A stretch of DNA of 64,000 nt, from NCBI GenBank assembly GCA_017475185.1, contig JAFVGB010000002.1, positions 1 to 64,000 of the forward strand, given 5' to 3'. A program made the position numbers and the translations under genes. This stretch comes from Clostridia bacterium (lineage in GTDB: Bacteria > Bacillota_A > Clostridia > TANB77 > CAG-508). Below, piece by piece: positions 1 through 64,000 of this stretch (within the stretch, counting starts at the first letter, position 1; every line of letters starts with the position of its first letter). The notes beneath the pieces were generated by a model. The model saw only the letters and a program-made list of their open reading frames with translations, made no database searches and was not told where the DNA came from.

Positions 1-396
1 AAGATATGTAAAAATTTTAATAAAGCAAACAATAGATAATGCTTTATTATGTGTTTTAGGACTAATTAAATTAACAAAAGAAAATCTATCTCTATACAAT
101 ACCTCATTTTTATTTTTAAGTGTTAAATCATAAACAATAGCAGTATTACTTAACTTATCATTATTTTCTATCCATAATGTTTTTAAAGCTGCATACATAT
201 TATATAAGTTTTTAATAGATAAACTATTATTAAAATCAACTATAATTTCAGTTAGAGTAATATCTCCATTAGAAAAAGGATTACTAATAGATTTATTTAT
301 TTGTACAAATAAATTATCTGTATACTTAGTAATTACAGCTTGAAAATCCGGATTAGTTAATTCATTAAATGTAAAATTATGTTTACTTTGTATCAT
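1..396 (-). CDS. Hypothetical protein, C-terminus outside window
   Basis: An open frame of 132 codons runs from an ATG at 396 off the left edge of the window. It overlaps the 3' end of the kinase gene by 14 nt, as is usual in this operon. The visible part is rich in Asn, Ile and Leu and has no motif I recognise. It may belong to the small-paralogue family seen elsewhere, but the C-terminus that defines that family is missing. Confidence 0.7.
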   Translation of the reverse strand, partial: MIQSKHNFTFNELTNPDFQAVITKYTDNLFVQINKSISNPFSNGDITLTEIIVDFNNSLSIKNLYNMYAALKTLWIENNDKLSNTAIVYDLTLKNKNEVLYRDRFSFVNLISPKTHNKALSIVCFIKIFTYL

Positions 397-919
397 TTAA
401 CCAATCCTTAATAATACTATATGAATATAAATTTTTTACATCATATAATTTTTCATTTGCTTTACGTATTTCTTTATGCATTCTGATAATTACATCTTCT
501 GGTACACGCTTATAACTGGGTTCTCTCCAATTATTTCTGTTTAAACAATCATTTAAAGTTACGTCTGAAAAATCAACAATAATGACTTCAGCATTAGCTT
601 CTTTACCTATATTTTTAGCAGTATTTAATGACCATCTGTGAATATTAGTGGCATCTAACGTTACAGAAGTTTTCTTTAAATTTTCTTGTACTTGTTTATA
701 TATTTCTTTCCAAACATCTGCACCATTTGCTTGATTTATACCGTAATCTTTCTTTTCTTCACTAAAAACCAATCCCATTAAATTTTTACGTATAGTATCA
801 GATTCTATTACTGTAGAGATTGGCTCTAAATAATTTTTAACAAATGAACTTTTACCTGATCCTGGAATTCCTCTTGTAATAAATAAATATTTAGTATCTT
901 TATTATATGGCTTCAACAT
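383..919 (-). CDS. P-loop polynucleotide kinase-like protein
   Basis: This 178-residue protein is an AAA_33/Pnk-type kinase. Walker A GIPGSGKS is at residues 17-24, followed by ESDTIR (the D..R acceptor-binding motif of T4 Pnk), LDATN and an Arg-rich lid NRNNWREPSYKRVP. It matches the kinase half of T4 Pnk in length and motif order and lacks the phosphatase domain, so 5'-end phosphorylation of nucleic acid is the likely reaction; nucleotide kinase activity is possible. It overlaps the upstream gene, so the two are probably translationally coupled. It lies in an operon with ligase and dCMP deaminase, which suits a role in nucleic-acid repair. Confidence 0.85.
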   Translation of the reverse strand: MLKPYNKDTKYLFITRGIPGSGKSSFVKNYLEPISTVIESDTIRKNLMGLVFSEEKKDYGINQANGADVWKEIYKQVQENLKKTSVTLDATNIHRWSLNTAKNIGKEANAEVIIVDFSDVTLNDCLNRNNWREPSYKRVPEDVIIRMHKEIRKANEKLYDVKNLYSYSIIKDWLNDTK

Positions 920-1862
920 TTGTATTATCCTCTCGTATATATCCTAAATCTATAGCATATTTTTTCATTTTAGTAATTATTTCTAACTCACGCTGTTCAA
1001 TAATTTTTTGAGCTTTTTTATCAATAACTTCTTTTACTAAATCAGGTAAATTTGTTTCATCAAAATTATCATTATCTGCTTTTTTGTTAGCTGCCCAATT
1101 AATAGCTAAAGCTTTCATATTTTTATATTTTTTATACTCTAATTCTCTAATATCATATTTTTCACCTTCTTCATTTAAATACATAACAATTAATGGTAAA
1201 TATGGCTTTGATTCTGGTGATTCTTTTTTACAAATATGATTGATATAATCATTTAAAGATTCTATAGGAGTATCTTTATATCTATTAGCATCCCATTTCA
1301 TAGCTATATTTTTTAAATCTTGATAACTGATATTTTTGAGAATTTCTTGTTTAATAACATCTTTATTATGCTTTAAATATTCATTAATTAAAGCAACATG
1401 GCCTTCGGTTTGATTAGTATGTGATTTAATATATTCATACCATTTCATACCGCTATATTCTGAAGAAAGTTCATCTGAGTTTTCAATTAATATACTGCTA
1501 CTACCTATTTTATTATAAATAGTTTGTAAACTTTCATTAATTTCTTTAAGATGCTGTTTACGCCATTCTAAAATAACCGTATTAAATGTTTTTAATTCAG
1601 TAGGATCTTTTTCACCTTTTAAAATATCAATAATGAGACTATTTAATTTGTATTTTTTAGAATTTGGTTTACCTTTAGCATTATGAAAATATTCATAATT
1701 ACCATCGTAATAAGTATAACGATGCCTAATATAATCAACTTTTTCTTTAAAATTTAATTCTTTTGTATTATGAATAATATCAGATATACTTCTAATACCT
1801 ATTTTTTTAATTTTTTCTTTACTAATTTTAATAGCTGTCCATCTTTTTCTATCTATACTCAT
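903..1862 (-). CDS. Hypothetical protein (319 aa)
   Basis: Unknown protein, largely helical and charged, with repeated segments of the type 'KNIAMKWDANRYKD' and 'KALAINWAANKKAD' at about residues 185 and 250 that suggest an internal repeat. The start is supported by AGGAGAAAGGAT just upstream. A promoter of the AAYGGYTTTAC type lies at 1913-1947, so it is probably the first gene of a transcript that continues into the kinase gene. Confidence 0.8.
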   Translation of the reverse strand: MSIDRKRWTAIKISKEKIKKIGIRSISDIIHNTKELNFKEKVDYIRHRYTYYDGNYEYFHNAKGKPNSKKYKLNSLIIDILKGEKDPTELKTFNTVILEWRKQHLKEINESLQTIYNKIGSSSILIENSDELSSEYSGMKWYEYIKSHTNQTEGHVALINEYLKHNKDVIKQEILKNISYQDLKNIAMKWDANRYKDTPIESLNDYINHICKKESPESKPYLPLIVMYLNEEGEKYDIRELEYKKYKNMKALAINWAANKKADNDNFDETNLPDLVKEVIDKKAQKIIEQRELEIITKMKKYAIDLGYIREDNTNVEAI

Positions 1863-1912
1863 ATCCTTTCTCCTAAATTGTTATAATAAGAGCTATTTCT
1901 TATTATAATTAT

Positions 1913-1947
1913 ATATTAATATAGATAGATATAAATGTAAAGCTGTT
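1913..1947 (-). promoter_or_regulatory. Early/middle-type promoter
   Basis: AACAGCTTTACA at -35, 17 nt spacer, TAATAT at -10, reading towards 903-1862. The -35 box touches the stop codon of the preceding gene. It is one of about 18 copies of this promoter type in the window. Confidence 0.65.
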
Positions 1948-2215
1948 ATTTAGTTGTTTTATCGACTTCTATGGCTAAAACCGTTAATCTATAATCATTA
2001 TTATACATTTTTAATAATGTTTTATATTCATCGACTTCATTTTTAGATATATTATTTAACATAGTATTAAAAACTATTTCATAAGCTTGATCTAAAGGAT
2101 CTCTCTGTTGTATATACTTTGTATATGTAAATGTAGAAGGATATAATGATGGAAAATTTATTTCTTTAATTTCAGTACATCCTTTAAACATATCCTCTAA
2201 TCCTAATGGTGGCAT
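1946..2215 (-). CDS. Small protein with LRR-like segment, paralogous C-terminus
   Basis: 89 residues. The first 25 resemble one BspA-type leucine-rich unit ('MFKGCTEIKEINFPSL'), the same unit found repeatedly in the tail fibre at 8450-10798. The C-terminal part (Y-TLLKMYNNDY) resembles that of the next gene (YNTLLRLNNNDY), so the two are partial paralogues. Function is unknown; a phage-surface or carbohydrate-related role would be a guess. Confidence 0.7.
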   Translation of the reverse strand: MPPLGLEDMFKGCTEIKEINFPSLYPSTFTYTKYIQQRDPLDQAYEIVFNTMLNNISKNEVDEYKTLLKMYNNDYRLTVLAIEVDKTTK

Positions 2216-2218
2216 TTT

Positions 2219-2524
2219 TTATTCCTTTAATAAAATTTTTAACACTTGTTTATAATCATTATTATTTAATCTTAATAAAGTATTATAATCTTCTTTAATA
2301 CTTGAATCTTCAATTAATTTTTTACATAAAATTTCAAATAATTCGTTTACATTTATGTTTCTTAAGCCTTCAGCTACAATATCTTTAGCTATTGTATAAA
2401 CATTAGATGATGTGACTACACTAGATATAGGTTCTTGACCAATATATGATATACAATTATCTATTGTACAATTTCCAGTTATTTTACAATTACTTATAAT
2501 AGCATCTTCTATAGTACTAGTCAT
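2219..2524 (-). CDS. Small protein, paralogue of 1946-2215
   Basis: 101 residues. The N-terminus has a short hexapeptide-like pattern (ISNCKITGNCTIDNC) reminiscent of a left-handed beta-helix turn. The C-terminus shares the 'LFEIL..L....Y.TLLRLNNNDY' pattern with its neighbour. It overlaps the ligase gene by 8 nt at its 5' end, implying coupled translation. No function can be assigned. Confidence 0.7.
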   Translation of the reverse strand: MTSTIEDAIISNCKITGNCTIDNCISYIGQEPISSVVTSSNVYTIAKDIVAEGLRNINVNELFEILCKKLIEDSSIKEDYNTLLRLNNNDYKQVLKILLKE

Positions 2525-4466
2525 AATTTAACTCCTCTTTTAAGTCTTCTAAGGTACAAATTCTTACATTTGCTTTTCTTGCTTTTTCTATTTTACTAGA
2601 AGTTGTATATAAATCTTTTACTACTAAACAATTTACATTTTTATTCCATTTATCAGAAGCTTGCCCACCATTTTTATTAATATAATTTTCTAATGCTTTA
2701 TCTCTAATACCTGAAAAACAAACATTATAATTAGCACAAATAGTTGATTCTATTTGATTTTTTGGATTTACAAATTCTATACCATAACTATGTAATTGCA
2801 TATGAATTTTAGTCATATACCAAATATGCTCATATTCAAGATATTGTTCAATACGAGATTTACCAAAACCTTCTAAACTTTGTAATTTTTCTTCAGTCAT
2901 ATGTTCTAAAGTACCATAAGCATTCCAAACAAGATTTAATACTCGTTCTCCGATATCTGGACCAAAACTACCACAAGCAGCAGCAAATTGTGTCTCCGTA
3001 AAGGTATTTTTTTTGGCTTTTAAGCTAGCTTCTATCTTTTTTCCGTTCTCACCTATTAATCTAGTAATTTCGCCTTCTGGAAGCTCATAAATGCGATATG
3101 GATTGTCGTATAAATGTAACCAAGTATCATTTATATATTCATCATATATTTTAACACAATTTCCATAACCTAATTGATCAATACCTAATTTTTCACCAAA
3201 ATATTCTAAGCGTCTAATTCCCATTTCTCTAGCATATTCTGGAGTATCATCAGACCAAATATATACTAAATCAACACCTTGAATTTCAGTTTTGCATTTA
3301 GGTAAATTATAATCTTCAGAAGGTATTAATACTTCTTCTAGTTTAGGAATAACTAAACCTGCTCTTTTGAATTTAATTTTAGCCCCTATACCACATTTAG
3401 ATTTAATTACATTTTCATAATTATGAGCAGTAATATTAGTAATTTTTGCACCAGCAACTTCAACTGGTTTAATTTCTAATACTGGAGTAAAAACACCCCA
3501 TCTACTAATTTGCCAATTTATATTAGTAACTATAGATTCTGCAATATTATCATGAATACCTAACTTAAATTTTCTACTACATTTTGGATTTATAGTTCCT
3601 CCAACAAATCCATCTTCTATATTATCTAATTGTGTAATAATAACACCATCTAATTCGTAATCTGAAAATTTAAGTCTTGTTTTAACTAAATCAATCATAT
3701 TATCATCAGTTAAAGTATCTGCAGACATAACTTGATAAAAAGGTACTAAAAATCCTTCATTTTTTAAAAATTCAAATGCTTTTAATGTGCCTTGATCTTT
3801 AGAGGTCCAATAAGCTACAAATTCTGTTTGTTCAAAAATATAAGGTTTAGTTTCTTTACTGTTTAATGCCCCAGCTATAGTATTTCTACCATTTTTTTGT
3901 TTTTTACCACTAACTTGCTCTAATAAATTTAATATTGTTGGTATTGCAATTTTTGGAAATAATAACTCACCTCTAATTATTATTTTATCTTTGTAATTTA
4001 TTTTTTTAGGAAATCCTACATTTTGAACATGTCTCATAATATCTTTACCTTTAGTTCCATGTCCACGTGTAGCGGCAACAGTTAACTCACCATTTTCATA
4101 AGTAAGAATTAATGAACATCCATCTAATTTATCAGAAATTAAAAATTGATCATGTCCTTTAGTCCATTTTTCTAAATCACCTTCTTTAAGCTCTTCCATA
4201 CTACCCATTGGAATTTCGTGAATAATATCTTGACCATATCCAGTATTTTCTGAAGTTAATTTATTAAAAAATATATCTTCTGGCCATTTTTCTTTAGCAC
4301 AGAAATACAGAATATCATATAATGAATCATCTACGTCTAAATATGGTACCGTAATACCTAATTCTTTTTCTATAATTGGATATTCATCATCTTTAAGAAA
4401 ATAAACTTCACCTTTGGAATAAGACTCATTACATTTTTCTAATATAGATTTTATTTGTTCATTCAT
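2517..4466 (-). CDS. ligA: NAD-dependent DNA ligase
   Basis: 649 residues, close to the usual 670 of bacterial LigA. The adenylation motif KLDG is at residues 113-116, followed by ATRGHGTKG, a nucleotidyltransferase core, an OB fold, helix-hairpin-helix units (LEGFGKSRIEQYL) and a C-terminal BRCT domain (about 570-649). The region that normally carries the tetracysteine zinc finger keeps only one cysteine (PKCKTEIQG), so the metal site appears lost. The N-terminal Ia NMN-binding region is short. It seals nicks using NAD+ and would act in phage replication and repair. ATGA overlap with the upstream gene shows coupling. Confidence 0.93.
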   Translation of the reverse strand: MNEQIKSILEKCNESYSKGEVYFLKDDEYPIIEKELGITVPYLDVDDSLYDILYFCAKEKWPEDIFFNKLTSENTGYGQDIIHEIPMGSMEELKEGDLEKWTKGHDQFLISDKLDGCSLILTYENGELTVAATRGHGTKGKDIMRHVQNVGFPKKINYKDKIIIRGELLFPKIAIPTILNLLEQVSGKKQKNGRNTIAGALNSKETKPYIFEQTEFVAYWTSKDQGTLKAFEFLKNEGFLVPFYQVMSADTLTDDNMIDLVKTRLKFSDYELDGVIITQLDNIEDGFVGGTINPKCSRKFKLGIHDNIAESIVTNINWQISRWGVFTPVLEIKPVEVAGAKITNITAHNYENVIKSKCGIGAKIKFKRAGLVIPKLEEVLIPSEDYNLPKCKTEIQGVDLVYIWSDDTPEYAREMGIRRLEYFGEKLGIDQLGYGNCVKIYDEYINDTWLHLYDNPYRIYELPEGEITRLIGENGKKIEASLKAKKNTFTETQFAAACGSFGPDIGERVLNLVWNAYGTLEHMTEEKLQSLEGFGKSRIEQYLEYEHIWYMTKIHMQLHSYGIEFVNPKNQIESTICANYNVCFSGIRDKALENYINKNGGQASDKWNKNVNCLVVKDLYTTSSKIEKARKANVRICTLEDLKEELNYD

Positions 4467-4795
4467 ACTATTAATTTTCCTTTCTCATATAATGATATCT
4501 TGTTTATAAATCTTTTAAAAGCCTTTTCATCATTATTAAAATCTTCTGGGTATTCTTTTACCATTTTTTTATATAAACTTAAAGCATCTATTATATTATC
4601 TACGCTTTTTCCATCCATAAAAAAAGAATTTCTTATAATGCAATAAGTTTTTGTATTAATATCATAAAATATACCGTTATGAGTATATTTTTTTCTAGTA
4701 TTCCAGCAACTATTACTTAAAATAAAGCCTGAAAATTGTTTAACTTCATAACCACTAGCAATTGCTCTTTGCTCAAATACTTTAGCTACATACAT
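4463..4795 (-). CDS. Hypothetical protein (110 aa)
   Basis: Small unknown protein with a central beta-rich stretch and a helical, charged C-terminus. It overlaps ligase by 4 nt (ATGA) and follows the dCMP deaminase by 1 nt, so it is part of the same operon. No recognisable motif. Confidence 0.75.
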   Translation of the reverse strand: MYVAKVFEQRAIASGYEVKQFSGFILSNSCWNTRKKYTHNGIFYDINTKTYCIIRNSFFMDGKSVDNIIDALSLYKKMVKEYPEDFNNDEKAFKRFINKISLYEKGKLIV

Positions 4796-4796
4796 T

Positions 4797-5231
4797 TTAT
4801 AACTCCATTAAGTTAATATTAACTTCATTTAAAATTTCTTTAGCTAAAATTAAATTATTTTTCCAATGTTCAGATATTTCATAATTTTTTGGAATACGAT
4901 AATAAACATTTTTTATACCACTTTGAATAATCATAGCAGCACAATGCGAACATGGAGGTAATCCATAAATATATAAATTACAATCAGTTAAATCTTGTTT
5001 GGCATATAAAATTGCATTTTCTTCAGCATGTAATGTAACTGCTCTCTTAAATTCTTTATCTTCTAATCTCTCCATAGAATCTTTTAATCCTTTTGGAAAG
5101 CCATTAAAACCAGTACTAATAATTCGATTATCTTTATCAGTAATAACTACACCAATTTTTTTAGAAGGATCTTTAGACCATTGTGAAATTTCATAAGCTA
5201 AATTGATAAATTTAATATGCCATTTATTCAT
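4797..5231 (-). CDS. dCMP/deoxycytidylate deaminase
   Basis: 144 residues with the cytidine/deoxycytidylate deaminase zinc site: HAE at 68-70 (catalytic Glu70) and PCSHC at 93-97. Spacing and length match ComEB/T4 Cd type enzymes that convert dCMP to dUMP, supplying dTMP synthesis. This is a typical phage nucleotide-metabolism gene and its AT-rich genome would demand dTTP. Coupled by overlap to the small gene upstream. Confidence 0.92.
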   Translation of the reverse strand: MNKWHIKFINLAYEISQWSKDPSKKIGVVITDKDNRIISTGFNGFPKGLKDSMERLEDKEFKRAVTLHAEENAILYAKQDLTDCNLYIYGLPPCSHCAAMIIQSGIKNVYYRIPKNYEISEHWKNNLILAKEILNEVNINLMEL

Positions 5232-5403
5232 CTTTTTCTAACTCCTTTTCTGAAATAGTAATTTCTTCACTAGTCATTTCTAATTGTAAAGCTTTTATTC
5301 GTTTATCTAAATCTTCTAAATGTTCATCCTGTATAAAAACTCCATATGAACTATTTAGTGTTAACCTTATTAAATTATCAATATCTTCTAAAGTATTTTT
5401 CAT
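5224..5403 (-). CDS. Small hypothetical protein (59 aa)
   Basis: Open frame from ATG at 5403 to TAA at 5224. It overlaps the upstream stop (TAATG) and the deaminase start by 8 nt, the same tight packing as its neighbours. The product is acidic and helical ('LEDLDKRIKALQLEMTSEEI'), likely a short coiled coil. Unknown function. Confidence 0.7.
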   Translation of the reverse strand: MKNTLEDIDNLIRLTLNSSYGVFIQDEHLEDLDKRIKALQLEMTSEEITISEKELEKDE

Positions 5404-5636
5404 TATGAATTTGCCTTACTATTTCCCATTGTATAATTCCATGTTTTAATAGCCCCTTTCTTATTAGGACCTAAAAATTCATAAATATCCCACTTCCTGT
5501 TTTTGCATTCAGGACATTGTGCATAAAAAAGCTCTTCACCGGTAATTTCTACAATTTTTGGATATATTATTTTACCTCTTCTTTTACAACATTTACAAGG
5601 TAAGGCTCCCTCCTCATTGTACAATACCTTAGACAT
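5403..5636 (-). CDS. Zinc-ribbon protein, Lar-like
   Basis: 77 residues with PCKCC near the N-terminus and CPECKN in the middle, then a conserved-looking 'AIKTWNYTMG'. The layout C..C - ~25 residues - CxxC - ~15 residues - A..WN matches restriction-alleviation (Lar)-like phage zinc ribbons. Antagonism of host restriction is therefore possible, but the family is mostly recognised by its metal site. TAATG junctions on both sides. Confidence 0.65.
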   Translation of the reverse strand: MSKVLYNEEGALPCKCCKRRGKIIYPKIVEITGEELFYAQCPECKNRKWDIYEFLGPNKKGAIKTWNYTMGNSKANS

Positions 5637-5800
5637 TAAAATCCTTCGTTCTCAAAAAATGATTCAATGACATAAGTTTTATCACCGGCTTTATTTAATT
5701 CAGCTGCTTTTTCTTCTGCTTCTTTCAATGATGTAAAAATTTCACATGAATTATCTGTGTCTTCTTTACAATATACTTTAAATTTTTCTATAAACATCAT
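5636..5800 (-). CDS. Small hypothetical protein (54 aa)
   Basis: First gene after the promoter at 5829-5862. AGGAGAAAT precedes ATGATG; the second ATG (5797) has the better spacing. The product has a beta-alpha-beta look (FKVYCKEDTDN...SLKEAEEKAAELNK...TYVIESFF), a plan shared by many small proteins of this phage. Unknown function. Confidence 0.75.
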   Translation of the reverse strand: MMFIEKFKVYCKEDTDNSCEIFTSLKEAEEKAAELNKAGDKTYVIESFFENEGF

Positions 5801-5828
5801 ATTTCTCCTAATATTATTTCCTATTTTA

Positions 5829-5862
5829 AATATATCATATCATACAAAAAAGTAAAACCATT
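5829..5862 (-). promoter_or_regulatory. Early/middle-type promoter
   Basis: AATGGTTTTACT, 16 nt spacer, TATATT. It lies directly after the terminator at 5874-5905 and would drive 5800 down through the deaminase-ligase operon. Confidence 0.7.
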
Positions 5863-5869
5863 TTGACAT

Positions 5870-5905
5870 AAAAAAGTAAGCTTTATAAAGCCATAAAGCT
5901 TACTT
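5870..5905 (-). terminator. Rho-independent terminator
   Basis: Perfect 12-bp stem AAGTAAGCTTTA/TAAAGCTTACTT with an 8-nt loop, followed on the minus strand by a T run. It ends the 5925-6518 transcript just before the next promoter. Confidence 0.88.
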
Positions 5906-5924
5906 CTTCATCTGTATATAATTC

Positions 5925-6518
5925 TTATTTTGTTAATTGCACCAAAGCTTCACAAATATAAGAAGCTTCTTTATACATACCGTTTTTAAGTAAATCGGAA
6001 CTAACTGATTGCAATGTATTTATAGTATTTTGTCTAATATCAACTGGTTTAACAATATTAGCTGTAATATTAACAGGTTTAGATCTACTAATTTTTTCAC
6101 TAACCCCTCTGAGCATAAATGGCTTTTGTTCAGGATATACTACATTACTCTTACGACTTTGAATTGGCATTTCTCTAACATATTCATTACCATTCTTATC
6201 TACAAATTTACCAGCTTTTTCCATTTTTAAACCAATAGTCCAAGCATTTAATTTTAACTTATCTGCTACAGCTTGAATACTATCAAATTTTTCATTAGTA
6301 GTAATACATGTAACAGGACAGCCAGAAGTTCTTTTACCTCTTTTATGCTTAACTGGTTCTGTATTAATATCTAATTTTTTGATATTATAACCTTTGTAAT
6401 TACTTTGACCACGCTTCAACGCTAAGCCTAAGTTTTGTTGAAAACAACCAATAGCCTTGGCTGCTTCGCTAATAGTATTATAAATTTTATTATTAATTGA
6501 CACTTTATAACCTTTCAT
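5925..6518 (-). CDS. NUMOD1-type DNA-binding protein
   Basis: 197 residues with two copies of the NUMOD1-like helix-turn-helix repeat of homing nucleases ('NTISEAAKAIGCFQQNLGLAL' around 14-34 and 'DSIQAVADKLKLNAWTIG' around 78-95), but no nuclease motif. The C-terminal helical segment (KNGMYKEASYICEALVQL) resembles that of 40867-41625. It could be a domesticated, sequence-specific regulator. It has its own promoter (6561-6594) and terminator, so it is expressed alone. Confidence 0.7.
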   Translation of the reverse strand: MKGYKVSINNKIYNTISEAAKAIGCFQQNLGLALKRGQSNYKGYNIKKLDINTEPVKHKRGKRTSGCPVTCITTNEKFDSIQAVADKLKLNAWTIGLKMEKAGKFVDKNGNEYVREMPIQSRKSNVVYPEQKPFMLRGVSEKISRSKPVNITANIVKPVDIRQNTINTLQSVSSDLLKNGMYKEASYICEALVQLTK

Positions 6519-6560
6519 TTAGTTTTCTCCAATAAATGTTTAAATCAAATTACATTATAA

Positions 6561-6594
6561 ATATTACTATAATCGGTATATATGTAAAACCGTT
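6561..6594 (-). promoter_or_regulatory. Early/middle-type promoter
   Basis: AACGGTTTTACA, 16 nt, TAATAT, reading into 5925-6518. Confidence 0.65.
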
Positions 6595-6596
6595 AT

Positions 6597-7085
6597 TTAA
6601 GGTACATTAATTATTTCAAAAGGAGCTTGCAGGTAAGGATGAGAATGCACATCAAATTTTAAATTTTGATATAATTCAAAACAATTACCCCATTCTATAT
6701 ATCCAAGTCTTAATTTAGAAAAAGAATATTTTTTATTATGAAGTTTAAAATAATCTCTAATTCCTTCAATAAAAAATGCAGATAAATCTTTTCCTGCGAA
6801 TCTACTTAAAGTTTTAATATCTTCATTTATTTTTCCATAAATAATATACGGTCTACAATGATCATTATTTTTTATCCATTTTTCCAAATCTTGGTTTTTA
6901 ACTTTTTTAACACCATTTAAACTATAATTTAAATTAACAAGCCAATTAGCATCAATTACACCGATACTATACTCACTGAAAAAAGCTTTAATATTTTTTA
7001 AAAATTTATTTCTACTACTACCTGAGATAACTATAAAAAGAGTATCATGATCGGTATTCATAGATTTAGTCAAATATTTAGACAT
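6597..7085 (-). CDS. Hypothetical protein (162 aa)
   Basis: Begins after 'LFIVISGSSRNKFLKNI', which looks like a degenerate P-loop strand and loop without the GK(S/T); 'IGVIDANWLV' follows. It might be a decayed or divergent P-loop NTPase, but nothing confirms this. One base separates it from the upstream gene. Confidence 0.7.
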   Translation of the reverse strand: MSKYLTKSMNTDHDTLFIVISGSSRNKFLKNIKAFFSEYSIGVIDANWLVNLNYSLNGVKKVKNQDLEKWIKNNDHCRPYIIYGKINEDIKTLSRFAGKDLSAFFIEGIRDYFKLHNKKYSFSKLRLGYIEWGNCFELYQNLKFDVHSHPYLQAPFEIINVP

Positions 7086-7086
7086 G

Positions 7087-7314
7087 TTAATCTTTTCTTT
7101 CTTTTTCTGTTTTTAAGTTAAGTTGATCTCCAATATTTCTTAAATCATCAGCCAATTCTTTTACCATACTCTTTAACCATTGTTCGTTTTTATCTTTTAA
7201 TATTTCATCTTTTTCTTTTTCGGTTAAATCAGTAAAGCAAACAGCTTCCCATTGATTACCGCGCTGAACTCTAAAATAAATACCATCTAAGTCTCGTTTT
7301 ACCGGATATGCCAT
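7087..7314 (-). CDS. Small hypothetical protein (75 aa)
   Basis: N-terminal beta hairpin ('DGIYFRVQRGNQWEAVCF') and a charged helical tail with 'LTEKEKDEIL'. The N-terminus is compatible with a short SH3-like or ribbon fold. It is the first gene after promoter 7342-7376. Unknown function. Confidence 0.7.
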   Translation of the reverse strand: MAYPVKRDLDGIYFRVQRGNQWEAVCFTDLTEKEKDEILKDKNEQWLKSMVKELADDLRNIGDQLNLKTEKERKD

Positions 7315-7341
7315 GTTACTTACTCCTTATTGTATATTAAT

Positions 7342-7376
7342 ATAATGTCTTAAACTATGATAAAAGTAAAGCCATA
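7342..7376 (-). promoter_or_regulatory. Early/middle-type promoter
   Basis: ATGGCTTTACT with CATTAT at 17 nt (or TATATT about 20 nt away), immediately downstream of terminator 7378-7410; drives 7087-7314 and 6597-7085. Confidence 0.55.
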
Positions 7377-7377
7377 A

Positions 7378-7410
7378 AATAAAAGAGTCTGAATTTAATC
7401 AGACTCTTTA
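7378..7410 (-). terminator. Rho-independent terminator
   Basis: Perfect 11-bp stem AAAGAGTCTGA/TCAGACTCTTT with a 6-nt loop, then TTTTATTTT on the minus strand. It ends the late unit 8291-7435. Confidence 0.9.
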
Positions 7411-7434
7411 TAACAAGGTATATGTATTACTTAA

Positions 7435-7896
7435 TTAAAAGAAATTATAATCATTATTATCTTTTTCACTATTAATGGCTTTCAATGCACTATCATATAC
7501 ACTAATAGCAACTTTACATTTTTTACCAATAGTATTACTAGCTTTAATCATTTGTTCCATTAATTCTTTAGCATCTTCAAGCTTTTCTACTTTATTTAAT
7601 TTATCAATACCTTTTTGCATATTTTGCATTATTTGCATGATAATTTTTTTAGTAGAATCTGTAGCTTTATTTACTAAAACTTCTTGGGATTTAATATTTT
7701 TATTTATTTTGTAATCTTTATATTTATTTTTAAGACTTTTAGCTCCAGATGCTGCAAGTTGTCCACCTTTAACTAAACCTTTACCCAACATTTTACCGCC
7801 AGAAGCTAAAGTACTTCCAATGCCTTCATCAATAACAATAGATTCGTTGAGTATTTCATTTACATCACTATGCAATTTTTCTTTAAAATCTATCAT
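7435..7896 (-). CDS. Predicted internal head protein with prohead-targeting leader
   Basis: 153 residues. The N-terminus MIDFKEKLHSDVNEILNE matches a T4-type capsid-targeting sequence ending in a [LI]xE protease site (predicted cut after ILNE). Then comes a Gly/Ala-rich patch (GSTLASGGKMLGKGLVKGG) and a basic, helical C-terminal part. Inference: it is packed in the prohead and perhaps ejected with DNA. It overlaps the upstream gene by 4 nt (ATGA) and shares its late promoter. Confidence 0.7.
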   Translation of the reverse strand: MIDFKEKLHSDVNEILNESIVIDEGIGSTLASGGKMLGKGLVKGGQLAASGAKSLKNKYKDYKINKNIKSQEVLVNKATDSTKKIIMQIMQNMQKGIDKLNKVEKLEDAKELMEQMIKASNTIGKKCKVAISVYDSALKAINSEKDNNDYNFF

Positions 7897-8291
7897 CTTG
7901 TTTTTCTTCCCTTTTCAACAGTATTTGGCATATATTTATTTAAGTCACTTCTTAATCTATTTACAGCAGCAGTAACAGCACTAATACAATCATTGAACTT
8001 ATCACTAAATTCAACCATTTTACTATTTAATTCAAGGGCATCTTTCTGATCAATACCGCCTTTTGAAAAGAATTTATCATTTTTATTAATACTTTTAATA
8101 TTTAATAAAGCATCAGTTAACTCTAATTCAATATTTCTCAATAAATTACGTCTAGATTCTGCATTATTTTTACGCATTGTAGTTTCATCAGAATCCCAGA
8201 ACCATTCTTTAAGATCATTTTCAGTTAATTCTTCTTTAGCTTCTAAAATATCAGCAGCTTCTTTTCTTACTTTTTCTTTAAAATCTATCAT
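7893..8291 (-). CDS. Predicted internal head protein with prohead-targeting leader
   Basis: 132 residues beginning MIDFKEKVRKEAADILE, the same leader as its downstream neighbour; possible cleavage at LTE around residue 23. The rest is an all-helical, charged domain with no known motif. A late promoter element sits at 8334-8347. The shared MIDFKEK start in adjacent genes argues for a common targeting function rather than chance. Confidence 0.7.
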   Translation of the reverse strand: MIDFKEKVRKEAADILEAKEELTENDLKEWFWDSDETTMRKNNAESRRNLLRNIELELTDALLNIKSINKNDKFFSKGGIDQKDALELNSKMVEFSDKFNDCISAVTAAVNRLRSDLNKYMPNTVEKGRKTR

Positions 8292-8333
8292 TTTATTATA
8301 TACCTTGCAAGTTATAAATTTGTTTAAATAAGC

Positions 8334-8347
8334 TTATTATTTAGAAC
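8334..8347 (-). promoter_or_regulatory. Late promoter element GTTCTAAATAATAA
   Basis: Minus-strand copy of the late element, 56 nt before the start of 7893-8291. The rest of 8292-8449 is AT-rich with no further gene. Confidence 0.6.
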
Positions 8348-8449
8348 TTTTATTTATTAAAATTATATTCTTTTAAACTCTTTGTATTTTTAAAAAATTT
8401 AATATTGTCTTCTTACTTTTACCGGCTTTTAACAGTATGTCACTAGTCC

Positions 8450-10798
8450 TTATAACCCCTCGCCTGGTTCTTCATCATCATTAACTGGGAATGTTCCGCC
8501 GGTATGCTCAACTGTTGCAGGTAAATCAAATAATACAATTGTATCTGTTCCACCAAAGTTTGGATATCCAGATAAACTACTTATTGTATTCTGTAATCCT
8601 GACGGGAAGTGTAAAGTAACCCCTGTACATCTACTTAACATATTAGAAAATTGATTTGTATAGCTACCAAAACTATTTGAAGTCAATGCATTGAAATATA
8701 CATCAGTTAGTGATGAGCAATTTGAGAAGCAGTAACTAAATGCTAATGGACAGGTAATTTCTTCCACTTTAGGAAATGAAACTGTAGTCAAGCTTGTGCA
8801 TTGATAAAAAGCATATTGAAGTACAGATGTTGTGCCACCGATATATTTTAATTCTGGAAATGTAAAAGTTGTAAATGGACAAGCGCGGAAAGCATAATAG
8901 AAGCAACTATCTCCACTTATATTTACCAAAGCAGGAAATGAAACTGTTCCTATGTTTATACATTTATAGAATGCATCCCATAAAACATTTTCACCTTCTA
9001 TTGATAATAAATCTGGGAAGGATACATTATGTGTGAAATTACTTCTATTGATTAAAAATGCACAAAGAGCAAAGTCTGTAAGTTTAGTAACTCCAGTAAA
9101 AACAATATCTCCATCTGTATTTGCCCCTGTACTAAGAACACCATTTACTGGAGTGCCAAGCAAATTATCAATATTTATACCAAATTTTGAATTAGTATAA
9201 GTTCCGGTAACTCCAAGGATTTCAACATCTTTTTTAATATTTCCAGCAGTAATGTTTTGATCAATTGTTGAATCTACAGCTGAAACAGTAAGAGGTGCAT
9301 ATCCATCAACACCAGATGTAGGAGTAATTGTTTGAGAAGAAGTTGTTGGGGTAATTGATAATGGTTCAATAGTAGGTTCAACTAACACATTAGCCGTACT
9401 ATAATCTGCTACATTATGTGTACCATTTTCTGTAATGGTAATACTACCAGTTGGTAAATGTTCTTGAATATCATCAATACTATTACGGTAGTAAACATTT
9501 GTATCAGATAATGTAATTTGAGCTGAACCACCTGCTGTGACTGTTAAAGATGATTGAGTATTTGGTGCAGAGTATACAACAGATAATGTTGTAGGTACTT
9601 CATCAAGTGTATAAGATTGAAGGGAGTCTACTGTAAAATAAAATCCTGTAGTAGAAGAAGTAATGCCACCAGTACTAGCACAACAACAAACAACATTGTT
9701 TATATCATCTGTATCTAAAGTAGGATAATAACCTGTTATTACTTCTGTTATTGTATTACCTAAATCTTTAGTATAATATAATCCCGTAGTTCCTATAAAA
9801 AGTGTACTATTATAATAAGTTATTGAGCCACATTGAGATGGAATTTGTCCAGAATCATTAATCTTAAAATTAGACCAACTATTTCCATTATCTAGTGAAT
9901 AATATACTTTTCTACTACCGTCTTGTCCAGCTAAACAAAAAATCTTATTATCTTTATAAATAATTCTTCTTCCATTAAAACTAGGTGTTGTTACGCTTTC
10001 CCAATTAATTCCATCACTAGATTTATTCATAAAAGGTCCTTGAGTTCCTGTGCCAGCACAAGTCCAGAAAAAATTATTACCAAAAGTTATGTCACAGTAA
10101 CCACCACCACTACTAAAATTTTGACCTTGTGACCAATTTATTCCATCTGTACTGTAAAAAGCATACTGATTGCTAGAAACAGAACCAATAAGCACAAAAA
10201 CACCATTACCAAAAGCAATTCTTTTTAATGATTCTGTAATAGGTGAAGGTACAGCATAATTTATCCAATTAATACCATCAGAGCTAACCGCTATATATGG
10301 AGTTACACTATAAAAATTCGATCCACTACCTAAAGCAACCCATATACCATTACCATAACAAACATCTCCCCACCATTGAGATGTTTGAAAAGTACCTTCT
10401 AACCAATTATTACCATCAAAAGAATAGTAATATTTATTATTTTGATTGTAATCTAATGCTATATATCTATCTTTTGTATATTTTATATTTATATAAGCAC
10501 AAGATGGTACAATTATTCTTGTTGTAGAAATTGTAGCATCAGTTTTCCAATTGTACCAATGCTTTAACACATTTGGATTATTTACAATAGCTGTTGCATA
10601 ATTCGTAACATTATATGTCCCATTATTTATTAAAGTAATACTGCCAGTTGGTGTTATACCTGTGCTAATACTTCCAATAGTTGTTGCCAAATTATCAGAG
10701 TTTTCTGTAACTGGCATTGTTGCACCTTTTGCTTCAGCTGCTGTATAAGCATTTTCTATATTTAATTGAATACGTGTTATTTGTGAAGTTATTGACAT
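8450..10798 (-). CDS. Tail fibre / receptor-binding adhesin
   Basis: 782 residues. Residues ~1-30 form a helical start seen in phage fibres. A first 'PTGSITLINNGTYNVTNYATAIV' unit is at ~50-75, then about six blade-like repeats containing 'SSDGINW', 'YSTDGINW', 'KSSDGINW' (BNR/beta-propeller type, ~100-430). A second 'PTGSITITENGTHNVADYSTANV' unit follows, and then BspA-like leucine-rich repeats with 'SFPALVNI', 'TFPELKYI', 'SFPKVEEI' (~550-760). This combination is typical of carbohydrate- or protein-binding adhesins at the fibre tip. A late promoter element lies 37 nt upstream of the start. Confidence 0.82.
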   Translation of the reverse strand: MSITSQITRIQLNIENAYTAAEAKGATMPVTENSDNLATTIGSISTGITPTGSITLINNGTYNVTNYATAIVNNPNVLKHWYNWKTDATISTTRIIVPSCAYINIKYTKDRYIALDYNQNNKYYYSFDGNNWLEGTFQTSQWWGDVCYGNGIWVALGSGSNFYSVTPYIAVSSDGINWINYAVPSPITESLKRIAFGNGVFVLIGSVSSNQYAFYSTDGINWSQGQNFSSGGGYCDITFGNNFFWTCAGTGTQGPFMNKSSDGINWESVTTPSFNGRRIIYKDNKIFCLAGQDGSRKVYYSLDNGNSWSNFKINDSGQIPSQCGSITYYNSTLFIGTTGLYYTKDLGNTITEVITGYYPTLDTDDINNVVCCCASTGGITSSTTGFYFTVDSLQSYTLDEVPTTLSVVYSAPNTQSSLTVTAGGSAQITLSDTNVYYRNSIDDIQEHLPTGSITITENGTHNVADYSTANVLVEPTIEPLSITPTTSSQTITPTSGVDGYAPLTVSAVDSTIDQNITAGNIKKDVEILGVTGTYTNSKFGINIDNLLGTPVNGVLSTGANTDGDIVFTGVTKLTDFALCAFLINRSNFTHNVSFPDLLSIEGENVLWDAFYKCINIGTVSFPALVNISGDSCFYYAFRACPFTTFTFPELKYIGGTTSVLQYAFYQCTSLTTVSFPKVEEITCPLAFSYCFSNCSSLTDVYFNALTSNSFGSYTNQFSNMLSRCTGVTLHFPSGLQNTISSLSGYPNFGGTDTIVLFDLPATVEHTGGTFPVNDDEEPGEGL

Positions 10799-10818
10799 AG
10801 TATTTCCAAGATCATTAT

Positions 10819-10835
10819 TTATATAATCTTAGAAC
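10819..10835 (-). promoter_or_regulatory. Late promoter element GTTCTAAGATTATA
   Basis: Minus-strand copy of the late element 37 nt before the tail-fibre start. Confidence 0.6.
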
Positions 10836-10854
10836 TAAATATATGTATTTTAAT

Positions 10855-11427
10855 TTATTTATACCCTACTATAATATTATCGTTTAATTTACCCTGAATT
10901 CTTAAAAGAGTATATAAATTTTCTGGATCTAAAGAAGTAAATATTAAGTAATTAATACTTTTCCAACCAGATGAAGTTTTACCGATATACTTAAGATTAT
11001 ATTCTGATTCTAAATCATCTATTAATACTGATTCATAGCATTCATCATATGGTACAAAAAGTTTATTTTTTGTACAATGAGCTTGCTGCAAAAAAACTAA
11101 ACGATTATTTAAAATTTTTGCTAAAGCACATAATGCATTATGTGTAGTAACTTTTAAAGGAAGATATGAAATAGTTTTAATTAAAATATTTGCATTTTGA
11201 GATGATAAATAATAAAATTCGCCTCTTTTTTCTAATATATCTGAATTGAGATTATCTAAAATATTTAAAATTTCTTCTGTTTTTAAGAAATTACCATTAT
11301 TATCTTCCAGCATAATAAAATACCCACCATCACTAACAGCAGTATGTGTAGAAAAATATACATTTTCTGGTAATGGATATTTTTTATTCAACGCTTCATC
11401 TAATTTTGCGGCATCTATATTAATCAT
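10855..11427 (-). CDS. Family-A small protein (190 aa)
   Basis: Ends with 'LDPENLYTLLRIQGKLND', the C-terminal signature (D/E-x-L-x-x-L-x-x-L-x-R-I-x-G) shared by at least a dozen genes of this window. The N-terminal part is alpha/beta ('DEALNKKYPLPENVYFST'). The family appears unrelated to any domain I know. SD AAAGGAG. Confidence 0.75.
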   Translation of the reverse strand: MINIDAAKLDEALNKKYPLPENVYFSTHTAVSDGGYFIMLEDNNGNFLKTEEILNILDNLNSDILEKRGEFYYLSSQNANILIKTISYLPLKVTTHNALCALAKILNNRLVFLQQAHCTKNKLFVPYDECYESVLIDDLESEYNLKYIGKTSSGWKSINYLIFTSLDPENLYTLLRIQGKLNDNIIVGYK

Positions 11428-11442
11428 TATAATCTCCTTTGA

Positions 11443-12045
11443 TTATAATAATACCGTTTTATCTCTATTAGTAAAACCATATTCTACACTATCTGTCAAT
11501 TTATCTAAGGCTATTTGTATACTTTTAATTGTTTCATTTAAACCTGTAATTCTGTCATTAAATCTTTCTACCGTATCATTTATTTCTTTATTAATCCATT
11601 CTAAACTATTAAGTAAACGTTCGATAGCATATTTTCTAGCTTCTTTTTCTGTTTTAAAGCAATTATTATCATAAATTAATTTACCGGTATAATCTACATT
11701 TGGCCAACCATACTCATCTGTATATGACATAACTATAGTTTTTAATTGATCATCATAATACCAAAAAGTTTTCATATTATCTTTAGAATCATTGCCTTCA
11801 ATAATATCTTTAATACTATTGTCTTTTATCATTTCAGCAAGTTTATCCCAAATTTTTTCTAATTCTTCACTTTTTAAAGCGTTTCTGCCTTCATGAAAAG
11901 TATCTAATGCATAATTTAAAGCTAATGTTTTCTTGTTTACAGAAATTAAATCTGTAACATAATAACTACTGATACAAATTTTATCTTCAGTTTCTTGTAT
12001 TGTATAGTTAGTATTTAATATTTCTTTTAATTTTCTAGCTTTCAT
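11443..12045 (-). CDS. Hypothetical protein (200 aa)
   Basis: N-terminal region with short beta strands ('TFWYYDDQLKTIVMSYTD'), then a long amphipathic helix (~150-195, 'VERFNDRITGLNETIKSIQIALDKL') likely to form a coiled coil. It resembles phage proteins with a C-terminal oligomerisation helix. Function unknown. Confidence 0.75.
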   Translation of the reverse strand: MKARKLKEILNTNYTIQETEDKICISSYYVTDLISVNKKTLALNYALDTFHEGRNALKSEELEKIWDKLAEMIKDNSIKDIIEGNDSKDNMKTFWYYDDQLKTIVMSYTDEYGWPNVDYTGKLIYDNNCFKTEKEARKYAIERLLNSLEWINKEINDTVERFNDRITGLNETIKSIQIALDKLTDSVEYGFTNRDKTVLL

Positions 12046-12049
12046 TTTA

Positions 12050-12514
12050 TTAATCCTTTGCTTTCAAAATTCCTTCTAATCTTAATAAACCTATTAACTT
12101 ATCTTTATAATCTTTTCTTTGCCAATATTTATTATCAATATCCAATTCACAAAAAGTTCTATCTTGATATTGAGTAAAAAATGACCTTTTAACTTGTACT
12201 TTTTTTACATATGGTTTTGTTTTATAATAAATTTCTGGAAAATATTTTTGTATTGTATTTATAAATAAGTCTATATGTCCATGATCATATATTTTATATT
12301 TAGTTCCTTTTTCTTGATAATATAATGTAGCAAAAAACGGCTCATATTTATTGCAATAATAAAGCATAGCTTTAATACATTTTGCTTTTGTTAATTTTTC
12401 AAAAGTATTATATATAACAATGCCAACATCAATTTCACTTTCAACAGCTTTAATAAAAAACTTACTTTTTAGTGAATGACTTTTCGCATTTACTTTTTCA
12501 CTTAGTATTTCCAT
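12050..12514 (-). CDS. Family-A small protein
   Basis: The C-terminus 'KDKLIGLLRLEGILKAKD' matches the family-A signature. Upstream in-frame ATGs exist to 12535, but TGAGG lies 7 nt before the ATG at 12514, so I place the start there. It overlaps the end of 12498-13265 by 17 nt. Confidence 0.7.
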   Translation of the reverse strand: MEILSEKVNAKSHSLKSKFFIKAVESEIDVGIVIYNTFEKLTKAKCIKAMLYYCNKYEPFFATLYYQEKGTKYKIYDHGHIDLFINTIQKYFPEIYYKTKPYVKKVQVKRSFFTQYQDRTFCELDIDNKYWQRKDYKDKLIGLLRLEGILKAKD

Positions 12515-13265
12515 ATTCAGCCTCATAGTCTTCAATAACTTTTAGTAAGTTTAATTTCAACTGTAAATATTCACCTTTATATTCATCTTTTAATACTTCA
12601 TCCACTAAATTTTCAACTTCTGTATGTGTCATTAATATATTATCTGGTGTTTTTTTAATATCATTTTTATACATTGTATCTAAAGCAATTTGATCATGTA
12701 ATTCTGTTCGTAACCATTGTTTAAGAGTAGTTTCTTTAAGTGTTTTTTCTTTTTCTTTTAATATGTTTATTTCTTCTTGATCTAAATAAAAACCACTTCT
12801 CATTAAATAATCTTGCCACTGAATACTTACTTGCCAATGATCAATTGAATCCCAAACTCTTTCTCTTTCTTCCCATTCTTCTTCAGATACTTTTTCATCA
12901 GGATCAGTATTATCCCAATATGCAAAGTCTTTTATATATTCTTTTTCAATAAGTGTTTTTCTAATATCATAGTTATCATTAAAAATTTCACCATATATTT
13001 TACCTTCAAAAAAGAAAAATGCAATATCAGGAATAGGAGTAAATTCTTGGCATACTTGATATGGATCTTTAATATTTGTTTGTTTATCAAATAATTTTGA
13101 AAGATCATAAATTATTTGATATTTTTTATTAGCAAGACAATATTCTTTATTATATATTTTTGCAACAATTAATTTTATTTCATTACAAAACTTTTCAAAA
13201 GTCTCTATTTTTCCATCATTCCATTTGTCTGCTAAAATAAATCCTTCATATACCTTTGTACTCAT
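12498..13265 (-). CDS. Hypothetical protein (255 aa)
   Basis: Mixed alpha/beta protein, Trp- and Tyr-rich in the middle ('SEEEWEERERVWDSIDHW'), acidic overall, ending in TGA. No motif recognised. Directly follows 13266-13922 with almost no gap, so it is co-transcribed. Confidence 0.75.
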   Translation of the reverse strand: MSTKVYEGFILADKWNDGKIETFEKFCNEIKLIVAKIYNKEYCLANKKYQIIYDLSKLFDKQTNIKDPYQVCQEFTPIPDIAFFFFEGKIYGEIFNDNYDIRKTLIEKEYIKDFAYWDNTDPDEKVSEEEWEERERVWDSIDHWQVSIQWQDYLMRSGFYLDQEEINILKEKEKTLKETTLKQWLRTELHDQIALDTMYKNDIKKTPDNILMTHTEVENLVDEVLKDEYKGEYLQLKLNLLKVIEDYEAEYGNTK

Positions 13266-13922
13266 TTATAATTCCTTTTTATCAAATGTTTCCCAAAAAC
13301 CAGTAAATACTTCTCTATCTAAAGCATGCACATCTTTATTAGATTTGTAAAACCTTTTTAATATATCATTAGCGTTATCAAAAATTTTATCAAAACTAAA
13401 GGCAAATTCTTTATTTGTTAATCCTTCTTTATAAAATTTATATGCCAACTGTGCATTAACTTTATACTCTTTCATTAAATATATAATAAATCTTTTATAT
13501 TTATCTTTTGTAAGTGTTCCCTCATACATGTAATTGATAATAGGGTTTGGTTTTTCATGTTTAATCATAGATTGTAAAATAATAAAATCATTATTTTTAG
13601 ATTCATAAGCTTGTTGTAAATGCTTTTCACTACTTTTTAACTCAGATATAATTAACTTAATATAATCTTTAATACAATGATTATCATAAGCATATTGAAA
13701 TTTTTCTTTTAATGCATTATAATTCATACATATATGTGAATCATATATACCATTAAGATCTAATATTGTGCGCCAATTTTCTGTAGAAAAATAATTTGTA
13801 GTATCTTTAAACAATTCTTTTAAGATAACATTAAGATATGGTTTGTATAATACTGTTACAAACTCATCTTCCCCTGTATAAATATGTAAAATAACTAAAT
13901 TACGCTTATTCCTTTTTGTCAT
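13266..13922 (-). CDS. Hypothetical protein (218 aa)
   Basis: Predominantly helical, with several Tyr/Lys-rich helices and no catalytic motif visible. It overlaps the upstream gene by 17 nt, indicating coupled translation. Confidence 0.75.
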   Translation of the reverse strand: MTKRNKRNLVILHIYTGEDEFVTVLYKPYLNVILKELFKDTTNYFSTENWRTILDLNGIYDSHICMNYNALKEKFQYAYDNHCIKDYIKLIISELKSSEKHLQQAYESKNNDFIILQSMIKHEKPNPIINYMYEGTLTKDKYKRFIIYLMKEYKVNAQLAYKFYKEGLTNKEFAFSFDKIFDNANDILKRFYKSNKDVHALDREVFTGFWETFDKKEL

Positions 13923-14205
13923 TACAAGCCTCTAAAAATAAAGTACAAATATTTTCTGGAATTTCTAATTGTTTCATATAAAATAAACACCTTATATAAT
14001 CACAATAGATATGCTCGAAAGCAGGCGTTATAATTTCATATCCTTCTCTCATAATTAATTTACTAAAAAGATATTGCTCCAAATGACATTGTAAGTGTAC
14101 ATCTATAAAATTAACTGTACCATAATATATAGTTTTTGTAATACAATACTTATCATCTGTATATATAGATATGGTTTCATCATGTATATTTACTTTATTT
14201 GACAT
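13906..14205 (-). CDS. Small hypothetical protein (99 aa)
   Basis: An N-terminal beta region ('ETISIYTDDKYCITKTIYYG') is followed by helices, and 'YIRCLFYMKQLEIPENICTLFLEACND' ends it. Its C-terminus only weakly resembles family A. Overlaps both neighbours. Confidence 0.7.
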   Translation of the reverse strand: MSNKVNIHDETISIYTDDKYCITKTIYYGTVNFIDVHLQCHLEQYLFSKLIMREGYEIITPAFEHIYCDYIRCLFYMKQLEIPENICTLFLEACNDKKE

Positions 14206-15364
14206 TTGTATTTGCTTTCTTTCTAGCTAATTTTAATTTTTTTCTTTCCAATTTTGCATGAAATTTTTCAAACTCTCTTTTTTGTAATTTTTTTGATATA
14301 TAATCTCGTAAACCTTCCATATCATTATTTTTTAAAAATGAATCTAAACTTTTTGTATCAAAAATTATTTTTCCTTTAGTTATTTTTAATGTAAAAATAT
14401 CATCTATACATTTTTTAGTTTTAGGTGATTTTTTTACTTCTTTTACTTTTTTAACTTTTGTTTGACCATGTTTACATTTGATATTTAATGCAGCTGTACT
14501 AAATTGATCATATTTTACAGCCCCACATTCAGTACAAGTATATTTATATAACCTATTTCTAGAGTTATATGCATTTTTACCAGTATCTTCTAATAGCCAA
14601 CCATTTATAATTTCACCATGATGCTTAGCCATAAGCTTACCATTTTCATGTTTTTGACAATCACATATTTTTAAGAAAGGTATAGAATTTTTATTTACCC
14701 ATACTTCTTTACCACAATGCTTACATTTTAATAAATATTTGTATTCTTTACCTCTTTCATATGTATAAGTAATAATATCATAATTTTCTAATCCTTTCTT
14801 TTTTAATTCTTCAAAACTTTTATATACTTTTATCGCCATTCTACATTTTTTACATTTACAATCTTTTTTAATTTGATGAATAGGTTGAATTTTTTCATAT
14901 CCACAATTAGGACAAATTGCTCTATATTTTGTAAATTTGTGAGAAGGCGTTTCTATTCTTTCTAAAATTTTAAAATCACCTATTTGTGTATTTACATATA
15001 TATCTTTATTATGTCTGTTACAATGACTACATTTACATTTATACCGTAAATTACAAATCTCTTTAGTTATTGTATGACCACATTTTGTACATACACATTT
15101 ATACTTAAAACCTAAGCTTTTGTATTGACCAATATATTCTGTTATTTTAAAATCACCAATAACTAAACCGATATTTTTAAATGGATCTTTACATGATCTA
15201 GTAATGGTTCCATTTATTTTATTAGTGATATATGTTTTTAATTTTTCTGGATTATCTTTTAGCTGTGATACCATACTAATAGATAAATTAAAGGTCTTAG
15301 CTAATTCATGCTGAGACTTATAAATTTTACCATCAAATTCAATAGGTTTACTATCAAATAACAT
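14195..15364 (-). CDS. Multi-zinc-ribbon DNA-binding protein
   Basis: 389 residues. A NUMOD/AP2-like helix-turn-helix is at the N-terminus ('KSQHELAKTFNLSISMVSQL', ~16-36). It is followed by about five cysteine modules of the form CxxCG...CxCxxC (for example CVCTKCGHT and CKCSHCNRH, CPNCGY and CKCKKC, CKHCGK, CTECGA). Each begins with 'IGDFKI/GLVIGDFKI', the start of the ribbon that precedes HNH domains in homing nucleases such as the one at 20859-21537. No HNH motif follows, so this looks like an array of the DNA-binding part alone. First gene after promoter 15397-15431. Confidence 0.7.
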   Translation of the reverse strand: MLFDSKPIEFDGKIYKSQHELAKTFNLSISMVSQLKDNPEKLKTYITNKINGTITRSCKDPFKNIGLVIGDFKITEYIGQYKSLGFKYKCVCTKCGHTITKEICNLRYKCKCSHCNRHNKDIYVNTQIGDFKILERIETPSHKFTKYRAICPNCGYEKIQPIHQIKKDCKCKKCRMAIKVYKSFEELKKKGLENYDIITYTYERGKEYKYLLKCKHCGKEVWVNKNSIPFLKICDCQKHENGKLMAKHHGEIINGWLLEDTGKNAYNSRNRLYKYTCTECGAVKYDQFSTAALNIKCKHGQTKVKKVKEVKKSPKTKKCIDDIFTLKITKGKIIFDTKSLDSFLKNNDMEGLRDYISKKLQKREFEKFHAKLERKKLKLARKKANTNVK

Positions 15365-15396
15365 ATTATACCTTTCGTTTCATTTACTATATTTAA

Positions 15397-15431
15397 AATA
15401 TAGCTTAAAAATTTAAAAAAGTAAAGCCGTT
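15397..15431 (-). promoter_or_regulatory. Early/middle-type promoter
   Basis: AACGGCTTTACT, 17 nt, TATATT; drives the 15364 to 11443 gene run. Confidence 0.7.
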
Positions 15432-15454
15432 TGAATTAATATATTTTTATAATT

Positions 15455-15468
15455 GTTCTAATAAATTG
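15455..15468 (+). promoter_or_regulatory. Late promoter element GTTCTAATAAATTG
   Basis: 41 nt upstream of the late gene at 15499; back to back with the minus-strand promoter at 15397-15431. Confidence 0.65.
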
Positions 15469-15498
15469 ATCACGTGATTAATTTTAAAGGAAAGTATG

Positions 15499-15738
15499 AT
15501 GTCAAACTTTAAAGATATGGTTAATAGATTGTTAGATGAAGATTTCTATCATCCAGAAGCAGATTCCACTTATATGAAAATTTATGAAGTAGATAAGCAA
15601 TTGTTTGGATTGATGGAAAATGAGATCAAAGCAGAATATCCAGAAATGTATGCTGATCTTAGAGAAATCCATGGCAAACTTATGGAAGTATTAAAGAAAA
15701 TAAGTGCAAATAAAAAATCTGAACAACCTCAAATGTAA
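15499..15738 (+). CDS. Predicted internal head protein with prohead-targeting leader
   Basis: 79 residues. MSNFKDMVNRLLDE is a T4-type capsid-targeting leader with predicted cleavage after LLDE. The remaining ~65 residues are acidic and helical. AAAGGA precedes tandem ATGs; the second (15499) gives the leader that aligns with its relatives. It is monocistronic, with its own late element and terminator. Confidence 0.72.
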   Translation: MSNFKDMVNRLLDEDFYHPEADSTYMKIYEVDKQLFGLMENEIKAEYPEMYADLREIHGKLMEVLKKISANKKSEQPQM

Positions 15739-15740
15739 TA

Positions 15741-15772
15741 TAAAGTCCTCTTAAATGAGGACTTTATTTTTA
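15741..15772 (+). terminator. Rho-independent terminator
   Basis: Perfect 10-bp stem TAAAGTCCTC/GAGGACTTTA, 6-nt loop, then TTTTTAT. Confidence 0.9.
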
Positions 15773-16816
15773 TCTATAATATCTGCCTAATACATTTTTA
15801 GCACGCATTGTCATATTTAATTTATTAATATCAACTTCCATATTCATTGTAATATTTTTATATAAATCATTTTTCACAACTTTTATATAAAAATATAATT
15901 TCTCATAAGTATCATCACCATCAATTTTATTTATATTAATTAATAACTTATTATCTCTTGTTCCTATTTGATAACTATCTATTATAAAATACTTTTCTAA
16001 TGCGAATTTTTGTATATTTACAAAAATACCTCTAATACTAGACCAATGATCATATTTTGTAGTATATCCTTCTTTACTTAATGCTTTTACTATTTTATCA
16101 TTTGGAATATTATTTGAATTTTTATATCCCATAAGCATTTCTAAAATATCAATAATTAATTTAGTATCTTTATTATTCTTACTTAAATACTTTTCGTATT
16201 CTGGCTTAAAACTATTAAATTCTAAACCAAGTTCATGTAAATGTCTTTGTAATTTACCTAATTTAACGGTACTAATTCTATATAATCTTGATAATTGATA
16301 TTTAGATAAAGCTATTAAATCACAATAATTATATACATCACTATTCAAAAAAGCATATTCAAATACAGAATCTAAAGTATTAACTAATATAGGATGCTGT
16401 AATTTTTCTTCTAAAGATAATTTATTTAATTCTTCTAATTTAGATTCAATTTCAGGTTTAGACAAAAATTTAGTTTCATACTCCTTCCATCCAACTTCAT
16501 ATTTAGGAATTGGTTTAGAATATTTTTCATTCAATAAGAAGCGCGTATTTGAATACTGATCATCATATACTTTTGTAAATATGCCACGATTGCACATTTC
16601 ATTCATAACATCTAAAAACATATCGTCTGTTAAAGGCTTATATTCTTTACAAAAATTTGTATATCTTCTTAATATTCCATTTTTATATGAAATAAATGTA
16701 CCTATCCAGTCAGTATCTTTATAATCTTCTTTACATGTACAACAATTACTGAGTGCTGCATTACACCAGTTAACTAAAACTTCTTGAAATTGATCATATG
16801 TTTCTTTATCTAACAT
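15770..16816 (-). CDS. Hypothetical protein (348 aa)
   Basis: Unknown; helical with scattered cysteines near the N-terminus (NCCTCKED). A central segment 'IALSKYQLSRLYRISTVKLGKLQRHLHELG' could be a helix-turn-helix, so a DNA-binding role is possible but weakly supported. Confidence 0.75.
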   Translation of the reverse strand: MLDKETYDQFQEVLVNWCNAALSNCCTCKEDYKDTDWIGTFISYKNGILRRYTNFCKEYKPLTDDMFLDVMNEMCNRGIFTKVYDDQYSNTRFLLNEKYSKPIPKYEVGWKEYETKFLSKPEIESKLEELNKLSLEEKLQHPILVNTLDSVFEYAFLNSDVYNYCDLIALSKYQLSRLYRISTVKLGKLQRHLHELGLEFNSFKPEYEKYLSKNNKDTKLIIDILEMLMGYKNSNNIPNDKIVKALSKEGYTTKYDHWSSIRGIFVNIQKFALEKYFIIDSYQIGTRDNKLLININKIDGDDTYEKLYFYIKVVKNDLYKNITMNMEVDINKLNMTMRAKNVLGRYYR

Positions 16817-16870
16817 CTATATTATCTTTCTAACTCTATTTAAAATACTTTTATTAAAGACTATAGTATT

Positions 16871-17287
16871 TTAATCTATTCCTATTCTACATAAACCAGC
16901 TAAAATATCTAAATCTTTTCGTAATACCTTAAAAGTATATCTATGCCTTTGATTACCTTCTGAAAAATTATCTAAACATGTTAAATGAAATGCTTTACAA
17001 ATATCTTTAATTATATGACCTTTATCTAAATATATATCAAAATTAAAATATACATACTTAGAATACAGATCATTAGCTAAAAATTTATTTATAGCTTTAG
17101 TTGGATTATTAAAAGAACTATAATGACGTAATCTATTTTGACACCATCTTTCATTTAACTGTGCATTAAGAGAATCAATACTATATTTATTGCGTATATA
17201 TTTAACTATACTATTATAGATAAAATTATAAGTAGTTTCATACTTAATCAATTCATCATATACACTATCATCTAATTTATACATCAC
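16871..17287 (-). CDS. Family-A small protein (138 aa)
   Basis: Ends 'LRKDLDILAGLCRIGID', the family-A signature. It is adjacent to, and clearly paralogous with, 17284-17667 ('YNFIYNSIVKYIRNKYSI' against 'YVYIYNKISRWINNNYNI'), so this is a local tandem duplication. Overlaps the upstream stop by 4 nt. Confidence 0.75.
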   Translation of the reverse strand: MMYKLDDSVYDELIKYETTYNFIYNSIVKYIRNKYSIDSLNAQLNERWCQNRLRHYSSFNNPTKAINKFLANDLYSKYVYFNFDIYLDKGHIIKDICKAFHLTCLDNFSEGNQRHRYTFKVLRKDLDILAGLCRIGID

Positions 17288-17667
17288 ATCATCCTACATA
17301 AACCATATAATGTTTCAAAGTTTTCTCTATCTATTTCAAATGTAAAATTACTACTTCTAAAATCTACATTAGGTCCGACTAATTTTAAATTAAAAGTATT
17401 CATTAAATCTTGACAAATATATTTACGGTGATTAGTAATATTTATAAAATTAAAAGATATAGTTTGAGCACATAAAAATCTATTATAAAGATCATTAAAT
17501 TCTTCTTCTGTTTTTGTATATAATAATCTATTTAATATAGCATCTCTATGAAGACCACTACAACTAATATTATAGTTATTATTAATCCATCTACTTATCT
17601 TATTATAAATGTATACATACATAGTATTAAATTTTGCTATAGTTTTATATTCAAACTCTGCTGACAT
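17284..17667 (-). CDS. Family-A small protein (127 aa)
   Basis: The C-terminus 'DRENFETLYGLCRMM' carries the family-A signature with the final Gly lost. Tandem paralogue of 16871-17287. Lies downstream of the sigma-region-4 gene in one transcript. Confidence 0.75.
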   Translation of the reverse strand: MSAEFEYKTIAKFNTMYVYIYNKISRWINNNYNISCSGLHRDAILNRLLYTKTEEEFNDLYNRFLCAQTISFNFINITNHRKYICQDLMNTFNLKLVGPNVDFRSSNFTFEIDRENFETLYGLCRMM

Positions 17668-17677
17668 TTTATTACCT

Positions 17678-18790
17678 TTAATTCTGATTTATAGTTACCA
17701 ATTTACTAAATTCATCTATCTTATTTTTAAGCTTTCTAAATTCGATTCTTGGCATTATTATACAATCTTTTGTAATTTCAGTTCCAATCGAAGATTTACA
17801 TAAATCTATAAAAATGTTTATTAATTGTCTAAATAAATGATTTATTTGCTTATCATATTCTTCTGCTCTTCTATGATAAAGAATTTTTACATATTCACCA
17901 TGACGTTCTCTATTAAAACTAGGATCAGCAGTTTCTTTAGCTATTTCCATTGGAAAATACCAATAATCACCACCCACTTGACACCTATTTCTTGCAAATG
18001 TTGTTTCTGTTTGTAATATATTAAGTGGTAAACCAAACTTAAATTTTACGGAAACCTTATCATCAATTTTATAAAGCATACTATCTATATTTAAAATATT
18101 TGTAAAAATTGACCTAATATAATTAGGTAAAATTAATTCATCTTCACGTGTTAAACTTGCTAATCTTTGCTGATCATAAGCATTTCTACTCGTTATAATA
18201 TCTCTATCTCCAGCATATTCTTTTAATAATTTTGATCTTGAAGGATGTGTCATTTTTCTTATGGCTTTTTTTGCTATTTGATCAACTCTTGTCCTTGATA
18301 TTCCTATTCTTTTACCGGCTTCTTCTAAAGTATAACCATCTAAATATCTAAGTCTTATTACTTCAGATTCTATAGGTAATAATGTACTAAGTATTTTTTC
18401 AATGTTATTTCTTAAATCAGTTTGTTCAATTTCAGAATTTATATCATATGTTAATAACTGTAATTCAGGACTTTGCATAGAAATAGCTTCTATTTCTTGT
18501 TGACTTACTTCTCTAACATGTTTATTTGTTTCTATAGCTTTATAATTTTCAGGAAATAATTCATTTAACGAACATTTGAATATATCAAGTAATTTTTTAA
18601 CACTATCTTTTAATTCACCATTGCGCTTATTATATAATTCGCGTTTAAAATTAAGAAATTGTATAACAACCGGTATACTAATGCCAGTTACTTCACAAAA
18701 TTTTTTTACAGATCCATATGTGTCATAGATCTTTTTATAAAGCAAGTTATTCTTAACCTTAATTTCCATTCTATATTCTTTAGTATTCAT
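17678..18790 (-). CDS. Sigma-70 region 4 / HTH transcription factor
   Basis: 370 residues. An XRE-like HTH is at ~27-50 ('SVKKFCEVTGISIPVVIQF'). A strong sigma-70 region 4 lies at ~131-190: LPIESEVIRLRYLDG, then TLEEAGKRIGISRTRVDQ (the -35-binding HTH), IAKKAIRKM and HPSRSKLL. There is no region 2 or 3, so it is not a complete sigma factor. About 170 C-terminal residues are of unknown fold. Inference: it recognises a -35 element or remodels host RNA polymerase, as phage MotA/AsiA-type factors do. SD AAGGAG; own early/middle promoter. Confidence 0.85.
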   Translation of the reverse strand: MNTKEYRMEIKVKNNLLYKKIYDTYGSVKKFCEVTGISIPVVIQFLNFKRELYNKRNGELKDSVKKLLDIFKCSLNELFPENYKAIETNKHVREVSQQEIEAISMQSPELQLLTYDINSEIEQTDLRNNIEKILSTLLPIESEVIRLRYLDGYTLEEAGKRIGISRTRVDQIAKKAIRKMTHPSRSKLLKEYAGDRDIITSRNAYDQQRLASLTREDELILPNYIRSIFTNILNIDSMLYKIDDKVSVKFKFGLPLNILQTETTFARNRCQVGGDYWYFPMEIAKETADPSFNRERHGEYVKILYHRRAEEYDKQINHLFRQLINIFIDLCKSSIGTEITKDCIIMPRIEFRKLKNKIDEFSKLVTINQN

Positions 18791-18816
18791 GATATACTCC
18801 TTTTAACTATATATAA

Positions 18817-18852
18817 ATAATAGTATATAAATACTTCGAATGTAAAACCGTT
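18817..18852 (-). promoter_or_regulatory. Early/middle-type promoter
   Basis: AACGGTTTTACA, 18 nt, TATTAT; drives the sigma-region-4 gene and family-A genes. Confidence 0.7.
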
Positions 18853-18865
18853 TATAAATAAAAAA

Positions 18866-18879
18866 GTTCTAATAAATAA
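18866..18879 (+). promoter_or_regulatory. Late promoter element GTTCTAATAAATAA
   Basis: 43 nt upstream of the first gene of the 18909-20000 late operon. Confidence 0.68.
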
Positions 18880-18908
18880 TTGTAAAATAGCTTTAAAGGA
18901 AATTGAAA

Positions 18909-19193
18909 ATGAGTAATGATTATAAAAAAGTATTTATGAGCAATATACATAAATTATTAACTGAAGGTGAAGATTATTCTTGGATGGAAGATGAAGATGA
19001 ATTACCACCTACTGAATATACAGATGATCAAAAAGAAGCTATGCAAATCTTTGATAATTATTTAGATCAATTAAATAATGGTCTTATTGCGAGAAAAGAT
19101 TTTGCATTAGTAGCTAGTAGATTACTTCAGCGTTTACCTAAATTTGATTATTTAAGAAGTAGTGATGCAAAATTACCTCATAAATTTAACTAG
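18909..19193 (+). CDS. Predicted internal head protein with prohead-targeting leader
   Basis: 94 residues, MSNDYKKVFMSNIHKLLTE then an acidic body; predicted cleavage after LLTE. AAAGGA lies 8 nt before the ATG at 18909; an in-frame TTG at 18903 is less likely. It ends in TAG, and the next gene is in the same frame 9 nt later with its own leader, showing that TAG is a real stop. Confidence 0.72.
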   Translation: MSNDYKKVFMSNIHKLLTEGEDYSWMEDEDELPPTEYTDDQKEAMQIFDNYLDQLNNGLIARKDFALVASRLLQRLPKFDYLRSSDAKLPHKFN

Positions 19194-19202
19194 GATACTA
19201 CA

Positions 19203-19517
19203 ATGAATAAATACAAAGAAGCTTTTAAAGAATCTGCTCGTCAATTACTTGCTGAAGAAAATGTAGGTGATTATTTAAGAAGTTTAGGTTATGAAGACGG
19301 TGATGTAGATGATTATGAAAAAGAACATTTAGATCCAGAAAAGCGTAAAGAAATATTAAATCATATTAAAGATGAATGGAAAAAAATTGATGAAGCACTT
19401 TATTATTTTGATATGAATTGCTTACATCACAATAGTATGTTTTTTGATATTGGAGATATATCTTTAGAAATATGGGATATGAAATCAAAAATTAAAGAAC
19501 TTATAGATAAATTATAA
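19203..19517 (+). CDS. Predicted internal head protein with prohead-targeting leader
   Basis: 104 residues, MNKYKEAFKESARQLLAE leader with predicted cleavage after LLAE, then a highly acidic helical body ('DGDVDDYEKEHLDPEKRKEIL'). Second gene of the late operon. No domain recognised. Confidence 0.72.
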   Translation: MNKYKEAFKESARQLLAEENVGDYLRSLGYEDGDVDDYEKEHLDPEKRKEILNHIKDEWKKIDEALYYFDMNCLHHNSMFFDIGDISLEIWDMKSKIKELIDKL

Positions 19518-19529
19518 GAATAGTTAAAA

Positions 19530-20000
19530 ATGTCACAATTTAAAAGTTTGGTAGAAAATATATTACAAGAATATCAATCACAGGAATTTAACATTAATGA
19601 TCCTGTTAAAGTTAATAATTCATATGGTAAAATTACAAATAAATTAGGTAATGATAAAGTAGGACGTATAATATATATTGTATCTAAACCTAAAATAGAT
19701 ATTGAAGAATATATAGATGCTAACTATGAAAAAACTAAATCACCTAAAGTAATATGGGATAATTATAAAGTACCCGATTCATATATTAAATTAGCTACAC
19801 AAGAAGAATTAGACAACTATATATTACAACTTAAAAAAGATTCTGGTATGTATATTAATCCTACTTTAGAAGAAGATACAGTTAAACAAGGTAATTCCTG
19901 GACAAATAAAGGAAAAGAAGGTACTCACGGTACCTTCAAAACTAAAAAACAAGCAGATGCTCAAAGAAAAGCTATGTTTGTCAATGGATATAAAGGCTAA
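19530..20000 (+). CDS. Predicted internal head protein with prohead-targeting leader
   Basis: 156 residues. MSQFKSLVENILQE is a targeting leader with predicted cleavage after ILQE. The middle is beta-rich ('NDPVKVNNSYGKITNKLGNDKVGRIIY', possibly an SH3-like barrel). The C-terminus (GTHGTFKTKKQADAQRKAM) is a basic motif I associate with other phage virion proteins. Third gene of the late operon. Confidence 0.72.
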   Translation: MSQFKSLVENILQEYQSQEFNINDPVKVNNSYGKITNKLGNDKVGRIIYIVSKPKIDIEEYIDANYEKTKSPKVIWDNYKVPDSYIKLATQEELDNYILQLKKDSGMYINPTLEEDTVKQGNSWTNKGKEGTHGTFKTKKQADAQRKAMFVNGYKG

Positions 20001-20018
20001 ATATAACTATACTTTTAC

Positions 20019-20792
20019 TTAATACTCTAATTCTTCTATAGTATTAAAAATTAAATCTAAAATTTCATCATAAAAATAATAAAATATTCTAGAATAGACA
20101 ATACAAAAAGTATTAGATTTAAAAGCAGAAGTATTAGAGAATTCTTTATATAAATTATCATAATCTCTTGTTATTTTATATTTATCCATAATTGCTCTAA
20201 ATGCCTTATCATGCTTATATTCATATAATATTTCTATTAGATATGCATATATTTCAAGCTCATTATTATAATAAGCATATTTTTCATCTCTATTGTTTTC
20301 ATGTGCAAAACCAGTATAATTACTAACTAAGTATTGCCATTCTTCAAAATTGTATATTTCTTTTGCTTGATAATAATGCATAAATTCATGAATATACATA
20401 GATTCTGGAATAATAGTTGTATATTGATCTTCAAAAATCTGTAAAATATTTTTTTTACCAGAAGTTAATTCTTCTTTATTGTGTGGAATAACTGTTGGTA
20501 TAATTAAATCAAAATTTACATAACCATTCTTATAGTATATATTATTATGAATTAAACCTCCAGTATTATCTTCGACTGTTAAAAATATATTTACATTTGG
20601 AGCTATACTGAATTTATATCCAGTATACCCATCTAAAGTTTTACTTAATTTTAATAAGTTATTTAATTCAGTTTGTGATTTGTTTTTATTTTTACTTATA
20701 AATTTTCTAGCTTTATACCACAAATCTCTACTTTTTCTAAAGTAAGTTTCTAATTCTTTATTTGTAAGTGATTTAATTAAATTATCTAACAT
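20019..20792 (-). CDS. HExxH zinc-metalloprotease-like protein
   Basis: 257 residues. HEFMHYYQAKE at about residue 135 is a zincin helix, and an acidic helix (NNELEIYAYLIEILYE) ~40 residues later may give the third ligand. GAAAGGAATAAAGCT precedes the ATG at 20792, so I prefer that to 20822. It resembles 21616-22263 in layout, suggesting two related proteases in the head gene region. Substrate unknown. Confidence 0.68.
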   Translation of the reverse strand: MLDNLIKSLTNKELETYFRKSRDLWYKARKFISKNKNKSQTELNNLLKLSKTLDGYTGYKFSIAPNVNIFLTVEDNTGGLIHNNIYYKNGYVNFDLIIPTVIPHNKEELTSGKKNILQIFEDQYTTIIPESMYIHEFMHYYQAKEIYNFEEWQYLVSNYTGFAHENNRDEKYAYYNNELEIYAYLIEILYEYKHDKAFRAIMDKYKITRDYDNLYKEFSNTSAFKSNTFCIVYSRIFYYFYDEILDLIFNTIEELEY

Positions 20793-20822
20793 AGCTTTAT
20801 TCCTTTCATTTACTATATACAT

Positions 20823-20858
20823 ATAATAGCATATAAAAAGGAATAAAGTAAAACCGTT
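20823..20858 (-). promoter_or_regulatory. Early/middle-type promoter
   Basis: AACGGTTTTACT, 18 nt, TATTAT, reading into 20019-20792. Confidence 0.68.
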
Positions 20859-21537
20859 TTATTCATCTTTCCATTCTTGTATAGGATAATCTAATAAGTT
20901 ATTATCTTTTATATATTTATTACGAGTTTCTACAGCTTCTTTTTTTTGTAAGAAAATGACCAAGCATTTTTTCTTTATAATTTACTATAATACTTGCTTC
21001 CCATCTTTTTATTCGTTTTCCTGTTTTTATATAAGATATTCCAGTATAACCGCTTGTATTTCTTTTTAGTTTTCTTCTATTTCTAGATTGTTGTGTTGCT
21101 GTAGCCCATCTACAATTTTCAGGACAATAATTACCATTTACATCAATTCTATCAATAGATAATGATTTTTCATATCCATTATTTATTGCCCAATTATAAA
21201 ATGTATTAAAGCTATCTTTCCATTCTTTACATATTATTATTCCCCTTGCTCCATAATTTTTATACTCTAAATCTTTTTTATAATAACATCTTTTACGCAT
21301 ATTTCTCCAAATAGAATGTAAACGTCTATCTAAAATTGTTCGTTTTGGAGATGCACATATTCTACATCCACGACTTCTACCTATTATAAGTCTAAATAAT
21401 GGTATATCTAATTCTTTACCACATTCACATTTACAGTGTACCTTATTTTTGCTATTTTTAGTTAAGCTAGGGCCAATAACAGTCCATTTACCAAATTTTT
21501 TGCCAACATAATCTTCTACTTTATATTTAATATTCAT
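20859..21537 (-). pseudogene. HNH-AP2 homing endonuclease, frameshifted
   Basis: The long frame (20920-21537) has a zinc ribbon (CKCECGKE...CRIC), an HNH-like core (KNYGARGIIICKEWKDSF...SIDRIDVNGNYCPENCRWAT, ~80-145) and the start of an AP2 DNA-binding domain (SGYTGISYIKTGKRIKRWEA). It then ends early after an A8 tract (minus strand; T8 on plus at 20940-20947). With one A fewer, the frame continues KKEAVETRNKYIKDNNL...WKDE to a TAA at 20859, completing a normal AP2 C-terminus. So this is a one-base frameshift, a sequencing error or polymerase slippage at A8. It sits between two similar metalloprotease genes, as a mobile insertion would. Confidence 0.78.
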
Positions 21538-21615
21538 ATATACTTATATTCCTATTAACAATTCTAACTTTTTTACAATAGAATACATTTATATACTTAA
21601 TTCTACAAATAAAAA

Positions 21616-22263
21616 TTAAAAATTTTTATGGTTATACTCATTTATAAAATATTCTCTAAACCATTTATAATTTTCTTCAGTTAAAGATTCAATAAAATCA
21701 ACAAATGCTTCGAGATTAACATTATTTCTTAATTCTCTTTTTATATATTTTAGTACAGATTCTCGACTTCCTAATAGTTTAATAAAATAAGGTAAGGCTT
21801 TTTTATCTAATGTTTGTTCAATTACAGTATATAATTCCGCGCTATAAGCTAATTTTTCATGTACATTATTAAAATAAGATTTAGTATCTTTAAAAGTACC
21901 ACCATATTCTGAAGTATTTTTATCTAATAAATGTACTATTTCATGCAATACTGCTGCAGATAATGGTCCATTCATATAATTAGCTAATAAATCAATAACA
22001 TCCATATTCATAAAAGTTTCTGATTCTAATACACTTGGTTGTAATGGTATACATAAAGACATTAATCTATTAATAGCAAAAGGACGCCATGTATCTGGAT
22101 TATTACCACCTTTAGCAAATACAAATTTAATACCATCGGATTCAAATCCAATTCCTACATTATTATTACCTAACGGATATGTTTTTAAATCATTTGCATC
22201 CATTGAATATAATTTTTTATATGCTTTACTATATATATCTATTGCATCTGTTCTAATTGTCAT
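21616..22263 (-). CDS. HExxH zinc-metalloprotease-like protein
   Basis: 215 residues; HEIVH at 107-111 is a zincin motif, followed by 'VHEKLAYSAELYTVIEQ' with a candidate third ligand Glu. Similar in plan to 20019-20792. Upstream lie both an AATGGTTTTAC promoter and a GTTCTAAAATATAA late-type element, so it may be expressed in both phases. Could process host or virion proteins. Confidence 0.66.
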   Translation of the reverse strand: MTIRTDAIDIYSKAYKKLYSMDANDLKTYPLGNNNVGIGFESDGIKFVFAKGGNNPDTWRPFAINRLMSLCIPLQPSVLESETFMNMDVIDLLANYMNGPLSAAVLHEIVHLLDKNTSEYGGTFKDTKSYFNNVHEKLAYSAELYTVIEQTLDKKALPYFIKLLGSRESVLKYIKRELRNNVNLEAFVDFIESLTEENYKWFREYFINEYNHKNF

Positions 22264-22289
22264 ATTATATGTTCCTTATTTTCTTAATA

Positions 22290-22324
22290 ATATTATATTT
22301 TAGAACTATATAAGTAAAACCATT
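22290..22324 (-). promoter_or_regulatory. Early/middle-type promoter with embedded late-type element
   Basis: AATGGTTTTACT, 17 nt, TAATAT; the spacer contains GTTCTAAAATATAA (minus, from 22306). Confidence 0.6.
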
Positions 22325-22328
22325 TAAA

Positions 22329-22342
22329 GTTCTAATATACAT
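22329..22342 (+). promoter_or_regulatory. Late promoter element GTTCTAATATACAT
   Basis: 33 nt upstream of the gene at 22362. Confidence 0.62.
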
Positions 22343-22361
22343 ACTTTAATAGGATAATATA

Positions 22362-23225
22362 ATGTCGGAATTTCGTAAATTAGTAGAAAGTATATTACAA
22401 GAAGCTAAACAAGTAGGAACATTATATCACTCTACTACAATAGCAGCTTTAGAAGATATATTAAAATCAGATAAATTAATATCAAATGTTTACTCAGGTA
22501 CAGGTACATCTTGTGGTATTTCTACTACACGTGACAAAACATTTTTTTATCATGGTCCTATATCAATTATATTAGATGGTAACAAATTATCTGAAAATTA
22601 TAAAGTTGTACCTTTTTCAGCTTTAGATACATTAGATGGATATGAGCACAGAGCTGAACATGAAACAGCGATTATACCAAACAATTTACCTAAAGATTAC
22701 GATATATGGGATATGGAATTTATTATACCGAATATACATAAATATATTATAGGTATTTTAGTTAAACCTAATTTATTTGCTAGTAAAGGTCAAACAAAAG
22801 ATTTATATAATATATTAAAAAATTATAATTATCCTATTTATAATATATATGGACAACAATTAGATATAAACAAATTTAATGACTATCACAAAGAAATGTT
22901 AAAATTATCTAATAAAGCATATAACAAAGATGAAGAATTAAACAACAGATATAATAAAGTAAGAGATACAGTTAAGGATAAAGAATCTGATCATTATTCT
23001 ATAAAAGATAAACTTATACAAAAATTACAACAAAAAAAGTTAGATAAAGAATTAGATAAGTTACTATTACAAAAATACGGTAAAACATCTGATGAAATAT
23101 GGAAACAAAATCATCAATACGATTATGATGATCCAAGATATATAGATTTTATAAAAGAGCGCGATCAATTAGAAAAACAATTATATAATACTGATGATAA
23201 CTATTTATGGCATAAGTTTAAATAA
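22362..23225 (+). CDS. Prohead-targeted ADP-ribosyltransferase-like protein
   Basis: 287 residues. MSEFRKLVESILQE is a targeting leader (predicted cleavage after ILQE). Residues ~19-140 look like an ADP-ribosyltransferase fold: GTLYHSTTIAALEDILKSDKL, then SCGISTTRDKTFF, LDGNKLSENYKVVPF and AEHETAI, where ST(T/S) and ExE-like motifs fall in the usual order. The C-terminal ~110 residues are a lysine-rich helical tail. T4 Alt is a precedent: an ART carried in the head and injected with DNA. The ART call rests on motif pattern only; catalytic residues are not proven. Confidence 0.6.
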   Translation: MSEFRKLVESILQEAKQVGTLYHSTTIAALEDILKSDKLISNVYSGTGTSCGISTTRDKTFFYHGPISIILDGNKLSENYKVVPFSALDTLDGYEHRAEHETAIIPNNLPKDYDIWDMEFIIPNIHKYIIGILVKPNLFASKGQTKDLYNILKNYNYPIYNIYGQQLDINKFNDYHKEMLKLSNKAYNKDEELNNRYNKVRDTVKDKESDHYSIKDKLIQKLQQKKLDKELDKLLLQKYGKTSDEIWKQNHQYDYDDPRYIDFIKERDQLEKQLYNTDDNYLWHKFK

Positions 23226-23286
23226 AAAAAAAATAATATAAATAAAAAAAAATTCAAAAATATACTATACAATAAAAATATTTAAC

Positions 23287-23300
23287 GTTCTAATAAAATA
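23287..23300 (+). promoter_or_regulatory. Late promoter element GTTCTAATAAAATA
   Basis: 324 nt upstream of the capsid start, implying a long 5' leader. Confidence 0.62.
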
Positions 23301-23466
23301 TAAAAATTTAAAAGAAACCACTAAATAAATCATATACTACGGGATCTTTTAACTACTCTGGATCGATTGTTATTAATTTTTCTATAATATATAATAAAGT
23401 AAGTAAAGTACCATTATAAATAAATATATACATAAAAAAAGATAATTATTTATAAAAAGGAAATAC

Positions 23467-23511
23467 ATGAAACATTATATAGCTTACATTAAAAAGAAAG
23501 TAAATATATAG
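23467..23511 (+). CDS. Possible 14-aa leader peptide
   Basis: The capsid leader contains an ATG with AAAAGG 6 nt upstream that opens a 14-codon frame (MKHYIAYIKKKVNI) ending in TAG. It is too short to prove by sequence; it may be a regulatory upstream ORF for capsid expression. The rest of 23226-23610 is very AT-rich with no gene. Confidence 0.3.
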   Translation: MKHYIAYIKKKVNI

Positions 23512-23610
23512 AAAAATTACATATATAACACGCATACAAAAAAACTGTTAAAAAAAAAACAATTAATAATAACATAGATAAAATTAAAAAACATAAAGGA
23601 ATTTAAAAAC

Positions 23611-25182
23611 ATGTCTATATTAACTAAAATTGAAGATAAAGATAAAGCAGTTAAAGCCCGTAGCGAAAGAGTTAATGCTGGTGTTGCTCATGCCGCTCAG
23701 GTGTTGCATGAATCTTCACTCGGTCGTCGTTGCCCTAACTTATTGAAAGGCATCGAATCAGAATCTGCAGAAGCTAAATATCAAGCTGCTACATTAGTAC
23801 AATTGATGGAAAATACTGCAGAATACGTACAAAAGATGGATGGCATTAACTTACTTACAGAAGCTGATGCATACGGTAATGCTGCTACTAATGCAGTTTC
23901 ATTACTGAGTCCTGGTGTTACGACTTTGACTCCTAAAGTTGTTGATATCGTTAATGTCTTTTATCCGATGATGTGCGGACAATACATTGCTGATATTCAA
24001 GCTTTGGATCGTCAGTCTGGTCAGATTTTCACCATTAAGACACGTTACAGTCAGAAAGCTGCTGGTGTTGAAGCTGGTGACATCGTATTTGAAGAACCGA
24101 CAGATGGTACATATACTTCTGAGTATGTTGGTTATGGCAGTGTTGCTATGACTGAAGAAGGTGTTGTAGAAGCTGCTCCTTCTAGTGCTCTTCCTGCAGA
24201 TGCATCTGTTAAAATTCGTGCAGGTTCATTCATTGTTCGTGTAGCTGGTAAAGAAGTTGCTCGTGACTATGGTAATGGTGCTGCTAAAGTTGACGGTGTA
24301 AATAATGGTAAGTATGGTATTTTCGGTCGTGGTGTATCTGGTGAATTAGATGCTCAGTCTGGTGAAGCTACAGTTAAATTTGATAAAGAAATGTTTGCTG
24401 ATGCTATTACTGCAAAAGCTGTTGTTTCTTTTGAAGCTGCTGTTGATACTGAAACCGATGTTGATTTGATTCGTAAGATTCAGTTCGATATTCCGAATAC
24501 TCCTATTTTGGCTAAAGAACACCCATTAATGAGTTCTTACTCTGTTGCTGCTTCTTTGGTAATGAATGCTCACTTGGCAATTGATACTGATGAATTGATT
24601 GCTAACCAAATTGCTGGTACGATTCGTTGGGAACGTGACTTGCTCTTGATTAAAGCTGTATCTGATGCTGCTGTAATTAACCCTTACTTGAACTTTGATT
24701 GTGCTGGTAACGGTGAAAACTTAACATTACAACAAAGATATAGCGCATTTACAACTCACGTATCTGCTGCAAGAGGTATCATTCAAGAGACTGCTGGTCG
24801 TGGTACTGTTGAGTTCATTATCTGCTCTGCTAAAGAAGGTTTGACAGTTATTGAACAGATGGAAGACTTCAAAGCTGCTCCTGAATCTAAAAAACCAATT
24901 GGTCCGTATTTAGCTGGTACATTACGTGAAGGTACAATTAATGTTGTAGCTGTTCCGTATACTAAGACATTGGCTGCTGATGAAGTTATTTTCGGTTTCA
25001 AAGGCTTCCAATTAGGTGATTCTGCTATCATCTTGGCTGAATGGATTCCGTTGTACTTCACTCCAACCTTCCAAGCTCCGAACTTGAAGAACCATAAGGG
25101 TGCATTGTCATTCTATGATTTGTTCATCAATAAACCGGAATATTTGGTTAAAGGTTATCTGAAGAACTTCAACCAAGCTTAA
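23611..25182 (+). CDS. Major capsid protein, T4 gp23-like
   Basis: 523 residues, the usual length for gp23. An N-terminal segment to about residue 34 ends LHE and may be the protease-removed part. 'TPKVVDIVNVFYPMMCGQYIADIQALDRQSGQIFTIKTRY' (~108-150) matches the gp23 N-arm/E-loop region, and the C-terminal 'TPTFQAPNLKNHKGALSFYDLFINKPEYL' is also gp23-like. Codons are clearly less AT-biased than in neighbours (many TTG, CGT, GGT), as expected for the most abundant virion protein. SD AAAGGA; terminator directly after. Confidence 0.92.
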   Translation: MSILTKIEDKDKAVKARSERVNAGVAHAAQVLHESSLGRRCPNLLKGIESESAEAKYQAATLVQLMENTAEYVQKMDGINLLTEADAYGNAATNAVSLLSPGVTTLTPKVVDIVNVFYPMMCGQYIADIQALDRQSGQIFTIKTRYSQKAAGVEAGDIVFEEPTDGTYTSEYVGYGSVAMTEEGVVEAAPSSALPADASVKIRAGSFIVRVAGKEVARDYGNGAAKVDGVNNGKYGIFGRGVSGELDAQSGEATVKFDKEMFADAITAKAVVSFEAAVDTETDVDLIRKIQFDIPNTPILAKEHPLMSSYSVAASLVMNAHLAIDTDELIANQIAGTIRWERDLLLIKAVSDAAVINPYLNFDCAGNGENLTLQQRYSAFTTHVSAARGIIQETAGRGTVEFIICSAKEGLTVIEQMEDFKAAPESKKPIGPYLAGTLREGTINVVAVPYTKTLAADEVIFGFKGFQLGDSAIILAEWIPLYFTPTFQAPNLKNHKGALSFYDLFINKPEYLVKGYLKNFNQA

Positions 25183-25207
25183 TTTGATTTAAGTAGAAGT
25201 TATAAGG

Positions 25208-25240
25208 AACCCTTGAGAGAAATCTTGAGGGTTTCTTTTT
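25208..25240 (+). terminator. Rho-independent terminator of the capsid gene
   Basis: 11-bp stem AACCCTTGAGA/TCTTGAGGGTT with two wobble pairs, GAAA loop, then TCTTTTT. Confidence 0.9.
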
Positions 25241-25252
25241 ATTTATTACGGG

Positions 25253-25292
25253 TAAAAAAATAAGCTAGACCTGAAATATTCAAAAAGGATCT
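25253..25292 (-). terminator. Rho-independent terminator of a minus-strand transcript
   Basis: 9-bp stem TAAGCTAGA/TCTAGCTTA with a 20-nt loop, then seven T on the minus strand. It has no coding gene upstream of it and so points to the RNA at 25293-25675. Confidence 0.8.
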
Positions 25293-25453
25293 AGCTTACA
25301 CATAAATTTTTAAGAGAAAAGATTCTACAGCTTTAATAAATATACCTTACATATGTTTTTCCCGCAATAAAAGATCAACAACTTCTTTTATATTAGCATC
25401 TGTACTGTTATATTTAATAATTAAAAGCTATAAAATATGTTATGTTGTATACT

Positions 25454-25462
25454 TGTTATAAT
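25454..25462 (+). promoter_or_regulatory. Extended -10 promoter candidate
   Basis: TGTTATAAT, a TGnTATAAT extended -10 on the plus strand, about 110 nt upstream of the 21-codon frame at 25570. No good -35 is seen. Confidence 0.35.
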
Positions 25463-25569
25463 TTAAATATAAATGTCGACCTTTATATCTTTAATAAATC
25501 TATATGTGCACTACAAATCTACATTATAACTATAAGCCTTATATACTCTGCTTTGAAAAGGACTCTAAA

Positions 25570-25635
25570 ATGAATACAAAACATAGTAAACAAATTAGAC
25601 TGCACTTAAAATGCCCTTCTGAAAGGAGAAATTAA
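25570..25635 (+). CDS. Possible 21-aa peptide
   Basis: AAAAGGA lies 8 nt upstream of an ATG opening a 21-codon frame (MNTKHSKQIRLHLKCPSERRN), basic in composition. It is antisense to the predicted RNA at 25293-25675 and downstream of an extended -10 sequence. Weak evidence. Confidence 0.3.
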   Translation: MNTKHSKQIRLHLKCPSERRN

Positions 25636-25681
25636 ATAGTCAAACAGCTAAAAAATACTGACTCTACTTAATTTTATAATA

Positions 25682-25715
25682 TTTATATCATATTTTTTAT
25701 AAAAGTAAAACCATT
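25682..25715 (-). promoter_or_regulatory. Early/middle-type promoter of an RNA
   Basis: AATGGTTTTACT, 16 nt, TATAAA, reading towards 25253 where no gene is present. Confidence 0.6.
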
Positions 25716-25782
25716 TTTTGCGAGGGAGAATGGGTCTTACGTAAGCATTCTACAAAAATTCTACTAAAATGTCTCCATAAAT

Positions 25783-25853
25783 GACCGTACAATAGCTGAA
25801 TTTAATTTTTCTAAGTAAACCTATATGAAATACAAATAGGTTGCTCTACGGTC
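25783..25853. other. Structured element, nested inverted repeats
   Basis: GACCGTA (25783-25789) pairs with TACGGTC (25847-25853), enclosing AACCTAT/ATAGGTT (25818-25842). The minus-strand sequence TTTTTTTGACCGTAGA at its edge recurs at 47405 on the plus strand. Confidence 0.45.
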
Positions 25854-25893
25854 AAAAAAAAGACCAAATCAATTGGCTGTTTGATTCAGTCTT
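25851..25893 (-). terminator. Rho-independent terminator of a small RNA
   Basis: 13-bp stem AAGACTGAATCAA/TTGATTTGGTCTT with two wobbles, 8-nt loop, then T7 on the minus strand. Confidence 0.85.
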
Positions 25894-26044
25894 CTTATAC
25901 CAATATTTTGCGTTTTTCACAGAGCACCTATTAGTTTTGAATGGATAAAGCAGTTGGGATTTGAAATTGTGCTCGGCAATGAGTAAAATCCAATCTAAAC
26001 TGTCATAGTTAAAAACTAAAATAGTACTTCTTGTGTTTTAAACA
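25855..26044 (-). ncRNA. Predicted ~190-nt structured small RNA
   Basis: A consensus-like promoter (26051-26079) and a strong terminator frame a transcript with no usable frame (the first ATG gives 9 codons). The RNA can fold as a rod. CUA(UU)UUAGUUUU pairs with AAAACUAAUAG; after a large internal loop, CAGUU..GGAUUU pairs with AAAUCC.AACUG. GAGCAC/GUGCUC offers an alternative pairing. Length and rod shape recall 6S RNA, but no homology is claimed. Confidence 0.6.
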
Positions 26045-26050
26045 TTTTAA

Positions 26051-26079
26051 TATATAACACAAAAAATTTTATTTGTAAA
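26051..26079 (-). promoter_or_regulatory. Sigma-70-type promoter of a small RNA
   Basis: TTTACA, 17 nt, TATATA on the minus strand; lacks the AAYGG extension of the other promoters. Confidence 0.65.
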
Positions 26080-26111
26080 TACTTTTTTTCAATTTTTTTT
26101 TAAATTATTTT

Positions 26112-26156
26112 TTTGTCCATTTTAAATGATAAAGTTTGTATTAGGCCCTTAGGAAT
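26112..26156. repeat. Dispersed repeat, copy 1
   Basis: TTTGTCCATTTTAAA followed ~25 nt later by CCTTAGGAATTTT. A second copy (TTTGTCCATTTTAAA...CCTAGGAATTTTT) is at 61734-61772. In both places it lies just upstream, on the minus strand, of a promoter. Confidence 0.5.
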
Positions 26157-26210
26157 TTTGATACCCAATTTTCATAAGTGATTGATTTTATTAGAAATTT
26201 ATTTTTAGAC

Positions 26211-26246
26211 AAAAAAGAGACCTAAACTTTTACATCTAGGTCTCTT
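26211..26246 (-). terminator. Rho-independent terminator
   Basis: Perfect 10-bp stem AAGAGACCTA/TAGGTCTCTT, 12-nt loop, then T run; ends 26303-26647. Confidence 0.9.
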
Positions 26247-26302
26247 CTCTCTTAACCACCATTGTGAAAGGAAACAACAATGATAATAAAACTTATATAT
26301 TA

Positions 26303-26647
26303 TTAGAAGGAGTATCTTAAAGAAAAGAATGTGCAGTTTTTGCCATTATATTCAAAAGATTTAGTCTTACTATAACGAACTGATACAGGAGCTTCAAGAA
26401 CAACATCTTCATTTGCACCATAACCAGGAACTACTAACTCATCACACCAAGCTTCGAGATCAGCAAATTTCATAGCATCAGCAGCTACTTCATCACAGTT
26501 ATAATTTTTAGCCTTTAAAGTAACTTCATATGTACCTTCACCACCAGAAGCACTACCAGACTCATCACTACCTTCAAAGTAAACAGAAGCGGCAATCTTG
26601 AGATCATCAGTATCTACAATCATACCAGAAGCAACTAATTCACGCAT
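26303..26647 (-). CDS. Late protein of unknown function (114 aa)
   Basis: Beta-rich, with a low-complexity linker (GSDESGSASGGEGTYEV) in the middle and two cysteines. It has a late element 84 nt upstream and its own terminator and lies next to the capsid gene, which suggests a virion component such as a decoration or head-completion protein. That role is inference. Confidence 0.7.
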   Translation of the reverse strand: MRELVASGMIVDTDDLKIAASVYFEGSDESGSASGGEGTYEVTLKAKNYNCDEVAADAMKFADLEAWCDELVVPGYGANEDVVLEAPVSVRYSKTKSFEYNGKNCTFFSLRYSF

Positions 26648-26717
26648 TGTATTATATCCTTATTTATTTAATACGCCTTACAAGAATATTTATTGTGTAA
26701 ACCGGCGCTGTTAGTTT

Positions 26718-26731
26718 ACTTATTATAGAAC
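26718..26731 (-). promoter_or_regulatory. Late promoter element GTTCTATAATAAGT
   Basis: 84 nt upstream of 26303-26647; one mismatch to GTTCTAA in the core. Confidence 0.5.
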
Positions 26732-26734
26732 TGT

Positions 26735-27010
26735 TTACTCTTCATCAAAATCTAATTCTTCTAAATCTTCCTCATCATCTTCCCATGCATCATCTTTGAA
26801 ACCAGATATTTCATCAAGTTCAAGATGTTCTCTATCTGGATAAATGATACATAGATTACAGTCCATACAAATGCTATCTTCACCTACTGTATTATATCCA
26901 TTACCTTCTTCATCACGACTAAAGATAACAGGGATGTCACCATGTTCTGCTTTTATATCTTCCAAGTGTAAAATAAGTTCAGATATTTTGAATGATTTTG
27001 CTTTTGCCAT
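26735..27010 (-). CDS. Small acidic phage protein (91 aa)
   Basis: 'KISELILHLEDIKAEHGDIPVIFSRDEEGN' is the pattern of a widespread small phage family that starts with a helix followed by a 'GD.PV....DEEGN' strand and turn. The C-terminus is extremely acidic (DDEEDLEELDFDEE). Function of the family is unknown to me. Confidence 0.75.
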   Translation of the reverse strand: MAKAKSFKISELILHLEDIKAEHGDIPVIFSRDEEGNGYNTVGEDSICMDCNLCIIYPDREHLELDEISGFKDDAWEDDEEDLEELDFDEE

Positions 27011-27082
27011 ATTAGATCTCCTTAAATTGTTTTATTTAGATTTGTAATAGAATTATATAGTTTTTTATTTCTACTCATATTA

Positions 27083-27415
27083 TTACTTTTTGGTATAAGT
27101 TTTAAATAGAAATGATAATTGATCTAAGTCTACTGTTTCTTTTATAATTATTTTATTCATGTCTTGTCTAGTAGTAAACCAATCAGTAATACCATAACAC
27201 CATTCAACTTTAAGAGCATCTAACACTTTAGTAATAAAAATGCCAGCTTCAAATAGATCCAACTTACGAAACTTCTTAAAGATACTTCCTCTTTTTAACT
27301 CTAGCATCGTTGCAGATAGATCAGATTTTTGAGTAATCTTAATTTTAACATTAGGTATTTCTCTAAAGCATTTGACTAAGATGCATTCTTCTAGATATTG
27401 TTTAGCTGTTTTCAT
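27083..27415 (-). CDS. Family-A small protein (110 aa)
   Basis: Degenerate family-A C-terminus ('VDLDQLSFLFKTYTKK'). First of three tandem family-A genes that overlap each other by 4-14 nt, a clear local expansion. Confidence 0.72.
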   Translation of the reverse strand: MKTAKQYLEECILVKCFREIPNVKIKITQKSDLSATMLELKRGSIFKKFRKLDLFEAGIFITKVLDALKVEWCYGITDWFTTRQDMNKIIIKETVDLDQLSFLFKTYTKK

Positions 27416-27743
27416 TAGTACCTCCTTTAGTTAATCGGATTAAACCTGCAAGTTCATCTGCTGTTATATTATACAAAGTACATTTCCAATAGAAATTTGC
27501 ATCATGTGGATTACCGGAAATAGTTATCTTTTCACTATAAAAGTTAGTAACACCGTATTTACGTAAAAATGACATAAATACATTTAAATGAGGTTCAGAT
27601 AAATCTGTTCTTGTAATACCTCTATAGAAGTGTATTTCAATTTTTTTATCTTTTTCATATACATGTATTTCTGTATAACCAATATACAAATACTTCTCTA
27701 AAAGTCTTTGTAATATATTAGATCCAAATCCTATATTACTCAT
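27402..27743 (-). CDS. Family-A small protein (113 aa)
   Basis: C-terminus 'ITADELAGLIRLTKGG'. The body has the family pattern of amphipathic strands ('YTEIHVYEKDKKIEIHFYRG') before the last helix. Overlaps both family-A neighbours. Confidence 0.75.
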   Translation of the reverse strand: MSNIGFGSNILQRLLEKYLYIGYTEIHVYEKDKKIEIHFYRGITRTDLSEPHLNVFMSFLRKYGVTNFYSEKITISGNPHDANFYWKCTLYNITADELAGLIRLTKGGTNENS

Positions 27744-28060
27744 TTTATTTCTCCTTTAATACGTAACATCCCTAGTAAGATTTCAAAATCATCTAATCTA
27801 AATGTTACTTGTTTTGTTTTCAATGACTTAGATGCAACTACACCTCGTCTTTTAAGTTCGCAACATAATGCATCAGCCCAAGGCCAACATATTTCAGCTG
27901 GACGATTTATATATGCTCTATTCCATACCTTTACTTTCATATAAATCGTTTTACTTTTACTATCATAAACATATTTACAAGTATAATCAGCAGCTGAAAC
28001 TCCAATATGTTTTAGACCTTTATAATGCCAAGCTTCCATTTCTTTACTAATTATACTCAT
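27740..28060 (-). CDS. Family-A small protein (106 aa)
   Basis: C-terminus 'RLDDFEILLGMLRIKGEIK', the clearest form of the signature. AAGGAG lies 7 nt before the ATG at 28060, so the ATG at 28066 is unlikely to be used. Confidence 0.78.
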   Translation of the reverse strand: MSIISKEMEAWHYKGLKHIGVSAADYTCKYVYDSKSKTIYMKVKVWNRAYINRPAEICWPWADALCCELKRRGVVASKSLKTKQVTFRLDDFEILLGMLRIKGEIK

Positions 28061-28075
28061 TTCCATTCTCCTTCG

Positions 28076-28336
28076 TTATACTTCATATGCTATATCAACA
28101 TCACGACCATATATTTCCTGTGGTTCATGATGTTCATTTGTTTTAACTAAGTATTCATCACATTCACGATCATTATATTTACTATCGTATTTAGCTTGTA
28201 CTATATATCCTTCACCTGTTTCAGTATAAGGTCTACCTGTTAAAGGCTCTACTTCATAAGAATAGTGGACATACATTCCCACTACTAGCTTCTTATTTAT
28301 ACAACCTGAATCATCAAAGATATTTATTTCTTTCAT
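28076..28336 (-). CDS. Small hypothetical protein (86 aa)
   Basis: Beta-rich ('KLVVGMYVHYSYEVEP...EGYIVQAKYDS...DEYLVKTNEHHE'), likely a small barrel such as an SH3-like or KOW-like fold. Unknown function. Confidence 0.72.
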   Translation of the reverse strand: MKEINIFDDSGCINKKLVVGMYVHYSYEVEPLTGRPYTETGEGYIVQAKYDSKYNDRECDEYLVKTNEHHEPQEIYGRDVDIAYEV

Positions 28337-28354
28337 ATTATTTCTCCTTATTAC

Positions 28355-28639
28355 TTAGTCTCCATTCGGCCAACGATCACAAACTTGTTTATCGGTATCA
28401 TCTATATCATCATCTTCATCTAATCCAAGAAAAGATTCAACTTCATGCTTTGCACCTTCTACTGTATTAACAAACCAAGAGTCTTCATCCATTTCAAATT
28501 CACATTCATTAGACAATTCAGCTAAATGATCTATAAAATCGTCTTTATCATACGCATTTAGAAATGTCCAAGTTTCACTCTTGCCGTCAGGTTTTGTAAC
28601 CGTAACTGCATACATCATAGTCATTGATACTTCACTCAT
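28355..28639 (-). CDS. Small acidic protein, beta-alpha-beta type (94 aa)
   Basis: 'YAVTVTKPDGKSETWTFLNAYDKDDFIDHL' shows the strand-turn-strand-helix plan common to many small proteins here. Acidic C-terminus (GLDEDDDIDDTDK). SD spacing favours the ATG at 28639. Confidence 0.72.
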   Translation of the reverse strand: MSEVSMTMMYAVTVTKPDGKSETWTFLNAYDKDDFIDHLAELSNECEFEMDEDSWFVNTVEGAKHEVESFLGLDEDDDIDDTDKQVCDRWPNGD

Positions 28640-28651
28640 ATCCATTCTCCT

Positions 28652-29026
28652 TTAAAATGTTAATTCTACTTTAACTTGTCTTTTAATATTAACTACACCT
28701 TCTGGAGGCATTCCATACGCATCAGTTAATTCAGAATAACAATGTTGTATTAATCTAATATGATCTAAAGTAATATGCTTATATATTTTTTGGTTCTCTG
28801 GATCATCTAAATCAACTTGAGAGTATATACAATATCTTATATATACATCATCCATTAATTGTTTCATTTCATTACAATTGTTTTCTGCATATCTACCGAC
28901 ACCAGGTAATGTACAACACATGTTATATATTCCGGATTGACGTACAGATTCATATGCCCAAAACATTTCTTTAGGTATACTTAAAGCCATTGCCATTTTT
29001 TGAAATTGTTCTTTTAATTCGCTCAT
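28652..29026 (-). CDS. Hypothetical protein (124 aa)
   Basis: Helical N-terminal two thirds with several cysteines; unrecognised. It follows the strong terminator at 29050-29087, so its promoter is unclear. Confidence 0.72.
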   Translation of the reverse strand: MSELKEQFQKMAMALSIPKEMFWAYESVRQSGIYNMCCTLPGVGRYAENNCNEMKQLMDDVYIRYCIYSQVDLDDPENQKIYKHITLDHIRLIQHCYSELTDAYGMPPEGVVNIKRQVKVELTF

Positions 29027-29047
29027 TATTTATTCCTTTCATAAAAA

Positions 29048-29087
29048 GAAAAGGAAGTTATGGAAACTAACAAACATAACTTCCTTT
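29048..29087 (-). terminator. Rho-independent terminator
   Basis: Perfect 13-bp stem AAAGGAAGTTATG/CATAACTTCCTTT, 12-nt loop, then TTCTTTTT. It ends the short transcript carrying 29284 and 29124. Confidence 0.88.
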
Positions 29088-29123
29088 ATTGTTTTAACCA
29101 AATATTGAAAGATATTATAATAA

Positions 29124-29273
29124 TTACATATACTCACTCAAACGATCTTCTGGAACAATCTCTGTACAAACTGCTACCATAGTCTCTTTGTAATGAGCAC
29201 AAGCAGCCCAAGCATCTTCATAATATCTATAAGGCGTTGGAACTACACGACCATTAATAGCTACATACCACAT
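29124..29273 (-). CDS. Small protein (49 aa)
   Basis: ATG at 29273 with a near-perfect SD (AAGGAGG, 6 nt spacing). The product (MWYVAINGRVVPTPYRYYED...) is compact with two cysteines. The strong SD and position between promoter and terminator make it a real gene. Unknown function. Confidence 0.75.
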   Translation of the reverse strand: MWYVAINGRVVPTPYRYYEDAWAACAHYKETMVAVCTEIVPEDRLSEYM

Positions 29274-29283
29274 TTATTCCTCC

Positions 29284-29340
29284 TTATTTACGTTTAATTT
29301 TGCCACTAAGTAATTTACTAATAAATTGAGATCTTGTCAT
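29284..29340 (-). CDS. Micro-protein (18 aa)
   Basis: AAAGGA about 8 nt before an ATG that opens an 18-codon basic frame (MTRSQFISKLLSGKIKRK). It precedes the 49-aa gene on the same short transcript. Short, so only moderate support. Confidence 0.45.
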   Translation of the reverse strand: MTRSQFISKLLSGKIKRK

Positions 29341-29392
29341 TTTACATTTCCTTTACTGATTACTGAATCGCACCATTGCTCTTCATAATTAT

Positions 29393-29427
29393 ATATTGCA
29401 TTACTTTTGACTAAATGTAAAACCGTT
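29393..29427 (-). promoter_or_regulatory. Early/middle-type promoter
   Basis: AACGGTTTTACA, 17 nt, CAATAT; drives the short two-gene unit ending at 29050. Confidence 0.6.
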
Positions 29428-30212
29428 TAACTTAAATTTTCTTCATTTACATCATCTCCTTCCATAACTCTAAAATCTTTTGGAACCAAAATTGTTTCTG
29501 TAGGCCAAAAATCACGGGATCTGGCATTTCCTATTTCTGTTGGAATAGAAACAGTAATTCCTGCTTCTTCAAATCTTTTAACCAAGATTTCATTAATAGC
29601 TAATTTAAGAAAATCTACAAACTTTTCTCTATTTTTGAAGTATAAGGCACATTCTGATATATTAATTCCAAACTCATCACAAATAGGTTGGATTACAGGT
29701 CGTATTAAATGCTTAAAGATTTTTATATTATCTCTAATTTCATTTGATTTCTTAATTAACTCTTGTTCTTTTTGAGTACGCTTATCAATAAGTTTTGCAT
29801 CTTCGATTAAAAATATTGTTTGAACAGCACATACGTAATCATCAGGTAACTCTTCAGGTTTTATTTTAGATCTGAATTCGTTATCTGTATAACCAGCATC
29901 TCTATCATAATAAATTCTATTATTATGCAGCTTTTCACGTAAATATTCAATTAAATTCCATATATCTATACTATATGTACATCCAGACTTATCCCAATGA
30001 TTATAGCATTGACCTCTAAAATTATTAAAAGCCTCTATAATTTCATTTTTATTTAATGTTACTTCTGTCTTTTGAAAAATTTTATATAAACGTATTTCAT
30101 CATTTTTAATGACAGGTTTAGTTTTGGTTGTATTTAGGGATGCATAATTATTAGTTAATTGAGTTTGATCGATTCTTGTAAATCTTTGTTCTTTTAATTT
30201 TCTAACATCCAT
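29427..30212 (-). CDS. Hypothetical protein (261 aa)
   Basis: Helical protein with a central basic region and an acidic C-terminus. No motif recognised. Overlaps the upstream gene by 19 nt. Confidence 0.75.
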   Translation of the reverse strand: MDVRKLKEQRFTRIDQTQLTNNYASLNTTKTKPVIKNDEIRLYKIFQKTEVTLNKNEIIEAFNNFRGQCYNHWDKSGCTYSIDIWNLIEYLREKLHNNRIYYDRDAGYTDNEFRSKIKPEELPDDYVCAVQTIFLIEDAKLIDKRTQKEQELIKKSNEIRDNIKIFKHLIRPVIQPICDEFGINISECALYFKNREKFVDFLKLAINEILVKRFEEAGITVSIPTEIGNARSRDFWPTETILVPKDFRVMEGDDVNEENLS

Positions 30213-30439
30213 AAGTGTTCTCCTTCAATTTGGTTATCATTTACGAGTTTATTCTTTAGCCATAGAGTTTTATTAGACAAACAAGTATTCAAAAATCTTT
30301 TATTTGATCTACACTTATCTAATAACTTACCAGAAATAATACGAATATTTCCATCAGCATCTAGGCATTTAATGTGTTTCTTTTCATTTAACAGTGTAAA
30401 ACCTAATTCTTTAAGTATTTTCATGTTTTCCTTTTTCAT
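30194..30439 (-). CDS. Small hypothetical protein (81 aa)
   Basis: Basic protein with 'GFTLLNEKKHIKCLDADGNIRIISGKLLDKC', a hairpin-like element. AAGGAGG precedes a GTG-ATG pair; the ATG at 30439 is preferred. Confidence 0.7.
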   Translation of the reverse strand: MKKENMKILKELGFTLLNEKKHIKCLDADGNIRIISGKLLDKCRSNKRFLNTCLSNKTLWLKNKLVNDNQIEGEHLWMLEN

Positions 30440-30451
30440 CACTGTTCCTCC

Positions 30452-30754
30452 TTAAATTGTAAATCTAAACAAACAGTATAGGGATTCAAAGTAACATGTA
30501 TCTACTTTATAGTGACGTATATCTTGACTATAAGGTATTTCCCAGCTCTTTAGATGATTACAAAACTTATCTATTATGCTGTCAGTTAATGCAAAATCTT
30601 CATAAAGAGCTGAGCAACCAGACCTTAAAGTAAATTGAATATGTATTTCATCACCTATAATATCTGCACATATACCATTATATCCTAATTTTAATCTTAA
30701 GACTTCTGTTAATTGTTTTTCTGCTAGTGAAATATTACTTATCAATTTACTCAT
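30452..30754 (-). CDS. Family-A small protein (100 aa)
   Basis: C-terminus 'DTCYFESLYCLFRFTI' is a degenerate family-A signature. The preceding strand pattern 'GDEIHIQFTLRSG' also fits the family. Confidence 0.68.
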   Translation of the reverse strand: MSKLISNISLAEKQLTEVLRLKLGYNGICADIIGDEIHIQFTLRSGCSALYEDFALTDSIIDKFCNHLKSWEIPYSQDIRHYKVDTCYFESLYCLFRFTI

Positions 30755-30763
30755 AGTGACCTC

Positions 30764-31030
30764 CTATATAATTCCACGTTCTTTTGCATCTTCATAAGGT
30801 ATTGAATTTTCTTGTAATTTCCAAAAATCTTCCCAAGAAATTGTAAATACCCTATGTGTATCATCATCTAAAATGCATCTTATTTTATCACCAGTATAAG
30901 ATTGTCTTACACCAAAAAGCATTCCAGGAACAATTAATCTGTTACCCTTAGTACTCTTAAAAATAAGCTGATCTCCAGGTGATGTAACTAATACACGTCG
31001 ATCATAACATTCTAAAGGTTTAAGTGCCAT
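30764..31030 (-). CDS. Small hypothetical protein (88 aa)
   Basis: Beta-rich with 'LIFKSTKGNRLIVPGMLFGVRQSYTGDKIRCILDDD', likely a small barrel. Unknown function. Confidence 0.72.
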   Translation of the reverse strand: MALKPLECYDRRVLVTSPGDQLIFKSTKGNRLIVPGMLFGVRQSYTGDKIRCILDDDTHRVFTISWEDFWKLQENSIPYEDAKERGII

Positions 31031-31043
31031 TTTATTTCTCCTT

Positions 31044-31397
31044 TCATTTTATTCTAGACATTAAAAATGTTAAATCAAATAACTTATTTAGGTCTTCTAT
31101 ACTAAAGAAACATACAGAAGGTGCCATATTATTGTTAATTTGATATTTAATATCGATGCCTGTAAATTTGATGATTCCTTTTATTAAAGTCTTTAGGCTA
31201 ATATGTCGTCCGGTTTTTCCCCAAAAAGGTATCATATCTACGATTTCAAGACCTGCTTTTAAGTAATATTCATTTTCTTCTTTTATTTCGAAGATATTAA
31301 TATCAAAACACAGGTTACTTTTTATTAGGTTATGTTGACAAAGTAACATACGTAATGTTTTAGCAACTAATTTTGCTTTTTCAACTTCCGGACTCAT
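31044..31397 (-). CDS. Family-A small protein (117 aa)
   Basis: C-terminus 'FSIEDLNKLFDLTFLMSRIK', family-A with a short insertion. SD AAAGGAG favours the ATG at 31397. Confidence 0.7.
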   Translation of the reverse strand: MSPEVEKAKLVAKTLRMLLCQHNLIKSNLCFDINIFEIKEENEYYLKAGLEIVDMIPFWGKTGRHISLKTLIKGIIKFTGIDIKYQINNNMAPSVCFFSIEDLNKLFDLTFLMSRIK

Positions 31398-31409
31398 TTC
31401 CATTCTCCT

Positions 31410-31772
31410 TTAATGACTTAAGAGGTCTGATACCCATTGTGGTTCAAATCTATCATGGACTGGAATTGGTGAACTAAAATCTCCCAATTTAGGAAATCTA
31501 GAATCACTTGTATAAATAAAGTTTCCACCAAACATTCCACCAGATGTTTTAGCTACACCATCCTTAATTACAAAAGCACGTAGTGTAAGCATGTCACCAC
31601 AAATCTTATCAGCTTTGATTACAACATCTGAATCACTCATATCTTCTGGTAATTCAAAAAGATTACGTTCATTCCAGCAGGCACGTAATCTTGTTTTCTG
31701 ACTTGTTATACCATTCATTGAGCAATCAGAACCGTCTGCATCACGATAAACTGTTACTAAAAAGTTTTTCAT
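31410..31772 (-). CDS. Hypothetical protein (120 aa)
   Basis: 'FLVTVYRDADGSDCSMNGITSQKTRL' at the start is a strand-turn-strand reminiscent of small phage proteins that continue '..LRA...VIK.G......GGNFIYTSDSRF'. Likely a beta-rich fold; unknown function. Confidence 0.72.
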   Translation of the reverse strand: MKNFLVTVYRDADGSDCSMNGITSQKTRLRACWNERNLFELPEDMSDSDVVIKADKICGDMLTLRAFVIKDGVAKTSGGMFGGNFIYTSDSRFPKLGDFSSPIPVHDRFEPQWVSDLLSH

Positions 31773-31773
31773 A

Positions 31774-32313
31774 TTATATCTCCTCTACTATTGGGTTATA
31801 ACTTGCATAGCCTGTAAACATATTTTCTACATCAGTAATACTTTCTGCAGTAAATACTTTAGCTTTAACTTTATCAGCTATAGGCCATACCCTACGTGTT
31901 GATTTTTTAACAACATAATTTCTAGATCCACAGAATAACATAGATACTACAAATTTCTTTTTAGCTACACTTGCTTTCTGTCTTTTATACTCAATAAACT
32001 CTTGAGCATATCTTAACCATAAAGCAGGATCATTACTATGTACCCACCAATCGTAACCATTATCTCTTAAGAATTTACTTGCGAGTTTCTGATTCTTTTT
32101 CCAATTTGCGCAATAGAAATGATCACCAGAACCGGTTGAATACAATTCCCACAGTGCTCGTTGTTCATCGACACTAGCATTTGGCCAATTATCCTTAAAC
32201 CAAGTCATATGGTAATTACACCAATGTTTAGGATAGACATTACTCGAAGCACATACTACTTCAAAAGTACCATCTCCTAGCTGTTTAATTGATTTATAAA
32301 TTTCATAACTCAT
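31774..32313 (-). CDS. Hypothetical protein (179 aa)
   Basis: Trp- and Tyr-rich (WCNYHMTWFKDNWP, DNGYDWWVHSNDPALWLRY) with a basic C-terminal half. No recognisable domain. Confidence 0.74.
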   Translation of the reverse strand: MSYEIYKSIKQLGDGTFEVVCASSNVYPKHWCNYHMTWFKDNWPNASVDEQRALWELYSTGSGDHFYCANWKKNQKLASKFLRDNGYDWWVHSNDPALWLRYAQEFIEYKRQKASVAKKKFVVSMLFCGSRNYVVKKSTRRVWPIADKVKAKVFTAESITDVENMFTGYASYNPIVEEI

Positions 32314-32330
32314 GTTAGTTTCCTTTCATA

Positions 32331-32684
32331 TTATTTGAAATATTTCCATTCATCTCGCCACTCACCTTGCATTTTGATATAAGCAACAAGATTATACAGA
32401 TCTTCCTTGTTAACAGAAATAGCTGAATAATACTCTTTGTAAGCTATACCATTTTCTCTAAGTATCTTGCATAAAGTACCTAAAGAATTTATAAAGCAGC
32501 AACCAACACCATTAGAGAAAAATATCTCATTTAGATCTTTTTTATAAGTTACTGTATCCAAAGGTAAGTTATACTTATAATGAAAATAAAAAGTAAAGTT
32601 TTGAGCGATAATATTTGTGACCGTATTTGTCATATTTGTTACGGTATGTTCTTTATCGTAGTAGTAATTACTATTATCATACAT
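32331..32684 (-). CDS. Family-A small protein (117 aa)
   Basis: C-terminus 'VNKEDLYNLVAYIKMQGEWRDEW' carries the family-A signature. GAAAGGAAATAGCA precedes the ATG at 32684, much better than the in-frame ATG at 32738, which lies beyond an intercistronic hairpin. Confidence 0.75.
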   Translation of the reverse strand: MYDNSNYYYDKEHTVTNMTNTVTNIIAQNFTFYFHYKYNLPLDTVTYKKDLNEIFFSNGVGCCFINSLGTLCKILRENGIAYKEYYSAISVNKEDLYNLVAYIKMQGEWRDEWKYFK

Positions 32685-32705
32685 TGCTATTTCCTTTCTA
32701 AACAA

Positions 32706-32736
32706 AAGGGATGAGATATAATTCCAACCCCATCCC
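32706..32736 (-). other. Intercistronic hairpin
   Basis: GGGATG...CATCCC stem between two genes, with no T run, followed by the GAAAGGAAAT ribosome-binding site. Similar hairpins recur through 32-44 kb. Confidence 0.5.
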
Positions 32737-32759
32737 AAATAATAAACATCTTAAAGTAT

Positions 32760-33041
32760 TTATTTCTGCTGTTTCTTTATAGCTTCTTTATCAACTTTTT
32801 CAATCCTAAAGTCATAACGATAACTATTGGGTAACATGCTTTTGAACATTTCTGCATATTTCTCAGCTTCTTCCTTAGTTTTAGCACCGAATCTTACACG
32901 TGCAGGTTTCTTAGGATTAGCTGCAAATATTTCTTTTTCTTCAGCAATAAAGAAATAATTGAGATCATCTAGATTTGCATCTTTCTTTGTAGCTGAAATA
33001 GTATCATTACTAAAAGGTGTTATCTTCTCACTTACTTCCAT
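32760..33041 (-). CDS. Small beta-alpha-beta protein (93 aa)
   Basis: 'YFFIAEEKEIFAANPKKPARVRFGAKTKEEAEKYAEMF' has the strand-strand-helix-strand plan (the helix follows 'TKEEAEKYA'). Probably a small ferredoxin-like or SPOR-like fold. Unknown function. Confidence 0.72.
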   Translation of the reverse strand: MEVSEKITPFSNDTISATKKDANLDDLNYFFIAEEKEIFAANPKKPARVRFGAKTKEEAEKYAEMFKSMLPNSYRYDFRIEKVDKEAIKKQQK

Positions 33042-33052
33042 ACCATTCTCCT

Positions 33053-33463
33053 TTATTCTATCGATCCTTCTTTGAACATTACTTTATGTTCACCAGCATC
33101 AATGTTAAAGTCATAAGACTGATTATAATGCGCACAGTTTACGTAGTTGCTGAATACTTTACCCATATTTTTTGTGCGACCAATATGCACAGATTTACCG
33201 GTTTTAGTTTCAATAACATTAATGTAACCAGATTTATTATAATACTGCTTATTATTTTCACGAGTGATTTGAACTGCTCCTGTAAAATCAACTTCTTTTT
33301 TCCAATCAGTTTTATCAGAAGAAGAGGATTTCGGTTCTGGGACAGCTTCAATTCTGTAAAAGTTTTTAGTACGACCAAGTGCTTCCAATGCATTTTGTGC
33401 ATCGGACTCAGTCTTAAATGTTTCTTTTACCTTTCCATTAGCTTTCATAACTAAATTATACAT
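33053..33463 (-). CDS. Hypothetical protein (136 aa)
   Basis: The N-terminal 40 residues form a beta-alpha-beta unit ('NLVMKANGKVKETFKTESDAQNALEAL'). A Ser-rich linker (SSSSDK) and a C-terminal beta region follow. Function unknown. Confidence 0.72.
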   Translation of the reverse strand: MYNLVMKANGKVKETFKTESDAQNALEALGRTKNFYRIEAVPEPKSSSSDKTDWKKEVDFTGAVQITRENNKQYYNKSGYINVIETKTGKSVHIGRTKNMGKVFSNYVNCAHYNQSYDFNIDAGEHKVMFKEGSIE

Positions 33464-33510
33464 ATTGTTTTCCTTTCAATAAAATTAAGATTAAGATTGT
33501 TTACATTGTA

Positions 33511-33547
33511 GATATTGTATAATAATTAGAAAAATGTAAAACCATTT
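33511..33547 (-). promoter_or_regulatory. Early/middle-type promoter
   Basis: AATGGTTTTACA with CAATAT at 17 nt; overlaps the stop of 33546-34025 and reads into 33463. Confidence 0.6.
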
Positions 33548-34025
33548 ATTCTACATTTTTATTTTCTTCATTTTCCTCAGCAATATGTGCATCGGAAAAA
33601 TCAAATATTGATGAAATAGTATTAACTGTAGCTGTAGATTTTAACTTAATACCATCTAAGTTAAACAATTCTTTAAGCCGTGGAAAAACTATTTCTTTTA
33701 CATAGTGTTCTAGCAAAAGACGTTTAAGTCTTGTATTACATGTGATATTATTATTCCAAATATCAAACCCAAGTTTCTTAAGCTCATCTTTAATAACACC
33801 AGTATCCATTTGATTTAGCCAAAAGTTTACAGCTTTTTCTTTAGCTTGAGATCTAAGATAGTTGTAAACATTTGAATGAACATTTCTATAATTCTGTCGT
33901 TGTTCATCAGTCCATTCACTATGTTTTTTAGGCATAGTATCTAAATCCATATGACAATAGCGTTTCAATTCTTCTTTAACTTTCTTTTTTAGAAGATTTG
34001 AATCAATATATTTCGATCCAGCCAT
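33546..34025 (-). CDS. Hypothetical protein (159 aa)
   Basis: AAAGGAGAATATGTT precedes the ATG at 34025 (MAGSKYIDSN), so the longer frame to 34121 is unlikely. Basic, helical, rich in Lys and Arg in the N-terminal half, acidic C-terminus. No motif. Confidence 0.74.
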   Translation of the reverse strand: MAGSKYIDSNLLKKKVKEELKRYCHMDLDTMPKKHSEWTDEQRQNYRNVHSNVYNYLRSQAKEKAVNFWLNQMDTGVIKDELKKLGFDIWNNNITCNTRLKRLLLEHYVKEIVFPRLKELFNLDGIKLKSTATVNTISSIFDFSDAHIAEENEENKNVE

Positions 34026-34044
34026 AACATATTCTCCTTTGTTG

Positions 34045-34332
34045 CTAGTTAAGTTTAGAAGGATCATTGAATACTTTTCGCATGATATGAGGAATAACAT
34101 CTTTTTGCCATTCTGCATCATGCTGTTTTATAATATCCAATTCTTCCTCTGTGATATTTCTTTTTTCCAATCTTTCTCGTGCAACTGTTTTGATCGTCTT
34201 AGCTTCATTTTCATAAGATTCACCAAGAGCAACTTTATCAGATGCTTTAACTAGGACATCTGTATAATTATCAATCATATACATTTGTTCCTCGAGAAAG
34301 ATTTGTTTTAATTCTTCAATTGATCTTGCCAT
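34045..34332 (-). CDS. Small helical protein (95 aa)
   Basis: Almost entirely helical and charged ('SIEELKQIFLEEQMYMID', 'ERLEKRNITEEELDIIKQHD'); likely a helical bundle or coiled coil. Shares its start base with the stop of the next gene upstream. Confidence 0.72.
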   Translation of the reverse strand: MARSIEELKQIFLEEQMYMIDNYTDVLVKASDKVALGESYENEAKTIKTVARERLEKRNITEEELDIIKQHDAEWQKDVIPHIMRKVFNDPSKLN

Positions 34333-34517
34333 TAATTATCTCCTTTTAAATTTGTGGTTACTGGTGTATCAGCATAACAATGACTTAACTTAAGTATTTC
34401 CACGTCATGCTGTATTGCAATTACATATGCTTTTATACTCCAAGCTTCATATAGTAAAAATATGAAAGCTACGAAGAAAAAAAGACCAATAATAGATACA
34501 TCATTATCATTATTCAT
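34332..34517 (-). CDS. Small membrane protein (61 aa)
   Basis: One transmembrane segment at ~9-30 (IIGLFFFVAFIFLLYEAW) after a short acidic N-terminus. Overlaps both neighbours. Could act at the host envelope; unknown. Confidence 0.7.
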   Translation of the reverse strand: MNNDNDVSIIGLFFFVAFIFLLYEAWSIKAYVIAIQHDVEILKLSHCYADTPVTTNLKGDN

Positions 34518-34831
34518 TGAATCATTCCTTTCATTCTATAAACAGTTACTAAATTATAAATATTATCTGCATCGGTCTTAACCATATTTGCATATTTAGT
34601 AGTACCTTTAGTTAAACCTAAATCAATTAAATAATCATATACCTCCGTAATTACTTGATTCATATCAATATTTCTGTAATTACACAATTGAATAGTTCCA
34701 ACACCATCTTTTACAGAAATACCTAAATTTACTTTATAAGTACCAATAAACATATCAGGAAATATATCATTTGCAAGAACAATACTTAAATTAAATAAGT
34801 CATATTCTTTATGAAAAAAATCTTGATCCAT
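34514..34831 (-). CDS. Family-A small protein (105 aa)
   Basis: C-terminus 'TDADNIYNLVTVYRMKGMIQ' is a good family-A signature. ATGA overlap with the membrane-protein gene. Confidence 0.76.
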   Translation of the reverse strand: MDQDFFHKEYDLFNLSIVLANDIFPDMFIGTYKVNLGISVKDGVGTIQLCNYRNIDMNQVITEVYDYLIDLGLTKGTTKYANMVKTDADNIYNLVTVYRMKGMIQ

Positions 34832-34839
34832 GATACCTC

Positions 34840-35256
34840 CTATTCTATTTCTGTTTCACCGTAATAACGTTGTAAAGCATATTGTAAAACTACATACGCT
34901 TTTTCATTCTGTGTTTCATACGGAAGACCCATAATTCTAGCAAATCCTTCTTGAACAGAAAGTAATTCATTGCGCCGGTTCGCTTTAAATTCCTTAACAC
35001 AGAAGAAGACATCTCGAATATAATCTGGTAAATATTTAGTAAGAGTTTGTTCCATTTCAAAACTAAAATCATCTTTTAGCCATTCATTCATACGGATACA
35101 ACTCTTAAAGTTTTCCATATCAAATGTACCTTTATATTTAGGTAACAAATTTAACACATTCTTAGCATTTAATGACTGCGGACGCGCATCACCAATTGCT
35201 TCAAAACCTGATTCATCTTGAAGTTTCTTTATAATATCCTTATTATTCATAATCAA
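34840..35256 (-). CDS. Hypothetical protein (138 aa)
   Basis: Helical protein; 'YAL QRYYGETEIE'-like end and a central 'IRDVFFCVKEFKANRRNELL'. No known motif. Overlaps the upstream gene by 14 nt. Confidence 0.72.
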   Translation of the reverse strand: MIMNNKDIIKKLQDESGFEAIGDARPQSLNAKNVLNLLPKYKGTFDMENFKSCIRMNEWLKDDFSFEMEQTLTKYLPDYIRDVFFCVKEFKANRRNELLSVQEGFARIMGLPYETQNEKAYVVLQYALQRYYGETEIE

Positions 35257-35449
35257 TCCTTTCTTGTAGCTGTTTAATTAACTTGTCATTAGTTTCAGAT
35301 GCTTTTACTATTATAGTATCTAAAACAGATTGTCTTTCATGATCTAGATAATTCATATAAGCCTGTGTTAAACAGCAACACATAAAGCAAGCAAATATTA
35401 TCTTATCATCTAAATCACTTATAAGTATTAAAAACATTATAAACCACAT
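35243..35449 (-). CDS. Small membrane protein (68 aa)
   Basis: Hydrophobic N-terminal half (MWFIMFLILISD, ACFMCCCLTQAY) with a Cys cluster, then a cytoplasmic helix. Preceded by a structured leader (35456-35545). Confidence 0.65.
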   Translation of the reverse strand: MWFIMFLILISDLDDKIIFACFMCCCLTQAYMNYLDHERQSVLDTIIVKASETNDKLIKQLQERIDYE

Positions 35450-35469
35450 TTATTTTTTTCCTTTCAGTT

Positions 35470-35538
35470 TCTTTTGTCTTGAGGGAGAACCAGGTACACA
35501 AGAAACATAAGGGTCATCATATTACTGACAACCCTTAT
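35470..35538 (-). other. Structured leader with two hairpins
   Basis: CATAAGGG/CCCTTATG hairpin, followed by a TTTCTTGTGT/ACAAAAGAAA stem whose loop holds TGGTTCTCCCTC. The same loop motif is found in the hairpin at 43994-44050 and at 25717. Confidence 0.45.
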
Positions 35539-35548
35539 GACCACTCAT

Positions 35549-36916
35549 CTAACCATTCTTTCCTTTCTCAATAACAAACGGATATACTTCACCTCTAATC
35601 AATGCTGGAGGCGTAAAGTCTGGATGATCCAAACACATATAGATTACCGGACAATTACTTGTTGTTTCTTTATCACCATCCAATGGATCATAGAAGTCAC
35701 TCATAATTATCAATGTATCTAGATGATCACCTTTGTAATGCTCTTTAACATATTCAAAGTTTTTACGCATATCATTACCACCATCTGACTTAAACTCAAA
35801 TTCATGTAATGTGCTTTTATTTCCAGCAGTATATGTTCTGCATGTTTCAGGATAAACCTCAGAACCACAACACCATACATCTATCTGAAAATCTTTGAAC
35901 TGTGTAAGAATCGTAAACAGATGATCCATCATTGCGTGTAACTCTGTATCATAAATTGAACCAGAAGTATCTACTGCAACACCAATGTGCATCTTAGGAG
36001 TTCTTCCAGCTGAAGGCAAGATTAAACCATTTGCAATACCCGATCTGCTCGGTTTATTCCAAGTATAGTTATCTTTCATCCAACCTCTGATATACTTTGT
36101 CAATGCACGTCTCCAGTTAAACGGTTGAGGCTTATAAGCTTTCTCAATCATTCTATCAATTGCAGATGAACCAGTACCATTCGTTTTAGATCCAAAGACT
36201 TCAGCCATCTTAGAGATAACTTCATTTCTTGTAGTATCATCAACCATAGGCATATGTTCATCGATCTGAGGACATCCTGATTTATTATTACCATCAAAAG
36301 TAAACTCAGGATTCTTAGCATTTGCTTTTGCATTAGCTACATTCGGATTCTGAGGTTGTTCACGTTCAGCATCTTTCTTAAGATCTTCGTAAATAGTTTC
36401 TGCATCCCAGTTTCTATACTTAGACTCATATAATACAAAGTCAGGCATATTACCTACAGATTGATGGATACAATCACCTCTTGCATTAGTTGATTCGTTA
36501 TTATGTAACAAACTATTAATCTCATAGTCTGTTGCCATATTCCAGAGTTGCCATCTTAGACGACCTTCTTCATTCATCATATCTTTATAGATACCTTGTT
36601 GTGTACCTCTATCGAATGTTAAACCAAGAAGATGCATTAACTCATGACATAAGATAAACATCATTTCATATTTACCTACATGACAATCAATTTCTTCACC
36701 TTCTTGTGTATGCTGAATTGGATCTGCATTAAACTTTTCAACAGCAGCTGCATTAATGTAAATTGCTTTACCATTTGTCCAACCCATAACATCTTTACCA
36801 GGTTCATCAACAATTACCCAACCAATACGTGTTATTAGCTGAGCATAAATCGGAAAGTCTAAAACTAATTCAATGATAGCTTTCTCACAAATATCTTCTA
36901 CTTGTTTACTAGCCAT
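35549..36916 (-). CDS. DUF2201-type metallopeptidase/VWA protein
   Basis: 455 residues. HELMHLLG at 91-95 is the metallopeptidase-like helix of DUF2201 (VWA-like) proteins. The C-terminal half is a von Willebrand A domain with MIDAS DTSGS at 316-320. A Gly/Asn/Lys-rich linker separates them. This domain pair is normally encoded beside a MoxR-type AAA+ ATPase, as here (37419-38654). Such pairs act as metal-dependent chaperone-like machines that load or remodel partner proteins; the phage target is unknown. Confidence 0.85.
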   Translation of the reverse strand: MASKQVEDICEKAIIELVLDFPIYAQLITRIGWVIVDEPGKDVMGWTNGKAIYINAAAVEKFNADPIQHTQEGEEIDCHVGKYEMMFILCHELMHLLGLTFDRGTQQGIYKDMMNEEGRLRWQLWNMATDYEINSLLHNNESTNARGDCIHQSVGNMPDFVLYESKYRNWDAETIYEDLKKDAEREQPQNPNVANAKANAKNPEFTFDGNNKSGCPQIDEHMPMVDDTTRNEVISKMAEVFGSKTNGTGSSAIDRMIEKAYKPQPFNWRRALTKYIRGWMKDNYTWNKPSRSGIANGLILPSAGRTPKMHIGVAVDTSGSIYDTELHAMMDHLFTILTQFKDFQIDVWCCGSEVYPETCRTYTAGNKSTLHEFEFKSDGGNDMRKNFEYVKEHYKGDHLDTLIIMSDFYDPLDGDKETTSNCPVIYMCLDHPDFTPPALIRGEVYPFVIEKGKNG

Positions 36917-36919
36917 GAC

Positions 36920-37333
36920 TTATTCTCCTTCAGTTGATTCGTTAACACTATCATCCTGTACACTGTCTAAGAATTCTTTAACAGCATCAGGACCTTTATC
37001 ATCAAGCATATTTTTAAGTATTTCTTTTTGTCTTTCTTCTGATGTATTTCTCCACGTTTGTTTAATTATTTCTTGGGCTTCAGCTTCAGCTTGTGCTTTA
37101 GCTTCTTGTTCAAGTACAGCCACATCTCTGATATTAAACTCTGTTGTATCAAAATCCTCAACAGTATTAATAATATCTCTTGCAGATTCCTCAGAGCTAA
37201 AATCAGTGGCAGACTTATAAGAATAAACAGGTTCAACTGTTGTTACTATTCTTGTTTTAATACCAACACCCTGAGTTATTCGATCAAACCTGATAAAGGC
37301 TTCATCTTTATATTGTACAACATATTTTGACAT
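36920..37333 (-). CDS. Hypothetical protein in MoxR/VWA module (137 aa)
   Basis: N-terminal strands then a long, Ala/Glu-rich helix (VAVLEQEAKAQAEAEAQEIIKQTW, ~88-112) and an acidic tail. Sits between the VWA and ATPase genes with 3 nt to the former, so it is likely part of the same complex. Confidence 0.72.
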   Translation of the reverse strand: MSKYVVQYKDEAFIRFDRITQGVGIKTRIVTTVEPVYSYKSATDFSSEESARDIINTVEDFDTTEFNIRDVAVLEQEAKAQAEAEAQEIIKQTWRNTSEERQKEILKNMLDDKGPDAVKEFLDSVQDDSVNESTEGE

Positions 37334-37371
37334 TTTAATTTCCTTTCGTTAATGCTGGTTGTGCGTAATCT

Positions 37372-37404
37372 TTTAGGCTGGACTACTTAATTTCATCCAG
37401 CCTA
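37372..37404 (-). other. Intercistronic hairpin
   Basis: Perfect 9-bp stem TTAGGCTGG/CCAGCCTAA, 15-nt loop, no T run, between ATPase stop and next gene. Confidence 0.5.
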
Positions 37405-37418
37405 ACTCATTATCTGGA

Positions 37419-38654
37419 TTAGCTTCTCAATGATAATGTACCAAGTTTAATTAACTCAGGTGCATCTTTCATCGGATTGAATACCTTCAGATTACCTTTT
37501 AATCTATCCAGTCTGATTAACTGAGTGATATTGATAATCTTATTGGCGTTGGATTTCAGATGATTACTTGCATTGATGAAGTTAAGTACATATTTACGAC
37601 ATAACTCATCATCCTGAGTATTGACAATAGCTGAGATACAAGCTAACTGAACAGCCCAGAATTGATCCACAGACTCTGATTTGAAGTCTTTACCATCAAC
37701 CAGAATATCATGCCAATCTTGATATTTAGCTTTATCCTTTAACCATGTAAAGAATCTAGATGTCATACCAAGACCTAATCTACCAGTACAATACGATTGT
37801 TTTTCTTCAATCGTAAATCCACCAGTTTCTTTTGTACCATTAGGTAATGCTAAGACGCGCTCAACAACTTCCCAAGATCTTGGTGTTACGATAATATCTG
37901 TATACAGACAATCTGCTTTATCACCAAATCTATTCTCAATAGCTACGGTATCATATAACATACCTTCACCCTGAGTCTTAAGGAAGGTCATAACATCTAA
38001 GTTACCACCGTGATTTAATCTGTGATTCATCCAAGATTCAAAGTTAGCTTTAACATTGAAGTGACTGAATCTGTTAGACAATGGACCACTGAACTCAGTA
38101 ACTGTATTATTAAAAGCTGCTGGGTTAGATGAACCAATGATGAGATAGCCTTCAGGTACTTTATATTCTCCCAGAGCTCGATCTTGAATTAACTGGAAAG
38201 CTGCATTCAAGATTGCTGCTTGACCTTGGTTCATTTCATCTAAGTGGATTACACCACCTGAGAATTCACCATCATCTCTAGGCCACATGCTAGGAATAGC
38301 CCATACAGTTGCCATTTCACCTTTTTCATTCTTAGTAGGAATCGGAACACCAACTAAGTCAACAGGTTCTTTCATTGACAAACGTACATCACAAACATCT
38401 GGATTCCAAGGTTTAACCTTTTCACCAGCTGCTATGCGTCTTTGATACTCAAGCACTTTATCATTATTCCATTGTTGGACTGCTTGAGACTTACCAACAC
38501 CTGGAGCTCCCCATTGCATTAACGAATCGTTGGCTGCCAAAGCAATGTCATACATTCTTTTCATACCAGGGATTTCATTACCATCTTTGTCGATAATAGT
38601 ATCGATTGTAAAAGAAGGCATGGAGATTTTATCAGCAATTTTATTAGTACTCAT
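37419..38654 (-). CDS. MoxR-type AAA+ ATPase
   Basis: 411 residues. Walker A GAPGVGKS at 49-56, Walker B VIHLDEMNQ (~135), sensor-1 'IIGSSNPAAFN' and 'GPLSNRFSHFNV' (arginine-finger region) match the MoxR class. The neighbouring DUF2201-VWA gene is its usual partner. The ATPase would power assembly or metal-cofactor insertion in a client through the VWA subunit. Confidence 0.88.
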   Translation of the reverse strand: MSTNKIADKISMPSFTIDTIIDKDGNEIPGMKRMYDIALAANDSLMQWGAPGVGKSQAVQQWNNDKVLEYQRRIAAGEKVKPWNPDVCDVRLSMKEPVDLVGVPIPTKNEKGEMATVWAIPSMWPRDDGEFSGGVIHLDEMNQGQAAILNAAFQLIQDRALGEYKVPEGYLIIGSSNPAAFNNTVTEFSGPLSNRFSHFNVKANFESWMNHRLNHGGNLDVMTFLKTQGEGMLYDTVAIENRFGDKADCLYTDIIVTPRSWEVVERVLALPNGTKETGGFTIEEKQSYCTGRLGLGMTSRFFTWLKDKAKYQDWHDILVDGKDFKSESVDQFWAVQLACISAIVNTQDDELCRKYVLNFINASNHLKSNANKIINITQLIRLDRLKGNLKVFNPMKDAPELIKLGTLSLRS

Positions 38655-38758
38655 ATTAGTTTCCTTTCATAAATGAGTGGTTATTGAAAAAGTTTACTAT
38701 ATTATATTAGGAAGAAATCAACCTAAACAATATAATATTGACCTAAATAAATATTTAT

Positions 38759-39859
38759 TTAAGCGGTTTGTTCTACAGGATCCGGCATAAATCTAGGCTC
38801 TGTATTATCAGGATACATGCAATCTACAATATCACTGAACTTAAAGTCATATAACCGGACTAAACTAGCTACATCACCTATAGCTGAGTTTTTCGTTTTT
38901 GGCAATGATTTCCTATTACAACAGTGTGCAATTAAGAATAACTTACGAATATCTTTAGGATATCTGTAATCATCATTTACCTCGATTTTATTACCATTGG
39001 CATCATAATCTTCTGGTATTGAATGTTCAGATTTCTTAAGATGTTCCATACATGCTGCACATCCTCTGTATCTACATACTATATCTTGTATAGAATGTAA
39101 CCAATACATATCTGCTGCAACGATCTTTCTAAAGAATGTTTCGATGCGATCTACATCATAGTGTCCGAATAAATCTCTAAGAACACTCTTTTTAGTCTCA
39201 AGATCCCAACCTGTCTTACCAAAGAATAAACAGTCAAACATTACAGGATCTCTTTGAAATTCACTGTAACTATATTCATTTGGATTTTTCTTATAGTAAT
39301 CGAAAGTAAGATCTTCAGATGTAAATTCTTGTCTTATTTCACTATGATACTTAAAGAAGGACATATCATCACCATCGAGTTTATCCTTAAAATCTGTAAA
39401 ATCATCTGTACAAATAATCTTACTAATAAATCGATCTACTCTTTGAGCATAATGAGATGCAGGATTTCCAAGTAACTTACGTCTTTCTTCAAGCGTAAGA
39501 TAACCAGTTAATCTTTCACCATCTAATTTCAAATCTGAGTTATCATCATAGACATTATCATCAAAGAAATTCAGATAGGCATCTTCATCAATTCTGCCTT
39601 CTTGTTTATATTTAAGACATGTAAGAAACGGAATAACTGTTTCTTTACGAACTGAACCACCGTATCTTGATGAAAATCTTACTAATACTGAAGATCCATT
39701 ACCAGACATAATTTCTTCCAGCATTTTATCTGCATCAAGATCTAAGGTTAAGTTTTTATTTGGATAAAAGTAACACTGATTTAATTGTTCAGTAATTACA
39801 TTTTGGGCACGAGGACTTAAGGAATCAAGCCATTCATTAAGGGTGATTGTCTTGGTCAT
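38759..39859 (-). CDS. Hypothetical protein (366 aa)
   Basis: Largely helical protein with a Cys/His patch (CRYRGCAACMEHL) near residue 270 that might bind metal. It lies just upstream of the ATPase gene in the same orientation and may be part of its module. No domain recognised. Confidence 0.72.
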   Translation of the reverse strand: MTKTITLNEWLDSLSPRAQNVITEQLNQCYFYPNKNLTLDLDADKMLEEIMSGNGSSVLVRFSSRYGGSVRKETVIPFLTCLKYKQEGRIDEDAYLNFFDDNVYDDNSDLKLDGERLTGYLTLEERRKLLGNPASHYAQRVDRFISKIICTDDFTDFKDKLDGDDMSFFKYHSEIRQEFTSEDLTFDYYKKNPNEYSYSEFQRDPVMFDCLFFGKTGWDLETKKSVLRDLFGHYDVDRIETFFRKIVAADMYWLHSIQDIVCRYRGCAACMEHLKKSEHSIPEDYDANGNKIEVNDDYRYPKDIRKLFLIAHCCNRKSLPKTKNSAIGDVASLVRLYDFKFSDIVDCMYPDNTEPRFMPDPVEQTA

Positions 39860-39889
39860 ATCGTATTCTCCTTTAGTTAAGGGTTAATA

Positions 39890-40183
39890 TTAGCTTTTGA
39901 CAGGTAAGTACGAAGTGCACTTAATTGTCGTTACCTCAGAAGTAGAGGTATAATCGTCTGGATCAATTTCAGGATGATCCAAGAAGATTTGTTTAGTATC
40001 TACAGATGATCTGATCGATACTGTTTTATTTACGCATCCAATGTCTGCGTATTCTGATTTACCTGGAGCTACATCTTCCAGGATTTCGGCTCTGCGCAAC
40101 TCATATTTTTTCTTAGCTGCTTTAGCCTCTAAGTCAAGAATTACCAATTCTCTGACTTCTTCTTCTGTACATTTATCTCTCAT
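39890..40183 (-). CDS. Small hypothetical protein (97 aa)
   Basis: N-terminal helix ('EEEVRELVILDLEAKAAKKKYELRRAEIL') followed by beta-rich C-terminus. Arrangement resembles small Gam- or scaffolding-like phage proteins, but evidence is thin. Confidence 0.7.
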   Translation of the reverse strand: MRDKCTEEEVRELVILDLEAKAAKKKYELRRAEILEDVAPGKSEYADIGCVNKTVSIRSSVDTKQIFLDHPEIDPDDYTSTSEVTTIKCTSYLPVKS

Positions 40184-40223
40184 GATTTTTTTCCTTTCTT
40201 AAAAGATGGTTAATGAAATTGAA

Positions 40224-40314
40224 GAGGTCGCAAGTTGAGAAGTCTTACGACCTCAGTTAGTCCTTTGCCATTTTAAACTCTTGGCTGAGCTGTGTTAACC
40301 TCATCGACTGAGGT
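40224..40314 (-). other. Two tandem intercistronic hairpins
   Basis: GAGGTCG/CGACCTC (40224-40254) and ACCTCA/TGAGGT (40298-40314) in the gap between genes; the arms of both share the ACCTC/GAGGT core, so alternative pairing is possible. Confidence 0.45.
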
Positions 40315-40319
40315 ATTCT

Positions 40320-40799
40320 TTAGTAGTAATCGCCTGTTTCTTGTCTCCTTTTCTCATCAGCAGCTGCTTCTTTATCAGATACTGGAGGATTAGCATACAA
40401 TCCTGTGCGTTTTTGTAATACTTTTATTTGATTCAAGGTAAGACTTGTCATTCGTATTACATAAGATCTTTCAGGAATTTCACCAATATAACCTGAATGA
40501 AAGCATCTTACATATCGTCTCTCATCAATAGGTCTGATTCCATACTCATCAGCATCAGAAGCTAACTTAAGTATTTCTTTATAAGCATCATCCTGACGTT
40601 TTTGATACTCTTTACGATTATTTCTAGACCGTCTAGAGATTAGGTTGTTCCAAAGTCTACGTTTTTCTTTTTCAGGATCAGTATACTTTTGACCTTCTCT
40701 ACCGTGTTGCCTACCTAATTGAGCATCAAGAGCATCTAATTCAGCGATAATCTCTTCTAAAGTGTATTCAGAATATCCTTTTCTACGTTCTTTAGCCAT
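40320..40799 (-). CDS. Hypothetical basic protein (159 aa)
   Basis: Highly charged, with many Arg and Lys (RRSRNNRKEYQKRQ) and a helical N-terminus ('YTLEEIIAELDALDAQLG'). GGAGAAAAAAT precedes the ATG at 40799, not the ATG at 40820. Possible nucleic-acid binding. Confidence 0.72.
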   Translation of the reverse strand: MAKERRKGYSEYTLEEIIAELDALDAQLGRQHGREGQKYTDPEKEKRRLWNNLISRRSRNNRKEYQKRQDDAYKEILKLASDADEYGIRPIDERRYVRCFHSGYIGEIPERSYVIRMTSLTLNQIKVLQKRTGLYANPPVSDKEAAADEKRRQETGDYY

Positions 40800-40866
40800 A
40801 TTTTTTCTCCAAAATAACAAATTACGCTGTCAATATAACTCAGATTTATTAATGAAGTACTAATAT

Positions 40867-41625
40867 TTAAGAGTTATTCACGATTTTTTCGGTTTTAGTT
40901 GTTAATTTTTCTAAAACCTCTAATAAAATCCTAGCAACATAATAGTCACCAGCATTTATATTTTCACATGTTAATCGACGGATTACTTGTTCTGCACTCT
41001 CCTTGGTTGTAGGTTGATCAGTATTTTGTACAACAATATCCATTACATGTTGTACTTGTTGTTCTTTTTCAAGACCTTCTATTTTACCAGAATCATCTTT
41101 TCCAAATTCATATTTCACATAAGATAAACCATTTCGACGATATATCTTATCTTTTAATAATGCTTTTGAAATACCGGTAAAGTGTACTCCTAATCTATCA
41201 GCTAAATCTTTAATGCTTTCAAAAATTTCACCAGTTTGTTTACACATTACAGTAACATGTCTTGGTCCTTTTTTCACAGGTTCAGTTACAGTTCTCGTAA
41301 GCGTTGATTTATCTGATAACCGATAATAACTTTTACCTGCATGTTTAAATACATTATGATGATTAAGGCTATCACTGATAACATAATTATCAACTTTAAG
41401 TTTCTTTGATAAGTCTTTAATCGTATTAAACACCTCCTTTGTTTCAAGACATATCAATTTCTTATGTTGTTTAATTCTGCCAATGCGTTGAACTTTAAAA
41501 CCATTCAACATAATAGGTTCTTTTGTATCCAATAACTTAGACATCTTAAAATTGCTTATCTCTAAAAAAGAGGCAGCATCTTTTAATGACTTAAATTCTT
41601 CGTTATCAATTAAAACTTTACACAT
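40867..41625 (-). CDS. NUMOD1-type DNA-binding protein, three repeats
   Basis: 252 residues with three NUMOD1-like units ('KSLKDAASFLEISNFKMSKLL', 'NTIKDLSKKLKVDNYVISDSL', 'ESIKDLADRLGVHFTGISKAL'), each followed by a basic strand, and no nuclease. The C-terminal segment (NAGDYYVARILLEVLEKL) resembles that of 5925-6518. So the phage has at least two nuclease-free NUMOD proteins that share a C-terminal domain, likely regulators. Confidence 0.72.
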   Translation of the reverse strand: MCKVLIDNEEFKSLKDAASFLEISNFKMSKLLDTKEPIMLNGFKVQRIGRIKQHKKLICLETKEVFNTIKDLSKKLKVDNYVISDSLNHHNVFKHAGKSYYRLSDKSTLTRTVTEPVKKGPRHVTVMCKQTGEIFESIKDLADRLGVHFTGISKALLKDKIYRRNGLSYVKYEFGKDDSGKIEGLEKEQQVQHVMDIVVQNTDQPTTKESAEQVIRRLTCENINAGDYYVARILLEVLEKLTTKTEKIVNNS

Positions 41626-41716
41626 ATTATTTTCCTTTCAATTAAATAAGTGTGAGGGTTAAAATAAAGTTAAATTCATAATAATATAATAAACCTTATT
41701 TTTCAACCTAAAAGAA

Positions 41717-41950
41717 TTATTTTTCAGGTTGATATTGACATACATCACAGTAGTCATACCAGATGGCATCATCGTCTTTAATATCTGCAACAGAACCATC
41801 TTCTTCCAGAGTGACATTTAGCCCATCTGTTTCATTCAGATGTTTGACGATTTTCTTAGCCTCTTCTTCACTGTCTGTGAAGTAATAAGGACTATGACAA
41901 TTATCCATTTCATCATGACGACTGATGACATACATATAAGTTTTTTCCAT
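41717..41950 (-). CDS. Small beta-alpha-beta protein (77 aa)
   Basis: 'YMYVISRHDEMDNCHSPYYFTDSEEEAKKIVKHLNE' shows strand, strand, then 'EEAKK' helix; acidic, with C-terminal 'YDYCDVCQYQ'. Common plan in this region. Unknown function. Confidence 0.72.
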   Translation of the reverse strand: MEKTYMYVISRHDEMDNCHSPYYFTDSEEEAKKIVKHLNETDGLNVTLEEDGSVADIKDDDAIWYDYCDVCQYQPEK

Positions 41951-41966
41951 TGGGATTTCCTTTCAG

Positions 41967-42389
41967 TTAAAAGTTACAGGATGCATACTGAGCATATAAT
42001 TCGTTCAGTAATTTGTGGGTTGGTTTAAAGTCTGGAAAGTATTCATTCGTTATTTCCAGAGCTTCAGAATAATCACCGGTATATCCACACTCGTGATTAT
42101 GATATTCGTATTGAAAGATTTCTTCAGGTGTGCAGTTCTCCTTTATTTCTTTATCAATCTCACGATACTTTTTAAATCTAGCATCGAGAGCTTCTTTTGT
42201 TCCATAACCTCCATACCCATCATGATATAGAGTTATACCTTTTTTCTTGAAGTCCTCATAAGTTTGGCCTTCATCAATATAGCCTTCTCTTACAAGACCC
42301 TCAACAAATTGTTTATCACTAAAAGCATAAAAGATTCCAGGCATTTTCATCTTAGATGCTTTATCTTTAATGTCTTGGTACTTACTCAT
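41967..42389 (-). CDS. Hypothetical protein (140 aa)
   Basis: Aromatic-rich alpha/beta protein ('GITLYHDGYGGYGTKEALDARFKKYREIDKEI'). Unrecognised. Confidence 0.72.
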   Translation of the reverse strand: MSKYQDIKDKASKMKMPGIFYAFSDKQFVEGLVREGYIDEGQTYEDFKKKGITLYHDGYGGYGTKEALDARFKKYREIDKEIKENCTPEEIFQYEYHNHECGYTGDYSEALEITNEYFPDFKPTHKLLNELYAQYASCNF

Positions 42390-42402
42390 TTGTTATACTC
42401 CA

Positions 42403-42633
42403 TTAATGTTTTACAGGTTCACTTTTAACAAGATAAAAATCTTTTTCAATACCTTGTTTATGTAATTCATCAAACAATTTACCTATTTCAGCTTTAACTT
42501 GTTCTTCTGACTTACCGTTAGCTTGAATGATCATTACAGGTTCTGTATCAATCATTGTGTCTGGTTTACATACATGTAATTCATATACAGTATCATCCCA
42601 ATTAATTTCATTATTACGTTTGGTTTTACTCAT
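42403..42633 (-). CDS. Small beta-alpha-beta protein (76 aa)
   Basis: 'VYELHVCKPDTMIDTEPVMIIQANGKSEEQVKAEIGKLFDEL' has the strand-strand-helix-strand plan; ends 'DFYLVKSEPVKH'. Unknown function. Confidence 0.72.
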   Translation of the reverse strand: MSKTKRNNEINWDDTVYELHVCKPDTMIDTEPVMIIQANGKSEEQVKAEIGKLFDELHKQGIEKDFYLVKSEPVKH

Positions 42634-42645
42634 ATTTATTTCCTT

Positions 42646-42858
42646 TCACATTCTGGTTTCATTATATTCAAGAAAATAATCAATATACTTTTTGAATTCT
42701 TCTAAAGTCATATCATATTCTCTAGCATAATCTTCTAACTCTTCCTCACTAACATGAGGCTGGTCACATATAAAATCAGGAAAGTGTCCACATTCATAAC
42801 AATCTTTCCAATCTTTTATAGCTTCTTTCTTTAACTTAGCATCAGTCCATTTAGCCAT
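42646..42858 (-). CDS. Small hypothetical protein (70 aa)
   Basis: Acidic helical protein with 'CYECGHFPDFICDQPHVSEEELEDYAREYDMTLEEFKKYI'; CxxC and a downstream Cys suggest a possible metal site. Overlaps the upstream gene by 8 nt. Confidence 0.7.
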   Translation of the reverse strand: MAKWTDAKLKKEAIKDWKDCYECGHFPDFICDQPHVSEEELEDYAREYDMTLEEFKKYIDYFLEYNETRM

Positions 42859-43093
42859 TGCTCACCTCCGTATATTCGTGTTTATCTATTAACAAATAAT
42901 GAATAGCTCCAGATACCATCGTTACTTTACGAAATCTATAGCGAACATTATCATCATCTATAAAGATTTCTTTTTCAGATTCAATATGATTTTCATTGAT
43001 AGTAATCTCACCAATCTCTTTAAGATGTCGTGTTACTTTAATGTTATCAAAATCACATTCGTAATCAAACTTATATTCAGTATACTTAGCCAT
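42851..43093 (-). CDS. Small hypothetical protein (80 aa)
   Basis: Beta-rich protein ('YKFDYECDFDNIKVTRHLKEIGEITINENHIESEKEIFIDDDNVRYRFRKV'). No known motif. Confidence 0.7.
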   Translation of the reverse strand: MAKYTEYKFDYECDFDNIKVTRHLKEIGEITINENHIESEKEIFIDDDNVRYRFRKVTMVSGAIHYLLIDKHEYTEVSNG

Positions 43094-43351
43094 TTATATC
43101 TCCTCATCTTCATCCCAAATTTGTTCTGAAAAACTAGTTACTGCATTATTAAAAGATGTTATAAGTGTTACCGAAGAATCAATATTAATCGGAATACTTT
43201 TTTCTTTACATACATCTTCTAGATATTCTTTAAATTTATCTGCTTCAGACTCATCATCGAATATATATGTATGAGCAGTATCCTTATCGTTATAAATATA
43301 ATAGTTTACAACATAGACAATTTTAAGATCATTACCTAAAACATTAGTCAT
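43094..43351 (-). CDS. Small beta-alpha-beta protein (85 aa)
   Basis: 'YVVNYYIYNDKDTAHTYIFDDESEADKFKEYLEDV' then a beta region and acidic tail; same plan as 41717 and 42403. TAATG overlap with the next gene upstream. Confidence 0.7.
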   Translation of the reverse strand: MTNVLGNDLKIVYVVNYYIYNDKDTAHTYIFDDESEADKFKEYLEDVCKEKSIPINIDSSVTLITSFNNAVTSFSEQIWDEDEEI

Positions 43352-43509
43352 TATTTACCTTCCTTTCTTTCAATATTTACTGGTATACAAATATATTCCA
43401 TCGGTTCTTGTGGTTTATATTGAAATTCACTTATGTATTTCTTTTGTAAAAAAGCTTTCTTTAAAGCATTAGCTATTCTTTTTAATTTTCGCTTAATATT
43501 TTTATTCAT
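43351..43509 (-). CDS. Small basic protein (52 aa)
   Basis: ATG at 43509 with AAAGGAGG 6 nt upstream opens a 52-codon frame, very Lys-rich at the N-terminus (MNKNIKRKLKRIANALKKAF). It ends TAATG into the next gene, the usual packing here. May bind nucleic acid. Confidence 0.72.
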   Translation of the reverse strand: MNKNIKRKLKRIANALKKAFLQKKYISEFQYKPQEPMEYICIPVNIERKEGK

Positions 43510-43521
43510 TTTTTACCTCCT

Positions 43522-43968
43522 TTATTCATGTGCCCAAGATTTCCAACTAGCTACTATATAATTGTAATCAGCAACTATTTGTTCAGCAACTGTATTAAAA
43601 TCTGTGGTCTTATATAATACGATTTCACTATCGTAAATATCGCCTGTTTCTTTGTCATAGACTTGATTAAAGTCTACGTCATAATCGCATTGCATCATAC
43701 TATTTACAGGTTGATATCCAACTTTAACTGCTAATCTCCAAGTGTCATCTTGATATTCATCTTTATCAATATCATTTTCATCAAAACCATTTGTCCAACC
43801 AAGAACAATAGATACATTTTTATTTATATCTTTGTCATTAACTTCAATCGTATGAAAATGATAACAACCACCACTTTCTTTATGTTCTGCAAGATAATCA
43901 GCAGCTTCTTTAAGCTGTTTAGCAAGCTCTTTAGTCTTACTACTATCTATACCATATTTTGCTGTCAT
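43522..43968 (-). CDS. Hypothetical protein (148 aa)
   Basis: Alpha/beta, acidic; starts with a helix ('KTKELAKQLKEAADYLAEHKE') then strands with 'YHFHTIEV'. Unknown. Preceded by the structured leader at 43994-44050. Confidence 0.73.
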   Translation of the reverse strand: MTAKYGIDSSKTKELAKQLKEAADYLAEHKESGGCYHFHTIEVNDKDINKNVSIVLGWTNGFDENDIDKDEYQDDTWRLAVKVGYQPVNSMMQCDYDVDFNQVYDKETGDIYDSEIVLYKTTDFNTVAEQIVADYNYIVASWKSWAHE

Positions 43969-43993
43969 TTTAATTTCCTTTCATTCAAATTCA

Positions 43994-44050
43994 TACAGGA
44001 CCTACTTACTTAGTCTGTCGAGGGAGAACCATGTAAGCAGGTTCTGTATA
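43994..44050 (-). other. Structured leader hairpin with conserved loop motif
   Basis: A long stem (ATACAGAACCTGCTTAC pairs with GTAAGTAGGTCCTGTAT; 15 of 17 positions pair, counting wobbles) presents TGGTTCTCCCTC in its loop, ahead of the GAAAGGAAAT ribosome site. The loop resembles that at 35470-35538. Confidence 0.5.
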
Positions 44051-44071
44051 GGGTTAGGTAAATGTCACTAG

Positions 44072-44287
44072 CTACAAGCTGAGTGGACCAGTCTCACAAT
44101 GACCAAAGTCTTTACGAATTAACTTTGGCTTTAGTGGGTTAGTCTCGTCAATGAATTCATAAGATTCATTACTTTGACCAATATAATAATGATGCTCATA
44201 GTAACCTGTACCATTTTTCAGACATTTTTCGATGATCTTATTGGCTTTAGCTTCATCAATTGGTTTTAAATACTTAGGTATTGCCAT
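44072..44287 (-). CDS. Small hypothetical protein (71 aa)
   Basis: AAAGGAGG precedes the ATG at 44287 (MAIPKYLKPIDE). Compact alpha/beta with 'NGTGYYEHHYYIGQSN'. Unknown. Confidence 0.72.
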   Translation of the reverse strand: MAIPKYLKPIDEAKANKIIEKCLKNGTGYYEHHYYIGQSNESYEFIDETNPLKPKLIRKDFGHCETGPLSL

Positions 44288-44304
44288 TGTTATTCCTCCT
44301 TTAA

Positions 44305-44562
44305 TTACATACAACCATCACCAACATAAGCAACTGTATGCTTTTGCTTATATGGTTTATTAAGCTTTTCTTCAATTTCTTCAGCAAGCATTGAAATATT
44401 CCAAGAAGGATCTTCAGCTTCTGAGTGATCAAAGTTCTCATATACCCAATCGTATATGATAGCTTCTAGCTTCGAAACCTTTTCAGGAATTTCCATTACT
44501 TCCAGATCTTCTTCATCAAAACGACGATTATGATCTTTACCTTTATTAACGATTTGTTCCAT
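44305..44562 (-). CDS. Small acidic protein (85 aa)
   Basis: Acidic, helical C-terminal part ('KLEAIIYDWVYENFDHSEAED'). SD GAAAGGAAAT favours the ATG at 44562 over 44583. Confidence 0.72.
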   Translation of the reverse strand: MEQIVNKGKDHNRRFDEEDLEVMEIPEKVSKLEAIIYDWVYENFDHSEAEDPSWNISMLAEEIEEKLNKPYKQKHTVAYVGDGCM

Positions 44563-44575
44563 TTGTATTTCCTTT

Positions 44576-44908
44576 CTAATCAAGAATTAAATCACCATAT
44601 TCATCAGCAAGATCTAGTGCAATATCTATACACTTAGAAAACTCACTAAGAATATAACATGTAACTGTATTCGACCAACGTGAATTACTTCCCCAAGACC
44701 AGAAGTCTTCAGATGTTTCTTCATTCCAACCAAACATTTCGTCTGGGTCTACGTTATTATTTAAATACTTCTGTTTAAAGAAATACGTATAATGCGGAAT
44801 ACATCCAGGTTCTTCGGACTCACCTTTATGTTCAATAAAGTAATTAACTGCTTGTTCCAATACAGGATAAGCTTTTAATCTTTCTTTTTGTTCATTTGTT
44901 AATTCCAT
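44576..44908 (-). CDS. Hypothetical protein (110 aa)
   Basis: Trp/Tyr-rich ('SEDFWSWGSNSRWSNTV') with flanking helices; starts 'LTNEQKERLKAYPVLEQAV'. Unknown. Confidence 0.72.
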   Translation of the reverse strand: MELTNEQKERLKAYPVLEQAVNYFIEHKGESEEPGCIPHYTYFFKQKYLNNNVDPDEMFGWNEETSEDFWSWGSNSRWSNTVTCYILSEFSKCIDIALDLADEYGDLILD

Positions 44909-44923
44909 GGTCTGTTCTCCTTT

Positions 44924-45157
44924 TTAGATGGTTAGTATTTGCCACTGACATCCGTTATCTTCATCACCAACAAGTATACAAGATGCATACTCTTCAGTAA
45001 TTTCAAGATTAGGATTGTCTGTTAAATAGCCTTGGACATCATCTTTCATATTTGTCTTAGCTTCTTCGAATGTATCATATACACCAAATACTCTTGCTTT
45101 ACCATCACAAGTATCACCATACTCAGTGTATATCAAAACATGTTTATTTAATACCAT
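44924..45157 (-). CDS. Small beta-alpha-beta protein (77 aa)
   Basis: 'HVLIYTEYGDTCDGKARVFGVYDTFEEAKTNMKDDV' has strand-strand-helix plan with 'FEEAK'. Start base shared with the next gene's stop (overlap at 45157). Confidence 0.72.
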   Translation of the reverse strand: MVLNKHVLIYTEYGDTCDGKARVFGVYDTFEEAKTNMKDDVQGYLTDNPNLEITEEYASCILVGDEDNGCQWQILTI

Positions 45158-45381
45158 TATTTTATCCTTTCAAAATCATCTTTGTTAACAATTAGATATG
45201 AAGCTTTTAAACCTTTTATCTGTTTGATTGATCTATAAAAAACTCCAGTATAAACTTGAGCTGCAGCTTTACTTTTGAAGCTTATAATATTCAAAGTCGT
45301 AACTACTTCACCATCAGGATTTACATCCTGAATTCGCATGATTAGATACCACTTATTTTCAGGTTCAACTCTTGCCTCCAT
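45157..45381 (-). CDS. Small beta-alpha-beta protein (74 aa)
   Basis: 'WYLIMRIQDVNPDGEVVTTLNIISFKSKAAAQVYTGVF' repeats the local plan (strand, strand, helix beginning 'SKAAAQ'). Likely a paralogue at great distance of its neighbours. Confidence 0.7.
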   Translation of the reverse strand: MEARVEPENKWYLIMRIQDVNPDGEVVTTLNIISFKSKAAAQVYTGVFYRSIKQIKGLKASYLIVNKDDFERIK

Positions 45382-45382
45382 A

Positions 45383-45595
45383 TTATTTTCCTTTCAATGC
45401 TTTTATTTTATCACCAGCATAGATATGTACAAAAGCTATATGGTCATCTTTATCATTCATCAATATATCTTTTTCGATATCTCTAGCTTCTTTACGTGTG
45501 TCACATATGGCTACACATACCATATTATTTTCACATCTGTCACAGCAACTTACATTATCATAAGCTACTAAAACGATATACTGTACTTTTGTCAT
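45383..45595 (-). CDS. Small beta-alpha-beta protein (70 aa)
   Basis: 'YIVLVAYDNVSCCDRCENNMVCVAICDTRKEARDIEKDIL': same plan with 'RKEARDI' helix and a cluster of cysteines that may bind metal. Confidence 0.7.
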   Translation of the reverse strand: MTKVQYIVLVAYDNVSCCDRCENNMVCVAICDTRKEARDIEKDILMNDKDDHIAFVHIYAGDKIKALKGK

Positions 45596-45598
45596 TTT

Positions 45599-45838
45599 TT
45601 ATCTCCTTATAGTTAATGTATATGGGTCAATATCAAGGTTATATGTATTTACAACCTCGGTTAATTCATCATCAAAACCAAACTTGGCTCGATAACTATT
45701 GCATACCTCACAGACATGCTCTAGATTAGCTGGATAACCACTGTTTACTAAATGATTCTCAAGCTCTCTGATATAGTCATCATTGCCATATGTTTCTCTA
45801 TAGTTGCTGATGAATTGCTTAATATTATTTTTATTCAT
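45599..45838 (-). CDS. Small hypothetical protein (79 aa)
   Basis: AGGAGA precedes the ATG at 45838 (MNKNNIKQF). Acidic/helical with 'CEVCNSYRAKFGF'. Unknown. Confidence 0.72.
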   Translation of the reverse strand: MNKNNIKQFISNYRETYGNDDYIRELENHLVNSGYPANLEHVCEVCNSYRAKFGFDDELTEVVNTYNLDIDPYTLTIRR

Positions 45839-45848
45839 AACATGTCTC

Positions 45849-45944
45849 CTATACATTTACGATTAATCCAATAGACCCAGCATTTGGACCTTGCAATACT
45901 ACTAAGATACCAATTGCTATTTCTTGTTGTTTAACTGTCGGCAT
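45849..45944 (-). CDS. Small hydrophobic peptide (31 aa)
   Basis: AGGAGG with 6-nt spacing before the ATG at 45944; the 31-residue product is hydrophobic (IAIGILVVLQGPNAGSIGLIV). It nests in the end of 45931-46335, consistent with coupled translation. Could be a membrane peptide. Confidence 0.6.
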   Translation of the reverse strand: MPTVKQQEIAIGILVVLQGPNAGSIGLIVNV

Positions 45945-46335
45945 TTTGAACCTCCTGACTTTGCATTAATTTATCCATAAACTCTGGTTCACAAATAAGA
46001 AAACCATGAGTATTCATAAACTTTATAAATTCTTCACCTTGAACAGCATCTCTGCGAACTTTAACTATTCTTTCACCAAAGATAGGACCTTTTGGACCAC
46101 GTTCTGCTTCAATCATCGGAACAATACCTTGCTCTTCAAATTTCTTTTTACAAGCATCACACGGTTCTGGCGATGTACTTTGCGTTTTCTTTATACCTTT
46201 TTTAGGATGCATTTCACCATCTGCACCTCTAAAAAACTCTGGTTGCAATAACAATTGTTTACATTCACCGCAGTAGATACAAATATCCATACCTACAAAT
46301 TCGTGGTTACCATCATCATAACAGTTTTTACACAT
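45931..46335 (-). CDS. Zinc-binding protein (134 aa)
   Basis: Two cysteine pairs near the N-terminus (CKNCYDD...CIYCGEC) and another pair later (CDACKKKF) suggest one or two zinc ribbons. The rest is basic and beta-rich. Possibly nucleic-acid or protein binding; family unknown. Confidence 0.72.
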   Translation of the reverse strand: MCKNCYDDGNHEFVGMDICIYCGECKQLLLQPEFFRGADGEMHPKKGIKKTQSTSPEPCDACKKKFEEQGIVPMIEAERGPKGPIFGERIVKVRRDAVQGEEFIKFMNTHGFLICEPEFMDKLMQSQEVQNADS

Positions 46336-46346
46336 GACTATTCTCC

Positions 46347-46742
46347 TTAGTTGAGGGTTGTATTTGAATCACGTCCATCAATTAGTTCTTGACGACGCTT
46401 ATTGTTGTCCACGATATCATCCATCCATCGTGCACCTATTTGTAATTTCCACAATGCTAGATGACCAATTTCTTTTTCATCAAAATCTAGGATTCCAAAT
46501 CCAAAGAAAGTTATATCATCCTGATAAGCATTCGTACCTGTTAAACCATACATTTCATTCATCAACTTTCCATTCCAGGTATAGAAGGTTTCTACTTTAC
46601 GTATTCCCAACTTTTGGAGGTCATCATTTACACCTAACATCCAAACGTTTAAGTCACCTCCTGCTCCTTCAAATACACAAGCTGATGTTTTTTCCAGCCC
46701 AACAAGTATTTCTTTAGTGGCTTTGACTAAAACTGGTTTCAT
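46347..46742 (-). CDS. Hypothetical protein (131 aa)
   Basis: Alpha/beta protein ('FGILDFDEKEIGHLALWKLQIGARWMDDIVD'). Unknown. Confidence 0.72.
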   Translation of the reverse strand: MKPVLVKATKEILVGLEKTSACVFEGAGGDLNVWMLGVNDDLQKLGIRKVETFYTWNGKLMNEMYGLTGTNAYQDDITFFGFGILDFDEKEIGHLALWKLQIGARWMDDIVDNNKRRQELIDGRDSNTTLN

Positions 46743-46759
46743 ATTTTAATCTCCTTTCA

Positions 46760-47035
46760 TTATCCTAAAGCAATTTTAACCGGATTATCTTCTTTTGCAC
46801 ACCGAAGATCGTCATTCAACAAATCTTCAGAGACATACTCTGCTACCCAAGGTAAACTCGAATGCTTATTTACATTTGGATAGATGAGTAATTCTGCTTC
46901 ACTTTTATTATCAACAAAGTCAATTGGAAAAATAAAGCAGTCTGATTCTATATGTTTCTTAGCGACATTCCTAGTTCCATACACCTCACATTCTGCAGTC
47001 TTACTATTCATGACCATATAATTGATATGTTCCAT
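46760..47035 (-). CDS. Small hypothetical protein (91 aa)
   Basis: Beta-alpha-beta start ('NYMVMNSKTAECEVYGTRNVAKKHIES'). Unknown. A 7-codon frame with a perfect SD lies upstream at 47068-47091. Confidence 0.72.
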   Translation of the reverse strand: MEHINYMVMNSKTAECEVYGTRNVAKKHIESDCFIFPIDFVDNKSEAELLIYPNVNKHSSLPWVAEYVSEDLLNDDLRCAKEDNPVKIALG

Positions 47036-47067
47036 GTTAGTTTCCTTTCTTAAATGGTTAATCCAAT

Positions 47068-47091
47068 TTACAATAATAACTTTTCATACAT
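47068..47091 (-). CDS. Possible 7-aa leader peptide
   Basis: GAAAGGAGG precedes ATG and a 7-codon frame ending TAA, just downstream of a GAAGCA/TGCTTC hairpin (about 47133-47159). Upstream of 46760-47035; perhaps regulatory. Confidence 0.3.
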   Translation of the reverse strand: MYEKLLL

Positions 47092-47175
47092 TTGATTGCC
47101 TCCTTTCACTAGTTACTAACGATTCAATGAAGCACCACACCACTATGATGCTTCGTTCAGTCGTCATCAATCATA

Positions 47176-47379
47176 CTAATCTAATATTAAACACCTCTTT
47201 ACTCTACTCTTTGGATAAACTTCTATTGTTTCTGGTCTACCATATTGAGATGGATATGTATTGTTTAACCACATATCATTTATTACTAATTCGGCTGTGG
47301 CAATACTATCTGCATATCCAACAATAAACTGTCCATATTGTTTGTTTCTTCCAACTAAAACATAATTAAAGTCGCTCAT
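47176..47379 (-). CDS. Small beta-alpha-beta protein (67 aa)
   Basis: 'NYVLVGRNKQYGQFIVGYADSIATAELVINDM' follows the local plan. Preceded by a long structured leader (47405-47480). Confidence 0.7.
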   Translation of the reverse strand: MSDFNYVLVGRNKQYGQFIVGYADSIATAELVINDMWLNNTYPSQYGRPETIEVYPKSRVKRCLILD

Positions 47380-47404
47380 ATTATATCTCCTTTCAAAATG
47401 CTCG

Positions 47405-47480
47405 TTTTTTTGACCGTAGAATGCATGATTCTAATTTCTACTGGTAAACTACTACCAAAACTAAAATCACGCACTCACGG
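47405..47480 (-). other. Structured leader hairpin
   Basis: On the minus strand GCGTGATT pairs with AATCATGC, extended by TTAGTTT/AAATTAG and GGTA/TACC, and CCGT/ACGG closes the base. It is followed by GACCGTC-like sequence; the plus-strand string TTTTTTTGACCGTAGA is also present at the small-RNA terminator near 25862 (opposite strand). Confidence 0.5.
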
Positions 47481-47524
47481 CACAATTAAACTAAATTAAA
47501 CTAAAGTGTTTCCTGCTGCACCTC

Positions 47525-47686
47525 CTATTTAAAGTTGTTTTCAAAATAAACATTATCCGTCCAATACTTAATTGGCTGAGTGAAGTTTCCATACTTATCC
47601 TTATTAGGCGTAAAGAAACACATGAGCATCACTAACATCATCAATACTGCCATTAGTGACAAAACACCATATACAAAATACTTCAT
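47525..47686 (-). CDS. Small membrane protein (53 aa)
   Basis: AAGGAG lies 8 nt before the ATG at 47686. The product has a Met-rich transmembrane segment (MKYFVYGVLSLMAVLMMLVMLMC) then a polar tail. Confidence 0.7.
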   Translation of the reverse strand: MKYFVYGVLSLMAVLMMLVMLMCFFTPNKDKYGNFTQPIKYWTDNVYFENNFK

Positions 47687-47698
47687 AAGCATCACTCC

Positions 47699-47902
47699 TT
47701 AATCCATACTATGTGCATAATGCCAATAATCACGCTGAAAGGCTCTTATACCTTTATTTTCTCGCATGATTACCTCACGGTCAGACCAACATTCACGTCT
47801 TACTTTACGACGTTTGGTCTCTTGCTCAACACTATCCATTAAATCTTTGGATAACACTTTTGCAGCCTTTTCGGCGACTGCAACCTTGTTTTGCTCAGTC
47901 AT
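47699..47902 (-). CDS. Small basic protein (67 aa)
   Basis: Helical, Arg/Lys-rich centre (ETKRRKVRRE). Unknown, may bind nucleic acid. Confidence 0.68.
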   Translation of the reverse strand: MTEQNKVAVAEKAAKVLSKDLMDSVEQETKRRKVRRECWSDREVIMRENKGIRAFQRDYWHYAHSMD

Positions 47903-47929
47903 AATTATACTCCTTTACTAAGCGGTTGA

Positions 47930-48139
47930 CATTACTTATTTCTTATTTACAATGATGTATAACTAGCGTCGCTCTGACAACAACACTAATAATATATGTG
48001 AATACCGTACCATACCGAGCATCGCACAATATACATATACACTATTATCTACTAGGTGAGCATCGCTTTCATAGGGCGGGGGGTATACAGAGCGACACTC
48101 TTGAATACTAAGCATCGCTCTATATGGGCCCGGGGTACC
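47930..48139. repeat. Iteron-like repeats
   Basis: GAGCATCGC/AAGCATCGC occurs around 48018, 48057 and 48110, with variants AGCGTCGCTC (47965) and GAGCGACAC (48091). GC-rich AGGGCGGGGGG and GGGCCCGGGGTACC blocks lie between. No gene. May be replication or regulatory iterons. Confidence 0.5.
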
Positions 48140-48499
48140 TTATACATTCAAGGCTGCATAGATACCTGTTTCAGTCTTCTTAATAAGACCTTTCTTTTCT
48201 AACGCCCATGCTTTATCACAGACGTTCTTGGCGGTAATCTGCATACCACCAGCCTGAAGTGCCTCTGCAATCTGCTTACAGCTCATAGCCTTACCTGCAG
48301 ATTCTAACAGGGCAACTATATTCTTACCTAACTCTGAGGTATTGCCCTTAGCTCTTGAAGTCGGAGCACTCATATTCGAGGCTGCCTTCAGGGCTAATTC
48401 CAAATTGAATACTTTCGGGGTATTCATGTTACGGGCTTCTTCAACCTGAGCAATAACTTCAGCGTTGAGTTCTTTTACATTTTTAGTCGATTTTGTCAT
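48140..48499 (-). CDS. Winged-helix DNA-binding protein (119 aa)
   Basis: The C-terminal ~65 residues read as a winged helix ('IVALLESAGKAMSCKQIAEALQAGGMQITAKNVCDKAWALEKKGLIKKTETGIYAAL'-type pattern of helix, HTH and wing). AAGGAG precedes the ATG at 48499 (an upstream ATG at 48532 has no SD). Codons are GC-richer than elsewhere. It lies between two repeat blocks, so an origin- or operator-binding role is plausible. Confidence 0.72.
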   Translation of the reverse strand: MTKSTKNVKELNAEVIAQVEEARNMNTPKVFNLELALKAASNMSAPTSRAKGNTSELGKNIVALLESAGKAMSCKQIAEALQAGGMQITAKNVCDKAWALEKKGLIKKTETGIYAALNV

Positions 48500-48539
48500 G
48501 GCTTTTCTCCTTATACTATGACGGGTTAACACAATCTAC

Positions 48540-49126
48540 AAGTTGGGACTAATCAACTCATAGTCAAAACACACATACAACTTTTATCTTATATGTATTT
48601 TGATTATAAGTTGAATATACATCAGTCTTTTCATCCTAAGTGTATAATTTTTCTACTTTTTTCATCTTTATATTTTCAGGTCAAAAATCTACTTCATTTT
48701 TTAATCTTAATTTTCCAGGTTATAAATCCACTTGAAAAATCAACATTAGAAAATTAGGGCGGTTTTTTGATTAAAAAATAACCTAATCTTTTTAAGGGAT
48801 AGAGTTAACCTAATGAATTAAAGTTAAGGTTAATATAATTATATTTATAAAAATTATTCAAAATGATGAATAATTTAATTTATATTTATAATATAATATA
48901 AAAATATTAACCTGAAATAAATAAAATCACCCTAATATAAAAAAAATACCAGGGCGGACCCCCAGGGCGGGGCCTTTACGTATAGGGCAATTTTTCAGGT
49001 TGGCCCGTCCAGTAGGTTTTTTGTCCCAGATTCATATAGACTTATGTATAATTTATGTCAGTATGTTTGTCCTTATGTATTTTCTTGTATGTATATCTGT
49101 AAATAATTAACCTATATGTATTCTAT
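48540..49126. other. Non-coding region, candidate replication origin
   Basis: About 590 nt without a gene. It holds AGGGCGG at 48756, 48951 and 48964 (and 48073), the repeat TTTTC(C)AGGTY at ~48675, 48710 and 48990, ACCTAAT/ACCCTAAT repeats and a ~130-bp block of almost pure AT (48820-48945). Iterons plus an AT-rich unwinding element are typical of replication origins, but this is inference. Confidence 0.45.
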
Positions 49127-49492
49127 TTATATTTTGTTATATTTTTCTTTTAATTTTAGTTTTATGTATTGTTGTAATTTATTTGTTGTTATGTCATTGT
49201 ATAATTTTCTTAATGTATCTATATATGGAATATTTATACTGTTTTTAATATCATCGTATGAGGTAAATGAAAGATACATAAATACAAAATATTTTTCATT
49301 TGTTTTAGTATTGATAGCTAATGATATACCATAATCATCAACCATATGACGTAAATATAATAAAATAATATGCTCTATGTTACTTTCTTTATATTGTTTA
49401 ATTATTTGTGGATATAGTATACGAATTAGAAAAAATAATGTATTTTCTAATGATGTTTTGTCTTGAATATCTTGTAATAGTATTTTATTCAT
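49127..49492 (-). CDS. Family-B small protein (121 aa)
   Basis: Family B: a helix 'FLIRILYPQI' near residue 20, then 'ILLYLRHMV', a beta pair, and a final 'IPYIDTLRKLYNDITTNKLQQYI'. Five such genes occur in 49.1-51.7 kb. No known domain. Confidence 0.75.
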   Translation of the reverse strand: MNKILLQDIQDKTSLENTLFFLIRILYPQIIKQYKESNIEHIILLYLRHMVDDYGISLAINTKTNEKYFVFMYLSFTSYDDIKNSINIPYIDTLRKLYNDITTNKLQQYIKLKLKEKYNKI

Positions 49493-49508
49493 CTATATCT
49501 TTCTGTAT

Positions 49509-49892
49509 TTATATTTTTTCTAATTGTTTTGCTATATATTTTTCTAATATTTTTCCTTCTATGTCATTGTATAGTTTATTTAATGTATCTTCATATGGTA
49601 TGTATATTTCTTTTCGTTTATTATTTGAAGATATTATACTTGACATTATTGTAAAAGTAAAATATTTTTCTTTTATATTTTCTTGCGTATATTTTTTTGA
49701 ATCTAAGGTTAAAGTTACTATAAATCTTAAATGATGCTGTAAATAATATAATATGATATTTTCTGGAATTAATTGAATATGATTATTAGCATTTGTATAC
49801 TTATGATATACTTCTTTATGTAAAGTACGTATAAGAAATAGTATAGTATCTTCTAAATGTTTTATAGTTATGTCTTTATTTTCTTTTAACAT
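49509..49892 (-). CDS. Family-B small protein (127 aa)
   Basis: 'FLIRTLHKEVYHKYT', 'ILYYLQHHL' and 'IPYEDTLNKLYNDIEGKILEKYI' are closest to 49127-49492. The first ATG is at 49892 (a GTG upstream is possible). Confidence 0.74.
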   Translation of the reverse strand: MLKENKDITIKHLEDTILFLIRTLHKEVYHKYTNANNHIQLIPENIILYYLQHHLRFIVTLTLDSKKYTQENIKEKYFTFTIMSSIISSNNKRKEIYIPYEDTLNKLYNDIEGKILEKYIAKQLEKI

Positions 49893-50260
49893 TTTATACA
49901 CTCTTTTTGTTGATTTATATAATTTATTAATGTTTTACCTGTAATATCTTCTTGTAATAAATTTAGTATTTGATCTGTACGTAAATATATTCTAATTTTT
50001 GTAGCTTTTTCATCATTTTTAAAAGTAATTATTCTTAAGTCATATGAGTAATTTATAATATCTACATTTACTATATCTATTAATGCATCTTTTATATTAT
50101 TTCTTATTACTTGTTTTGCGTAAAATGCTAATATTTTTTCATTAGATAATTTTGATTTTGTATCTTTATAAACTTTTAAAAGATTAGTATAAAAGTTAGG
50201 ATACTGTGCACGTATTATAAATATCATTTCTTCTAGCATATCTTTTACTTTCTTTTTCAA
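49886..50260 (-). CDS. Family-B small protein (124 aa)
   Basis: 'FIIRAQYPNFYTNL', 'ILAFYAKQV' and 'LRTDQILNLLQEDITGKTLINYI'. Overlaps the neighbours by a few nt. Confidence 0.74.
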   Translation of the reverse strand: MKKKVKDMLEEMIFIIRAQYPNFYTNLLKVYKDTKSKLSNEKILAFYAKQVIRNNIKDALIDIVNVDIINYSYDLRIITFKNDEKATKIRIYLRTDQILNLLQEDITGKTLINYINQQKECIKC

Positions 50261-50628
50261 TCATTCCATTGCTGTAATTTTATTTTCACATAATCTAATA
50301 AACAAAAGTTTTCTGTATGTAATATTCTTTGTAAACCTTGTAATGCTTTTATATCTGATTTTGTCATATTAGTTATAAATTTATAAGATATATCTGAAAA
50401 ATATTGCTGTTTATCTGTATATTTTGTAAGAATGTATCTTTTCTTTTTTCTATTGTATTTTAAATTATAAGTATGTAAACCCGTATTTATAGCTATTATA
50501 TCACTATTTATACAGGTAAATAACATTGGTAATATATTTTTACTTACAAATACATTTACATCTTCTGCATCCATATCCAGTTTATCATAATCTAATTTAT
50601 TTATGTATAATATTGCACAATTTTTCAT
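50257..50628 (-). CDS. Family-A-like small protein (123 aa)
   Basis: 'KSDIKALQGLQRILHTENF' near the end is a family-A-like signature followed by a longer tail. Embedded in the family-B cluster and overlapping both neighbours. Confidence 0.68.
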   Translation of the reverse strand: MKNCAILYINKLDYDKLDMDAEDVNVFVSKNILPMLFTCINSDIIAINTGLHTYNLKYNRKKKRYILTKYTDKQQYFSDISYKFITNMTKSDIKALQGLQRILHTENFCLLDYVKIKLQQWND

Positions 50629-51041
50629 TCTTCTATCTCATGATATTTTATTACTTCACCTACTAGTCTTGTTCTTATATTTACAGAGTTTAATATAGAT
50701 TCTTGATCTATTTTTTTTAACACTAATAAATTTTCTAATTGTTCTTGTGTACAATAAAAATCCCATATACTAGCTATACCTTGATCTTTATAATGAGGTG
50801 CTTGTATAAATCGTATTTTATTTTTACATTGTACAAGCATTAAAACATACTCCCATTGAGTTATTATACTATCCCTTCCTTCTACTTTATATACATCATG
50901 TTTAATCATAAATGATATATTACTTAAAATATTCAAAAAATTTTTATGTATGAATTCTTGATCATCTTCATAATTTTCTCGTAATTCATTTGCCATACTC
51001 ATAATATTATATACATTTATTTTATTATCTGTATTTTCCAT
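50625..51041 (-). CDS. Family-A-like small protein (138 aa)
   Basis: 'CTQEQLENLLVLKKIDQESILNSV' resembles the family-A helix, again with a C-terminal extension. Paralogous in layout to 50257-50628. Confidence 0.68.
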   Translation of the reverse strand: MENTDNKINVYNIMSMANELRENYEDDQEFIHKNFLNILSNISFMIKHDVYKVEGRDSIITQWEYVLMLVQCKNKIRFIQAPHYKDQGIASIWDFYCTQEQLENLLVLKKIDQESILNSVNIRTRLVGEVIKYHEIEE

Positions 51042-51394
51042 TACATTTTCCTTTGAATTGTACTAAACCCTAATTCTAAGTCTTTACTAAGATTAGTACA
51101 TGAAAAATCATTATATAAACTTTCTAATACTTTTTTATAACTTATAAGTACATTTTTGGCCATATTCCTCTTATAAAATGTTAAATAGTATAATCCACTA
51201 TCTATATCGTAATCTAAAGTTATTGTCATCGATAAGGTATTCTCTAAATATTTTAATATTATTCTTTGATTAACATATATAGATTTATATTGACAATGTT
51301 CCATCCACCATTTGTAATATTGTGGATATTGTACTCTAATCATAAATATAAGTTTATATTCTAATTCTTTAGCCGTCACGGTAATAATCTCCAT
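51041..51394 (-). CDS. Family-B small protein (117 aa)
   Basis: 'FMIRVQYPQYYKWW', 'ILKYLENTL' and 'ISYKKVLESLYNDFSCTNL'. Shares a stop/start base with 50625-51041. Confidence 0.74.
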   Translation of the reverse strand: MEIITVTAKELEYKLIFMIRVQYPQYYKWWMEHCQYKSIYVNQRIILKYLENTLSMTITLDYDIDSGLYYLTFYKRNMAKNVLISYKKVLESLYNDFSCTNLSKDLELGFSTIQRKM

Positions 51395-51735
51395 AAGTCA
51401 CTTTTTATTTCATCTACTAAAAGTTTTCCAGAAATATCTTTATGTAAATTATTTAAAATTTGAGCAAAAGAAATATCTAATTTATATCTTCCCATATCGG
51501 TATAACAATATAACTTTAATGCCCATTCATTGTTAATTTTATTCATATCACCTAAAGTAGTCATAGGTAATCCCTTATGAGCAATATCTCTAGCATAATA
51601 AGTCAAAAGTTTATCATACTCTTCTACTTCACAAAAATGACTATCAAATAAAGTTTTACATATCTGATTATAAATACTAGGATATGTAGCTCTTAACAAA
51701 AAAATCGTTTCTTTTACTATATTATCATACAACAT
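51376..51735 (-). CDS. Family-B small protein (119 aa)
   Basis: 'FLLRATYPSIYNQI', 'LLTYYARDI' and 'ISFAQILNNLHKDISGKLLVDEI'. First gene of the 51.7-49.1 kb run. Confidence 0.75.
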   Translation of the reverse strand: MLYDNIVKETIFLLRATYPSIYNQICKTLFDSHFCEVEEYDKLLTYYARDIAHKGLPMTTLGDMNKINNEWALKLYCYTDMGRYKLDISFAQILNNLHKDISGKLLVDEIKSDLWRLLP

Positions 51736-51759
51736 CTACTATTTCCTTCCTTTAATTAT

Positions 51760-51796
51760 ATATTAAACCGTTTGAATGAAATAGTAAAACCGTTAT
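51760..51796 (-). promoter_or_regulatory. Early/middle-type promoter
   Basis: AACGGTTTTACT, 17 nt, TAATAT, driving the family-B run; the -35 overlaps the stop of 51793-52308. Confidence 0.7.
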
Positions 51797-52308
51797 GATT
51801 TAATACCTATATTATTTGCTTCTAAAAAGCTTATATTATCTTGAATTTTAGTAAAATTTGTGTCTATATCTTCAGCTAAACTTGATAAAAATCGAGTTTT
51901 CCAACCTAATAAAAATTTTTTATGATTTATTTTCAGTTGTAATTTAAATTGTTTTAAAGTATCTCTATATGTATTAACATCAATTCTGAATAAAGATACC
52001 AAATCTTCTATCAAATCTTTTGAAAAAGGAAGAGTTATTATTTTTTCTTTGTACTTTGTATTAGAAATAACCCGTTTTAGATTGTAAGATAATGTAAATG
52101 TATTATTTTTATAATCCATATGAATTCTTTGATAAGTATTAGTATCTTGTATTAAATAATCTTTTTTAGCTACATTATCTATATAAAGCATATAATAAGC
52201 ATATAATAGTGCTTCAGTGACTATATTACATAAAGAAATCTTTGGAAATTCTTCATTTGTAGTAATCTTTATATTTATAGGATCCTGTATAACAGGCAAT
52301 AACATCAT
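51793..52308 (-). CDS. Family-A-like protein (171 aa)
   Basis: 'FSKDLIEDLVSLFRIDVNTYRDTL' has the family-A helix but is followed by a further ~60 residues of helix, so it is an extended member. ATGA overlap with 52305-52688. Confidence 0.7.
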   Translation of the reverse strand: MMLLPVIQDPINIKITTNEEFPKISLCNIVTEALLYAYYMLYIDNVAKKDYLIQDTNTYQRIHMDYKNNTFTLSYNLKRVISNTKYKEKIITLPFSKDLIEDLVSLFRIDVNTYRDTLKQFKLQLKINHKKFLLGWKTRFLSSLAEDIDTNFTKIQDNISFLEANNIGIKS

Positions 52309-52688
52309 AGCTTTATACCTTTCATTCTTAAGTATGTTTCTAAATCTTTTGGATCATATGTATAATCACTTTGCAAATATAATTCTAAACTATAACTACT
52401 CATTTCTTTTCTTGAAGTAGGTAATTGCTTAACTATATATGTTATTTCTTTATTCATGAAATTATTATCAATAAACTTTATAAGAGTATGAATAAATATA
52501 ACATCCATATCCATACCATTATTTATAGATAGTTTAGTATAACCATTTAATCTTTTACTAGTATGAATCTCAAATCTTTTCATAAATGATTCTTTATCAG
52601 AAGATACAATAATTGAAGCCATAAAACTTGATATATATTTTATGATCTTTTTTTCTAATTTTCTATATGGATGTGTATCTATTTTCAT
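52305..52688 (-). CDS. Family-A small protein (127 aa)
   Basis: C-terminus 'YDPKDLETYLRMKGIKL', a clear family-A ending. Preceded by a ~390-nt leader from the promoter at 53080-53112. Confidence 0.74.
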   Translation of the reverse strand: MKIDTHPYRKLEKKIIKYISSFMASIIVSSDKESFMKRFEIHTSKRLNGYTKLSINNGMDMDVIFIHTLIKFIDNNFMNKEITYIVKQLPTSRKEMSSYSLELYLQSDYTYDPKDLETYLRMKGIKL

Positions 52689-52699
52689 TTATAACTTTC

Positions 52700-53070
52700 A
52701 AAAATTAAATTATGTAGTCAATTATCTACGGCCAAAATAAAACTCTTAATCTTCAATTTTTCCCGTAGAACGTATAGTCTTTGTTTTGAATCACATCGCG
52801 TCTTTGATCAGAGACTAAGTGCCAGTTCGCATGCAGCTGTGATTTCCGTTTATAGTAATCAAAAATATTCATAGGTTAAGACAAATTCGTTAAAGAATCC
52901 AAATAAATAAATTTAATACTACTTTTCATTTATCTACGATATAGCCAAGTTTCCGGTCATACTATATCTCTCTATACTCCATCTAGCGTCTATACTTCCG
53001 CCATAATCAACTACATAATTGTATTAGTTGTAATGCTCATGCAAATAATTTATAAATAAATTACTCACAT
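52700..53070 (-). ncRNA. Long structured leader or small RNA
   Basis: The promoter at 53080-53112 would make ~380 nt of RNA before the first gene. Visible helices: CTACGG/CCGTAG (around 52726-52766), AATCACA/TGTGATT (52789-52845) with an inner GTCT/AGAC, and GATATAG/CTATATC (52938-52969). It is GC-richer than the surroundings. It shares AATTGAAGATTAAGAGTT with the RNA at 60330-60520. Could be a cis-regulatory leader, a free RNA, or both. Confidence 0.5.
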
Positions 53071-53079
53071 AACAATTGT

Positions 53080-53112
53080 AATATAAATGGAAAAATAAAT
53101 ATGTAAAACCAT
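53080..53112 (-). promoter_or_regulatory. Early/middle-type promoter
   Basis: AATGGTTTTACA, 16 nt, TATATT, reading into the 52700-53070 leader. Confidence 0.68.
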
Positions 53113-53150
53113 TATGTTTATATTATTCTATAAAATATAGGAGATTACTT

Positions 53151-53540
53151 ATGAAAGATTTAGGAATAGAAATCTTAGAAAATATGATGTATGGATATTT
53201 TAATCACTTTTCGGCTTGTGATTTTACATTAGGTGATTTATATATGTGTAATCCTGATTTTAAAGCAAAAGTAGAATTTAGAATATATACTAGAGAAGAT
53301 TATACTTCATTAGATATTTATAAAACTATTTCTGAAATATTACATACATACAATTTAAATGATAATGAATACATACACATAGCTCATATTCAATCATTAC
53401 AAGATAATGTCTATACAAGATCATATGACGAGGTACGTATTGTATTAACTAATCAAGCCGACTTAGAATCAATAGCCGGCTTAATGAGAATTCAGGGAAA
53501 ATGGTTATTTAAGAAAGAAATAACATTACCATTATCTTAA
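53151..53540 (+). CDS. Family-A small protein (129 aa)
   Basis: The only plus-strand member of family A: '[20 protein letters not shown]' near the C-terminus. SD AGGAG. It converges with the DnaJ gene and overlaps its 3' end by 9 nt. Confidence 0.75.
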
Positions 53541-54452
53541 TATTTTTTTCATTGGTGATTTAAAAGGTAATCCAAAGAATATATGTCCAAAAGCTAATAT
53601 AATTGCTGCAGAAATTACAGCCACTGGCATTAAAAACCATTTGATAATATTAGCAAAAGTCCAATAAATAATACATAAACTATTCCATATACCTTTTAAA
53701 CAAGTTAATACTGACAAAAAACCAATCCAAAAAGTAGAACCAATCATATGATTTCTATAAATTAAATTATGAAAATGTGTAAACCAATGGCATTTAAATA
53801 ATCTTTTCTTAGATGGTTTAATAAACCATAAAATTTTACTAACACAAATAAACGGTAATGCCAAAAGATAGACAACTATGGCACCTATAATTGCAAAGAT
53901 ACTTCTTTTCCAAATACCAGAAATTGCATTTTCAAACCTATAATCTCTAAAATTGTATAAAATTTTAAAAATTGGCTCTTTAGTGGTTTCTTGATAATAC
54001 TCTTTTTGTACATAATTGTCAGGATCTTTTGCTTTAGCTTTAGCTTCATTTAATTGTTCGGAATAAGCTCTAAACATATCTTCATTTAATAAATCAACTG
54101 TGGCATCAGAATTTCTAATATCATGTAATAAATTTAATAAAATCAATACATTATCATCTTTTAAATCATACTTAATACCATGAACCTTGAAAAATTCTTT
54201 ATCTAATTCTTCTTCTGTTTTTTTAGAAATTGGTTTTGATTTTTTTAATGTTAGATCATAAGCTATTTTCTTATTATCGTCACTCAAAACTTCATATGCC
54301 TCATTAATTTCTTTGAATTTGTCTAATGTTTTAGGATTAACATCTGGATGATATTTTTTAGCTAATTTATAATAAGCTTTTTTAATATCAGATTCAGAAG
54401 ATTTATCTGATATTCCTAATACATTATAGTAATTTACCAAAGCTGCTGTCAT
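53532..54452 (-). CDS. Membrane-anchored DnaJ-like protein
   Basis: 306 residues. J-domain at ~6-65 with HPD at 35-37. A charged middle follows, then at least three hydrophobic segments (~180-215 '[24 protein letters not shown]', ~245-265, ~270-300). It lacks the Gly/Phe and zinc domains, so it is a type III J-protein that would recruit host DnaK to the membrane, perhaps for virion or host-takeover functions. Confidence 0.85.
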
Positions 54453-54486
54453 TTTAAAATCCTTTCTTTATTTACTTTATAATTAT

Positions 54487-54521
54487 ATAATAGCTTTAAA
54501 AATTGGATTTGTAAAACCGTT
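54487..54521 (-). promoter_or_regulatory. Early/middle-type promoter
   Basis: AACGGTTTTACA, 17 nt, TATTAT; drives the DnaJ-like gene. Confidence 0.7.
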
Positions 54522-54780
54522 ATTCTTTAGTTATAATAGGAGTATCTGGAAAGTAATATTTATTAAGTATTTCTAACTCTTCTTGTGTTGGATTGACTAT
54601 TACTGAATCAACACCACAATATGGACAGATAGCCGTTTGTTGATTATCACACCATTCTTTTATTTCTTGAGGATTATAAATATTTTTACAATAAAAACAT
54701 CCACATTTATCTGTTTTTTCTAATTTTTGTCTATTTTCTATAGCACATTCATGTAACTTTAGTAATTCATATATATTCAT
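54520..54780 (-). CDS. Double-CxxC zinc protein (86 aa)
   Basis: 'KCGCFYCKN...NPQEIKEWCDNQQTAICPYCGVDSVI' is a well-conserved small cytoplasmic zinc protein found in bacteria and phages (CFYC...CPYCGVDSV). Function unknown to me. GGTGG before the ATG at 54780 supports that start; the frame extends to 54792. Confidence 0.75.
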   Translation of the reverse strand: MNIYELLKLHECAIENRQKLEKTDKCGCFYCKNIYNPQEIKEWCDNQQTAICPYCGVDSVIVNPTQEELEILNKYYFPDTPIITKE

Positions 54781-54782
54781 TT

Positions 54783-55352
54783 TTACCACCATAACTTATT
54801 TATATTATTTATAAACCATTTAAATTGTTTTTGACGCCATTTATAACATTTTTGTTGTATTTTTAAGTTATACGGCATATTCTTTTTATTAATTTTATCA
54901 TTTTCTAAATATTCATTATTTATTATTAAAGAAAATAACTCTGCTTCACCTTTTTCATTCCATTTACAAGGTACACTATCATATTCTATTTTCATAAATG
55001 GACGCATACCCCATTTCTTTTCCCATTTATCTGTGCTTTCTATTAAAACATCATCTAAAGCATCTATAAGATCTTCCATATGTTTAATATACTTTTTATG
55101 ATAATATTGTTTAATTTTAATAAACAATTTTGATTTAGACCCTTCTCTATTCATCATTTTATTACGTAAAAACAAAGGCATACATATATATGAAGTATCT
55201 ATAGTTTTTTCTGCTTTTTTATAATATGCTTTAACACAAGGTAGTATTAATTTTGCAAATGTAATATCCATATTCCATGAAAATACATTTTTAGCTTTAT
55301 TAACTGCTTGCAAAGCTCTCATTTCTAATATTTCTGCAGATGTTTTTTTCAT
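54783..55352 (-). CDS. Hypothetical protein (189 aa)
   Basis: Basic, helical, Trp-rich at the C-terminus (KWRQKQFKWFINNINKLWW). Unknown. Possibly nucleic-acid binding. Confidence 0.72.
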   Translation of the reverse strand: MKKTSAEILEMRALQAVNKAKNVFSWNMDITFAKLILPCVKAYYKKAEKTIDTSYICMPLFLRNKMMNREGSKSKLFIKIKQYYHKKYIKHMEDLIDALDDVLIESTDKWEKKWGMRPFMKIEYDSVPCKWNEKGEAELFSLIINNEYLENDKINKKNMPYNLKIQQKCYKWRQKQFKWFINNINKLWW

Positions 55353-55353
55353 A

Positions 55354-55770
55354 TTAAATTTCCTTAAATATAATTGGTTTTTCTCTATTGGTCCATTTAT
55401 AAAAATTTGGTTTTTGATTATATTTTTCTAATAAACGATTATAATTAATATTTATATCTAGAACATCTGGTATATATCTACAAAATAAATCATGATTAAC
55501 ATTATCATATGTCCATTTTAATAGCTCTAGATAAGTATAATTAACTTTAAAACCACGATATATCATTTCATCACAAATCTCTTTATAACGAGTCAATAAA
55601 AACATTATATGACATCTAGCCCACTTCATATGTCCTTTACCCAGACAATACTTTAATGGAGCATTTTTAATGTTTATATCTTGTTTAATACATCTAGGAA
55701 GTTCTCTGTATTCAGCCAAAAGCCATTGATCAGATAATTCTTTAACAGATATAACATTTATTCTTGTCAT
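55354..55770 (-). CDS. Hypothetical protein (138 aa)
   Basis: Helical, Arg/Tyr-rich, ATG at 55770 (the longer frame would start with TTG). No recognised motif. Confidence 0.72.
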   Translation of the reverse strand: MTRINVISVKELSDQWLLAEYRELPRCIKQDINIKNAPLKYCLGKGHMKWARCHIMFLLTRYKEICDEMIYRGFKVNYTYLELLKWTYDNVNHDLFCRYIPDVLDININYNRLLEKYNQKPNFYKWTNREKPIIFKEI

Positions 55771-55789
55771 TATTAATTCCAAAGTATTA

Positions 55790-56149
55790 TTAATTAGTTA
55801 TTTTTATATATGGTATAATACAATTTATATTTATACGTGATAATAAATATAAATTCTCTGCATTTTCTTTGGTAATATAAAGTTCATATTTAGTTTCTTC
55901 ATTGTACCATTGACCTGGATATTGATATAATGATACATAATAATGATTTATTTGTTTATTTGTTTTATATATTGTAGCTAAATAGCATTTAATATCAGTA
56001 TCTTTTATATAGAATTGTTCATCTAGATCTTTTTCTTGTCTTATTTTATCTAAAATTTCAGTAATACATTTTAATAATAATGGATGTTTTTCAAGTTTTC
56101 CATTATACATACATTTTACTGTTAATAAATTTTCACTATTTTTACTCAT
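55790..56149 (-). CDS. Family-A small protein (119 aa)
   Basis: 'YITKENAENLYLLSRINI' is the family-A helix followed by a short tail. First gene of the transcript from 56161-56194. Confidence 0.74.
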   Translation of the reverse strand: MSKNSENLLTVKCMYNGKLEKHPLLLKCITEILDKIRQEKDLDEQFYIKDTDIKCYLATIYKTNKQINHYYVSLYQYPGQWYNEETKYELYITKENAENLYLLSRININCIIPYIKITN

Positions 56150-56160
56150 AATAAATAATT

Positions 56161-56194
56161 TATATATTATTAGTACTAAAAAGTAAAACCATTA
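56161..56194 (-). promoter_or_regulatory. Early/middle-type promoter
   Basis: AATGGTTTTACT with TATATA at 15 nt; directly behind the tRNA-cluster terminator. Confidence 0.6.
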
Positions 56195-56222
56195 AAAAAG
56201 AGTTAGAATTACTTCTAACTCT
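56193..56222 (-). terminator. Rho-independent terminator of the tRNA cluster
   Basis: Perfect 10-bp stem AGAGTTAGAA/TTCTAACTCT, 4-nt loop, then TTTTTT. Confidence 0.9.
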
Positions 56223-56226
56223 CTAT

Positions 56227-56302
56227 TGGGGTGATCGATGGGACTTGAACCCATATCCTCCAGAACCACAATCTAGCGCTTTACCAATTAAGCTACGAAC
56301 AC
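56227..56302 (-). tRNA. tRNA-His(GTG)
   Basis: Anticodon loop TTGTGGT, discriminator C (as expected for His), CCA encoded. One acceptor mismatch. Confidence 0.92.
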
Positions 56303-56346
56303 AAGAATAGACCAGATATACTGATATATACTTCTATTCGTAAAAT

Positions 56347-56421
56347 TGGCAAGGGTTGACTGACTCGAACAATCATCTTACGGTTTTGGAGACCGATATT
56401 TTACCATTAAACTAAACCCCT
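56347..56421 (-). tRNA. tRNA-Trp(CCA)
   Basis: Anticodon loop CTCCAAA, discriminator G, CCA encoded. Confidence 0.9.
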
Positions 56422-56425
56422 ATTT

Positions 56426-56500
56426 TGGAGCGACCGGTGAGAATTGAACTCACATCCTCAGTTTGGAAGACTGGAATAATAACCATTATACTACAATCGC
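56426..56500 (-). tRNA. tRNA-Gly(TCC)
   Basis: Anticodon loop CTTCCAA, CCA encoded, discriminator T. Confidence 0.92.
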
Positions 56501-56501
56501 A

Positions 56502-56576
56502 TGGAGCGGATAACGAGAATTGAACTCGTCTCTAAACATTGGCAATGTTTCATAATAACCACTATACTATATCCGC
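56502..56576 (-). tRNA. tRNA-Gly(GCC)
   Basis: Anticodon loop TTGCCAA, CCA encoded, discriminator T; similar to the adjacent Gly(TCC). Confidence 0.92.
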
Positions 56577-56580
56577 ATTA

Positions 56581-56654
56581 TGGAGGACTGTACAGGAGTC
56601 TAACCTGTCTAATTGGTTTTGCAGACCAACGCATAAACGCTCTGCCAACAGTCC
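56581..56654 (-). tRNA. tRNA-Cys(GCA)
   Basis: Anticodon loop CTGCAAA, CCA encoded. T-loop is TTAGACT rather than the usual TTCxAxx. Confidence 0.9.
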
Positions 56655-56656
56655 AT

Positions 56657-56732
56657 TGGTGGTAATGACTTGACTCGAACAAGTGACTACATCCTTATGA
56701 GAGATGCGTTCTACCAGCTGAACTACATTACC
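56657..56732 (-). tRNA. tRNA-Met(CAT), probably elongator
   Basis: Anticodon loop CTCATAA. A paired first position and CATCT/GGATG stem point to elongator Met rather than initiator; Ile2 (modified CAT) cannot be excluded. CCA encoded. Confidence 0.85.
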
Positions 56733-56733
56733 A

Positions 56734-56809
56734 TGGTGAAGATGGAGGGGCTCGAACCCTCGCTCTTCTGATTAAAAGTCAGATGCTTTACCTACTAAGC
56801 TACATCTTC
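56734..56809 (-). tRNA. tRNA-Lys(TTT)
   Basis: Anticodon loop CTTTTAA, canonical T-arm, CCA encoded. Confidence 0.95.
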
Positions 56810-56810
56810 A

Positions 56811-56886
56811 TGGTGGCTCCGACTGGTTCCGCCCCAGTGACACCCAGATTTTCAGTCTGGTGCTCTACTAACTGAGCTACAGAGCC
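56811..56886 (-). tRNA. tRNA-Phe(GAA)
   Basis: Anticodon loop CTGAAAA. The T-stem is intact but the T-loop is GGCGGAA, lacking TTC. CCA encoded. Confidence 0.9.
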
Positions 56887-56887
56887 A

Positions 56888-56963
<76 letters not shown>

Positions 56964-56983
56964 ATTTATTTTTAATATTTACA

Positions 56984-57020
56984 TAAAAATAAAACCTCTG
57001 AATTTTTTACTTTCAGAGGT
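56984..57020 (-). terminator. Rho-independent terminator
   Basis: 9-bp stem ACCTCTGAA/TTCAGAGGT, then TTTTATTTTT on the minus strand; ends the 24-aa gene. Confidence 0.85.
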
Positions 57021-57057
57021 ATGCCTTTAATCTTAATTTTATCCGTTAATAGGTTAA

Positions 57058-57132
57058 TTAGACATTACCTCCGCTAGTTTTACCGGCGAAGCCAAACATA
57101 TGCCAACATTTCTTAACCATATTAATCATCAT
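57058..57132 (-). CDS. 24-residue peptide with its own promoter and terminator
   Basis: Frame MMINMVKKCWHMFGFAGKTSGGNV from ATGATG at 57132. AAAGG lies about 10 nt upstream, the promoter (57166-57200) and terminator (56984-57020) flank it closely, so this is a monocistronic unit. The C-terminal half (GFAGKTSGGN) is Gly/Ser-rich. Peptide identity unknown; an RNA function is the alternative. Confidence 0.5.
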   Translation of the reverse strand: MMINMVKKCWHMFGFAGKTSGGNV

Positions 57133-57165
57133 ATTTAATAGAACCTTTCTTTATTTTATATTTTA

Positions 57166-57200
57166 TATATAATTTAAATTTTTTTATTTGTAAAGCCATT
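57166..57200 (-). promoter_or_regulatory. Early/middle-type promoter
   Basis: AATGGCTTTACA, 17 nt, TATATA; drives the 24-aa gene. Confidence 0.7.
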
Positions 57201-57328
57201 TTTAAATAAGAAATAATATTAAATTGAAAAACTTTACGTATTTTTCTTGAGTACTTCCCAACAACGGTTTAAACATTAATTATTTGGAGAAGGCTTATGA
57301 ACTACAAACCTACAGAAGTAAAACTAGT

Positions 57329-57457
57329 GATAAAGAGAATATCTTAAAGAGATGTAATACAGTGGGAATCGAACCCACATGACATTTAAGTCATTGTTTT
57401 TCAAGAACAATTGCGTATACCGTTTCGCGATGTAACTCTTTAACCCGCTTCTTTATC
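57329..57457 (-). ncRNA. Y-like RNA A with tRNA-like module
   Basis: Outer stem GATAAAGA/TCTTTATC, internal loop (AAGCGGGTT opposite TAAGATATTC), stem AAAGAG/CTCTTT, then TTACATCG and a nearly complete tRNA-like fold: D-arm GCG..CGC (Leu-like), anticodon stem TTGTT/AACAA with loop CTTGAAA (as in Ser-TGA), a long variable arm, and a T-arm GTGGG-TTCGATT-CCCAC. The acceptor (AGTTACA/TGTATTA) is poorly paired and no CCA follows. TTACATC occurs on both sides. Confidence 0.68.
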
Positions 57458-57467
57458 ATAATTTTGC

Positions 57468-57588
57468 TTATGGAGAGAATAAATAGAACAGATTTATTGC
57501 AGTAGGACTTGAACCTACAATAGTACTTTTCAATAAGTAATGTTTTAACCAATTAAACGATGCAACTGTTCCAACCGCTTCTCCATAA
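57468..57588 (-). ncRNA. Y-like RNA B with tRNA-like module
   Basis: Outer stem TTATGGAGA/TCTCCATAA, internal loop AAGCGGTTG opposite TATTTATTC, stem GAACAG/CTGTTC, TTGCATCG, then a tRNA-like fold with T-arm GTAGG-TTCAAGT-CCTAC. The anticodon arm TACTT/AAGTA has a 6-nt loop (ATTGAA), not the normal 7. No CCA. Not a functional tRNA by sequence. Confidence 0.7.
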
Positions 57589-57593
57589 TAATA

Positions 57594-57685
57594 TTTTACT
57601 GTAGGAAGAGAATATTTAGAAATTGTGTATATGTAGCAGTCATTCCAAAGACGATGTAACAATTTCTTCCGCTTCTTCACTAAAA
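57594..57685 (-). ncRNA. Y-like RNA C
   Basis: Outer stem TTTTA..TCTTC style pairing (57594-57609 with 57674-57685), AAGCGG opposite AAATATTC, stem AGAAATTGT/ACAATTTCT, TTACATCG, then a short hairpin GTC-TTTGGAAT-GAC resembling an anticodon arm. No T-arm. Confidence 0.62.
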
Positions 57686-57695
57686 ACTGTCCAGA

Positions 57696-57792
57696 ATTGT
57701 GAGGGTTAGAATATCTTAAAGAGTTTTTATTTCGATTATTTGATTAAAAGTCAAGTCCGATGTAACTCTCTAAACCGCTTAACCCTCACAAT
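57696..57792 (-). ncRNA. Y-like RNA D
   Basis: Perfect 13-bp outer stem ATTGTGAGGGTTA/TAACCCTCACAAT, AAGCGGTTTA opposite TAAGATATTC, stem AGAGTT/AACTCT, TTACATCG, then TTGA-CTTTTAA-TCAA, identical in loop to the tRNA-Lys(TTT) anticodon loop, and an ATCGAAAT remnant of a T-loop. It begins 5 nt after the TROVE stop codon. Confidence 0.68.
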
Positions 57793-57796
57793 AATT

Positions 57797-59434
57797 TTAC
57801 TTAACTGATGTCTTTATCTTAATACTCTTTTTTGTATTTGTAAAGTCATTTTCTTCAGTTTTTTGATTTTTATTTTGCATTCTATCCCAAATATCAATTA
57901 CAGCATTAGCATAGAGTGCTTCCTTACCTGTCCAACCAGTCAAGATAGATGTACGGTATTCATTTTCTGGTACGACATTGTTATCATATCCAGCAGTTTG
58001 TACTGAGAATACATTTACCTTTGGATTAACCTTCTGTCTATATACTTGAATCAGCTTTAAGACATCGATATAAGAACCACGAGTAACGTAATCTAAATAA
58101 TCCGCAGAGTTGATACCATATAATCCACCATGACCAGCCTGCATATCAGAGTAAATAAAAATGTTATCGTAATGTATTTTCTTTTTAATTGCTTGATCAA
58201 AGAATAACCAAATACCATTTTCAGTAGAACCACCAATATTATGTGAATGCTTACTTTGAATCTTATCTAATTGAGACAATACACCATCTCTCTTGTTAAC
58301 AGATTCAATCTCTAATCTATCACCGAAAATTCCAACATACCCTTCATCAGAGTTAATAGCTGTCATAACGGAAGACAAGTTATCAATTTCAGCAACCTTA
58401 ACAGATCCATATTCAGTAGTTAAAGCACCCCAAGCAGATCCAGAGTTATCGGATAAGCAAATTGTCTTACCTTTTAACTTAGGAAAATTATCCATTGCTC
58501 TATCCATACATCTGTTCAAGCTTTCTACAATAGCAGATTCACCCTTAACACGTGGATTAGAAGTTTGGATAGCCTTTAATGCAGACCAGTATCTGAATGG
58601 GAATTGCTTACCTTTTTCAACACCATTTTCAAGCATTTCAAGAACTTGCTTTCTGACATCTTCATCTTCAATCTCAGTAAAAATACCACGTAAGTTTCTC
58701 AACAAAGCCATGTGTGGTAAATATGTAGATTGTAAAATTTCAGTCCAAGTCTTACCCTCACTTCTCAATTTTTCCCAAGTAGATTCTTCATCAGTAACTT
58801 CAATTGTACCAGACTTCATTAACTCATTGATATCTTCAGAACTAGCATGACAAATACGAACTAAGTCAATAATCTTAGCCTTAGTCTTGTACTTAGCTAA
58901 CTGATACTTCTTAGTATGATTTAACTTCTCAGCCCAAGCTCTCTTCAAAATAGATGGTAACTTGTTCTTAGATCCATTGAAGAACATCCACAACTCAAAC
59001 TGATTCCAAATATCAGTAGGAATATTAATTACTTCTTCAATACAAGCACGCATGAATACCTTATTTTCTTCATTAAATGCTTTTCTACCTTCATGCATTA
59101 CAGCTCTAACCATAATTAAAGCAGGATTTAAACGCATATTATATTCATAACGTAACTTTTTAGCTAATTCCAAAACACCTTTAAAATCATAACTTAAAGC
59201 ATTATCACAAGCCTTAATGAAAGTTTGAGTTGTACTATTTAATTTCTTATCCTTTACACCGTCATTCATATAATAGGACTTTTCACCAAAAATAGATGAT
59301 GCAGCCACCATTTCTAATTCGAGTAATGGGTTAGTTGTATAGGAAATTCCATCCATATAATTTACAACTTGCTCATCCTTATGCTTATTATAATCTGCTT
59401 CTGTTTTACTTGCGTATCCAGAGAACTTAGACAT
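57797..59434 (-). CDS. Ro60/Rsr-like TROVE protein
   Basis: 545 residues. The TROVE helical-repeat domain spans ~1-300 ('LPSILKRAWAEKLNHTKKYQLAKYKTKAKIIDLVRICHA' is the signature part). A VWA-like C-terminal domain has MIDAS D329-N-S-G-S333 and 'IYSDMQAGHGG'. Ro60 proteins form a ring that binds misfolded small RNAs in the cavity and Y RNAs on the outside; bacterial Rsr uses Y RNAs with a tRNA-like module. The four Y-like RNAs just downstream on the same strand support that role here. Promoter at 59474-59509. Confidence 0.9.
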   Translation of the reverse strand: MSKFSGYASKTEADYNKHKDEQVVNYMDGISYTTNPLLELEMVAASSIFGEKSYYMNDGVKDKKLNSTTQTFIKACDNALSYDFKGVLELAKKLRYEYNMRLNPALIMVRAVMHEGRKAFNEENKVFMRACIEEVINIPTDIWNQFELWMFFNGSKNKLPSILKRAWAEKLNHTKKYQLAKYKTKAKIIDLVRICHASSEDINELMKSGTIEVTDEESTWEKLRSEGKTWTEILQSTYLPHMALLRNLRGIFTEIEDEDVRKQVLEMLENGVEKGKQFPFRYWSALKAIQTSNPRVKGESAIVESLNRCMDRAMDNFPKLKGKTICLSDNSGSAWGALTTEYGSVKVAEIDNLSSVMTAINSDEGYVGIFGDRLEIESVNKRDGVLSQLDKIQSKHSHNIGGSTENGIWLFFDQAIKKKIHYDNIFIYSDMQAGHGGLYGINSADYLDYVTRGSYIDVLKLIQVYRQKVNPKVNVFSVQTAGYDNNVVPENEYRTSILTGWTGKEALYANAVIDIWDRMQNKNQKTEENDFTNTKKSIKIKTSVK

Positions 59435-59473
59435 TTTATTTTTCCTTTCTTAAATTTTATTTACATTATATTT

Positions 59474-59509
59474 TTTATATATAATTATTTATTTTGTAAA
59501 ACCATTATT
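59474..59509 (-). promoter_or_regulatory. Early/middle-type promoter
   Basis: AATGGTTTTACA with TATAAA at 15 nt; overlaps the stop of 59489-59701 and drives the TROVE gene and its RNAs. Confidence 0.62.
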
Positions 59510-59701
59510 TTCAGTATTTAATTTATTTGGTTTCCACATTAAATTAACTAGAGTAGTATTCGATTCTTCATAAAACTTATCAGAACCATCTATAATATTA
59601 AGCATATATAATAACTGACAAAAACGCATATCAGGATATTGCTCTACATAATATTCTAGTTTCTTTAAAATTTCTTTATTAGATTCTTGTCTACTACTCA
59701 T
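59489..59701 (-). CDS. Small hypothetical protein (70 aa)
   Basis: SD AAAGGAG before the ATG at 59701 (MSSRQESNKEI); the frame extends to a GTG at 59710. Helical and acidic. Unknown. Confidence 0.7.
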   Translation of the reverse strand: MSSRQESNKEILKKLEYYVEQYPDMRFCQLLYMLNIIDGSDKFYEESNTTLVNLMWKPNKLNTENNGFTK

Positions 59702-59728
59702 AATAAACACTCCTTTTATTATAGCTGA

Positions 59729-59923
59729 TTATTTAAGTACTAATATCATTTCTTTAATATTTAAATAATCAGCTATATCTTTTTTCCAATCAAATTTTTT
59801 AACATTTTTCTTTTTATTAGGAATAACTTTAGTTCTGAGTAAACCTGCAATTTGAGCATTTATTAAAGCAAAGTTCCTAGGTTTAGGAGTCTTTACTGTT
59901 ATTGTCATCTTTTTCTTTTTCAT
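59729..59923 (-). CDS. Small basic protein (64 aa)
   Basis: N-terminus Lys-rich, 'PNKKKNVKKFDWKKDIADYLNIKEMI'. GGAG lies before the ATG at 59923. Overlaps the secreted coiled-coil gene by 41 nt. Unknown. Confidence 0.6.
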   Translation of the reverse strand: MKKKKMTITVKTPKPRNFALINAQIAGLLRTKVIPNKKKNVKKFDWKKDIADYLNIKEMILVLK

Positions 59924-60140
59924 TTTGTTTCTCCATAAGTTTAATCAATTTATCAACCCTTTCTCTTAATTCTTCAACTTCTTTTTTTAAATCAATTACT
60001 TCTTTTTGTGTTTCTTCGATTGCATTTTCAGCTCTACGTGCTGCTGATTTAGCACTTGTAGCTTGAGCATATGTCCATATTCCAGCATTTGCATTAACTG
60101 TAAATAAACAAATAAATAAAGTAATAAATATTTTTTTCAT
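59883..60140 (-). CDS. Exported coiled-coil protein (85 aa)
   Basis: A signal peptide (MKKIFITLFICLFTVNANA, cleavage after ANA) is followed by a heptad-rich helix (~35-75). No lipobox cysteine is seen. A periplasmic coiled coil of this size is reminiscent of spanin outer parts, but a spanin call is not justified. Confidence 0.7.
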   Translation of the reverse strand: MKKIFITLFICLFTVNANAGIWTYAQATSAKSAARRAENAIEETQKEVIDLKKEVEELRERVDKLIKLMEKQNEKEKDDNNSKDS

Positions 60141-60141
60141 T

Positions 60142-60306
60142 TTATTTCTCTACCATAAATTTTGCAATTTCTTTTTTGAAATATTGACGGACTCTTTTAT
60201 GGTATTTTTTAACCATAGCTTGAATTGCGTCTTTTTCACTAGCTATACGAAAATCAACTTTAAACTCTTCGTCTGGTTTAACATTAATAGCTTTATAACT
60301 TTTCAT
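60142..60306 (-). CDS. Small basic protein (54 aa)
   Basis: ATG at 60306 with AGGAG upstream. MKSYKAINVKPDEEFKVDF... then a basic helix (KKYHKRVRQYFKKEI). It follows the structured leader at 60325-60520 and precedes the exported coiled-coil gene by 1 nt. Confidence 0.75.
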   Translation of the reverse strand: MKSYKAINVKPDEEFKVDFRIASEKDAIQAMVKKYHKRVRQYFKKEIAKFMVEK

Positions 60307-60324
60307 TTTATATCTCCTATAAAA

Positions 60325-60520
60325 AGTAAGGGGAATTAACCTATCCCCATCGGTTTGTTAGTATCCAGGGCACTTATACCATGCTGTACCTAGTTTGTTT
60401 CACCATTAATACTAGGAAATACGAACCATTCGAACTGCGGTACGACAGAATGGGTTTCAACAAAAGGTTATCCCATCAACCTTTATTTCAGATTAAGTAG
60501 CAACTCTTAATCTTCAATTG
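60325..60520 (-). ncRNA. Structured leader with predicted pseudoknot
   Basis: Minus-strand folding gives GATTAAG/CTTAATC, an H-type pseudoknot (AAAGGTT-gATGGGat-AACCTTT with loop ATGGG pairing to CCCAT downstream), CCTAGT/ACTAGG, and GGGG/CCCC followed by TTACTTTTT, just before the SD of 60142-60306. The last hairpin could be an attenuator. It begins with AATTGAAGATTAAGAGTT, also present at 52743-52760. Confidence 0.55.
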
Positions 60521-60521
60521 G

Positions 60522-60561
60522 TAAAAAAATATGACCTAATTTAATTAAAAATTAAGTCATA
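60522..60561 (-). terminator. Rho-independent terminator of the Dps-like gene
   Basis: 12-bp stem TATGACTTAATT/AATTAGGTCATA, 8-nt loop, then T7. The promoter at 60549-60583 overlaps its upstream arm. Confidence 0.85.
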
Positions 60562-60583
60562 CAAATTTAAATGTAAAGCCATT
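60549..60583 (-). promoter_or_regulatory. Early/middle-type promoter overlapping a terminator
   Basis: AATGGCTTTACA with TAATTT at 17 nt. A transcript starting here would lack the 5' arm of the terminator hairpin and so avoid it. Confidence 0.55.
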
Positions 60584-60585
60584 AA

Positions 60586-61005
60586 TTATGATAAACGAGC
60601 TAAAACTAATCCATACAATTGAGAAATAACAGAAGCCATATTATCAAGCTCAGCATTAATTCCGCGCATAGAATCTAATTTTTCTATATTCTGTAAAAAC
60701 TCATTCATCATTCTTAATAATTCTTTATACATTGGAATTATATTTTCAGATTTAGCTTCAAAAGATTTGCCTTCATACTTAACACACAATGCAGATAATT
60801 CATCAACATCATTAATATCTTTTCTACCTAAACCCATATAATATTGTTCAGCAATTGTATCTATGATACCATCATCAATATCATCATAAATACGATCAAA
60901 TAATAAATGATCAGACATGAAATTATCACCAGCAGTTTTCCAGTGATATTTCTTAGCTGTAGACTTAATTGCTTTATATAATCCAAGTATTTCAATTAAC
61001 TTCAT
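60586..61005 (-). CDS. Dps-like ferritin-fold protein
   Basis: 139 residues, four-helix pattern. YHWKTAGDNFMSDHLLFDRIYDD...DTIAEQYYMG (20-58) reproduces the Dps metal-site pattern: H21-W22, H33, D-rich helix, then AE at 52-53. Dps proteins bind DNA or iron and protect DNA from oxidation. The late element at 61041-61050 implies expression with virion genes, so it may be packaged or protect progeny DNA. No targeting leader is obvious. Confidence 0.75.
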   Translation of the reverse strand: MKLIEILGLYKAIKSTAKKYHWKTAGDNFMSDHLLFDRIYDDIDDGIIDTIAEQYYMGLGRKDINDVDELSALCVKYEGKSFEAKSENIIPMYKELLRMMNEFLQNIEKLDSMRGINAELDNMASVISQLYGLVLARLS

Positions 61006-61036
61006 AATTCCACACTATAAATAAAAATTACTTTTC

Positions 61037-61050
61037 ATTTATATTAGAAC
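61037..61050 (-). promoter_or_regulatory. Late promoter element GTTCTAATATAAAT
   Basis: 45 nt upstream of the Dps-like gene, right after the TAG stop of 61055-61261. Confidence 0.65.
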
Positions 61051-61054
61051 ATTA

Positions 61055-61261
61055 CTACTTTTTCTTTTTGCCTTTAGTATCAACTACAACAGCAACTTCT
61101 TTTTTAGGTCCTTTAATATTACACTTTGGAGCCTTACCAACATTTTTGGAAATTTTACAAAGCATAGGACTTAATTTTAAATGCTTAGCCCATCTTTTCT
61201 TAAATAATTGCTCTTCGAATAAACGTTGTTTTTCTTCATATGACAGCTCTTTATCAGCCAT
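61055..61261 (-). CDS. Small basic protein (68 aa)
   Basis: Very Lys-rich C-terminus (CNIKGPKKEVAVVVDTKGKKKK). AAAGGAG upstream. Ends in TAG. Probably co-transcribed with 61293-61667 as a late gene. Possibly DNA-binding. Confidence 0.72.
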   Translation of the reverse strand: MADKELSYEEKQRLFEEQLFKKRWAKHLKLSPMLCKISKNVGKAPKCNIKGPKKEVAVVVDTKGKKKK

Positions 61262-61292
61262 TTTTATATAACTCCTTTATTAAGTTGTTGTT

Positions 61293-61667
61293 TTAACGTG
61301 AAAAATTTTTAAAATGTTTTTGTGTTTCAATAAATATATTATTATCCATTACTTTTGCTTTTTCTTTTGCTAATTGTTCATAATAAGCATATCTATCTTT
61401 CGTTAAAGGATAATAATATAAAGCTTTTGAATCTAGAATAACATATTTTTTAATTTCTTGTTCTGATTTATTTGCATATACATCACAAAGCATATCAAAA
61501 AACTGTTGTTGTAACTCTTCATCTTGCATAGACTTTTTATAATATCGTGATACTTTATGAGCTTCAACTGCAATATTAGCTTGAGTTTCTATAGCTCTTT
61601 GTTTATCACCAGACAATTCGATAAATTTAGACTCCTTTTTTAAAAATGAAAAATGTCTATAATTCAT
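61293..61667 (-). CDS. Late protein of unknown function (124 aa)
   Basis: Helical, Tyr- and Lys-rich protein with a late element 55 nt upstream. No targeting leader. Possibly virion-associated. Confidence 0.7.
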   Translation of the reverse strand: MNYRHFSFLKKESKFIELSGDKQRAIETQANIAVEAHKVSRYYKKSMQDEELQQQFFDMLCDVYANKSEQEIKKYVILDSKALYYYPLTKDRYAYYEQLAKEKAKVMDNNIFIETQKHFKNFSR

Positions 61668-61708
61668 TTTAATTGTATCCTATAAAAATTCATAAAAATT
61701 AATCAAAT

Positions 61709-61722
61709 ATTATCATTAGAAC
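61709..61722 (-). promoter_or_regulatory. Late promoter element GTTCTAATGATAAT
   Basis: 55 nt upstream of 61293-61667. Confidence 0.62.
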
Positions 61723-61733
61723 TAAAATATCAT

Positions 61734-61772
61734 TTGTCCATTTTAAAAACAAGACCTAGGAATTTTTAAAAC
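61734..61772. repeat. Dispersed repeat, copy 2
   Basis: TTTGTCCATTTTAAA...CCTAGGAATTTTT, related to 26112-26156; immediately upstream (minus) of the late element. The stretch 61773-61848 has no gene. Confidence 0.5.
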
Positions 61773-61848
61773 TCTATGTTATTTCATAGGACAGATCATA
61801 ACATTATTGAGATGCCATAGGATTACTGGGACAATTCTTTATATAAAC

Positions 61849-61922
61849 TGGCTAGGGTACATGGATTCGAACCACGATTAACGGAGTCAAATTCCGCTTT
61901 CCGACCATTAGAAGATACCCTA
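61849..61922 (-). tRNA. tRNA-Gln(TTG)
   Basis: Anticodon loop ATTTGAC, weak U1-A72 first pair and G73 as in Gln tRNAs, CCA encoded. Confidence 0.9.
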
Positions 61923-61935
61923 AATAAAAAGAGAA

Positions 61936-61977
61936 GGGAACAGGGACCGTATGATGTAATCTCAGTGTATTGTTCCC
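61936..61977 (-). other. Hairpin in the tRNA cluster
   Basis: GGGAACA/TGTTCCC closes a 28-nt loop that includes GATTACATCAT, close to the TTACATCG box of the Y-like RNAs. Confidence 0.4.
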
Positions 61978-61986
61978 ATAAAGAAA

Positions 61987-62041
61987 GTGACTTTTTGATC
62001 ACATAGTTTATCACTACTGAACCTAAACGGAGAAGTCACTA
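61987..62041 (-). ncRNA. Small closed-stem RNA (55 nt)
   Basis: Perfect 8-bp AGTGACTT/AAGTCACT closing stem. Identity unknown. Confidence 0.4.
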
Positions 62042-62057
62042 AAGAAACTCCCTAAAA

Positions 62058-62182
62058 TTTGACAATTGTAACCCTATTCTATCATTTCAAATATGTTACT
62101 TCCTGTTCGGTCTGTACTCAGCAATCAGGACTAGCTTGGAGGAACTAAATATATTAAAGTCAACCTATTTTTTATTGTCAAA
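62058..62182 (-). ncRNA. Closed-stem RNA (125 nt)
   Basis: 9-bp closing stem TTTGACAAT/ATTGTCAAA. Inside, TTCCT/AGGAA with flanking TTTA/TAA pairs. GC-richer than surroundings. Comparable in size and location to the stable RNA species in the T4 tRNA cluster, but no homology is claimed. Confidence 0.45.
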
Positions 62183-62191
62183 ATTTAAAAA

Positions 62192-62285
62192 TGGCACCCC
62201 GTAAACTGATTCGAACAGCATTCCCGTACTAATTGATTGGAGCTATAGACATTTCAATCAGCGGTCACCATGACTACAACGAGGT
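62192..62285 (-). ncRNA. tRNA-like RNA with abnormal anticodon region
   Basis: Acceptor ACCTCGT/ACGGGGT, D-like GTC..GAC, T-arm GCTG-TTCGAAT-CAGT, G73 and encoded CCA, but the central arm TGATTG/CAATCA has a 15-nt loop and a long extra region. Either a tRNA with an insertion in the anticodon loop or a tRNA mimic. Confidence 0.55.
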
Positions 62286-62295
62286 ATTAAATATT

Positions 62296-62414
62296 CTTCT
62301 TGACAAGACTCGAACTTGTACCAAAACCTTAAGTGGAGTTATGCTTCCGCACGTTAGTGTTTAGTAACATAACTATGATATCACTAAATCTATCCATTTT
62401 TACACCACAAGAAG
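62296..62414 (-). ncRNA. tRNA-like RNA with large insert (119 nt)
   Basis: 7-bp acceptor CTTCTTG/CAAGAAG and T-arm ACAAG-TTCGAGT-CTTGT with no CCA. The interior is far too long for a tRNA and includes TTTAGT/ACTAAA. Resembles a tRNA-like module attached to another RNA. Confidence 0.5.
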
Positions 62415-62454
62415 TTAATATATTCTTAATAAAAAGAAACAATATAATTAAAAT

Positions 62455-62533
62455 TGGCGCCCCCACATGATTTCCACACATTATCTTGGACCTACATCCT
62501 AAGCTATCTATTCGCGACTAGATATAACAGGGC
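62455..62533 (-). ncRNA. Degenerate tRNA-like RNA
   Basis: CCA encoded with G73, acceptor partly paired (GCCC/GGGC), TCTA/TAGA D-arm, but an irregular anticodon arm and no TTC in the T-loop. Possible decayed tRNA. Confidence 0.4.
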
Positions 62534-62540
62534 ATAAAAC

Positions 62541-62625
62541 TGGTGGAAGGGGTTGGACTCGAACCAACGAACCCCAAAGGGAGGGGATTTACAGTCCCCA
62601 GCAATTGCCACTATGCGACCCTTCC
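62541..62625 (-). tRNA. tRNA-Tyr(GTA)
   Basis: Anticodon loop CTGTAAA, long variable arm, canonical T-arm, CCA encoded. Confidence 0.94.
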
Positions 62626-62640
62626 ATTATTTAATAAAAA

Positions 62641-62800
62641 TAAAGCATTAGAGGAATCGAACCTCAATTCCTATGAAAGCGTGCTTATATCAAAGTTTAG
62701 CTTCCATATCAGTCTATTATGGAGTTTATCCACTGCCACGGGTACCCTTTCGGTAGGTATGCGCACTTCCCAGCGTGGCTGTTACCACAACTCTGCTTTA
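62641..62800 (-). ncRNA. tRNA-like RNA with ~90-nt insert
   Basis: Ends pair as TAAAGCA/TGCTTTA; the 3' side carries a T-arm GAGG-TTCGATT-CCTC. The interior holds GCCACG/CGTGGC enclosing TACC-GAAA-GGTA with a GNRA-type tetraloop. No CCA. Too long for a tRNA, too short for most self-splicing introns. Confidence 0.52.
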
Positions 62801-62820
62801 TATTTTGTAATAACAAAAAT

Positions 62821-62898
62821 TGGTCGGGGCGAGAGGATTCTAACCTCCGACATCTTGCTCCCAAAGCAAGCGCTCTAAACAGGCTGAGCTACGCCCCG
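62821..62898 (-). tRNA. tRNA-Pro(TGG)
   Basis: Anticodon loop TTTGGGA; T-loop TTAGAAT; CCA encoded. Confidence 0.9.
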
Positions 62899-62899
62899 A

Positions 62900-62990
62900 T
62901 GGTGGAACAGGTGTGACTCGAACACACATTCTACACGGCTTATAAGGCCGCAGCTACTGAGATCCTACGTACCAATTTAGCTACTGTTCC
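62900..62990 (-). tRNA. tRNA-Ile(TAT) with D-loop insertion
   Basis: Anticodon loop CTTATAA. D-stem GCTA/TAGC encloses a ~21-nt loop, about 11-12 nt longer than normal, flanked by GTAG repeats. The rest is canonical with CCA. Confidence 0.82.
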
Positions 62991-63500
62991 TTAAATATTT
63001 TTATAGGATCTATTTTTTAAAATTTCTAAAATTGTATTATGAGCTACTCCAAATTTTCTTCCTAAAGCTCTACATCCAAATACATTATCTCTAGGTATAT
63101 AATGCTCTCTTATCCATTTTACTTGGGTATTTGTTAATTTAGCTTGAGAACTTTTTTCACCTTTATATATTTTTAATAAGCCATGTTTATTAGCATGAAT
63201 CATATTTTCTTGATTAGTACACCATTCTAAATTAGTAACAACATTATTTTGTTTATTTCCATCAATATGATTAACAAATGGTTTATTTTCTAAATTTGGT
63301 ATAAAAGCTTCTGCTACTAACCTATGAATTTTTACTGCTTTACTTTTACTATTTTTTCCATTTGGTTTTAAACAAATATTTAAATATCCTGTACGTTTAT
63401 TTAAATAACTTTTAATTATTTTACCGGATCTACCTTTTAATCTACCTAAATTACTAATAAAATACCCAGATATTTCAGTTTCTTTCCATATTTCTTCCAT
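62991..63500 (-). CDS. NUMOD4-HNH homing endonuclease
   Basis: 169 residues. NUMOD4 ('EEIWKETEISGYFISNLGRLKG', 1-22), then an HNH core 'VKIHRLVAEAFIPN...FVNHIDGNKQNNVVTNLEWCTNQENM' (~58-105) with the H, N and final H/N residues intact, and a C-terminal HTH ('GCRALGRKFGVAHNTILEIL'). Full length, so probably active. It abuts the end of tRNA-Ile, where it may have inserted. AAGAAAGGAT upstream. Confidence 0.88.
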   Translation of the reverse strand: MEEIWKETEISGYFISNLGRLKGRSGKIIKSYLNKRTGYLNICLKPNGKNSKSKAVKIHRLVAEAFIPNLENKPFVNHIDGNKQNNVVTNLEWCTNQENMIHANKHGLLKIYKGEKSSQAKLTNTQVKWIREHYIPRDNVFGCRALGRKFGVAHNTILEILKNRSYKNI

Positions 63501-63576
63501 ATAATATCCTTTCTTAATTAATATATTTAGAATATTATATTTAAATATTTCTACTAAGTTTTTATAATATTAAAAT

Positions 63577-63653
63577 TGGTACGACCAACGGGCTCTGCCC
63601 CCGTGTTTCATGCGTGAAAGGCATGTGAACTAGACTGACTATTCGATGGTCGC
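63577..63653 (-). tRNA. tRNA-Glu(TTC)
   Basis: Anticodon loop CTTTCAC. The T-loop is GGCAGAG, lacking TTC, like the Phe tRNA. CCA encoded. Confidence 0.88.
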
Positions 63654-63658
63654 ATGAA

Positions 63659-63735
63659 TGGCGGTGCTTACGGGACTTGAACCCGTGATCTTCGCCGTGA
63701 CAGGGCGATGTCCTAGACCAACTGAACGAAAGCAC
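63659..63735 (-). tRNA. tRNA-Asp(GTC)
   Basis: Anticodon loop CTGTCAC, G73, CCA encoded. Confidence 0.94.
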
Positions 63736-63741
63736 CTTAAT

Positions 63742-63828
63742 TGGTGCGCCTGACTGGAATTGAACCAGCACGGAGTTATCTCCAACAGATTTTAAGTCTG
63801 CAGCGTCTACCTATTCCGCCACAAGCGC
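63742..63828 (-). tRNA. tRNA-Leu(TAA)
   Basis: Anticodon loop CTTAAAA, long variable arm TGGAG..CTCCG, CCA encoded. Confidence 0.94.
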
Positions 63829-63835
63829 ATAAATT

Positions 63836-63910
63836 TGGCTGGGAAGGTGGGGCTCGAACCCACAACACATCGGTTAACAGCCGATTGCTCTGCCTTTGAG
63901 CTACATCCCA
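63836..63910 (-). tRNA. tRNA-Asn(GTT)
   Basis: Anticodon loop CTGTTAA, G73, CCA encoded. Confidence 0.94.
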
Positions 63911-63916
63911 ATATAA

Positions 63917-63990
63917 TGGTGCCCCCACACTGAATCGAACAATGAAATCCTCATTACAAGTGAGGTGTTATACCTTTTAACTATAGGGGC
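63917..63990 (-). tRNA. tRNA-Thr(TGT)
   Basis: Anticodon loop CTTGTAA, CCA encoded. Confidence 0.93.
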
Positions 63991-64000
63991 TTTAAGGCTA

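What the first reader, a model, noticed from the sequence alone, without database searches (positions are those of the whole stretch)
57329..59434. Phage Ro60 (TROVE) gene with four tandem Y-like RNAs carrying tRNA-mimic modules
Seen: a full-length TROVE-VWA gene is followed, 5 nt after its stop and on the same strand, by four RNAs with one scaffold: outer stem, AAGCGG opposite (A/T)ATTC in an internal loop, second stem, then UURCAUCG. The outer and inner stems differ in sequence in every copy but remain paired, which is covariation. Copies A and B contain T-arms and tRNA-like folds; C and D contain anticodon-arm-like hairpins, D with the exact Lys CUUUUAA loop. Known: bacterial Rsr binds Y RNAs that can mimic tRNA. 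Inference: a phage-encoded Ro particle with a set of different RNA adaptors, perhaps to steer RNA processing or act as decoys for anticodon nucleases.
Basis: partly seen in the sequence, partly recalled or inferred. Interest (0 to 1): 0.95.

Follow-up and report, generated by a model that had tools for sequence, protein, structure and literature searches.

The report
Phage Ro60 with tRNA-bait RNAs
A bacterial virus carries a gene for a Ro60-family protein directly followed by four predicted small RNAs that share one scaffold but display different pieces of transfer RNA; the protein is predicted to hold them, and they likely serve as baits for the host enzymes that would cut transfer RNA to stop an infection.

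Summary
A TROVE (Ro60/Rsr-fold) gene at 57797-59434(-) in phage DNA is followed by four RNAs with one scaffold: outer stem, AAGCGG/AUAUUCU internal loop, inner stem, UURCAUCG. A structural scan finds exactly these four in the 64-kb window. Two relatives keep all four, with compensatory changes (11 double-changed pairs in RNA 4, 11 in RNA 1). RNA 3 and RNA 4 contain tRNA cores in normal D-anticodon-T order, joined by the acceptor end to the Ro stem and without CCA, whereas 16 of 17 free tRNAs here end in CCA. Known YrlA Y RNAs are permuted tRNAs whose Rfam consensus has no anticodon arm; this design presents that arm instead. It also occurs in the other phage lineages found (TROVE identity 50-52% and 25%), each with a Lys(UUU) loop, and anticodon arms are exchanged while the rest stays put (window RNA 3 vs L001: arm 8/17 identical, rest 97/102). 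Other TROVE phages carry arrays too, some with permuted modules. Best reading: a phage Ro RNP displaying swappable anticodon baits against tRNA-cutting immunity; binding, expression and decoy action are untested. New variant of a known kind.

The parts
57797..59434 (-). TROVE/Ro60-family protein gene (545 aa; helical ring part plus VWA part with DNSGS motif)
   Evidence: ORF; Pfam TROVE 46.5 bits; phrog_850 RNA-binding protein; AF2 model matches phage phiLo Ro60, vertebrate Ro60 and Deinococcus Rsr
57696..57792 (-).
   Evidence: scan score 22.8; model R1 47.7 bits; 11 of 26 pairs with double changes among three relatives
57740..57754 (-). hairpin UUGA-CUUUUAA-UCAA of RNA 1, tRNA-Lys(UUU)-type loop
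   Evidence: sequence; L001 keeps the loop with a different stem, L002 has CAUGUAA
57602..57682 (-).
   Evidence: scan score 15.0; R1 25.6 bits, below some free tRNAs; conserved in L001, L002
57468..57588 (-).
   Evidence: scan 16.4; R1 72.9 bits, E 2.7e-15; covariation
57494..57567 (-). tRNA core inside RNA 3; no CCA; anticodon loop of 6 or 8 nt
   Evidence: Rfam tRNA 44.6 bits; ARAGORN; ends
57328..57458 (-).
   Evidence: scan 17.0; R1 56.7 bits; 35 pairs, 100% paired, 11 double-changed
57353..57438 (-). tRNA core inside RNA 4, anticodon loop CUUGAAA (UGA, Ser); no CCA
   Evidence: Rfam tRNA 31.8 bits; ARAGORN; ends

Best explanation
This is a phage gene for a Ro60/Rsr-family protein followed on the same strand by four predicted RNAs that share a two-stem scaffold but carry different tRNA pieces; the protein likely holds them, and they likely act as anticodon baits that would occupy host tRNA-cutting nucleases during infection. 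Steps. (1) Shown: TROVE gene, four scaffold copies, conserved and covarying in two relatives. (2) Predicted: each RNA's double stem sits on the Ro ring, as the analogous stem of YrlA does in known Rsr particles. (3) Shown: in RNA 3 and RNA 4 a tRNA core in normal order is fused by its acceptor end to the Ro stem and has no CCA end, so it should not be chargeable; RNA 1 keeps only an anticodon-arm-like hairpin with the Lys(UUU) loop, RNA 2 a small D-arm-like hairpin. (4) Shown in relatives: the anticodon arm is exchanged while the body stays, and a Lys(UUU) loop recurs in each phage lineage found here with this design (in the window itself only in RNA 1). (5) Inferred: the exposed arm is the working end and its identity sets which nuclease is bound (PrrC- or PARIS-type enzymes for Lys(UUU)); Ro stabilises and concentrates the baits.
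For: Scaffold specificity and conservation. A model built only from L177/L178/L189 (TROVE 50-52% identical to the window's) recovers window RNA 3, 4 and 1 at 72.9, 56.7 and 47.7 bits, above the best free tRNA (41.1). Anticodon hairpins with 7-nt U33 loops: 25 of 44 T-arm-bearing RNAs vs shuffle mean 4.7, max 12 in 500 shuffles; normal-order group 12 of 14, 0 of 1000 shuffles as high (one of the 14, L226, is misfiled). All five anticodon-stem pairs have double changes in A7. Arm exchange: window vs L001 RNA 3 arm 8/17, rest 97/102; L177 vs L178 first RNA arm 7/17, rest 89/113. Lys(UUU) in 5 of 11 normal-order hairpins of L001, L002, L177, L178, L189 and window (L226 left out) vs 3 of 70 free tRNAs there (one search prints 4 of 71; one of them is the embedded L189 copy), plus csAssE (ARAGORN) and 3300012007_000011 (read by eye). 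No CCA on 2 of 2 embedded cores, CCA on 16 of 17 free tRNAs. Lys(UUU), Thr(UGU) and Asn(GUU) are PARIS AriB targets and T5 tRNAs relieve it (PMC12409363, passages); PrrC hits tRNA-Lys, retron-Eco7 tRNA-Tyr, both relieved by phage tRNAs (PMC11555353, passages). A competitive-inhibitor role of YrlA towards an anticodon nuclease was already suggested for Salmonella (PMC7790460, passage).
Against: No expression, binding or infection data. Window RNA 3 has an anticodon loop of 6 or 8 nt, RNA 2 has no anticodon arm, and RNA 4 shows Ser(UGA) (Leu(CAA) in L002), not a target named in the passages seen. The anticodon stem of RNA 4 never varies among the three relatives, so it adds no covariation. AriB seems to need contacts beyond the anticodon arm (PMC12409363), so a hairpin alone as in RNA 1 may not bind it. 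In Salmonella, YrlA was not cut by the nuclease (PMC7790460). The host is unknown, so presence of such nucleases in it is unknown. Ten embedded cores in five loci resemble no particular free tRNA of their phage (best 53-64%, background mean 49-53%). Permuted phage Y RNAs with a D arm mostly lack a clear anticodon arm (3 of 13 have one), and many TROVE loci gave no copy (101 of 162 at score 13.5; R1 found 1 match in 23 further TROVE loci), so the decoy idea does not cover all phage Ro loci.
Confidence: 0.45

Rival explanations
1. RYPER-like tether: the RNAs link the phage Ro ring to a host exonuclease such as PNPase (or another RNase) and aim it at structured RNA, the tRNA modules being the docking face.
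For: Known action of Rsr-Y RNA-PNPase in Deinococcus (PMC12282133 and PMC8394870, passages). Some relatives have YrlA-order modules (phage G 36.2 bits to RF02553; 13 permuted cases).
Against: Does not explain anticodon-arm exchange on a constant body or the recurring Lys(UUU) loop. Four different modules for one nuclease would be odd.
Confidence: 0.25
2. Ordinary Y RNA lids: modules only block or gate the Ro outer surface and their tRNA identity does not matter.
For: Gating by Y RNAs is the classical view (recalled; reviews not held). RNA 2 and many short relatives have no visible tRNA content.
Against: Covariation and anticodon-loop enrichment beyond shuffles.
Confidence: 0.13
3. tRNA repair or processing hub: modules recruit tRNA enzymes (phage kinase/ligase, modification enzymes) to damaged tRNA held by the Ro ring.
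For: Polynucleotide-kinase-like gene at 383-919 (phrog_505; also the first 143 positions of phrog_8238, 'RNA ligase'); in some bacteria rsr and Y RNA genes sit with rtcBA (PMC7790460); tRNA clusters on both sides.
Against: The kinase gene is 57 kb away; no RNA ligase domain was identified among the proteins scanned (not all ORFs were scanned).
Confidence: 0.12
4. tRNA precursors or relics: RNA 3 and 4 are tRNA genes (or decayed ones) that happen to lie in paired flanks.
For: ARAGORN and Rfam call them tRNAs.
Against: No CCA, acceptor strands continuous with the inner stem, odd anticodon loop in RNA 3; the scaffold covaries and recurs without a tRNA core in RNA 1/2.
Confidence: 0.05

Closest known systems
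Bacterial YrlA Y RNA with Rsr (Rfam RF02553)
   Same: Ro60-family gene next to RNAs with two stems, an internal loop and a UAC after the inner stem; tRNA mimicry (Rfam consensus seen)
   Different: YrlA is a circularly permuted tRNA mimic (PMC11472068, passages) whose Rfam consensus has no anticodon arm; the window RNAs do not match RF02553 up to E=10, RNA 3 and 4 keep normal tRNA order, and four different copies stand together
Phage Ro proteins and putative phage Y RNAs (mycobacteriophages cited from Chen 2014; Listeria phage CKA15; jumbo phages; Thermus phage phiLo Ro60 structures 9kop/9l5y)
   Same: TROVE protein in a phage; Y RNAs proposed (PMC12282133, PMC7824862, PMC7765460, passages; folds)
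   Different: None of the passages seen describes arrays with normal-order tRNA cores or exchangeable anticodon arms; Chen 2014 itself was not held and was not seen
Phage tRNAs that relieve PARIS, PrrC or retron-Eco7 (T5, SP15)
   Same: phage RNAs bearing Lys(UUU) or other targeted anticodons
   Different: those are true tRNAs that supply uncut or abundant tRNA; these are cores without CCA fixed in a Ro scaffold

Membership tests
Ro60/Rsr (TROVE) proteins | TROVE domain above Pfam cut-off | tested here: met
   46.5 bits vs 23, matched over residues 219-300
Ro60/Rsr (TROVE) proteins | helical ring plus VWA fold of Ro60 | tested here: met
Ro60/Rsr (TROVE) proteins | binds Y RNA | not testable with these tools
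   needs pull-down; R193 and H196 are invariant in the 17 sequences of A1; their likeness to the human Ro60 binding site is recalled
YrlA / bacterial Y RNA | encoded beside a Ro60-family gene | tested here: met
   4-5 nt after its stop
YrlA / bacterial Y RNA | outer stem, asymmetric internal loop, inner stem | tested here: met
   compared by eye with the consensus
YrlA / bacterial Y RNA | match to Rfam RF02553 | tested here: not met
   no match to E=10; phage G and L206 relatives 30-36 bits, below gathering 69
YrlA / bacterial Y RNA | permuted tRNA order (T, acceptor hairpin, D) | tested here: not met
   RNA 3 and 4 are D-anticodon-T
functional tRNA gene | free acceptor end with CCA | tested here: not met
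   0 of 2 embedded vs 16 of 17 free
functional tRNA gene | 7-nt anticodon loop | tested here: inconclusive
   met in RNA 4, not in RNA 3
anticodon-nuclease decoy | anticodon identity equals a known target | tested here: inconclusive
   Lys(UUU) loop in RNA 1 and in the relatives' RNA 3; RNA 4 Ser(UGA) or Leu(CAA)
anticodon-nuclease decoy | inhibits the nuclease | not testable with these tools
   needs an assay
RYPER (Rsr-Y RNA-PNPase) | binds PNPase | not testable with these tools
   needs pull-down

The most novel reading that the evidence does not exclude
A phage 'anticodon display' machine: a Ro60 ring carrying a small library of uncharged tRNA cores fused by their acceptor ends, whose anticodon arms are swapped like cassettes as host tRNA-cutting immunity changes; an RNA-based, multi-target anti-defence particle unlike known anti-defence proteins or phage tRNAs.
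Probability: 0.35. Interest if true: 0.93.

Novelty: new variant of a known kind. Interest (0 to 1): 0.8.

Why it matters
What bacterial and phage Ro60-Y RNA particles do is a long-open question (recalled). A design that turns the known tRNA mimic end for end, so that the anticodon arm sticks out, and in which that arm is the part that gets exchanged, points to a concrete test: does the RNP bind tRNA-cutting defence enzymes? It also suggests that some 'tRNAs' annotated next to phage TROVE genes are not tRNAs.

Tried and rejected

ARAGORN on doubled effector pieces to find permuted tRNAs: 13 of 79 hit, shuffled doubles 0.0 on average; the 'antisense' row (also 13) is no control because ARAGORN reads both strands. 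30 of 109 scan hits were dropped there (loose heads or identical copies). In one search, 6 of 44 were dropped as weak or nested (2 of the 6 had a hairpin).

Alignment A6 of 11 RNAs misplaced the 3' ends and was not used; A7 (7 RNAs of one lineage) was used instead. Model R1 also scores ordinary tRNAs (19-41 bits in the window), so its weak matches (RNA 2, much) are not evidence. R1 at E<=1e-5 found 1 match in 23 further TROVE loci.

The scanner, tuned to the G(C/U)GG head, does not find the differently headed copies of crAss001, cr106, RHph_TM30, BRock, Rabbitrun or Atuin (score 10.5 or more); those were seen by eye as repeated UUACUUC heads. No such copies were evident in the fetched stretches of Vibrio phage Va1, phiLo, LR745206 or Desulfovibrio phage 7757.

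Origin by recent copying of a phage tRNA: not supported, best identity to free tRNAs 53-64%, near the background. Promoter/terminator scan: not above shuffles.

Binomial for Lys(UUU) at a rate of 3/67: 6.6e-5 for 5 of 11, 6.8e-4 for 4 of 10; rough, orthologues are not independent.

No paper in the listings is titled or abstracted as describing such arrays; only listings and the passages named were seen. The key Y RNA papers and reviews (Chen 2014, Sim and Wolin 2018, Wang 2018, Sim 2020) were not held, so a description there cannot be excluded.
Full report

The four RNAs. Four to five nt after the stop codon begin four copies of one fold: outer stem of 8-13 pairs, then AAGCGG opposite an A/U-rich strand with AUUCU, an inner stem, then UURCAUCG, then a variable module. 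A scanner for this head plus two helices finds exactly these four in the window and nothing else on either strand. Around TROVE genes it finds 96 copies in 61 of 162 loci at score 13.5 or more; one dinucleotide shuffle of each gives 3 in 2 loci; 101 loci gave none at that score, and the loci include near-duplicates. In the wider list (score 12.5 or more) 107 of 109 hits lie on the TROVE strand, most of them within about 1 kb of the gene.

Covariation. Two IMG/VR phages, L001 and L002 (TROVE 83-87% identical within this group of three), have the same four RNAs in the same order; in L002 a small gene is inserted between the first two. RNA 4: 35 pairs, all formed in all three sequences, 11 with a change on both sides, 0 of 500 shuffles as high; the outer, inner, acceptor, D, variable and T helices contribute, the anticodon stem never varies. 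RNA 1: 26 pairs, 93.3% formed, 11 double-changed, 0 of 500. RNA 3: 34 pairs, 97.1%, 5 double-changed, 2 of 500. RNA 2 was aligned but its pairs were not counted by tool.

What the modules are. RNA 3 and RNA 4 hold tRNA cores (Rfam tRNA 44.6 and 31.8 bits) in the order D arm, anticodon arm, (variable arm), T arm. The acceptor strands run into the inner Ro stem. Neither ends in CCA, while 16 of the 17 free tRNAs of the window do (the 17th is an ARAGORN Ile call whose ends look mis-set). RNA 4 has the Ser(UGA) loop CUUGAAA. RNA 3 has a 6- or 8-nt loop here, but a Lys-type UUUUUAA loop in L001 and L002. RNA 1 keeps only a hairpin with the Lys loop CUUUUAA; L002 has CAUGUAA there, anticodon UGU but A at position 33. 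RNA 2 has a small hairpin with GG in its loop, more D-arm-like than anticodon-like. Ten embedded cores in five loci are no recent copies of their phage's own tRNAs: best identities 53-64%, background mean 49-53%.

How this differs from YrlA. Rfam's YrlA consensus, seen, runs Ro stem, T arm, acceptor hairpin, D arm, Ro stem: a circularly permuted tRNA (also PMC11472068, passages) with no anticodon arm. The window RNAs do not match RF02553 up to E=10. Relatives do show the YrlA order: Bacillus phage G (six copies upstream of gp540, one of them a permuted tRNA, 36.2 bits to RF02553), the bacterial MAG contig L206 (32.8 and 30.1 bits) and, read by eye, Rhizobium phage RHph_TM30. crAss001, cr106, BRock, Rabbitrun, Mvi-JY20 and Atuin show two to five repeated UUACUUC- or UUACAUC-type heads beside TROVE by eye; the scanner misses nearly all of these because the rest of the head differs, and four other named records showed none. 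So arrays of Y-like RNAs beside phage TROVE genes appear common, and the normal-order design is one branch of them.

Other phages with the normal-order design. L177/L199, L178 and L189 (TROVE 73-76% among L177, L178 and L189, 50-52% to the window), and csAssE-Sib and contig 3300012007_000011 (53% to each other, 25% to the window). A covariance model from seven RNAs of L177/L178/L189 (26 pairs, 96.1% formed, 19 double-changed, all five anticodon-stem pairs among them) finds window RNA 3, 4 and 1 at 72.9, 56.7 and 47.7 bits; the best free tRNA scores 41.1 and RNA 2 only 25.6.

Anticodon arms. Among 44 scaffold-positive RNAs with a T arm (of 161 heads), 25 have a hairpin with a 7-nt U33 loop upstream of it; 500 shuffles gave 4.7 on average and 12 at most. 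After dropping 6 weak or nested cases: normal-order group 12 of 14 (0 of 1000 shuffles as high; L226 in it is misfiled), anticodon+T group 8 of 11 (0 of 1000), permuted with D arm 3 of 13 (2 of 1000). Lys(UUU) makes 5 of 11 hairpins in the normal-order loci L001, L002, L177, L178, L189 and window, against 3 of 70 free tRNAs in them, and is also present in csAssE (ARAGORN) and in 3300012007_000011 (AAAAC-CUUUUAA-GUUUU, read by eye). The arm is exchanged as a unit: window vs L001 RNA 3 arm 8/17 but rest 97/102 identical; first RNA of L177 vs L178 arm 7/17, rest 89/113; in RNA 4 the loop changes from UGA to CAA in L002 within a constant stem.

Mechanism. Shown: gene, scaffold, modules, conservation, arm exchange. 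Predicted: Ro binding and transcription. Inferred: the displayed anticodon arm is the working end. Some host defences cut tRNAs at the anticodon arm: PARIS AriB cuts Lys(UUU), Thr(UGU), Asn(GUU) and Thr(CGU) and is relieved by T5 tRNAs (PMC12409363, abstract and passages); PrrC targets tRNA-Lys and retron-Eco7 depletes tRNA-Tyr, both relieved by phage tRNAs (PMC11555353, abstract and passages). A competitive-inhibitor role for YrlA was suggested, untested, for Salmonella (PMC7790460, passage). I therefore favour anticodon baits held by a Ro ring (0.45), over an RNase tether as in Deinococcus (0.25), a plain Ro lid (0.13), a tRNA-repair hub (0.12) and tRNA relics (0.05). Against: no experiment; the window's own RNA 3 loop is odd; RNA 4 shows Ser or Leu, not a target named in those passages; AriB seems to need more than the anticodon arm; host unknown.

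Prior knowledge. Phage Ro proteins and possible phage Y RNAs are in print (PMC12282133, PMC7824862, PMC7765460; passages), crAss001's TROVE gene is early-expressed (PMC10136315, passage), and a Borg TROVE gene is noted (PMC11208441, passage). None of the passages seen describes normal-order tRNA cores or arm exchange. The main Y RNA papers were not held and I did not see them. Verdict: new variant of a known kind, interest 0.8.

Noticed in passing
57058-57132 (-) and L001 7186-7260: A 24-aa reading frame, MMINMVKKCWHMFGFAGKTSGGNV, downstream of the array is nearly identical in L001 (MMNTMVKKCWHMFGFAGKTSGGAI): a likely conserved microprotein.
   Followed up: partly
L006 (csAssE-Sib OR575929.1 72756-72828 and 72901-72974): Genes annotated as tRNA-Tyr and tRNA-Lys beside the Ro gene sit inside Y-like scaffolds and are probably not ordinary tRNAs.
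   Followed up: partly
L139, L149, L151, L153, L160, L164, L168, L201, within about 0.6 kb upstream of TROVE: Y-like RNAs of 217-232 nt share a long inserted domain (with stretches like GACUAGAAAU and GAUUACCUCCC) that no search here explained.
   Followed up: no
L225 651-1225: A ROOL RNA (RF03087, 310 bits) lies in the same tRNA-rich region of this Mogibacterium MAG contig, about 3.4 kb upstream of the Y-like RNA.
   Followed up: no
L295 (HGTV-1, start of locus): A halovirus tRNA-Asp annotated with an intron contains GCGUUACUUCG followed by a T arm; it may be a Y-like RNA in an archaeal virus.
   Followed up: no
383-919 (-): Polynucleotide-kinase-like gene (phrog_505, phrog_8238), of interest for tRNA repair.
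   Followed up: partly
L002 between 6725 and 7078: A small gene starting MKKVLMLCSILLSACTC (lipoprotein-like, read by eye) is inserted between RNA 1 and RNA 2, so the array is not one fixed unit.
   Followed up: no
35549-36916 (-): DUF2201 metallopeptidase/VWA protein, a second VWA-like gene in the phage.
   Followed up: no
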